From positions 1-24,372 of IMG/VR virus record IMGVR_UViG_3300023223_000147: a DNA stretch of 24,372 nucleotides; one strand, 5' to 3'. The stretch's first letter is position 1. Each line of letters begins with the position of its first letter. The notes under the pieces are model-generated. The model had not been told where the DNA came from and did not search any database. It saw only the letters and a program-made list of their open reading frames with translations. Shown piece after piece: positions 1 to 24,372 of the stretch. Source of the DNA: a virus. The translations under genes and the position numbers were made by a program.

Positions 1-1
1 G

Positions 2-37
2 CTCCATGCCCGCTTCCGTATTGAGGAGATGGCGTAA
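2..37 (+). CDS. 3' end of an upstream gene (partial)
   Basis: The frame from base 2 is open and ends at TAA 35-37, giving the last 11 residues, LHARFRIEEMA. The stop shares its last base with the thyX start (TAATG), the junction style seen throughout the window, so an upstream gene in the same operon is likely. Too little is visible to assign a function. Confidence 0.5.
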   Translation, partial: LHARFRIEEMA

Positions 38-858
38 TGCACTGTGTAGAACCCCGAATATTCCTGCTGGCTAAGACTCAGGTGGATAGGTCTGAGGTTC
101 GTAAGTGGCTTGATTTTAAGGGTGCTGAGGAGTTTGATATTCCCCCTCCTGAAGCCTGTTCTGATGCTTCTTTGCTGGTTACTCTGGCAGGTAAGCGTTG
201 CTATATGTCCTTTGAGCCTGGACTCAACCCCAATGTGACCAAGGTTCGGACTGATATGGCTGACTTCATCGAGAACATTCTGAGTGTGGGTCATGGCTCC
301 GTGCTTGAGCATGTGACTTTTACCTTTGCTATTGAGAATGTGTCTCGCGTGTTCACAGGTGAGATGAACCGACATCGTGCGGGCATGGCTATCTCCGAAG
401 GGTCCATGCGCTTCATTAGGTATGAGGATATACCCTTCTGGATGCCTACTTCTATTGGGGAAGAGTCTGAGAAAGATACTTCTGAGGTAATTCAAAAGAA
501 GTTGGAATCGCGAGCTGTCTTTCTTAAGGCTTTTACTCAGGCTGAGAGGCAGTATGCACAGTTGGAAAAGATCTGGAAAGAAGAGCTTGCTCCAACATCT
601 AAGTTTTATGGTAAGAAGCAGATCACCTCCATGATGCGTCGTATTATAGGAATGGGCATCGCGTCAGGTGGACTTTGGACTGGTAACATCCGCGCTCTAC
701 GGCATATCTTCACTATGCGCTGTGCCAAGTCTGCCGAGGAAGAGATATTGATGGTGGCTAACATGATGTTGGAGACTATGATCAAAGAAGAGCCTAACTT
801 CTTTGGTGACTTTGAGAAGGTAAAGGGCTATTATCGCCCCAAGTATGATAAGGTGTAA
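37..858 (+). CDS. thyX: Flavin-dependent thymidylate synthase ThyX
   Basis: ThyX makes dTMP from dUMP using methylene-tetrahydrofolate as carbon donor and FAD/NADPH as reductant. The 273-residue protein has the family landmarks: the segment HGSVLEH near residues 86-92 and the signature RHR at 112-114 followed by SEGSMRF. The second Ser (S123) is nine residues after the last Arg of RHR, one more than in the classical RHRx7S motif, so the loop is one residue longer. N-terminal residues 1-45 are an extension before the core. The start at 37 follows AGGAG at 24-28 and overlaps the previous stop. It is the first gene of a pair with the YhaM-like gene, two bases downstream. Cytosolic; it should feed the phage DNA polymerases. 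I am sure of the family. Activity is inferred from the intact motif. Confidence 0.95.
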   Translation: MHCVEPRIFLLAKTQVDRSEVRKWLDFKGAEEFDIPPPEACSDASLLVTLAGKRCYMSFEPGLNPNVTKVRTDMADFIENILSVGHGSVLEHVTFTFAIENVSRVFTGEMNRHRAGMAISEGSMRFIRYEDIPFWMPTSIGEESEKDTSEVIQKKLESRAVFLKAFTQAERQYAQLEKIWKEELAPTSKFYGKKQITSMMRRIIGMGIASGGLWTGNIRALRHIFTMRCAKSAEEEILMVANMMLETMIKEEPNFFGDFEKVKGYYRPKYDKV

Positions 859-860
859 TT

Positions 861-1784
861 ATGACTCTTGTAAAAGCTCTTGTCACCTCGGCTGAGGTAG
901 CTACAGCCAAGAATGGTAACACTTTCCTCCGCATAGGGTATAATGTGAAGGAAGGTAACTCTATTGTATCTAAGTCCTCTGTCTATTTCGACAATGGTAA
1001 GCTGGACCCCTCTGTGATATCAGGTCAGGTCTGCATGATTGACGAGCAGGAGTCCACTTATCAGGGTAAACCCTCTTCCAAGATAGCTAGCATAAGTGCC
1101 TGTCCCCCTGGTCAGAACAATCCTGATGAGTTTGTCAAGAAGTCCGTTCTGGAAACCAAGGCTATGTGGACTGAGCTGCATGGCTACTTCAATGCTATTA
1201 ACGTGGCTGAGATAAAGGGTGTGGTGACTGAGATTGTCTTCAATGGTCATGCTGCTTCTTTCGAGAAGTGGCCAGCTGCACGAGGTATTCACCATGCTTT
1301 TGAAGGTGGCCTCCTTCAACATACCCTGATGATGTTACGTATCGCCGGGTTCACCATGCAGCATGATGTGTCCTATCAGAAGTGTGACAAGGGTATTGTT
1401 TATGCTGCAATTATGCTTCATGACGTAGGTAAGGTCTATGAGTATGACGTTGACCCCGTGAAGGGAGTCACCTTCTCCATGCTCGGTAGTCTGCTGGGTC
1501 ATATTGTCATTGCTGATGAACTGATAGTGGCAGCAGCTAACAGTCTGGGTTATCTTACTAAGGATGGTCCTCTTCTCCATCTACGCCACTGTGTCCTATC
1601 CCACCACTCCAAGCTTGAATGGGGCAGCCCCGTTACCCCGAAGACTATCGAGGCTAACCTCGTCCATTTGGTCGACATGATTGACGGCAAGGGTCAAGCA
1701 TGTGAATCTGTGCTCGAAGGTGTTGAGCCAGGTGGTGAGTCTGCCTTCAACAAGGGTGTTGGTGGATCACTCTTCAAGCTTTAA
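861..1784 (+). CDS. YhaM-like OB-fold/HD-domain 3'-5' exonuclease
   Basis: The 307-residue protein matches the architecture of Bacillus YhaM, a metal-dependent 3'-5' exoribonuclease that also acts on single-stranded DNA. An N-terminal OB-fold (about residues 1-85) binds nucleic acid and a C-terminal HD domain (about 140-285) cleaves it. Visible metal-ligand motifs are IHHAFEGGLLQHT (143-155), MLHDVGK (185-191), LGHIVI (212-217), LSHHSKLEWGSP (246-257) and a late VDMID. All metal-ligand histidines and aspartates of the HD domain appear intact. It starts two bases after thyX and ends the operon; a promoter for the next gene overlaps the region just after its stop. In a phage it could degrade host RNA to recycle nucleotides or trim RNA ends. 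That role is inference; the family call is firm. Confidence 0.88.
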   Translation: MTLVKALVTSAEVATAKNGNTFLRIGYNVKEGNSIVSKSSVYFDNGKLDPSVISGQVCMIDEQESTYQGKPSSKIASISACPPGQNNPDEFVKKSVLETKAMWTELHGYFNAINVAEIKGVVTEIVFNGHAASFEKWPAARGIHHAFEGGLLQHTLMMLRIAGFTMQHDVSYQKCDKGIVYAAIMLHDVGKVYEYDVDPVKGVTFSMLGSLLGHIVIADELIVAAANSLGYLTKDGPLLHLRHCVLSHHSKLEWGSPVTPKTIEANLVHLVDMIDGKGQACESVLEGVEPGGESAFNKGVGGSLFKL

Positions 1785-1785
1785 G

Positions 1786-1814
1786 TTGTACTAAGACACC
1801 TTCTATCGTATACA
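1786..1814 (+). promoter_or_regulatory. sigma70-type promoter for the 1856 gene
   Basis: TTGTAC (1786-1791) and TATACA (1809-1814) are spaced by 17 bases. The -10 is preceded by CG, as in two other promoters of this window (cgTATA). It lies in a 71-base gap just after the YhaM-like gene and 42 bases before the next start codon, which has its own strong Shine-Dalgarno sequence (AAAGGAG, 1842-1848). Confidence 0.65.
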
Positions 1815-1855
1815 TGTCATCGAGAGTGGTTTGTTTTGGATAAAGGAGACGTGCG

Positions 1856-2311
1856 ATGGGTTCGTCACTGAGTTGGAGGTTGTTCGTCGTCGGGATGCTC
1901 TTAGCAGGAGTGTTTGCGATATTCGAACCGGCCGGGGAGAAAGCCCTGGAAAGTGATGCCGCCGATGTGGTGGTTGTCACGGGAGTTCACCCCCCTGCCC
2001 TTGTGCAAGGGGACGTCAAGGTTGTGATACCGCCAGCCTATGTGCAGGTATATCCTGCTACAGACCTGGCTACACCCCTTGACACTGCATCACCCGCCGA
2101 AGGCGAGGGCATACTGGATAATGTTACCGTACAGCTTAGTACGGCTCCAGCCCTCGTTGGCGACAGTTTCAAACAGATACTTGTATACCAGGCTCTGACT
2201 CAAAGGACGGACTACCCACTTCTGAATTTCCAGGGTAGGCCTCGCTCCTTGACTGCCCTGCTGAACGCGGATCAAAGGTTGGGAGGTAGGGCTGACGCCA
2301 ATAAAGGTTGA
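1856..2311 (+). CDS. Small exported or membrane-anchored protein, unknown
   Basis: A 151-residue protein I do not recognise. Residues 7-24 form a hydrophobic segment after one Arg (SWRLFVVGMLLAGVFAIF), so it is either a Sec signal peptide, possibly cut near the AGEKA stretch at 26-30, or an N-terminal anchor. The rest is Ala/Val/Pro-rich, mildly acidic and without cysteines, as expected for a periplasmic or extracellular protein. The start is fixed by the upstream AAAGGAG at 1842-1848. It forms a single-gene transcription unit, with a promoter just upstream and an intrinsic terminator 30 bases downstream. Being expressed alone and exported, it could act at the cell envelope (for example superinfection exclusion), but nothing in the sequence proves this. 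Confidence 0.7.
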   Translation: MGSSLSWRLFVVGMLLAGVFAIFEPAGEKALESDAADVVVVTGVHPPALVQGDVKVVIPPAYVQVYPATDLATPLDTASPAEGEGILDNVTVQLSTAPALVGDSFKQILVYQALTQRTDYPLLNFQGRPRSLTALLNADQRLGGRADANKG

Positions 2312-2341
2312 GCTCTGTCTTAATCCCCATAGGCATCAAGG

Positions 2342-2370
2342 CCCTCACCCGTGTGGTGGGGGTCTTTTCT
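2342..2370 (+). terminator. Intrinsic (rho-independent) terminator
   Basis: CCCTCACC (2342-2349) pairs with GGTGGGGG (2355-2362), eight pairs with one T-G wobble around a CGTGT loop, followed by the T-rich run TCTTTTCT (2363-2370). It closes the 1856-2311 transcription unit. Confidence 0.85.
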
Positions 2371-2394
2371 ATTAGTGCCGGTCTTACGTATTAC
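2365..2394 (+). promoter_or_regulatory. Possible promoter after the terminator
   Basis: The motif cgTATTAC (-10 at 2389-2394) resembles the cgTATA element of other promoters here. At an 18-base spacing the -35 would be TTTTCT, part of the terminator T-run, which is a poor match. A promoter is expected because the genes after the terminator need one, but the sequence support is weak. Confidence 0.35.
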
Positions 2395-2440
2395 TTGTAT
2401 GCCTGATGCCCAATACAGATTAAGCAAGATCAAGGTCTCC

Positions 2441-2665
2441 ATGGATAGGCCCACTCTTCCTGTTAAGGTGTGCCCTCAGTGTCTTGGTTCCATGGATGCC
2501 TCCGAGTTTAGACACCGTCCTTATCTCATGCAGGGCAGACGTAGGATGTACTTCTGCTCGGACCCCTGTCGTGACGAATGGAATGCTGGTGAAGAGCACT
2601 CCCCTGAGTTGGGTGATGTTCTTGAGTATGGCTTTGCCCTCATGAATGGGGATGGAGACGACTGA
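2441..2665 (+). CDS. TRASH/YHS-like zinc-binding small protein
   Basis: A 74-residue protein with a CPQC pair (residues 9-12) and a second pair in MYFCSDPCRDEW (about 37-48). This is the CxxC...(Y)FCSxxC pattern of small treble-clef metal-binding domains of the TRASH/YHS type, which bind Zn or other metals. The tail is acidic (NGDGDD). Frame-compatible starts exist at 2351 and 2399, but 2351 lies in the terminator hairpin. The 2441 ATG keeps the whole metal domain and sits some 40 bases after the possible promoter, so I prefer it; no strong Shine-Dalgarno sequence is visible. Its stop overlaps the next start (TGATG). The partner or metal is unknown. Confidence 0.65.
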   Translation: MDRPTLPVKVCPQCLGSMDASEFRHRPYLMQGRRRMYFCSDPCRDEWNAGEEHSPELGDVLEYGFALMNGDGDD

Positions 2666-2826
2666 TGGGGTTTGTGCTGCTCGGCTTTGGGTTGGGTCTG
2701 ATGGCAAGTACGTACTTTATGTACTACGCCTTCCGTGCGCATTGTATCCGTGAGGGTGACTATGATCCTGAGGGTCGTGGGCCCTTGCGTGATCTGTGGT
2801 TGATAGTAAGGGGTAAAGAGGCATGA
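2665..2826 (+). CDS. Small single-pass membrane protein (53 aa)
   Basis: The reading frame starts at the ATG overlapping the preceding stop and ends in a TGA that overlaps the next ATG. It encodes 53 residues: a hydrophobic helix at about 2-24 (beginning MGFVLLGFGLGLM) and a short basic/acidic cytosolic tail containing DYDPEGRGPLRDLW. The overlapping stop and start on both sides support it as a real gene of this operon. Function unknown; phage miniproteins of this kind are often inner-membrane effectors. Confidence 0.65.
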   Translation: MGFVLLGFGLGLMASTYFMYYAFRAHCIREGDYDPEGRGPLRDLWLIVRGKEA

Positions 2827-3155
2827 CTGATACTGAGAGGATACCAGAGTTTGAGCTGAAGAGTAACAAGGTTGAGCACAATGGTTGCTGCCTCTTTGTT
2901 TTGACGTGTTTGGACCATCAGACTGGCAAAGAGGGGTTTGATCGGATTATTGTTCCCACGGACCATCCTAAGGGCTATACTGTCGCTGCTATTGATTATC
3001 TGATGAATGAGATAGGTCTTGGGAATATGCTTGCAATGCGATTGGTGAATGAAGCTTGTGTGGCGCGTGGAGTGGGTATAGAGTCTCAAAGGGCTAAGGA
3101 AGAGAAAGATGCTGATGACTTGAAGGATAGTTCCCTCTTTGGTGGTCCTTCCTAG
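2823..3155 (+). CDS. Hypothetical protein, 110 aa
   Basis: I do not recognise this soluble 110-residue protein. It appears to be alpha/beta: residues 15-50 look like two beta strands (VEHNGCCLFVLTCLDH, then FDRIIVPTD), followed by helical sequence to about 85 and a charged, probably disordered tail (RAKEEKDADDLKDSS) ending in FGGPS. There is no signal peptide or membrane helix. It starts with an ATGA overlap with the 53-residue membrane protein, so the two are translationally coupled. It closes the small operon before the next promoter. A ten-base palindrome, TTCCTAGGAA (3149-3158), covers its stop codon. Confidence 0.7.
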   Translation: MTDTERIPEFELKSNKVEHNGCCLFVLTCLDHQTGKEGFDRIIVPTDHPKGYTVAAIDYLMNEIGLGNMLAMRLVNEACVARGVGIESQRAKEEKDADDLKDSSLFGGPS

Positions 3156-3164
3156 GAATAGCTA

Positions 3165-3194
3165 TTGAACCTTTAGGTCCTCTTTGCGTACTAT
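3165..3194 (+). promoter_or_regulatory. Phage-type promoter, TTGAACCT class
   Basis: TTGAAC (3165-3170), an 18-base spacer and cgTACTAT (-10 at 3189-3194). The TTGAACCT core and the 18-base spacing are shared with promoters at 3743 and 16281. The -10 lies in the loop of a hairpin (CTTTGC 3182-3187 with GCAAAG 3197-3202) whose 3' arm holds the Shine-Dalgarno sequence of the next gene. Confidence 0.75.
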
Positions 3195-3212
3195 AAGCAA
3201 AGGAGATCAACC

Positions 3213-3344
3213 ATGGATACACCTGAATACGGCTTCTACGATGAGAACAACGTCTTCACTCCGCACGATCCTGAAGAAGATATTGAGAACCCGATGGTCC
3301 TGGACTACCCGGACGAGAAGCTCTACTGGATGGCCAAGTCATGA
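3213..3344 (+). CDS. Small acidic protein, 43 aa
   Basis: The ATG at 3213 follows a strong Shine-Dalgarno sequence (AAAGGAG, 3199-3205) directly downstream of a promoter. The frame ends in TCATGA, whose ATGA starts the next gene. The 43-residue product is very acidic and rich in Asp, Glu, Pro and Tyr (begins MDTPEYGFYDENNVF), with no cysteine or membrane segment. First-gene position behind a good promoter suggests high expression. Small acidic phage proteins are often DNA mimics or host-protein inhibitors, but that is only a suggestion here. Confidence 0.7.
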   Translation: MDTPEYGFYDENNVFTPHDPEEDIENPMVLDYPDEKLYWMAKS

Positions 3345-3727
3345 GATATGCTATCCGAGTAAAGGTACCGGCTCCAGGGTTCTCCCACGACTATCTTCTT
3401 GCTAGAAGTGGGTGTGCTGGCATTTGGGGTCTAGGTTTCACTGAAGAGACCAAGATTTGGAAGACCCTTCACGGTGCTAATGCACGATATAATAAGCTTC
3501 TGGCGTCCGGTGTTATTAAGGGGTCTATCCAAGTTGTCGAGGTTTCCCTTCTTGCCCCGTTTGTTATTTGGATCGATGAGGGCTTGGGTTGGGTGTTGCT
3601 GGACTCTCGCCTGTTTCCTACTGTTGGGGAAGCCATGCAGGCTATAGAAGAAGAGCCTCGTGATGGCCTTCTGGGCGTGATCAAGTACACGGTCGAGAAG
3701 AGGGGCGTAACGCTGAAGTCAGTATAG
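3341..3727 (+). CDS. Hypothetical protein, 128 aa
   Basis: A 128-residue soluble protein, not recognised. It is rich in Trp and Gly in the middle (IWGLGFTEETKIWKTLHG at about 29-46), alternates predicted strands (IQVVEVSLLAPFVIWID, GWVLLDS) and ends in a basic segment (IKYTVEKRGVTLKSV). It is translationally coupled to the 43-residue acidic gene through ATGA. The two genes form one transcription unit between promoters at 3165 and 3743. No catalytic motif is visible. Confidence 0.7.
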   Translation: MRYAIRVKVPAPGFSHDYLLARSGCAGIWGLGFTEETKIWKTLHGANARYNKLLASGVIKGSIQVVEVSLLAPFVIWIDEGLGWVLLDSRLFPTVGEAMQAIEEEPRDGLLGVIKYTVEKRGVTLKSV

Positions 3728-3742
3728 TTTACCACGGTGTAG

Positions 3743-3772
3743 TTGAACCTTAGACCCTCCTGCACGTATAGT
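3743..3772 (+). promoter_or_regulatory. Phage-type promoter with dyad at the start site
   Basis: TTGAAC (3743-3748), 18-base spacer, cgTATAGT (-10 at 3767-3772). A perfect seven-base inverted repeat, TAGTAGT (3769-3775) and ACTACTA (3783-3789), is centred on about 3779, where transcription should begin. It could be an operator or an RNA hairpin. Outside it, CTCCT (3757-3761) can pair with the Shine-Dalgarno AGGAG (3790-3794). Confidence 0.8.
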
Positions 3773-3800
3773 AGTCATGACCACTACTAAGGAGAACAAC

Positions 3801-4271
3801 ATGACTGAAATCCTGGCCCTTGGCGACTCTGTTGAATTCCGCGCACGCGGCAATAAGCTCGTCGGAACCATAAAGCGCATTCGTCTGAAGAAGCCCCGCC
3901 GCCGTCCCCCTTTCGAGGTTGCTGAGATTGTCCCTGATGGTGAGATCTCTGTTTGGACTGTGCCGACCTCGTCCGTTATCTCTGTCTTAGGCAAGGGTAA
4001 TCTGACAGCGGCTATCCAGGCTGCCAATGCTATTCAGGATTCGCAGCGCAGCCGTAAGCGCCGCATGCTGATAAACAATACAGCTCGTCAGGATTCTAAC
4101 GGCCTCAATGGTATGTTTGAAGGCTCTGTTATCGAGATCAAGTATCAGCACGTAGGCTTCAAGCGAGTCGTTTTCTTGGGCTTCACGGGCACTGGCCGAG
4201 TACGTTTCGAATGTCCCACAACGGGCAAGACGAGATCCTGCAGCCCAAGCATCTGCCGTAAACCTGCGTAA
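3801..4271 (+). CDS. Basic protein with two SH3-like barrels, unknown
   Basis: A 156-residue basic protein, not recognised. Two segments look like small SH3/Tudor-type barrels: residues 7-55 (GDSVEFRARGNKLVGTIKRI, then FEVAEIVPDG) and about 107-150 (FEGSVIEIKYQHVGFKRV, then TGTGRVRFECP). A basic helix-forming linker (SQRSRKRRMLINN) joins them. Such domains often bind nucleic acid or ribosomes. An in-frame ATG at 3777 exists, but it lies at or before the expected transcription start, whereas 3801 is 7 bases after AAGGAG (3789-3794), so 3801 is chosen. It is the only gene between promoter 3743 and the next candidate promoter. Fold assignment is tentative. Confidence 0.75.
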   Translation: MTEILALGDSVEFRARGNKLVGTIKRIRLKKPRRRPPFEVAEIVPDGEISVWTVPTSSVISVLGKGNLTAAIQAANAIQDSQRSRKRRMLINNTARQDSNGLNGMFEGSVIEIKYQHVGFKRVVFLGFTGTGRVRFECPTTGKTRSCSPSICRKPA

Positions 4272-4298
4272 TTAGAGTCACTCTCCTCGCGTTATGAT
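4272..4298 (+). promoter_or_regulatory. Possible promoter inside an RBS-sequestering hairpin
   Basis: TATGAT (4293-4298) is a good -10, but the best -35 (TTAGAG, 4272-4277) gives only a 15-base spacer, so the promoter call is weak. The surrounding inverted repeat is strong: CTCTCCT (4281-4287) pairs with AGGAGAG (4309-4315), the Shine-Dalgarno region of the next gene, with an inner GCG/CGC stem. The -10 lies in the loop. Confidence 0.4.
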
Positions 4299-4319
4299 TA
4301 GACTCGCAAGGAGAGAATT

Positions 4320-4829
4320 ATGGCTGATGAACCTGAAGAGAATGGAAAGAAGAAGGCTATCACGGCTGCAGCCTCGTGGGTTACCAAGCATATTGGTGTC
4401 CCTGTCGGTATAGCGACTCTTCTAATTACCTCTGGTGTGAACTGGTTGGAGGCTAAGAATACTGAGTTTGGGGAGGCCAAGACTGCTATCGTTGAGATGC
4501 GGTTGGAGATCAAGGTCCTGAAGGAGCAGAAGGCTACCGACAGGGCTCAGTGGCGTGCTATCCAGAGGTTCAGTGATAAGGTGGAGCCTCTTGCCGTAGA
4601 TGTTAAGGCTCATAGCATACTGATTGACAAGATTCTGGGGGATACAATCAGGGTCCGTGGTGAGCGCCCAAAGGAAGTCACCATAGGTGACAAGATAGGC
4701 AACTTTTTAGGTACAAAGAAGCCTGAGGTGGTTATTCGTAGGGCTGCTCCCAAGCGTAAGTTATCTGTCAAGCAATACCAACAGCATCATGAGAATGCGT
4801 ATAACCAAGAACAGCAGATGGAGAAGTGA
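4320..4829 (+). CDS. Membrane-anchored coiled-coil protein
   Basis: A 169-residue protein with a charged N-terminus (ADEPEENGKKK), one likely transmembrane helix at about 18-40 (containing IGVPVGIATLLITSGVNWL), then a long charged helix of about 45-110 that reads like a coiled coil (AKTAIVEMRLEIKVLKEQKA), and a basic Gln/His-rich tail (QQHHENAYNQEQQ). The topology resembles small phage inner-membrane proteins such as holin-associated or spanin-type factors, but no lysis gene is nearby and I do not assign one. The start follows AAGGAGAG at 4308-4315. It lies seven bases upstream of the polymerase gene, so the two are probably co-transcribed. It could tether replication proteins to the membrane; this is inference only. 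Confidence 0.7.
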   Translation: MADEPEENGKKKAITAAASWVTKHIGVPVGIATLLITSGVNWLEAKNTEFGEAKTAIVEMRLEIKVLKEQKATDRAQWRAIQRFSDKVEPLAVDVKAHSILIDKILGDTIRVRGERPKEVTIGDKIGNFLGTKKPEVVIRRAAPKRKLSVKQYQQHHENAYNQEQQMEK

Positions 4830-4835
4830 CCTCTG

Positions 4836-6884
4836 ATGGCTAAGCAGGGTCGTACAAAGTATGAGACAGACCTTGTTGCGGCCAAGCCGGTCGAGAACTG
4901 GAAGTCTCTGGCTAAGTTCACACAGATTACATCTGTGGCCCACCTCCGTACCATCTATGATGCTTATGTGGCCCTTGGCTGCCCTGAGCTGGCAGTTGAC
5001 ACTGAAACCACATCCCTGTCTATCATTGATCTAGACCTAGTAGGTATATCTTTCTGCTTTGAGATGAAAGAGGCTTTCTACCTGCCTCTGAAGCACCGTG
5101 TTGGTATGAACGCTGTGCGTGATGATGTTGAGATGAAGGAAGCCCTCGACATGATCTACGACATGGTTTACAGCTCGCAACGGTCGCTCTGGTTCAACTG
5201 CTCTTATGACTTTCGTGTCCTCCGTAAGTTTGGGATGGATGCTCTGAAGACCAAGCATCTGGATGTGATGGATCTGGTCTGGAACCTTGACACTAACATC
5301 AATATGCCCTCGCTGGATAAGTCCACCAAGTACCATTTGGGCATTGATATGCCATCCTATGCTGAGACCGCGGGCAAGGTGATCGACTTCTCCTACCTGG
5401 ACCCCGATGAGGCCACTGTTTATGCAGCTTCTGATGCTTGGGCTACCTATTTACTCAAGATGAGGTTCAACGACTACTTCGAGCGTGTGAAGTTCATTAT
5501 TGAGGTGGACTCTGAGCTTAAGCGTGCCATGATGTATTTGGAAGAGACTCCTATTTACATCAGTGCTGAGAGGGCTGATCAGCTGCGCAAGGATACCGAA
5601 GCTGAGATGACTATTCTGCTGAAGGAGATGTTTGAGCTGGCGGGTACCGAGTTTAAGCCTGGCTCTCCTGCCCAAGTGGTTTCTGTGTTCCAGTCTTGTG
5701 GTGTTCCCATGTCTGTGACCACTGCAAAGGGTGCCTACTCTACGGCTGAGGATGCAGTCAAGCCCTTCGAGAAGGACCACCCCATAGTCAAGAAGCTGCT
5801 GCATTATCGTGGGTTGGAGAAGAAGCTTGGTTCGTATATCATGCCGTTCCTGCAGAGTGACTCGGGCACCATCAAGATCGAGTACAAGCTGAATGCTGCT
5901 CCGACTGCACGCCTTGCCTCTGGAGCTAAGAACAAGAGGATGAAGGGCACTAAGATGTTCCTGCCCTACAACATCCAGTCCACAATCAAGCCTGAACCAG
6001 GGTATTTCACGGTGGCCCAAGGAAATGGTGAGCACTCGGTACTGGGCTATAACTTCACGCACTGTGAGAAGGGTACTCCCAATGCTCTTGAAGGCTACTG
6101 CATGAAGAACGTGAGGCGCCTGTTCTGCCCTCATCCTGACCATTATCTGCTTTCCATTGACTACGATGCTGAGGAACTCCGGATATGTGGTAACCTGACT
6201 GGTGACCGTGCGTTCCTTGATGCCTTCGTGAATGGTGAAGACCCACACACTGCTACCGCCAAGGCCATGTTTGAGGAGTACGACAAGGCTATCCGTAAGA
6301 TCTGTAAGGAGTGTAACTTTGGCCTGATCTACCTCGGTAATGCTTGGACCTTGAAGGGCCGGCTTGATGACAAGACCATCGAGGAGTGTGAGATATTCTA
6401 CGACTTGTGGCACAAGATCCACTTCCAGCACATGAACTATGTCCGCTCATCCGCTGCAGCTGGCAAGAAGGATGGTTATGTCACCACTATGTTAGGCCGC
6501 ATCCGAAGGGTGGCTGCCTACTATCAGTCCCCAAGCAGGAAGGATTGGGCCTTCGCTGACCGTACCGTGATTAATACCCAGATTCAGGGTCTTGCTGCTG
6601 ACATCATGCGCCTGGTGCTGGTCCGTCTGTTCCGCGAGGTATTCCTGAACCCCGACTATGCGGGCAAGGTCCATTTCGTAGCCAGTGTTCATGACGAGAT
6701 TGACCTGTCTGTCACGAAGGACCCCGCATGGTTTACTGTGATTGCTGAGCATGTCATGCGTATTATGACTGAGTTACCATTCAATTGGGAAGTACCCCTT
6801 ACAGTGTCTGCGTCTGTAGGTCCTGACTGGGGCATGCTCTTTCCCTTCCAGCTAGAGAATGGTGTTTGGACCCCCGGAGAGTAG
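4836..6884 (+). CDS. polA: Family A DNA polymerase with 3'-5' exonuclease
   Basis: A complete 682-residue Pol I-type replicase without a 5' nuclease domain. The proofreading domain has Exo I DTET (residues 55-58), Exo II NCSYDFRVL (121-129) and Exo III YAASD (196-200). The polymerase domain has TARLASG (357-363), motif A IDYDAEELR (D442, E447), motif B RKICKECNFGLIY (R487, K491, F495, Y499) and motif C VHDE (H619, D620, E621), so both catalytic carboxylates are present. Two oddities are seen. Motif B reads FGLIYLGN where the family has FGxxYG, so the Gly is shifted by one. About 45 residues carrying H400, H409, C410 and C422 are inserted before motif A. It should be the phage replicase. A second, shorter family A polymerase lies at 8637. 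Confidence 0.95.
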   Translation: MAKQGRTKYETDLVAAKPVENWKSLAKFTQITSVAHLRTIYDAYVALGCPELAVDTETTSLSIIDLDLVGISFCFEMKEAFYLPLKHRVGMNAVRDDVEMKEALDMIYDMVYSSQRSLWFNCSYDFRVLRKFGMDALKTKHLDVMDLVWNLDTNINMPSLDKSTKYHLGIDMPSYAETAGKVIDFSYLDPDEATVYAASDAWATYLLKMRFNDYFERVKFIIEVDSELKRAMMYLEETPIYISAERADQLRKDTEAEMTILLKEMFELAGTEFKPGSPAQVVSVFQSCGVPMSVTTAKGAYSTAEDAVKPFEKDHPIVKKLLHYRGLEKKLGSYIMPFLQSDSGTIKIEYKLNAAPTARLASGAKNKRMKGTKMFLPYNIQSTIKPEPGYFTVAQGNGEHSVLGYNFTHCEKGTPNALEGYCMKNVRRLFCPHPDHYLLSIDYDAEELRICGNLTGDRAFLDAFVNGEDPHTATAKAMFEEYDKAIRKICKECNFGLIYLGNAWTLKGRLDDKTIEECEIFYDLWHKIHFQHMNYVRSSAAAGKKDGYVTTMLGRIRRVAAYYQSPSRKDWAFADRTVINTQIQGLAADIMRLVLVRLFREVFLNPDYAGKVHFVASVHDEIDLSVTKDPAWFTVIAEHVMRIMTELPFNWEVPLTVSASVGPDWGMLFPFQLENGVWTPGE

Positions 6885-6886
6885 TG

Positions 6887-7123
6887 ATGGTTGAGCCTTA
6901 TCCTGGGTCTAAGCCCTTGTGTCCGAAGTGTGGGAGTTCTGTTCTTAGGTATGATGTGTTGGTTGATGGTGAGGGTGATCCAGAGTACACGTGGTGTCAG
7001 TTCTGCGGTCATAATTGGCCCGCTGGTGAGGTGTATATTAGGCCTGTAGTCCCTGTAGAACATATTGTAGTTACTCTAGTGTTGACTGACGCTGAGATTG
7101 AGGAGCTAGATGTCGATTCGTAA
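6887..7123 (+). CDS. Zinc-ribbon protein, 78 aa
   Basis: A 78-residue protein starting two bases after the polymerase stop, behind GGAG at 6876-6879. It has CPKCG (residues 12-16) and WCQFCGHNW (about 36-44), a two-CxxC zinc ribbon, then a beta-rich acidic tail (EHIVVTLVLTDAEIEELD). The ribbon suggests nucleic-acid or protein binding. Its position right behind the polymerase suggests a replication accessory role, which is not proven. It overlaps the next gene by 14 bases. Confidence 0.7.
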   Translation: MVEPYPGSKPLCPKCGSSVLRYDVLVDGEGDPEYTWCQFCGHNWPAGEVYIRPVVPVEHIVVTLVLTDAEIEELDVDS

Positions 7124-7343
7124 GGTTTTCTTTAAGATGCTGAAGGCTATCCTTTGTGTTCTTCACCTTCGCAGGCATGAGTATATGAAGAAGGTGCATG
7201 GTGAGCTGGTGACTGACCTTGAGTTGGCCATTGCTGCTCTTGAGAACTTCCCCATTGAGGTCAAGGATGATGGCTCCCGTTGGGTGTATGACCTGATCTG
7301 TAAGAACTGTGGTGCTATCAAGGGATTCCGAGGTGCCAAATGA
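7110..7343 (+). CDS. Hypothetical protein, 77 aa
   Basis: The start at 7110 is supported by GAGGAG at 7099-7104 inside the previous gene. The 77-residue product has a basic amphipathic N-terminus (SIRKVFFKMLKAILCVLHLRRHEY), a helical middle (LELAIAALENFP) and one Cys pair, CKNCG, near residues 67-71. With a single CxxC, any zinc site would need dimerisation or other ligands. It ends with an ATGA overlap into the following membrane protein. Function unknown. Confidence 0.6.
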   Translation: MSIRKVFFKMLKAILCVLHLRRHEYMKKVHGELVTDLELAIAALENFPIEVKDDGSRWVYDLICKNCGAIKGFRGAK

Positions 7344-7603
7344 GCTTGTCCTCAAGGATAGTGGGTACGGGTATAATTCTTACCATAGCTGTAGCTGTTG
7401 GTATTCTCATTGGCCGGCTTATGGAGGTCCGATCCCTTGACCTAGCTGTGGACGCTGGAGTCCTCAGATGGAGTGGCAAGGACTATATTATTACGGAGTG
7501 GCAAGATGCCCCAGAAGAGAAGACCGTTAGTCCCCCTGAGAAGAGTTCAAGGGGGAAAGAAGAGGTCACCCCGCAGACCCCCATTGAGCGCTATGCAGAG
7601 TGA
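7340..7603 (+). CDS. Single-pass membrane protein, 87 aa
   Basis: The protein has a clear N-terminal transmembrane helix at about 8-27 (VGTGIILTIAVAVGILIGRL), a short globular region (LDLAVDAGVLRWSGKDYIITEW) and a charged Pro/Lys/Glu-rich tail that is likely disordered. The start overlaps the upstream stop (ATGA) and the end overlaps the next gene by 11 bases. I do not recognise it. Confidence 0.65.
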   Translation: MSLSSRIVGTGIILTIAVAVGILIGRLMEVRSLDLAVDAGVLRWSGKDYIITEWQDAPEEKTVSPPEKSSRGKEEVTPQTPIERYAE

Positions 7604-7781
7604 CCCTCCTAGTCCTATGGACATGGTTGAAGAGCTGCTTGAGCTCACCTCTCATGTGAATGACTATGAAGAGGGTCTACTGTACAGTCTGCAGAAGCGG
7701 TTGTCGGAAGGCCATTCTCTGTCCCCCGCGCAAGATGCCAAGCTTGAGGAGATATACGAACGTGTTCACTCATCGGAATAG
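7593..7781 (+). CDS. Small helical acidic protein, 62 aa
   Basis: The frame is open from 7473, but its upstream part is the shadow of the preceding membrane protein. The ATG at 7593 gives a compact 62-residue product of two amphipathic helices (MDMVEELLELTSHVNDYEEG and SPAQDAKLEEIYERVHSSE). Its helix-turn-helix-like hairpin resembles small phage regulators but has no recognisable DNA-binding signature. The ribosome-binding site is weak; 7617 is the alternative start. It overlaps the HAD gene by 20 bases. Confidence 0.55.
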   Translation: MQSDPPSPMDMVEELLELTSHVNDYEEGLLYSLQKRLSEGHSLSPAQDAKLEEIYERVHSSE

Positions 7782-8223
7782 GTTTGTTGATGGTATTATT
7801 CGGCAGCGTAAGTGTCGTGTTGCTGTTGACTTTGATAACACTATGTGCATCTGTGAGGCGGGTAAGTGGCCTGACGTTGAGCTGTATCCTGGGGTAGTGG
7901 AGTCCCTGGTTGATATTAACCGGATGGGTTATCTTCTGTATGTGCTGACAGGTCGTCCTGAAGGTAAGGCTCAGGATATGGTGCGGGAGTTTCTTGCCAA
8001 GAGTGAGGTATTGTCTCGCCTCATTATAGAGGTAACCAATGTTAAGCATCCCGACACTATTCTGATTATTGATGATCGTGCGTATCGTTTTAATGGTAAC
8101 TGGGACCTGGCACTCCCTGAGGTTAAGATCATATTGAACTGGCATGAGACCTGTGCCGACAGTATGTCGGATGAGGACTTTGCAACTGTTAAAGACCCAA
8201 CTAAGCTGGATGAGGAGAAGTGA
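7762..8223 (+). CDS. HAD-superfamily phosphohydrolase
   Basis: A 153-residue cytosolic phosphatase-like protein. HAD motif I is VDFDNT (residues 22-27, nucleophile D23 and acid/base D25), motif II is LTGR (T63) and motif IV is IIDDRAYRF (D104, D105). The cap is minimal. Similar small phage HAD proteins act on nucleotides or polynucleotide 3' ends, but the substrate cannot be read from sequence. The GTG at 7762 is chosen because GAGGAG lies at 7747-7752 and it keeps all motifs. The frame extends further upstream to 7660, but that part overlaps the previous gene completely and looks non-coding (many Arg/Cys). The stop overlaps the next start (TGATG). Confidence 0.82.
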   Translation: MFTHRNRFVDGIIRQRKCRVAVDFDNTMCICEAGKWPDVELYPGVVESLVDINRMGYLLYVLTGRPEGKAQDMVREFLAKSEVLSRLIIEVTNVKHPDTILIIDDRAYRFNGNWDLALPEVKIILNWHETCADSMSDEDFATVKDPTKLDEEK

Positions 8224-8393
8224 TGACTGCTCCTCTGAAGGACTCAAAGCAAACGGTGCTGGACCTGCGCTTTCAGTTGGCTCAGTGTGTTGGTGCTTTA
8301 AGAGCTATTTCCTGGTCACCTCGCTCCTTTAGGGTTAAGGGAGTTGAAGAGCTTGCGGATGAATCGGAGCGTTTACTTAAGAAGGTGAGGTAG
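8223..8393 (+). CDS. Small helical protein, 56 aa
   Basis: ATG at 8223 overlaps the HAD stop (TGATG) and follows GAGGAG at 8213-8218. The 56-residue basic, helical product begins MTAPLKDSKQTVLDLRFQLA and ends ESERLLKKVR, with one Cys and two short amphipathic helices. The next gene starts two bases after its stop. Not recognised; the tight spacing on both sides supports it as a real gene. Confidence 0.65.
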   Translation: MTAPLKDSKQTVLDLRFQLAQCVGALRAISWSPRSFRVKGVEELADESERLLKKVR

Positions 8394-8395
8394 TA

Positions 8396-8647
8396 ATGGA
8401 TTTAACACGGGATGAGAGGGCTATGGTTGTGGCTGGTCTGGAGCTGCTGATGACAGTGGCTCATAACAGTCCAACCGAGACTGGTGCTGAGTTTGAAGCA
8501 GCTGATGACCGGGCTAGGTCTGCCCAAAGTCTGAAGACTCGGCTCTTAGCGGAGATAGAAGAGACTGAACTTGAAGAGGCACAAGAACGTATCTTAGAAG
8601 AGATTAAGGACCGCCAGTCACATCCGGAGGACAGCTTTGAAGTTTGA
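8396..8647 (+). CDS. Acidic helical protein, 83 aa
   Basis: An 83-residue, strongly acidic all-helical protein. Residues 1-22 and 36-73 form amphipathic helices, the second very Glu-rich (LLAEIEETELEEAQERILEE). There is no cysteine or membrane segment. It starts two bases after the preceding stop (TAGTAATG) and overlaps the second polymerase gene by 11 bases, whose Shine-Dalgarno GGAGG lies inside it. Translational coupling to that polymerase suggests a possible accessory role, which is unproven. Confidence 0.65.
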   Translation: MDLTRDERAMVVAGLELLMTVAHNSPTETGAEFEAADDRARSAQSLKTRLLAEIEETELEEAQERILEEIKDRQSHPEDSFEV

Positions 8648-9773
8648 CGTAGAACCCCTGCTCGATACCGTCCTTAGCATTGATGTCAAGAAGTTCTATG
8701 CGAACTGGGATGCCCTTAAGTGCAAGATCGCTTCGGGTCAGGTGAAGGTCAACGAGGCTGCTGGCTTCTCCTGCAATGTGGGCTCGGCCATCAATCTGAC
8801 TGCCTGGTTGATTACTGATCTAGGTCTTGAGCCCCAGTATACCAAGAAGAAGTCCACCCGCAAGAAGCACCCATCCTTTGCCAAAGAGGTCTTGACTGCG
8901 TATGATACGCCCGAGACCCTCATGGTTATTGAGCAGAAGTCACTCCTGGCCACGGATAAGTGCTTCCGGTATACCGAGCCCCACATTGAGCGTGACGGGC
9001 ATGAAGCTTGGCTGACTTATGAAATACAGCCCGAGTCCACTACTGGCAGGGTGTATGGCAAGGCTCCCCCTATTCACTCGACTATCGCTGAGATACGAGA
9101 GTGCATTATCCCTGACACTGATAGGCATACCTTCGTCAATGGTGACTATCGTGCGCAGGAGCTGTGTATCGCTGCTTCTATCTGTGGCTGTCAGTCTCTG
9201 ATTGACGACATCCAGAATGAGATCGATGTGATGGCTCGACTGGTGGCTGGCTCTTGGAGCCGCGAGCAGGTGAAGACTGCTATCTATGCGTTCCTGTATG
9301 GTTCCACCCCTGGCAATATGGCCTACACTCTGAACAAGACGAAGGTGGAGATTGATGCCTTCCTGACCCGGTTCTTCACTGCCTACCCTGGCATGGAGAA
9401 GTGGATGGAGGTCCGCAAGACTGTGGAAGAACGCGGTTATGCGGAGACGATCTTTGGTGATCGGTACACCCTCGACCTCACCAACGTGGATAGTGAAGAA
9501 GAGATTCGCCGGGCTGTGAACTTCATATGTCAAGGGTCTGCTGCAGGTGTACTTTTCCGGGCTATGCAGGTTCTTGCCAAGATACCTGGTTACAAGGTTA
9601 AGGTACCGACCTTTGATGCCTTGTTGGTTCAAGTGCCCAACTCGGACGTATCAAGTCATATCCAGACGATCAAGGATGCATTTGATGGCGTACTTCCAGG
9701 TGTCCTAAGCGCAAAAGTGACCTCGGGTAGTAATTGGTGCGAAGCATGGAAGCCTACCGCTGTGGCTGCTTAA
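8637..9773 (+). CDS. Second, short family A polymerase-like protein with altered motif C
   Basis: A 378-residue protein equivalent to only the polymerase domain of Pol I. It shows TGRVYGKAPP (136-145, the TGRLSS region), motif A NGDYRAQELC (D170, E175), motif B REQVKTAIYAFLYG (R209, K213, Y217, Y221) and an O-helix-following NFICQGSAAG (295-304). Motif C is TFDALL, so the usual HDE has become F326-D327-A328; in the QGxAAD motif the Asp is Gly, and the ELR Arg of motif A is Cys. Both metal-binding aspartates remain. There is no exonuclease domain. The TTG start has GGAGG six bases upstream (8626-8630). It may be a low-activity, specialised or regulatory paralogue of the polymerase at 4836. It is not a simple fragment, because its start and stop are intact and it diverges from that gene. 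Confidence 0.88.
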   Translation: MKFDVEPLLDTVLSIDVKKFYANWDALKCKIASGQVKVNEAAGFSCNVGSAINLTAWLITDLGLEPQYTKKKSTRKKHPSFAKEVLTAYDTPETLMVIEQKSLLATDKCFRYTEPHIERDGHEAWLTYEIQPESTTGRVYGKAPPIHSTIAEIRECIIPDTDRHTFVNGDYRAQELCIAASICGCQSLIDDIQNEIDVMARLVAGSWSREQVKTAIYAFLYGSTPGNMAYTLNKTKVEIDAFLTRFFTAYPGMEKWMEVRKTVEERGYAETIFGDRYTLDLTNVDSEEEIRRAVNFICQGSAAGVLFRAMQVLAKIPGYKVKVPTFDALLVQVPNSDVSSHIQTIKDAFDGVLPGVLSAKVTSGSNWCEAWKPTAVAA

Positions 9774-9791
9774 ACATTCTAAGGACTGACC

Positions 9792-10478
9792 ATGCCGGAA
9801 GCTGACAGTGGCTTTGGTGAAGCTAGCCTCACCAGAGAAGGTGGTTACACCCTGGACCATCTGAAGAAGGCCAAGTTTCAAGCACACCCCGTATTCCTGG
9901 ACCTGAAGAATACTCCCCACACCCTCAGAAAGTTACCTAAGTCTACATCTTGCTTGTGTGATCGATTGAACCTTACCGGACCCCCGGTTCTACCTTCGGG
10001 GCCAACGGATGCTGAGGTTATGATCATTGGCAGAGACCCTGGCGAGCTCGACTGCGAGCACAGTATCCCCTTTCACCCCGAATCCTCTGGAGGCAGGACG
10101 CTTGACGAACACTATTTACCCGCCCTTGGTCTGACTCGTGAAGAGGTCTACATCACCAATGTTCTGTTTTGTCGTGGCGCAAGCAACAAACCCCCTACTC
10201 ATGCTGAAAAGTCAGCTTGCTACAACCTTCATACTTCTGAATTCAAAGCCCTCAAGAAACTTAAATACATCTTCCCTCTCGGCACTGATGCCTTTATTAT
10301 GATAACTAACATTTACTCTTCCATCTCACCTTATATCGGACAGTATCTCGAAACAGACATCTACTCTTCTAAGAGTGTTAAGATAATCCCTATACACCAC
10401 CCCGGATACTCCTCAAGAAGTGAAGAAATACTAAGTGATATGTTAACTATCCTTAGGAAGATGTCAGGATTGGAGTGA
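9792..10478 (+). CDS. Family 4-like uracil-DNA glycosylase
   Basis: A 228-residue uracil-DNA glycosylase superfamily protein, which removes uracil from DNA. The water-activating motif region is IIGRDPGE (78-85). ITNVLFCR (121-128) and the LGTDAF strand (163-168) fit the core. The late motif is IHHPGYSSR (201-209), in place of the usual HPS/HPA. Four cysteines, C54, C56, C127 and C143, sit where family 4 enzymes hold a 4Fe-4S cluster, though the first pair is CxC rather than CxxC. Residues 1-45 are an extra N-terminal region. The start follows AAGGA at 9780-9784. It is separate in style from its neighbours: more C and A on the coding strand and more AAA lysine codons, which suggests a different origin. 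Its likely job is repair of, or defence against, dUMP in DNA. Confidence 0.82.
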   Translation: MPEADSGFGEASLTREGGYTLDHLKKAKFQAHPVFLDLKNTPHTLRKLPKSTSCLCDRLNLTGPPVLPSGPTDAEVMIIGRDPGELDCEHSIPFHPESSGGRTLDEHYLPALGLTREEVYITNVLFCRGASNKPPTHAEKSACYNLHTSEFKALKKLKYIFPLGTDAFIMITNIYSSISPYIGQYLETDIYSSKSVKIIPIHHPGYSSRSEEILSDMLTILRKMSGLE

Positions 10479-10482
10479 GCTT

Positions 10483-10638
10483 ATGAGTGACTCTATCTGT
10501 GACGTCTGTAGTAACACCATGCCCGAGGATGAGGCTTACGCGTGCAAGGTGTGTGGCCGTACAGTCTGCCCGTCGTGTTTGGCTGGTGATAGTGATGACA
10601 CATGCGTAGACTGTGTAGGAGGTAAGACTGATGGCTAA
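10483..10638 (+). CDS. Eight-cysteine double zinc-finger miniprotein, 51 aa
   Basis: ATG at 10483 begins a 51-residue protein carrying four CxxC pairs: CDVC, CKVC, CPSC and CVDC. The spacing is that of a cross-braced RING/FYVE-like or B-box-like fold holding two zinc ions. It ends after the next gene has already begun (8-base overlap). The order of pairs and the tiny size make it easy to miss. Function unknown; protein-protein interaction is most likely for such folds. Confidence 0.7.
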   Translation: MSDSICDVCSNTMPEDEAYACKVCGRTVCPSCLAGDSDDTCVDCVGGKTDG

Positions 10639-10984
10639 ACGTCGTGCAGTTGATGATCCTAATGTTAAGAAGATGGGCTTCTGGAATACAGATGATCCAG
10701 AAGAGGTGCGGAAGCACCGCAAGGATAAGGACTGGGACCTCATCACTGCTGTCTTGGCATTCATGAATGCTGCGTCAGCTAATGCCAGTTATCGTGGCAC
10801 CGCACGTTGTCGCTTGTGTGGTGACCGCCTTGGCGGTAGTGACATGCTTACTCCTGATGGTAAGTGGGTCTTCCCTGCAGGATGGGAGCACTATATCGTG
10901 CAGCATGGACTTGCTCCTACTGATGATGAGTTTGGTAGTGCTGCAGAGTCCTGGTTTAAGACTGTTCGAGAGTCTTGGGAGTAG
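10631..10984 (+). CDS. Hypothetical zinc-site protein, 117 aa
   Basis: A 117-residue basic-to-acidic protein with a single probable metal site, CRLCG (residues 60-64) followed by DGKWVFPAGWEHYIVQHGL. The CxxCG...DG...P.G..HY...H arrangement gives two Cys and two His, a plausible zinc site; I recall similar motifs in bacterial and phage proteins of unknown function. The N-terminus (KRRAVDDPNVKKMGFW) is charged. It overlaps the eight-cysteine gene by 8 bases and is followed three bases later by another Cys-rich protein. Confidence 0.7.
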   Translation: MAKRRAVDDPNVKKMGFWNTDDPEEVRKHRKDKDWDLITAVLAFMNAASANASYRGTARCRLCGDRLGGSDMLTPDGKWVFPAGWEHYIVQHGLAPTDDEFGSAAESWFKTVRESWE

Positions 10985-10987
10985 GTG

Positions 10988-11335
10988 ATGGATAAACCTA
11001 AGCTTAACTTTGCGGTCAGTGGCCTGCAGTGTGATGCTAAAGGCTGTGATTACAAGGACCTAACAGAGCGTCCTGAAGAGATGACCATTGTAGGCTGGTA
11101 TTCCCTCCAGGTGGGCAAGCATTGCCCCAAGTGTGGTGAGACCTTGATGACCCAAGAGGACTTCAACACCCTCAAGGCTATCTGCATGTTGGTGGATGCC
11201 ATCAACCTACTCCCTCTTGATACCATGCGGAACATCATTAAGGCTCTTGCAGACGGTGATGACAGTAAGCCTGCTGTGCGTATGAAGTTGGATGGCACAG
11301 GTAAACCCACGTTTGAGGCGATGATTGATGAGTGA
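10988..11335 (+). CDS. Zinc-ribbon protein, 115 aa
   Basis: A 115-residue protein with an N-terminal zinc ribbon: C15 and C20 (LQCDAKGCDY) and CPKCGETL at about 47-54, followed by a helical C-terminal half (FNTLKAICMLVDAINLLPLDTM). The ATG at 10988 has GGGAG at 10977-10981; a GTG at 10985 is the alternative. It overlaps the next gene by 8 bases. Not recognised beyond the ribbon. Confidence 0.68.
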   Translation: MDKPKLNFAVSGLQCDAKGCDYKDLTERPEEMTIVGWYSLQVGKHCPKCGETLMTQEDFNTLKAICMLVDAINLLPLDTMRNIIKALADGDDSKPAVRMKLDGTGKPTFEAMIDE

Positions 11336-11552
11336 ATCTTGGCAGATAGTACTGTGGGGTGTGTACCTCGGTATGCTGCCTGTGTCTATAGCTTGCTGCC
11401 CTATGGTGCTGACCCAGCTCGATAAGTGGCCTGAGTCTAAGCTGCATCGCGTTGGGGTTATGCTTGGTATTGCTGCGAGTTGGCCTGTGTGGTTTGTGGT
11501 CTACATCGGAGTAGGCTTCCACTGCTGGTTTCAGGCGGTGTTTCGTGACTAG
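11328..11552 (+). CDS. Two-helix membrane protein, 74 aa
   Basis: A 74-residue inner-membrane protein with two hydrophobic helices, about 8-28 (containing LWGVYLGMLPVSIACC) and 44-68 (containing LGIAASWPVWFVVYIGVGF), joined by a short loop of mixed charge (DKWPESKLHRVG). The ends are short. This is holin-like in size and topology, but helix number alone is not enough to call a holin and no endolysin is nearby. It overlaps both neighbours by 8 bases. Confidence 0.6.
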   Translation: MSESWQIVLWGVYLGMLPVSIACCPMVLTQLDKWPESKLHRVGVMLGIAASWPVWFVVYIGVGFHCWFQAVFRD

Positions 11553-11847
11553 GCCTAAGACCATAGCTGATCTACGGGCCTATGTTAAGCATAAGGGTCT
11601 TGACATTAACTTCACGTACTGCCTCTTTGCGAAGGATGTACACAAGGAGAATCATCGTATACACATTCGAGCTCCTGCAGGAGAGTGTCGTGTTCACATT
11701 TATGGGGCTACGAGAGAGGATGTGGTTCGTAATGTGTACGCATATTTTAAGGGGTTCACCTTTACCCCATCAGAGGCCGTCTTTCGAAGGAAGTGGAAGA
11801 TGTTTTGTAAGGACCCTGAGAAGTATCCTTGTCCGGAGCTATCATGA
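11545..11847 (+). CDS. Hypothetical basic protein, 100 aa
   Basis: A 100-residue basic protein with a GTG start at 11545 inside the end of the membrane gene. It has mixed alpha/beta character: a helix at 7-20, strands around 35-55 (NHRIHIRAPAGECRVHIYG), a helix around 56-70 (REDVVRNVYAYFKG), then a C-terminal basic region ending DPEKYPCPELS. Not recognised. Its stop is coupled (ATGA) to the next gene, which supports this frame over an overlapping alternative in another frame at 11582-11851. Confidence 0.6.
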   Translation: MTRPKTIADLRAYVKHKGLDINFTYCLFAKDVHKENHRIHIRAPAGECRVHIYGATREDVVRNVYAYFKGFTFTPSEAVFRRKWKMFCKDPEKYPCPELS

Positions 11848-12257
11848 CTGAGCCCTACTACTTTGGTTGTGTTGAATGTGCTGGCCATCACCTTAATTGG
11901 AGAAGGAAGGACGGTTCTTTGTCTTTTACAGGTGCTGGTATGACCCGTATGTACTGGGTGAATACGTTGGATGGTACTCTTTGTCCCCGTGACACCCAAG
12001 AGGAGGGTGTAGCGACTTTGACCCATCTTCATGGTTGGTCCATTATCGCCTTCTGGGATAACAGTGTGGATAAGAGGGATGGTTCTAACTCCATGCTCCT
12101 GGTCTACGGGTACAAGCATTTCAAGGAGGTGTTGGATCGGGCACGTGAGGCATTCCCTGAGGTATTCAAGAGGTTCGACTTCCCAATTGTACCTCATGGT
12201 AATGTTGGTATAGCTCGCCTTGCTCTTAGAGATCCTGTGGAGGCTGCCGATGGCTAG
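11844..12257 (+). CDS. Hypothetical protein, 137 aa
   Basis: A 137-residue soluble protein with an N-terminal Cys/His cluster (FGCVECAGHHLNW, residues 7-19) that could bind one metal ion, followed by an aromatic, beta-rich core and the sequence WSIIAFWDNSVDKRDGSNS near residue 66. The C-terminal half is helical. The ATG at 11844 overlaps the upstream stop and has GGAG at 11836-11839. I do not recognise the family. Confidence 0.65.
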   Translation: MTEPYYFGCVECAGHHLNWRRKDGSLSFTGAGMTRMYWVNTLDGTLCPRDTQEEGVATLTHLHGWSIIAFWDNSVDKRDGSNSMLLVYGYKHFKEVLDRAREAFPEVFKRFDFPIVPHGNVGIARLALRDPVEAADG

Positions 12258-12654
12258 AGATATACGTCTTGAACGGAAGATGGCTGATGAAACCGTCTGT
12301 AACGTTACTACGGGTGAGTTTATTCAAGAGATCCGTCGTATTCTTTATGATCCTGTCTATAAGGATTATTATCCACCATCTCTTAGAGAGGATCTTGCTC
12401 GGGTGGCTGGTGATTCTGATTCTTCGACGGTTCAGGTCTTTGTTGAGAATGCTGCCTTCGCTGCCATGTGTTTGCTGCGGAGGAAGAATGGATTACAGGA
12501 GCCTGTTGGTGATCCAGAAGGGTGCTCAAGCGAGTTGGATACTTTGAGGCACCTTCTTGGAAACTTTAAGGCGAGTGGTGATCCCTGTCATTTGGAGAAG
12601 GCAAGGGACTCTTTGAATAGTTTAATCGAGAGGCAGGCAGTTGCTCGTGGTTAA
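12250..12654 (+). CDS. Helical hypothetical protein, 134 aa
   Basis: A 134-residue soluble, mostly helical protein. Residues 22-50 (TGEFIQEIRRILYDPVYKDYYPPSLREDLARVA) and 95-130 (ELDTLRHLLGNFKASGDPCHLEKARDSLNSLIER) form long helices. Two cysteines are not paired in a motif. The start at 12250 overlaps the previous gene by 8 bases, and the end is overlapped by the next membrane gene. Function unknown. Confidence 0.65.
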   Translation: MARDIRLERKMADETVCNVTTGEFIQEIRRILYDPVYKDYYPPSLREDLARVAGDSDSSTVQVFVENAAFAAMCLLRRKNGLQEPVGDPEGCSSELDTLRHLLGNFKASGDPCHLEKARDSLNSLIERQAVARG

Positions 12655-12967
12655 GAAGATCCTACTATTTCCTTATAAGCTGGCCCGTGGACTGTTGTTT
12701 GTTCTGTCTGCTGCCATTGCTATTGTCGTTATTGCAGTTGGTGTAGCTGCTGTAGCTATCGTCTGCTGTGCCCTGTTCGTGATCTTTGTGGCGTGTATTT
12801 CCTTGATTGCTATCCTGGGCGCACTTAACTTCCACATGATTATCGCCATTATAGATGAGTATGATCTTAAAGAACGGCTCAGGATTAAGATAGAGGCAAT
12901 GTCTGCCGTGCCAGAGGGGTCTCCCCCGACTGAACCTGTGGAAGAAGAACAACGGTTTAACCGATAG
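12647..12967 (+). CDS. Two-helix membrane protein, 106 aa
   Basis: A 106-residue inner-membrane protein. A short basic start (MVKKILLFPYKLAR) precedes a very long hydrophobic region, about 16-68, rich in Ala, Val and Ile, which fits two closely spaced transmembrane helices. A charged tail follows (IDEYDLKERLRIKIEAMSA, then Pro/Glu-rich). The GTG at 12647 is preferred to the TTG at 12641 for its position after GAGAGG. The size and topology are those of many small phage membrane proteins. No family recognised. It is followed by pyrF nine bases later. Confidence 0.62.
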   Translation: MVKKILLFPYKLARGLLFVLSAAIAIVVIAVGVAAVAIVCCALFVIFVACISLIAILGALNFHMIIAIIDEYDLKERLRIKIEAMSAVPEGSPPTEPVEEEQRFNR

Positions 12968-12975
12968 GAGCTAGT

Positions 12976-13677
12976 GTGGATAATCCTATTATTGTGGCCC
13001 TTGATGGCCTGGACTTTGACGAAGCCGTGGACATGGCTGACCGTCTTATGGATCTGGTATGGGGCTTCAAGGTGAACTCCTTGTTCTACGATGGGGGCGT
13101 TGACGTAGTTAATGCTTTAAGTGAGAAGGGCCGTGTTATGCTGGATCTCAAGTGGCATGACATTCCGAACACGGTTACTAACTGGGCTCAGGAGGCTAAG
13201 AACCAGCCTTATATTCCTGATATTGTGACTGTTCATGCCTCTGGTGGTGTTGACATGATGAAGGCTGCGGTTAACGTCTTGCCGGATAAGGTAGCCGCCG
13301 TTACAGTCTTGACCTCTCTGGATGCCGGGGAGTGTACTGGTATCTATGGAACCTATGTTGAGGGAGCTGTTGGCCGCCTTGCTCGTAAGGCTGCTGATGC
13401 TGAGGTAGCGTATATTGTGTGTAGTGCAAATGACCTGGCCTACGAGTGCTTTGATAGGGCGCAGCAGTCCTCAATGTATGCTTGTGCTCACATTCCCAAG
13501 ATTACACCTGGCATTCGTCCTGAGTGGTATCAGAAGAAGGATGATCAGCGTAGAGTAATGACTCCGGCGCAAGCAATGGAAGCTGGTGCCACGTACCTTG
13601 TTATTGGCCGTCCTATTGTCCAAGCTGACAATCCACAGGATGCGGCTAAGAGAACCTTTGAGGAGATACAATCATGA
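12976..13677 (+). CDS. pyrF: Orotidine 5'-phosphate decarboxylase PyrF
   Basis: PyrF converts OMP to UMP, the last step of de novo pyrimidine synthesis. The 233-residue TIM-barrel protein keeps the catalytic set: K32 (GFKVN), and D57, K59 and D62 in LDLKWHDIPNT. The phosphate-binding loops follow: VTVHASGG (84-91), PKITPGIRPEW (about 174-184) and YLVIGRPIVQADNP (near residue 212). Length is normal for bacterial enzymes, so it is likely active. The GTG start follows GGAG at 12967-12970. It lies 1.2 kb upstream of a phosphoribosyltransferase of orotate type, which would supply its substrate, and both lie in one long operon. Phage copies of pyrF are uncommon. Confidence 0.93.
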   Translation: MDNPIIVALDGLDFDEAVDMADRLMDLVWGFKVNSLFYDGGVDVVNALSEKGRVMLDLKWHDIPNTVTNWAQEAKNQPYIPDIVTVHASGGVDMMKAAVNVLPDKVAAVTVLTSLDAGECTGIYGTYVEGAVGRLARKAADAEVAYIVCSANDLAYECFDRAQQSSMYACAHIPKITPGIRPEWYQKKDDQRRVMTPAQAMEAGATYLVIGRPIVQADNPQDAAKRTFEEIQS

Positions 13678-13946
13678 CCGTCATTGTAAGTAAAGAGGAT
13701 GTGGCCACCCAGACTGGCCTTGAAGGTGCTGCCCTTGACACCCACGTTGAGGAGCTGGAGCGGTATGCTAAGCTTATTGAGGACTTCACAGGTGCCGACT
13801 CTGTTGAGTACCAGTCTCGCAACCGTGGTCAGCGTTACATCATGAAGAAGGGTGACCTGTTCCTCTCCCTGACTGCTGTGGTCTCGCCAGATGATGGTGC
13901 ATGGTTCATCGTGGAAGACCACCCCAGTGGTGGTAAGACGCTATGA
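13674..13946 (+). CDS. Hypothetical protein, 90 aa
   Basis: A 90-residue acidic soluble protein with an N-terminal helical half (VSKEDVATQTGLEG, then THVEELERYAKLIEDFTG) and a C-terminal beta-rich half (QRYIMKKGDLFLSLTAVV, then WFIVEDHPSGGKTL). It is coupled to pyrF by ATGA and has GAGGAG inside the end of pyrF (13660-13665). It also overlaps the next gene by ATGA. Function unknown. Confidence 0.68.
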   Translation: MTVIVSKEDVATQTGLEGAALDTHVEELERYAKLIEDFTGADSVEYQSRNRGQRYIMKKGDLFLSLTAVVSPDDGAWFIVEDHPSGGKTL

Positions 13947-14461
13947 ACCTGCTGGACCAGATCTGTCAGGTTGGCATCCTGGTAACGGGTGCTGCGGCCA
14001 TCTGGCTGATCAGTCGGCGTGAGGTATGGCGTCGGTGGGGGTTCATCATTGGGCTAGCAGGACAACCTTTCTGGATCTATACCCTTGTCCTCCATCAACA
14101 GTGGTGGGTCTTAGCCCTGAACGCTTGGTTCTCCTACTCGTACTGTCAGGGGATATGGTTCTTCTGGCTCAAGAAGGTGAAGCTGCCGCAAGGTGTCTAC
14201 GAGTTAGAGGTTGCCTTCACCAAGGATGGTGTGAGCATCATTGACCCTGACGGGGTGATTGTTCCCGGCATGCTTCTTGGTGATCCCAACTGTCCCCCTG
14301 CTTTCGTCTTGAGGACTGGCGCTGAGAAGTCGGATAAGCCTGGTATACCTCGAACTGCGGATGAGATAGTAGCTGCGGCTGCCAAGTTAGATCCACCGTC
14401 ACGTAAGCCTAAGTTCCTGAGGTCGCCCGGCACTCGTACTGAAGAAAAGGATCTGACATGA
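13943..14461 (+). CDS. Multi-pass membrane protein, 172 aa
   Basis: A 172-residue membrane protein. Three hydrophobic helices lie in the first 75 residues: about 6-25 (ICQVGILVTGAAAIWLI), 33-51 (GFIIGLAGQPFWIYTLVL) and 54-76 (QWWVLALNAWFSYSYCQGIWF), with RR and KK at the ends. The tryptophan-rich pattern is recurrent in small phage membrane proteins, but I cannot name the family. Residues 85-115 look like a small beta domain and 125-172 a charged disordered tail (SRKPKFLRSPGTRTEEKDLT). It is coupled to both neighbours by overlapping start and stop codons. Confidence 0.7.
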   Translation: MNLLDQICQVGILVTGAAAIWLISRREVWRRWGFIIGLAGQPFWIYTLVLHQQWWVLALNAWFSYSYCQGIWFFWLKKVKLPQGVYELEVAFTKDGVSIIDPDGVIVPGMLLGDPNCPPAFVLRTGAEKSDKPGIPRTADEIVAAAAKLDPPSRKPKFLRSPGTRTEEKDLT

Positions 14462-14907
14462 CTGCTAAGTGTGTTCTCATGGACTGGGTGATGGAACTTC
14501 CTATCAGGTATCAGGGCACGCTGTTGACTGCTGTTCGTGGATGTGATACCGCACCGAAGGAGGATGTAAGCAAGCGTCTGTCTCGCATGATTCGTGGTGC
14601 CTTCCTCAACACAGTGGATGATGTCCGGACCTTTGTTGAGTACCCGAGGCACACCTCTGAGCTGAAGTACGTGATCAAGGCCTTTTACAAGGACTGTGAT
14701 CAGTATCCTCATCACTTTGTCATGCACATCGTATTTGCACTTGGTATCCTGGGCTACAAGCTACCTGATGTCCCTATGCGGAAGGCATGGAGACAGGGTT
14801 ATGAGGCATTCTGCAAGTCTATGCACCTTGCTCCTGAGTCTCCTGAAGAGATGGACCGTCGCTTGACTCAGTCTGAGGATGACAAGATCGAAGAGGAGGC
14901 TTCGTAA
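14458..14907 (+). CDS. Conserved-looking helical protein, 149 aa
   Basis: A 149-residue helical protein starting MTAKCVLMDWVMELPIRYQG. The sequence MDWVMELPIRYQGTLLTAVR, followed by CDTAPKED, reads like a conserved block of a phage protein family I have met without a known function; this is a recollection, not a match. The middle is helical, with FYKDCDQYPHHFVMHIVFAL near residue 82, and the tail is acidic. It is coupled to the membrane gene upstream (ATGA) and to the phosphoribosyltransferase downstream (TAATG). Confidence 0.68.
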   Translation: MTAKCVLMDWVMELPIRYQGTLLTAVRGCDTAPKEDVSKRLSRMIRGAFLNTVDDVRTFVEYPRHTSELKYVIKAFYKDCDQYPHHFVMHIVFALGILGYKLPDVPMRKAWRQGYEAFCKSMHLAPESPEEMDRRLTQSEDDKIEEEAS

Positions 14908-15614
14908 TGGGGCACTGTATGGAAGAATCTGATCTGGTTGAGTTCCTGACAAGGAAGGACTCTTTTTGGAAGTGGGATGGCCATAAGTATGTGGCTGAAC
15001 TGACCTCCGGTAAGTTGTCTGACTTCTTTGCCAACTTGACTCCTATCTTTACTGTTCCTTTCTTTCAGGAGAGGGTCGGCACTGCTCTTGCTAACAAGTA
15101 TTGGAAGGATGATGACAGTGCTATGCAGTTGAACAATCTGCCCTTTAATTCATGGGTTGTGGGCTCTGCAATGGGTAGTATTGGCCTGGCTCAGTCTGTG
15201 TGTAAGGGAATCATCGGCTATGGCTGTAAGAACATTCGTGCTGCCTTTACTGAGAAGAAGATCACGTCTTGGGAATATCTGGATCGTTATGAGTCGGTTA
15301 TGGAGCTGAAGAGGTTTGACCTTGGTAAGGAACCCTTTGTTATTCTGATAGAGGATGTGACGACTACAGGTAAGACTAGTCAGCAGACTCATGATGCTAT
15401 ACTTGCTAAGCATCCAGATGCTGAGTTCTCTAGGATAGTCTTGTCTGTGATTGATCGCTCTGTTACCCCTTTGTGGTGTGGCTTTGTGACCTCTCTCATG
15501 AAGGTAGAACCACAAGTCTGGGACTCACTTGCTGATCTGCCTGCTCATATGAGGGAGTGTATTCCTCTCCGACCTAAGGCTAATTGGAAAGCTCTTGTAG
15601 AGACAATGCTGTGA
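14907..15614 (+). CDS. Phosphoribosyltransferase, probably orotate type (PyrE-like)
   Basis: A 235-residue type I phosphoribosyltransferase. The PRPP-binding motif is VILIEDVTTTGKTS (145-158), close to the VVEDVxTTGxS form of orotate phosphoribosyltransferase, with a VGSAMGSIGLA segment (85-95) as the small PP-loop region. N-terminal WDGHKYVAELTSGKLSDFF (23-41) matches the substrate-binding HxSGxHSD..F region of PyrE. The enzyme would make OMP from orotate and PRPP, the step before PyrF, whose gene is 1.2 kb upstream in the same operon. The family is clear. Orotate specificity is inferred from motif shape and gene context; another nucleobase is possible. It overlaps the neighbouring genes at both ends (TAATG, GTGA). 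Confidence 0.82.
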   Translation: MGHCMEESDLVEFLTRKDSFWKWDGHKYVAELTSGKLSDFFANLTPIFTVPFFQERVGTALANKYWKDDDSAMQLNNLPFNSWVVGSAMGSIGLAQSVCKGIIGYGCKNIRAAFTEKKITSWEYLDRYESVMELKRFDLGKEPFVILIEDVTTTGKTSQQTHDAILAKHPDAEFSRIVLSVIDRSVTPLWCGFVTSLMKVEPQVWDSLADLPAHMRECIPLRPKANWKALVETML

Positions 15615-16057
15615 CTGAAGACAAGAAGCTTGATGATGTCCTTGAGGGTCTGTCGATACCGCGGGGCATGATCCTTGACACGACTGTGGACCCTCCCAAG
15701 CTGATTACTCAGGAAGAGTGGGATGCCAAGGAGGATCTTGAACCTGTCCCCGAGGCTCCTAAACCATTAACTGAGGTACCAGAGGGCATCCCGATCAAGG
15801 TGCAGGGGATGTGTCCTAACTGTGATAAGCCTCGGGATAAGAAGCATGGAATGCTGGCTTGTCGGTGTGGTGGCAATGTCATCAATGACAAGTGGTATCC
15901 GAAGGGCACAAACATCATGGATGTGCTCAAGCGTATACAAGGTAGTAAGTCCTCTCGCAAGAGGAATAAGAAGTACCGCCGGCGTCAAGAGGTGAAGAAG
16001 AGGATGGCTGAACCCAAGCCATTCATGCCGGGTAAGAAACGGAGGAAGAAGCGATGA
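15611..16057 (+). CDS. Zinc-ribbon protein with basic tail, 148 aa
   Basis: A 148-residue protein with three parts: an acidic, Pro-rich N-terminal region (1-68), a zinc ribbon (CPNCDKPRDKKHGMLACRCGG, starting near residue 68, with Cys pairs CPNC and CRCG), and a Lys/Arg-rich C-terminal tail (SSRKRNKKYRRRQEVKKR and a final GKKRRKKR). The tail suggests nucleic-acid binding. It starts with GTGA overlapping the upstream stop; no start further upstream fits. Function unknown. Confidence 0.72.
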   Translation: MTEDKKLDDVLEGLSIPRGMILDTTVDPPKLITQEEWDAKEDLEPVPEAPKPLTEVPEGIPIKVQGMCPNCDKPRDKKHGMLACRCGGNVINDKWYPKGTNIMDVLKRIQGSKSSRKRNKKYRRRQEVKKRMAEPKPFMPGKKRRKKR

Positions 16058-16284
16058 GTGATCAAGAGACCCAGGAGAACTGCGAACAGGAAGCTGCTTT
16101 GCTGGATAAGCATGGCCCTGCTACTCTTGTTGGCAACATCCAGTCCCTCTGTGCTGCCAACGCTGACTTTACCCCTGATACTCCTGATCGGATGAGGTGG
16201 GTTCAGACCTCTGCTGTGCTGCGTGAGGCTGCAAAGAAACTTCAGCATATCTGGAAAGACCCTTCTGTACCTCCCTCTGGTTGA
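16054..16284 (+). CDS. Hypothetical protein, 76 aa
   Basis: A 76-residue, mostly helical, acidic protein: a helix at 2-22 (MSDQETQENCEQEAALLDKH) and another at about 50-68 (TSAVLREAAKKLQHIWKD), with a short Pro-rich end. It is coupled by ATGA to the zinc-ribbon gene. Its stop codon TGA (16282-16284) lies inside the -35 element TTGAAC of the next promoter. Not recognised. Confidence 0.65.
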   Translation: MSDQETQENCEQEAALLDKHGPATLVGNIQSLCAANADFTPDTPDRMRWVQTSAVLREAAKKLQHIWKDPSVPPSG

Positions 16285-16310
16285 ACCTAACCCACATTCA
16301 CACGTATACT
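16281..16310 (+). promoter_or_regulatory. Phage-type promoter, TTGAACCT class
   Basis: TTGAAC (16281-16286), 18-base spacer, cgTATACT (-10 at 16305-16310). It is the third copy of the TTGAACCT motif with 18-base spacing. A seven-base hairpin, TGTAGAG (16313-16319) with CTTTACA (16325-16331), lies directly downstream and ends at the Shine-Dalgarno AGGAGG (16331-16336) of the next gene. Confidence 0.85.
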
Positions 16311-16344
16311 TTTGTAGAGAAGGTCTTTACAGGAGGATACGAAG

Positions 16345-16596
16345 ATGGCATCCGAACGAACTGAACTCCCTGACTCTGTAGCGGCTCGCACCGCTGATAA
16401 TGGGAACTATGAAGAGTATCCCTGCGTCTTCCGTTGGGAGATCTCCGACCAGCGTCTGTTGTCTCGCTTCATGGAACGTTTGATCAGGTTTGAGCTGGCA
16501 GAGAACCAGATCAAGTGGTATGTTAAGCGTCTGAAGTTCCGCAATGTCTTCTTGCCCCAGAGCATTGAATCAATGCTGGCTTTTGCGAGGAACTAG
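16345..16596 (+). CDS. Hypothetical protein, 83 aa
   Basis: An 83-residue protein with the best ribosome-binding site in this part of the window (AGGAGG, eight bases before ATG) and its own promoter, so probably well expressed. The first 25 residues are polar. The rest (VFRWEISDQRLLSRFMERLIRF, then NQIKWYVKRLKFRNVFLPQ) is a basic, aromatic-rich helix-strand region. Not recognised; a nucleic-acid-binding role would fit the basic surface but is not shown. Confidence 0.7.
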   Translation: MASERTELPDSVAARTADNGNYEEYPCVFRWEISDQRLLSRFMERLIRFELAENQIKWYVKRLKFRNVFLPQSIESMLAFARN

Positions 16597-16598
16597 CC

Positions 16599-16943
16599 AT
16601 GACTAAAGATGAGATGGCTGAGGCCCTTCGTGAAGTTGGTTATCACAATGACCATGGCATCAGTGCCGATGGTGGTGTTTACGTCTCGCTTAGAGCTCAT
16701 GATCCCTATCGAGGTAGAGCTTGGCTCGTTCACATTCACGGTAAGGCTTTCAAGGAGTGGCGTGATGAGGGTGGTGGAAAGCCCTTCCGTTATCACGGTC
16801 GTCGTGATAAGGCTGAAGTGCAAGGTCAGGCTGTCGCATTTGCCGAGGAGTTCTCTGGCAAGAAGATGGTTCGTAGTCCCTTCGGTAATGGCTTCGTTCA
16901 GGAAGATAAGCTGGCTGATGCTAAAAAGAAAGCAGGTGTATAA
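16599..16943 (+). CDS. Hypothetical protein, 114 aa
   Basis: A 114-residue soluble protein. A helical start (MTKDEMAEALREVGYHND) is followed by a beta-rich stretch with several His and Arg (GVYVSLRAHDPYRGRAWLVH, then GGGKPFRYHGRRDKAEVQ) and a Lys-rich C-terminus. It begins two bases after the previous stop and its end overlaps the next start (TAATG). No motif I recognise. Confidence 0.65.
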   Translation: MTKDEMAEALREVGYHNDHGISADGGVYVSLRAHDPYRGRAWLVHIHGKAFKEWRDEGGGKPFRYHGRRDKAEVQGQAVAFAEEFSGKKMVRSPFGNGFVQEDKLADAKKKAGV

Positions 16944-17143
16944 TGTCTGCTCCTAGACTAAGTGAAATGGGTCGTGAGCAGGTCGCCATTGGACTTCTCC
17001 TCCTGAAGGATTGGAAGTGTGAGGGTAAGTTTGATACCGACATTACCTTGATGGTCCTTGCCTTGGCTAATGAGCTTGGCATACGTAAAGAGTATGATAG
17101 TATGCAGTCTCAGATTCCTTCTATGAGGATAGAACCACGATGA
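16943..17143 (+). CDS. Hypothetical protein, 66 aa
   Basis: A 66-residue, mainly helical protein (MSAPRLSEMGREQVAIGLLLL, then TDITLMVLALANELGIRKEY) with a short polar tail. It starts at TAATG over the upstream stop and overlaps the downstream gene by ATGA. No cysteine motif and no transmembrane helix. Unknown. Confidence 0.6.
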   Translation: MSAPRLSEMGREQVAIGLLLLKDWKCEGKFDTDITLMVLALANELGIRKEYDSMQSQIPSMRIEPR

Positions 17144-17349
17144 CCCCTCCCATTGAAGTTACGGGTTGTGGTGACTGTTCCCTCTGTCATTGGACTTTTG
17201 AGTACGATGGTTGTGATCCCTATTGCTGCCGTCTGGATCGTCAGCCTATATTGATTCAGGGTCGCGAGGATGATAGTACTCCCATACTCATAACCCCTGA
17301 TAATTGTCCCCTTAAAGTGGAAGCCCTTTTGATAATGAGGAAGCGATGA
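17140..17349 (+). CDS. Cysteine-rich metal-binding miniprotein, 69 aa
   Basis: A 69-residue protein with eight cysteines, grouped as [10 protein letters not shown] (9-18), CDPYCCRLD (about 26-34) and a late NCPL. The CxxC...C...C...CPL layout recalls small uncharacterised bacterial and phage proteins that seem to bind zinc or an Fe-S cluster; the metal is not determinable here. It is coupled by ATGA to both neighbours, the second being the NrdJ-tail gene. Confidence 0.7.
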
Positions 17350-17858
17350 CTAAAGGTGAATTACTGGCTCTGGTTGCGGACTTCCCGTCGTCAGAAGAGA
17401 ATGATCCGGTATCTCAGGAGCTCTTGGATAAGATTCTTCCTGCCCCTGACAACACGGCGCCTCGAACTGTCCGTGGCTCTCTGCCTAACCGCCGTGTGGG
17501 TTATACCCAGAAGGTAAAGGCTGGTGGTCAGACTATCTTCTTGCGTACAGGTGAGTATCCAGATGGGACATTGGGTGAGATATTTGTTGACATATCTCGT
17601 GAAGGTGCTGGTTACCGTAGTATAATGGGCTGCTTTGCTATTGCAGTCAGTCTAGGCCTCCAGCATGGTGTTCCCCTTGAACGGTATGTGAGTGCTTTTA
17701 CCTTTACTAGGTTCGAACCCAATGGGCCGGTCACAGGTCATGCCAGGGTAAAGAACTGTACGTCAATGATTGACTATATCTTTAGAGACTTGGGGATAGA
17801 GTACCTCAAGATGGATGAGTTGGCACACGTCACTTCGGAGAAAATAGGACAATCATGA
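17346..17858 (+). CDS. Stand-alone C-terminal domain of class II ribonucleotide reductase (TSCPD, NrdJb-like)
   Basis: Residues 45-162 closely follow the C-terminal region of adenosylcobalamin-dependent ribonucleotide reductases (TSCPD-type domain). Landmarks are [16 protein letters not shown] (46-61), [18 protein letters not shown] (66-83), [19 protein letters not shown] (97-115), [12 protein letters not shown] (118-129) and [14 protein letters not shown] (141-154). The catalytic barrel with the radical cysteine and cobalamin site is absent, so it cannot reduce nucleotides alone. Pseudomonas aeruginosa splits class II reductase into NrdJa and NrdJb, and this looks like the second half. That implies a catalytic subunit elsewhere in the genome or a host partner. 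The ATG at 17346 overlaps the upstream stop. Confidence 0.85.
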
Positions 17859-18055
17859 GTGGAGCTGTGATCGCATTTGTACCCAAGCAGACGAAGCCCG
17901 TTAAGGTGGATGAAGGCTGTGACCCGGAAGGGACTGCTTTCAACCGCGAGGCTGGTATTCCCTGCCAGGTGTGTCCCCGCATTATGCGTCCTAAGTTCAT
18001 GGGTAACAACTTGCACAGTTATGAGTGTGACTGTGGTCATACTATCTCGGGGTGA
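17855..18055 (+). CDS. Small zinc-site protein, 66 aa
   Basis: A 66-residue protein with cysteine pairs CQVC (37-40) and CDCGH (about 58-62) plus one early Cys, a probable zinc ribbon, and a basic N-terminus ([14 protein letters not shown]). The ATG overlaps the NrdJ-tail stop. An overlapping frame at 17877-18092 is not credible because it has no conserved spacing. Function unknown. Confidence 0.65.
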
Positions 18056-18058
18056 TCT

Positions 18059-18310
18059 ATGGATAAGCAACCAAGCTATGCACGCAGATTGAGGCGACGG
18101 GCTGGTGCACGTATAATCAAGTGTGCTGGTGAGAGACGACCTCCGTCACCTAAGATGAGGGTGCAGAAGAAGTATCCCGGTTCCTTTTCTCAGAAGAGGT
18201 CGAATGGGTATGCTACTTGGTGGAATGTGTTTCATGAGGGATCTGTACTTGGTTCGGGTACTTATGCTAAACAGGCTTGGGCTAACACGGCTCAAACTAT
18301 GGGGATCTAG
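18059..18310 (+). CDS. Small basic protein, tandem paralogue 1
   Basis: An 83-residue, very basic protein (MDKQPSYARRLRRRAGARII at the start) with a C-terminal half that aligns with the next gene: MRVQKKYP, then NGY, then an AW motif (KQAWANTAQTMGI) at the end. Shared positions include RVQ, K, P, GY, G, AW, A and G. The two look like a tandem duplication that diverged strongly. The fold could be a small beta-sheet plus helix DNA-binding domain, as in integrase arm-binding (AP2-like) domains, but this is tentative. Confidence 0.7.
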   Translation: MDKQPSYARRLRRRAGARIIKCAGERRPPSPKMRVQKKYPGSFSQKRSNGYATWWNVFHEGSVLGSGTYAKQAWANTAQTMGI

Positions 18311-18498
18311 TGGGTAAACTAAGGCCTTACCGACCTCCTAAGTGGAGGGTTCAGTCGAAGAGGCCTCGCACGTATTGTATTCGTCACCCTAAGAAGGGGT
18401 ATTACTTTGTGAAGACTAAGGCTGGGGGTAAGACTTTAGCCCGTGCTTCGACCCCTGCTCTGGCCTGGAAGTTGGCTGCTAAGAGACTTGGAGTGTAA
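18310..18498 (+). CDS. Small basic protein, tandem paralogue 2
   Basis: A 62-residue, strongly basic protein with a GTG start that shares one base with the previous stop. Residues 10-62 (KWRVQSKRP, GYYFVKTKAGGKTLARAST, PALAWKLAAKRLGV) match the C-terminal part of the upstream gene. Three strands and a helix ending in AW..AA..LGV recall the compact domains of integrase N-terminal or AP2-like proteins that bind DNA. This is a shape argument only. A small membrane gene starts right after its stop. Confidence 0.72.
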   Translation: MGKLRPYRPPKWRVQSKRPRTYCIRHPKKGYYFVKTKAGGKTLARASTPALAWKLAAKRLGV

Positions 18499-18499
18499 C

Positions 18500-18682
18500 T
18501 TGCTGTTTGCTGTGTTAATGTTCATGGTTGTGTCTTTTGTGGCTGTCCTTGTTGAACAGGATGGGTACAAGAGCCATGATTGTGGCTTTAGGGCTGATGA
18601 TAATATTATCCGCTCCCGGCCCACCGCGCATGAACCCGGATCATGGTCAGCGGAGGCTGAGAGAGCTGATAACCTAACTTGA
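18500..18682 (+). CDS. Single-pass membrane miniprotein, 60 aa (TTG start)
   Basis: A TTG at 18500 lies six bases after GGAG (18490-18493) and one base after the previous stop. From it runs a 60-residue protein with one hydrophobic helix (LLFAVLMFMVVSFVAVLV, about 1-18) and a polar tail ending AERADNLT. ATG at 18518 is the alternative start but has no ribosome-binding site. It is the last protein gene before the RNA cluster. Function unknown. Confidence 0.55.
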   Translation: MLFAVLMFMVVSFVAVLVEQDGYKSHDCGFRADDNIIRSRPTAHEPGSWSAEAERADNLT

Positions 18683-18926
18683 ATCGGTGTGGTGCGAGTG
18701 AAGGTCACCAAGCTTGTCAAAGGGGTGGCTGAAGCGATCTGAGGGAGGTAATCTCTCGGCTACTGGCGCAATGTATACTAAGAAGGCCGCCAAGAAGAAG
18801 AGTTTAAGTGAGTAGCACAGATCCAAAAGGTGAAAATCCAGTCTTGTAACATCAGCACCGTGTGGTAATTGTCTCCATATGAGGCAGGTTGCACTTCTGT
18901 TTGTGGCTGGTGCAGGCACCGAGAGC
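18683..18926 (+). other. Intergenic leader of the RNA cluster; no convincing gene
   Basis: About 240 bases between the last small gene and the tmRNA. Two very short frames exist: one from a GTG near 18700 ending at the TGA in GATCTGA, and one reading MYTKKAAKKKSLSE from 18772. Neither has a proper ribosome-binding site. TATACT at 18774-18779 matches the -10 of promoter 16281 but lacks a -35, so it is only a possible start of the RNA transcript. Local hairpins such as GGTG/CACC (18909-18920) are weak. No tRNA T-loop signature is present. Confidence 0.5.
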
Positions 18927-18935
18927 TCTTTGACA
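18927..18935 (+). promoter_or_regulatory. boxA-like element before the tmRNA
   Basis: TCTTTGACA, followed by TTCTGG, just upstream of the tmRNA 5' end. The same core recurs at 19435, 19468 and 19614 in this cluster. The Nus-factor boxA of bacterial rRNA leaders (TGCTCTTTAACA and its TTTGACA variants) is very similar. A -35 role is unlikely because no -10 follows and the tmRNA begins five bases later. Confidence 0.45.
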
Positions 18936-18939
18936 TTCT

Positions 18940-19298
18940 GGGGGTGAAATGGTATCGACAGGTTGCACCTGTTGACGCTTTGCGTGCCGTGGATGGGTAG
19001 TTGGCCACGTTAATCATCTACCTAACTTGTTACCTGCCAAAGCCAAGAGCTTTGCACCGCGGAAGGTGTTCGCACCTCTCGCCGTCGCTGCCTAAGCGAT
19101 GTAACCAAAGAAAGGCCCTCCCTCCTCCGGCTGCTCGCCGAAGATGGTTGTATGTGGTGAGCTGACAGAGGGAAAGACCCCGTCCAGTGGTTCGTCGTTA
19201 TCCCTGGGACGTTAAACGGAGAAACCGGCTACGCACGTGAAATGAGGGCGTTGATGAGGCAATACTGCACCCCGGTTCGATTCCGGGCACCTCCACCA
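18940..19298 (+). ncRNA. ssrA: tmRNA (SsrA)
   Basis: A 359-nucleotide transfer-messenger RNA, which frees stalled ribosomes and tags the unfinished protein. The 5' end GGGGGTG (18940-18946) pairs with CACCTCC (19288-19294), giving the third-pair G-U wobble that alanyl-tRNA synthetase reads. TGGTATCGAC matches the conserved 5' region. The T-arm is CCCGG-TTCGATT-CCGGG (19271-19287) and the 3' end ACCA (19295-19298) is encoded. The tag frame most likely resumes at GCC 19036 (A at position -4) and ends at TAA 19093-19095, encoding AKAKSFAPRKVFAPLAVAA. The AVAA end is a normal protease-recognised tag tail. A resume at 19042 is the alternative. No smpB gene is seen in the window. Confidence 0.95.
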
Positions 19299-19301
19299 TA
19301 T

Positions 19302-19432
19302 TTAAGTCGGTGCAGCGAGTGTGGTTCGTTGAGTGTTGGTGAAGCCCTGCATTGGAGAGTAATGCGCTGCTTGAAGATGTACCTCTTGAATTAACAGGGG
19401 GAAAGCTGCTCCATGAGAGCCACCGTCTTGAA
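19302..19432 (+). ncRNA. Structured RNA segment A, directly after the tmRNA
   Basis: No open frame or tRNA signature is present. TTAAGTCGGTG (19302-19312) can pair with CACCGTCTTGAA (19421-19432) with one mismatch and one bulge, closing about 130 bases. Inside, GCAGCG (19312-19317) pairs with CGCTGC (19365-19370), and GCATT-GGAGAGT-AATGC (19349-19365) forms a small hairpin. These are hand-found pairings, so the exact fold is uncertain. It starts four bases after the tmRNA and ends beside a boxA-like element. Confidence 0.4.
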
Positions 19433-19433
19433 T

Positions 19434-19445
19434 CTCTTTGACTGG
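19434..19445 (+). promoter_or_regulatory. boxA-like element between RNA segments
   Basis: CTCTTTGACTGG shares TCTTTGAC with the other boxA-like motifs of the cluster and lies between segment A and segment B. Low-complexity chance matches are possible; the evidence is its repetition at regular places. Confidence 0.35.
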
Positions 19446-19465
19446 TTTGCGTATTAGAAGTGAAT

Positions 19466-19483
19466 GATCTTTGACAACTTTGG
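19466..19483 (+). repeat. 18-base direct repeat, copy 1 (boxA-like)
   Basis: GATCTTTGACAACTTTGG, identical to the copy at 19612-19629, 146 bases downstream. Each copy stands immediately before a hairpin module. The TCTTTGACAA core resembles boxA of rRNA leaders. Confidence 0.9.
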
Positions 19484-19611
19484 ACGGTGCCGCATGGAAG
19501 GACATGCTCCCGAGTCGCCCCCTTATGTGAGTGCACTCGTACAGGGATCAGGCTAGCGTGCAGTTAGGGATGTAGGCATACAAGTCGGTGTCGAAACCGG
19601 CCATCGTCCAA
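19480..19611 (+). ncRNA. Structured RNA segment B (132 nt)
   Basis: TTGGACGGTG (19480-19489) pairs with CATCGTCCAA (19602-19611), ten pairs with one G-U, closing the segment. The first inner hairpin is GCATG-GAAGGA-CATGC (19492-19507). Near the 3' end GTCGG-TGTCGAAA-CCGGC forms a five-pair hairpin with an eight-base loop that is T-arm-like but not canonical. It is not a tRNA: there is no proper anticodon arm and no CCA. Segment C shares its layout. Confidence 0.55.
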
Positions 19612-19629
19612 GATCTTTGACAACTTTGG
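19612..19629 (+). repeat. 18-base direct repeat, copy 2 (boxA-like)
   Basis: An exact second copy of the 18-base repeat at 19466-19483. It begins right after the closing stem of segment B and runs into segment C. Confidence 0.9.
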
Positions 19630-19740
19630 CAGTGAGCGTGGAAACACGCAGTGAACGTCGGTAATCGTTAGGTTGGTGATACGGCGGCCATCCAACTGGG
19701 GCACTGGGTCAGCGCAGACCCTTAAACACCCTTCACTGTC
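19628..19740 (+). ncRNA. Structured RNA segment C (113 nt), related to segment B
   Basis: GGCAGTGA (19628-19635) pairs with TCACTGTC (19733-19740), eight pairs with one G-U. The first hairpin is GCGTG-GAAA-CACGC (19636-19649), with a GNRA tetraloop. Further in are GTTGG/CCAAC and GGGTC-AGCGCA-GACCC (19706-19721). Compared with segment B, the first hairpin changes its third pair from A-T to G-C on both sides, as expected for conserved pairing. Both segments have a closing stem, a GCRTG hairpin with a GAA-start loop, and a stable 3' hairpin. Confidence 0.55.
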
Positions 19741-19747
19741 TATGACT

Positions 19748-19858
19748 TGGACAGCGCGGCGTCACGCGGACGACATGGGGTAAACGCATGCGGCCCCGGG
19801 GGTTGGAGACTTCGCTCCTTTGACTTCACGAGGGTAGTCAGTCCCTCACTGTCCACCA
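19748..19858 (+). ncRNA. Structured RNA segment D with tRNA-like ACCA end
   Basis: TGGACAG (19748-19754) pairs perfectly with CTGTCCA (19849-19855), and the sequence after the pairing CTGTCC is ACCA (19855-19858). Just before lies GAGGG-TAGTCAGT-CCCTC (19830-19847), placed as a T-arm would be, but its loop has eight bases and lacks TTC. Other helices are GGAG-ACTTCG-CTCC and GGGG/CCCC. No anticodon loop can be assigned. It may be a degenerate or tRNA-mimicking RNA, or part of one larger RNA spanning 19299-19858. It ends four bases before tRNA-Met. Confidence 0.4.
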
Positions 19859-19862
19859 GTAC

Positions 19863-19936
19863 TGCGGGGTAGGGTAGAGGCCACCCGGGAGGCTCATAAC
19901 CTTCATACGCGGGTTCGAATCCCGCCTCCGCGACCA
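19863..19936 (+). tRNA. tRNA-Met (anticodon CAT)
   Basis: A full cloverleaf: acceptor TGCGGGG with CTCCGCG (including a terminal U1-G72 wobble), D-stem GGGT/ACCC, anticodon stem GGAGG/CCTTC with loop CTCATAA (CAT at 19895-19897), T-arm GCGGG-TTCGAAT-CCCGC, and ACCA encoded at the 3' end. A CAT anticodon can mean elongator Met, initiator Met or lysidine-modified Ile. The weak 1-72 pair is initiator-like, but the anticodon stem lacks the three consecutive G-C pairs of initiators, so the identity is left as Met-type. Confidence 0.93.
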
Positions 19937-19941
19937 ACCAC

Positions 19942-20047
19942 TCTGGAGGGTGGCTACTGTCCGCAAGGCAGTGGAAGCGTACTTCTGGCGATCCGGCCTC
20001 AGTCCCCGTGAGCGCCGCTGTACGGGTAGAGCAGAGCACCCTCCAGG
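19942..20047 (+). ncRNA. Structured RNA segment E closed by a 10-bp perfect stem
   Basis: CTGGAGGGTG (19943-19952) is the exact reverse complement of CACCCTCCAG (20037-20046), with a flanking T-G pair, so about 105 bases form one closed domain. Its first hairpin is TACTGTC-CGCAA-GGCAGTG (19955-19973, one wobble). The 3' part, GCTGTACGGGTAGAGC, looks like a tRNA D-arm, but no T-arm follows. It has the same design as segments B and C: a closing stem and then a hairpin. It lies between tRNA-Met and a small gene. Confidence 0.55.
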
Positions 20048-20067
20048 TGATCTTACTTAGGACAGCC

Positions 20068-20253
20068 ATGTTGATGAAGGTTTACTACAGGTTGAGGATG
20101 GTTGCTCGTCGGATGGCGTTCTGGTTTGGCTATTTCAACTGTGGTGTAACGGAGGAAGACTATAATCGGATCTATGGTGGGCTCCCTGGGACTGAGGGGT
20201 GTACTTATGAGAAGTATGTAGCCAACCGAAGGTCTGAGTACTCTCAACGATGA
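20068..20253 (+). CDS. Small basic protein inside the RNA cluster, 61 aa
   Basis: A 61-residue basic protein, starting MLMKVYYRLRMVARRMAFWF, with an amphipathic or weakly membrane-seeking N-terminal helix and a polar rest (GCTYEKYVANRRSEYSQR at the end). The ATG at 20068 has TTAGGA about seven bases upstream. The frame is open further upstream to 20008, but that part lies in the stem of RNA segment E, so the shorter start is preferred. Its stop TGA is also the first three bases of tRNA-Asn, so tRNA processing would cut the message at its stop codon. Function unknown. Confidence 0.6.
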   Translation: MLMKVYYRLRMVARRMAFWFGYFNCGVTEEDYNRIYGGLPGTEGCTYEKYVANRRSEYSQR

Positions 20254-20325
20254 TCTGTAGCTCAACGGTAGAGCACTCGGCTGTTAACCGAGTGGTTGTA
20301 GGTTCAAGTCCTACCAGGTCAGCCA
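20251..20325 (+). tRNA. tRNA-Asn (anticodon GTT)
   Basis: A canonical cloverleaf: acceptor TGATCTG/CAGGTCA, D-stem GCTC/GAGC, anticodon stem CTCGG/CCGAG with loop CTGTTAA (GTT at 20283-20285), T-arm GTAGG-TTCAAGT-CCTAC, discriminator G and encoded CCA. G73 and anticodon GTT agree with asparagine. Its first three bases are the stop codon of the preceding gene. Confidence 0.97.
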
Positions 20326-20338
20326 ACTAAGGACTCCG

Positions 20339-20860
20339 ATGACCGACATCCGTTCTAAGCGATGCGTCTTCGTCTCCCACTGTATGCTGGCTCAGGGTAT
20401 TATGGCCGAGGGTGTGGTCAAGAAGTTCCCTGCTATGGTCAAGCCCGTTATCCAGTTCTGCATGGATCACGATATTAACATGTTTCAGATGCCTTGTCCT
20501 GAGACCCTTTGTGCTGAAGGCGGTCTTGGCCGCCCTACTCATGGTAAGAAGTGGTATGAGGCACACGGCCTGCCTGAGACTGCTAGAGTGATAGCTGAGG
20601 GCCAGGTTAAATACATGCGTGATCTGACTGCGCAGGGGTTCGAGATCCTGGCTATTATAGGGGTGGACTTCTCCCCTGCTTGCGCTGTAAGCTACTTGAA
20701 CAGAGGCAGGTCTACGGTCCCCGGTGAAGGGATCTATGTTGAGGCTCTAAAGGTAGTTATGGAGAAGCACGGACTGAAGGTCCCCTTCCTTGGTGTGACT
20801 GCGAAGTGGCATAAGAAGATGCAGCGTGATCTGAATGCTTTGATAGGTGTCCTCTGCTAG
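20339..20860 (+). CDS. TudS-related (DUF523/CD3072-like) Fe-S desulfidase-like protein
   Basis: A 173-residue protein that resembles the TudS/DUF523 group, whose characterised members (thiouracil desulfurases) remove sulfur with a 4Fe-4S cluster held by three cysteines. The three matching sites are HCMLAQG (C15), MPCPETLC followed by GGLGRPTHGKKWYE (C53 and the GGL loop at 61-63), and GVDFSPACAVSY (C115). The rest is alpha/beta, with a KYMRDLTAQGFEILAIIGV core strand-helix. The closest relatives I recall are annotated as CD3072-family TudS-related putative desulfidases; the substrate is unknown. It starts 13 bases after tRNA-Asn behind AAGGA (20329-20333). It is followed by an Fe-S carrier gene, which fits a need for cluster delivery. 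Confidence 0.75.
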   Translation: MTDIRSKRCVFVSHCMLAQGIMAEGVVKKFPAMVKPVIQFCMDHDINMFQMPCPETLCAEGGLGRPTHGKKWYEAHGLPETARVIAEGQVKYMRDLTAQGFEILAIIGVDFSPACAVSYLNRGRSTVPGEGIYVEALKVVMEKHGLKVPFLGVTAKWHKKMQRDLNALIGVLC

Positions 20861-20869
20861 GGGTTTACT

Positions 20870-21214
20870 ATGTCTGTTGATCTAACTGAGAAAGCTGCTG
20901 CTGAGGTTGCTCGCATTATGAAGGAGCAGTCTCTTGATCCTGCCACGAGCTACCTTAGGTTTGGTATACAGGGCGGTGGTTGCAGTGGATTCGAGTATGT
21001 CCTTGGCTTTGTGGACTCCTTCTCTGTTCCTGATGTGGATAAGGATGCATTGCTTGAGTCTAGAGGCGTAAAGATATTGTCGGATGAGAAGTCTCTTGAG
21101 ATGGCTGATGGCACTGAGATTGACTTCGAGTCTGACGTTATGAACCGTAAGTTTGTCTTCAATAACCCCAAGGCCTCTCGCTCTTGCGGCTGTGGAACCT
21201 CTTTCTCGGTGTAG
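20870..21214 (+). CDS. A-type Fe-S cluster carrier (IscA/ErpA/SufA family)
   Basis: A 114-residue HesB-like protein of normal length. It binds and hands over Fe-S clusters through three conserved cysteines: C38 in GGGCSGFEY, and C106 and C108 in SCGCGTSF at the C-terminus. All are present. Phages carry such genes occasionally, and the reason is usually unclear. Here it sits directly after a TudS-like protein that needs a cluster and 2.6 kb before a radical SAM protein. A dedicated carrier for those two is a reasonable inference. ErpA versus IscA versus SufA cannot be decided from the sequence. Confidence 0.93.
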   Translation: MSVDLTEKAAAEVARIMKEQSLDPATSYLRFGIQGGGCSGFEYVLGFVDSFSVPDVDKDALLESRGVKILSDEKSLEMADGTEIDFESDVMNRKFVFNNPKASRSCGCGTSFSV

Positions 21215-21215
21215 T

Positions 21216-21455
21216 GTGGTTAAACGTCGATACGCTGAACGAGAAGAACATCGCCTGCGCACAGCTCTGGAGAATGAGATGAACCAGATGTGTAAGGAAG
21301 GTGTCATTAGTAATGGCTCCGTTGAGTCTGTAGATTGCTCTCATCCTTCTGGCTTGAGTATGGCCGATATTCGTGTTAAGCCTGACAAGAAGCACTGCCC
21401 CGCCTGTGCTGTGGATCGGATAGGAGAGGTCGGTGCCAGAGAAGTGGAGCGATGA
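21216..21455 (+). CDS. Small Cys-containing protein, 79 aa
   Basis: A 79-residue basic protein with a helical charged first half (VKRRYAEREEHRLRTALENE) and a C-terminal pair CPAC near residues 67-70, plus two earlier cysteines (MCKEG, DCSHPSG), enough for one zinc site. The GTG at 21216, one base after the carrier stop, is the first credible start, but no ribosome-binding site is visible. It overlaps the next gene by 23 bases. Function unknown. Confidence 0.55.
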   Translation: MVKRRYAEREEHRLRTALENEMNQMCKEGVISNGSVESVDCSHPSGLSMADIRVKPDKKHCPACAVDRIGEVGAREVER

Positions 21456-22050
21456 CCCCGCCATTGGTTTTGTTCTTGGCAACGGGGAGTCTAGACGAGG
21501 GCTTAACCTGCATGCTCTGGTCACCCATGGACCCGTCTTTGGTTGTAACGCCCTTTATCGTGACTTCATTTCTACCGTCCTTGTGTCCGTTGACAGGATG
21601 ATGGTCCATGAGATCCGAGAGTCCCGTTACAAGGGTCATCTGATCTACCGAGAGAGAACATCTGATACACCCTTCCGCCTGCTATCTACCCACGAAGACA
21701 CCGTTTACGAGGATAGGGGATGGTCAGCTGGCCCAACTGCCCTCCACTTGATGTGTCTGCGGTACCCGAACATTAAACGTATATATCTGATAGGGTTTGA
21801 TCTTGCTGATGATGGGGATACGGACGATCCGGAGCCCTTCAACAACCTTTACAAGGATACTCCCAACTACCGCCGTTCCGCTGATCATGCTACACCTGAT
21901 AGGAATTGGGTTAACCAGCTCTCCAAGGTGTTCTCTTGGTTTGAGGGACCAACATTCATACGAGTAGGACCAGGTCGCCGGCCGAAGGAGTGGAATCAGG
22001 AAGGCGTCTTCTATGCTGACTTCGATGTGTTACCTAAAGGAAGGTTATGA
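21433..22050 (+). CDS. DUF115-like protein (possible glycosyltransferase-related)
   Basis: A 205-residue protein with FVLGNGESRRGLNLHAL at its start, a pattern shared by DUF115/MptE-like and phage proteins (GNG.Sr.gldl). FGCNALYRDF (36-45), VLVSVDRMM (49-57) and YLIGFDLADDG (about 117-127) follow. Family relatives sit in flagellin or surface-sugar modification loci; the catalytic activity of the phage form is unknown. The GTG start follows GGAGAGG at 21423-21429. It is the first of four genes that appear to handle sugars or metabolites, so a role in glycan or base decoration is plausible. It is coupled to the next glycosyltransferase by ATGA. Confidence 0.7.
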   Translation: MPEKWSDDPAIGFVLGNGESRRGLNLHALVTHGPVFGCNALYRDFISTVLVSVDRMMVHEIRESRYKGHLIYRERTSDTPFRLLSTHEDTVYEDRGWSAGPTALHLMCLRYPNIKRIYLIGFDLADDGDTDDPEPFNNLYKDTPNYRRSADHATPDRNWVNQLSKVFSWFEGPTFIRVGPGRRPKEWNQEGVFYADFDVLPKGRL

Positions 22051-22925
22051 GGAAGCTACCGCTGATAGTGCAGGTGCCTACGGGTATAGGTGACTTCTCC
22101 TGGGTCTACAGCAAGCTGGTTACACTCGGATGTCCTCTTGAGATAGAAGTCTGTGCCGGTGGACCACCCCGCTTGCAGCCTATCTGTGACCTCTTGCCTG
22201 CTATCTCTAAGATGTACACGGGTACCATTGGTTACGGTGAGCTGGTCCGTATTCAGAAGCCCTCCAACTTCTCCTTGACGGAGATAATCAACTGGCCTCA
22301 TGGAGTACCCTTGCCATTGTCCGCTAACAACCATATTGAGAAGGGCCAGAGGATTGAGACCTGGCTCCCTGACATGGGCATCTGTCATCACTACGAAGTG
22401 TTTCCTTCTGCTAATGACCTCAAGATAGCTAAGACAGTCCATAACTTCGACAAGTTTGTCTGTATCTATGCCTCTTCCAAGGCCACAAGTGGTACCTGGA
22501 ATGGATGGCAAGGTCCTCAGTGGGTGGAGTTCATGCAGTTGTTCCGTGCTCAGGTGGCTCCCCTCCCCTTCGTTCTCATCGGTGCTCCTTGGGATGTGGA
22601 CTTGGGCTTGGAGATTGCCGCTTGTGCTGCTGCAGCCAGTATACCCCTGGTTAATCTGGTGGCTCAGACTCCACTAGGTGCCTCCTTCACTATTATCAAG
22701 GACTCTGTATACTTTGTGTCATTCCCGTCGGGGATGGGCATTATGGCCCACGTTCTTCAGCATCCTACAACCATGTTCTATCCTGAAGCGTTGCGGATAA
22801 TGCTAGGGTCATATGTCTCCCCGACGAGTGACGCGGACAACCTGTTCTATGAGACTGTGTTTATCCCTCCTGCTGAGCTATTGCAGTGGATCATTGACGT
22901 TTATAAGATCAAGGATAAGCTGTGA
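22047..22925 (+). CDS. GT-B glycosyltransferase, GT9-like
   Basis: A 292-residue protein with the layout of heptosyltransferase-like (GT9) enzymes: an N-terminal GTGIGDFSWVYSKL-type loop (13-25), a second Rossmann half with KFVCIYASSK (about 136-145), FVLIGAPWDVDLG (about 175-187), and a conserved-looking FPSGMGIMAH near residue 226 that could touch the nucleotide-sugar. The acceptor is unknown. It is likely cytosolic and linked to the GT2 gene that overlaps its end (GTGA). In phages such genes modify DNA bases or the virion or host surface; no base-modifying enzyme is visible here. Confidence 0.72.
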   Translation: MRKLPLIVQVPTGIGDFSWVYSKLVTLGCPLEIEVCAGGPPRLQPICDLLPAISKMYTGTIGYGELVRIQKPSNFSLTEIINWPHGVPLPLSANNHIEKGQRIETWLPDMGICHHYEVFPSANDLKIAKTVHNFDKFVCIYASSKATSGTWNGWQGPQWVEFMQLFRAQVAPLPFVLIGAPWDVDLGLEIAACAAAASIPLVNLVAQTPLGASFTIIKDSVYFVSFPSGMGIMAHVLQHPTTMFYPEALRIMLGSYVSPTSDADNLFYETVFIPPAELLQWIIDVYKIKDKL

Positions 22926-23791
22926 AACCAGACTGTGTTAGGGTAGGATTGGGTGAGCCTCGTCCGATGGTCTCCATCGTGATGCTCCTGTGTGACTTTG
23001 ATGATAAGGACCAGTGGGGTATCTGTTCTACTGCTCTGCTTGGGCTTCGAGAGTCTGCCCCGCATGATGCTGAGATCATCCTCGTAGTCAACAAGTCCTC
23101 TGATATGTTACGTCTGACGGTTGATCAAGCTGTGGACCGGGATGGTCGCATCCGAGTGATCTATCTGAGTCATAATTGTGGTGTAGTTGCCAAGAACCTC
23201 GGGTATGAGCTTGCTCAAGGAACATTTATATTCTCCATTGACTCGGATGTGGTAGTCCGGTCTCCTGATGTCTTTAAGCGTTGTCTTAAGTTCATGGAAG
23301 CACATCCTGAAGTGGCACTTGTGGGTCCGTGCGGTGGCAAGATAGTGAAGGAGTTGTGGGAGAAGGACAAGTGGCCCATTGGCAATTGGGATGGTATGGA
23401 GACTATCTACGGCTACTCGGACCCGGTTGACTTTGGTACTCTTGATCCGATGGATGGTGCGTTGGTAGATGCTATTCCTAGTCTGTTCTGGTGCTTCCGG
23501 AGGAGTGTAATTGAGCAGGTTGGCGCCTTGGACTGGCGCTATGGTCCTTTCGTAGGGTCAGACTCTGACTTCTGTTTTCGATTGAAGGAGCAGGGCCATA
23601 AGATTGCTGTCCTAAGGGTTCCTGTCACGCATCATGGAGGCGGTGGTAGTTCTCATAAGGAGCAGGGCATACAACTGGACACTATTAGGCTGAATCATCT
23701 TGTGCAGCTGTATGAACAGTGGTTTCCAAAGGTTGATGTTATTCGTGAACCTGGAACTCCGCCACCCCCTGTAGATGAGGACGAGATATGA
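22922..23791 (+). CDS. GT-A glycosyltransferase, family 2-like
   Basis: A 289-residue glycosyltransferase of GT-A type. It shows the N-terminal VSIVMLLCDFDD start, a nucleotide-sugar-binding region, the metal-binding DSD at 107-109 (FSIDSDVVVRSP), ALVGPCGG near residue 137, and the late FVGSDSDFCFRLKEQGHKI followed by VTHHGGGGSS, which matches the acceptor-side ED..., H motifs of the family. All expected motifs are present, so it is probably active. The GTG start overlaps the GT9-like stop and the stop overlaps the radical SAM start, so the three are coupled. Donor and acceptor cannot be read from sequence. Confidence 0.85.
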   Translation: MKPDCVRVGLGEPRPMVSIVMLLCDFDDKDQWGICSTALLGLRESAPHDAEIILVVNKSSDMLRLTVDQAVDRDGRIRVIYLSHNCGVVAKNLGYELAQGTFIFSIDSDVVVRSPDVFKRCLKFMEAHPEVALVGPCGGKIVKELWEKDKWPIGNWDGMETIYGYSDPVDFGTLDPMDGALVDAIPSLFWCFRRSVIEQVGALDWRYGPFVGSDSDFCFRLKEQGHKIAVLRVPVTHHGGGGSSHKEQGIQLDTIRLNHLVQLYEQWFPKVDVIREPGTPPPPVDEDEI

Positions 23792-24372
23792 AGATCTTAT
23801 TCATTGCTAAAGAACTCCGCATGGACCCGCTTGGGATCATGTATCTCAGTGCTCAGCTCAAGGCCGACGGTCATGAGGTTGAGATGGCTCGGATGGATGA
23901 CAAGAAGGCTCCCGGCCATGCTGTGGTTGAGAGGTTCCAGCCCAATGTCCTAGCCTACTCCATCTGCTCTGGTCTTGAAGGTTTCTACGAGAAGTGGGAT
24001 GCAGAGTTCCGTGCCATGCTTGACCACCAGGTGCTGAGTCTGTGGGGTGGACCTGCCACGACCTTCGATGTCGAGCTGAAGAGGCGCTTGAGTGTTGGTC
24101 CTCACAGCATGGCGTTCAGTGGCGAGTGTGAGCATGCCATGTCCGAGTACCTCCGTACTATGGAGCATCCCACGCCAAGTATCGTGGACCTTGATGACAT
24201 CCTGCCTCCTGATAGGTCTATCGCCTATCAGTTTAAGAGCCTGCGGGATAACCCTATCAAGAACGTGCTGACCCGTCGTGGTTGTCACTATGCCTGCTCG
24301 TATTGCTTCAACCGGGACTTCAACAAGCTGTTCCGTAAGCAGCTCCCGAAGGGTATTTACCGCTACCACTCT
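23788..24372 (+). CDS. B12-binding-type radical SAM protein (N-terminal part)
   Basis: The open frame runs to the window edge, giving 195 residues without a stop. Residues 1-130 resemble the cobalamin-binding domain found before many radical SAM cores (MKILFIAKELRMDPLGIMYL, then DGHEVEMARMDD and a WGGP segment near 86). The Fe-S motif is RRGCHYACSYCFNR (C166, C170, C173), the CxxxCxxC of radical SAM enzymes. It would use S-adenosylmethionine and a 4Fe-4S cluster, with or without cobalamin. The catalytic remainder and the C-terminal domain lie outside the window. It is coupled to the GT2 gene by ATGA. The substrate is unknown; methylation, or sugar or tail modification in the same cluster, is possible. 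Confidence 0.88.
   Translation, partial: MKILFIAKELRMDPLGIMYLSAQLKADGHEVEMARMDDKKAPGHAVVERFQPNVLAYSICSGLEGFYEKWDAEFRAMLDHQVLSLWGGPATTFDVELKRRLSVGPHSMAFSGECEHAMSEYLRTMEHPTPSIVDLDDILPPDRSIAYQFKSLRDNPIKNVLTRRGCHYACSYCFNRDFNKLFRKQLPKGIYRYHS

What the first reader, a model, noticed from the sequence alone, without database searches (positions are those of the whole stretch)
4836..9773. Two family A DNA polymerases in one locus, the second with altered motif C
The gene at 4836 is a normal replicase with proofreading. The gene at 8637 has only the polymerase domain. It keeps the two metal-binding aspartates (D170, D327), but motif C HDE is FDA, QGxAAD ends in Gly, and the motif A ELR Arg is Cys. Such loss with retained core residues suggests a specialised or regulatory polymerase, perhaps for primer handling, translesion synthesis or as a structural partner.
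Basis: partly seen in the sequence, partly recalled or inferred. Interest (0 to 1): 0.7.

Follow-up and report, generated by a model that had tools for sequence, protein, structure and literature searches.

The report
Second, proofreading-free phage DNA polymerase
This uncultivated phage fragment carries a normal DNA-copying enzyme plus a second, stripped-down one that keeps the chemistry of its active site but has changed residues thought to feel the freshly made DNA, and it sits directly beside a uracil-repair gene; extra polymerases of this general kind are already known in phages, so it is an unusual variant rather than a new kind.

Summary
P1 (4836-6884) is an exo+pol family A polymerase with motif C HDE. 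P2 (8637-9773) is an intact pol-only family A protein with motif C TFDA, ELC and QGSAAG. P2 is an orphan: no relative above about 28-29% identity was found. The changes do not mark a dead enzyme. Seven positions are invariant in 87 other PolAs (R668, D705, E710, K758, Q849, H881, D882, Klenow numbering); P2 keeps six and loses only His881. E883 is Ser or Ala in 10 of 87 and R712 is Cys in 3 of 87. The further losses (N675, Q677, N678, H881) are minor-groove DNA contacts by my knowledge of Klenow structures, not catalytic residues. A close parallel exists: the published accessory phage polymerase divPolA1 has motif C [TVIL]-YDA in every member aligned here, a feature I did not see reported. Kinship of P2 to divPolA1 could be neither shown nor excluded. 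A family-4-like uracil-DNA glycosylase gene starts 18 bp after P2; such domains are fused or adjacent to PolA in five other viral loci. Best reading: an active, non-proofreading accessory polymerase, plausibly for uracil-repair gap filling. The structural-partner idea is weakly supported; primase or bypass roles are untested.

The parts
4836..6884 (+). P1: family A DNA polymerase with 3'-5' exonuclease, 682 aa, motif C HDE
   Evidence: Pfam DNA_pol_A 9.6e-61, DNA_pol_A_exo1 7.1e-10; PHROG 17 6.7e-84; exo motifs DTET, NCSYDF, YAASDA
8396..8647 (+). 83-aa ORF overlapping the start of P2 by 11 bases, no family match
8626..8631 (+). Shine-Dalgarno GGAGGA, 5 nt before the TTG start of P2
   Evidence: sequence
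8637..9773 (+). P2: polymerase-only family A protein, 378 aa
   Evidence: Pfam 1.5e-34; AlphaFold2 pLDDT 86, pTM 0.83; Taq/Bst/Klenow fold, TM 0.69-0.76 by query length
9048..9050 (+). R138 (Klenow R668), retained
9066..9086 (+). PPIHSTI in place of PNLQNIP (N675P, Q677H, N678S, P680I)
   Evidence: N675 81/87, Q677 86/87 in others
9144..9167 (+). Motif A DYRAQELC: D170 (D705), E175 (E710) kept; R712 is C177
9261..9299 (+). O helix R209 (R754), K213 (K758), Y217 (F762), Y221 (Y766)
9531..9548 (+). QGSAAG: Q299 (Q849) kept, D854 is G304
9609..9620 (+). Motif C TFDA: V880T, H881F, D882 kept (D327), E883A
9792..10478 (+). Uracil-DNA glycosylase superfamily protein, family-4-like, motif 1 GRDPG
   Evidence: Pfam UDG 9.6e-16; TIGR00758 8.9e-24, below its cut-off; PDB 1ui0 3e-13

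Best explanation
P2 is a catalytically competent, non-proofreading accessory family A DNA polymerase of a phage-like virus, used beside the exo+ P1 for short repair-type synthesis. I think it most likely fills gaps after uracil removal begun by the glycosylase encoded directly after it. Shown: a complete thumb-palm-fingers domain (model), retained catalytic residues, no exonuclease, the adjacent glycosylase gene.
For: P2 keeps six of the seven positions invariant in 87 other PolAs, plus R754, Y766, R841 and N845; it keeps all seven residues that are strictly invariant across the 64-sequence alignment (R138, D170, E175, K213, G274, Q299, D327). A confident Pol I fold is predicted. E883 is Ser/Ala in 10 of 87 PolAs, and phage Tt72 polymerase with natural Ser there is active; S616A keeps 76% activity while D384A and D615A keep 4% (PMC9324360). 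Klenow H881A is antimutator (Minnick 1999, cited in PMC4773887); apolar substitutions of motif C Gln/His raise mismatch selectivity in Taq (PMC4011760). UDG starts 18 bp after P2; UDG is fused to PolA in L060, L015 and L023 and adjacent in L084 and L027.
Against: No biochemistry. H881 is invariant in 87 other PolAs, so the combined changes may cost more than single mutants. The glycosylase has lost the motif 1 Glu (GRDPG instead of GEGPG) and may be inactive, which would weaken the uracil-repair reading. Adjacency in one fragment is weak; no close relatives exist to show conserved linkage. The window is a 24 kb fragment.
Confidence: 0.45

Rival explanations
1. P2 is a primase-like A-family polymerase that starts DNA chains with an SSB partner, as CCPol-MP of SCCmec does.
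For: Same build: polymerase domain without active exonuclease and almost the same catalytic positions (CCPol D169/E174/D324 against P2 D170/E175/D327; PMC7581432). Short last thumb helix in the P2 model, the feature proposed to make room for an initiating nucleotide (PMC10061031).
Against: The short spacing occurs in about a fifth of ordinary viral PolAs, exo+ ones included. No OB-fold/SSB or helicase gene was recognised next to P2. TV-Pols are reported never to be linked to nuclease domains and to sit with helicases or recombinases (PMC2579912).
Confidence: 0.15
2. P2 is a diverged member of the divPolA1 family, a replication-linked second PolA.
For: divPolA1 also lacks an active exonuclease, accompanies a regular DNAP, and has motif C [TVIL]-YDA, matching TFDA, with Q677 and N678 also lost. 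Holding P2 with divPolA1 in the careful tree gives a likelihood 4.5 higher and is not rejected, p-AU 0.63.
Against: divPolA1 has lost E710 and R754 and part of the fingers; P2 keeps all. P2 is closer in sequence to ordinary Pol I (E 1e-16 to 1e-19) than to divPolA1 (phmmer 0.0012). The free tree separates divPolA1 with 100/100. Long branches make both results unsafe. The genes downstream differ.
Confidence: 0.12
3. P2 is catalytically dead and acts as a structural or regulatory partner of P1.
For: Loss of an otherwise invariant His and of several DNA-contact residues.
Against: All metal ligands and nucleotide-binding residues are kept, which is not expected after release from catalytic selection; no evidence of a P1-P2 interface was obtained.
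Confidence: 0.1
4. P2 is a decaying gene, or its odd residues are assembly errors.
For: It is an orphan on a long branch and no read data were available.
Against: Open over 378 codons, SD-preceded start, in-frame codon usage like the neighbours, full-length fold model; TTTGATGCC would need several independent base errors to arise from a His-Asp-Glu codon run.
Confidence: 0.06

Closest known systems
divPolA1 (Flavobacterium phage immuto group, PMC11348598)
   Same: Extra PolA beside a regular DNAP, no active exonuclease, aromatic-Asp-Ala in motif C
   Different: divPolA1 lost E710 and R754 and part of the fingers, has an inactivated exo remnant, and sits in a RecA/helicase/RNR gene block; P2 has a full Pol I fold and a UDG neighbour
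divPolA2 (barbaviruses and Vibrio phage 1.063.O, PMC11348598)
   Same: Extra PolA beside a regular DNAP, repair role suggested
   Different: divPolA2 has an unrelated N-terminal domain in place of the thumb and weak PolA similarity (44.7 bits); P2 has a normal thumb
CCPol-MP primase / TV-Pol (PMC7581432, PMC10061031, PMC2579912)
   Same: Pol domain with the catalytic Asp pair, no proofreading, similar size
   Different: No SSB partner or helicase recognised near P2; P2 scores strongly with Pfam DNA_pol_A
UDG-PolA fusions of viruses (L060, L015, L023 here)
   Same: Family-4-like UDG coupled to a PolA
   Different: There the PolA has motif C HDS and is the only PolA of its record; here UDG is a separate gene beside the second PolA
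Bacterial DNA polymerase I (Klenow/Taq large fragment)
   Same: Thumb-palm-fingers fold, catalytic residues; best BLAST similarity 26-28%
   Different: No exonuclease domain; H881F, E883A, PNLQN lost

Membership tests
Family A DNA polymerase (PolA, PF00476) | Significant profile match over the polymerase domain | tested here: met
   1.5e-34, residues 26-368
Family A DNA polymerase (PolA, PF00476) | Two metal-binding Asp, R668, E710, RxxxK, Q849 | tested here: met
Family A DNA polymerase (PolA, PF00476) | Motif C His-Asp (typical, not strictly defining: divPolA1 departs here too) | tested here: not met
   FDA; His in 87 of 87 others; divPolA1 has Tyr
divPolA1 | Sequence similarity to divPolA1 above that to ordinary PolA | tested here: not met
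divPolA1 | Aromatic-Asp-Ala in motif C | tested here: met
   TFDA against [TVIL]-YDA
divPolA1 | Common ancestry in a tree | tested here: inconclusive
   free tree separates them, constraint not rejected p 0.63
divPolA2 | Thumb replaced by an unrelated N-terminal domain | tested here: not met
   P2 model aligns to Taq/Bst/Klenow over about 400 columns
CCPol/TV-Pol primase | OB-fold SSB partner or D5-type helicase gene adjacent | tested here: not met
   neighbours are an unmatched 83-aa ORF and a UDG; the fold of the 83-aa protein was not predicted
CCPol/TV-Pol primase | Primer-independent synthesis | not testable with these tools
   needs protein
Family 4 UDG (neighbour gene) | Curated family cut-off TIGR00758 | tested here: not met
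   84.1 bits against cut-off 125.3

The most novel reading that the evidence does not exclude
Extra, exonuclease-free PolAs of phages have at least twice arrived at an aromatic-Asp-Ala motif C with loss of minor-groove contacts (divPolA1 and P2), a natural counterpart of engineered motif C mutants: an active site tuned to refuse mismatched primer ends in place of proofreading, here coupled to uracil excision.
Probability: 0.2. Interest if true: 0.65.

Novelty: new variant of a known kind. Interest (0 to 1): 0.42.

Why it matters
The motif C His is near-universal in family A polymerases, and mutagenesis says it helps check the primer end. It also adds a case to the small list of phages that carry a second PolA, with a full Pol I fold and a repair-gene neighbour.

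Tried and rejected
Close relatives of P2 by peptide patterns in IMG/VR, GTDB genomes, a P2+divPolA1 profile, and a degenerate DNA pattern requiring QGxAA plus [FY]DA at P2 spacing in IMG/VR and genomes: none. Close relatives of P1 in IMG/VR: none. A short last thumb helix as a primase marker was rejected as non-diagnostic. Quick-tree clade tests were uninformative: every constraint tried gave a higher likelihood than the short free search. The first DNA pattern had a spacing slip and found nothing in the window, corrected.

Full report
Observation. The window is a 24,372-base virus record with dense plus-strand genes. P1 at 4836-6884 encodes 682 aa with an exonuclease and a polymerase domain; P2 at 8637-9773 encodes 378 aa with the polymerase domain only. 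P2 begins at TTG with a good Shine-Dalgarno, and its codon usage fits the neighbouring genes only in its own frame.

How odd is P2? I aligned P1 and P2 with 87 other PolAs: 80 IMG/VR loci plus phage-collection loci. Motif C is HDE in 77, HDS in 8 and HDA in 2; so Ala or Ser at E883 is ordinary. R712 is Cys in 3. The D854 position also varies. By contrast His881 is present in all 87, Q677 in 86 and N675 in 81; P2 has Phe, His and Pro. P2 keeps R668, D705, E710, R754, K758, Y766, R841, N845, Q849 and D882, and has Tyr at F762. In a 64-sequence alignment every strictly invariant residue is kept by P2.

What the pattern means. From established knowledge of Klenow/Bst structures (not tested here), N675, Q677, N678 and H881 belong to the set that touches the minor groove of the new duplex. 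Published work: in phage Tt72 polymerase the E883 position is naturally Ser, and S616A keeps 76% activity against 4% for the two catalytic Asp mutants (PMC9324360). Klenow H881A is antimutator (Minnick 1999, cited in PMC4773887). [quoted passage not shown] So P2 is more likely an active enzyme with altered DNA sensing than a dead one. The model of P2 is confident (pLDDT 86) and matches Taq, Bst and Klenow.

Relatives. No close relative of P2 was found in IMG/VR, phage records, plasmids or GTDB genomes; the best matches are ordinary Pol I at 24-28% identity. Among 53 IMG/VR PolA records outside the divPolA1 group none shows a second PolA gene (many are fragments), whereas 9 of 10 IMG/VR divPolA1 records and the immuto phage show two. 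The published divPolA1 family (PMC11348598) has motif C [TVIL]-YDA in all 16 representatives aligned, which parallels TFDA; [quoted passage not shown] divPolA1 however lost E710 and R754 and part of the fingers. The free tree places P2 on a long branch outside divPolA1, but a common clade is not rejected and is slightly more likely. I therefore call kinship open and convergence possible.

Neighbourhood. A family-4-like uracil-DNA glycosylase gene starts 18 bp after P2 (Pfam 9.6e-16; TIGR00758 8.9e-24 but below cut-off). Its motif 1 is GRDPG rather than GEGPG, so its activity is uncertain. Coupling of UDG with viral PolA is a recurring theme: fused in L060, L015 and L023, adjacent in L084 and L027. 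This makes a repair role the leading guess for P2, at modest confidence.

Alternatives. A primase-like role as in CCPol-MP (PMC7581432) fits the size and the lack of proofreading, but no SSB or helicase neighbour was recognised and the thumb-helix marker is not specific. A structural role is not excluded but is not favoured by the retained catalytic set. Decay or error is unlikely.

Verdict. Observation confirmed; interpretation partly supported; an unusual variant of a known kind of accessory phage polymerase.

Noticed in passing
L089:1-1323, L108-L187, L188, L189: The divPolA1 family has motif C [TVIL]-YDA, plus E710 to His and R754 to Tyr in most members, across the representatives aligned, and is widespread (312 IMG/VR matches to one query).
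   Followed up: partly
window 18940-19298: A complete tmRNA gene (Rfam 104 bits) with predicted tag AKAKSFAPRKVFAPLAVAA, followed by tRNA-Met and tRNA-Asn, on a viral fragment.
   Followed up: partly
window 9759-9770: P2 ends in ...TAVAA; its last four residues AVAA equal the end of the predicted tmRNA tag, a possible ClpXP-type degron. None of the other 13 genes checked ends this way.
   Followed up: no
window 12976-13677 and 14907-15614: Orotidine-5'-phosphate decarboxylase and a weak orotate phosphoribosyltransferase match, with ThyX at 37-858: a pyrimidine nucleotide gene set.
   Followed up: no
window 861-1784: YhaM-like HD-domain 3'-5' exoribonuclease homologue (NF010007 3.8e-43, below cut-off) next to thyX.
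   Followed up: no
window 20339-21214: TudS-related desulfidase and an iron-sulphur assembly (Fe-S_biosyn) protein gene next to each other after the tRNA-Asn.
   Followed up: no
L018:8375-9163 and 9575-10876: A virus with what looks like the 3'-5' exonuclease and polymerase of PolA split into two adjacent ORFs.
   Followed up: partly
L091 (MW353176 38958-40175): The regular PolA of Flavobacterium phage immuto has motif C HDQ, another E883 change in a presumably active enzyme.
   Followed up: no
window 4836-6884: P1 has an unusually long stretch (83 against a median of 33 residues) between the TxR arginine and motif A.
   Followed up: no
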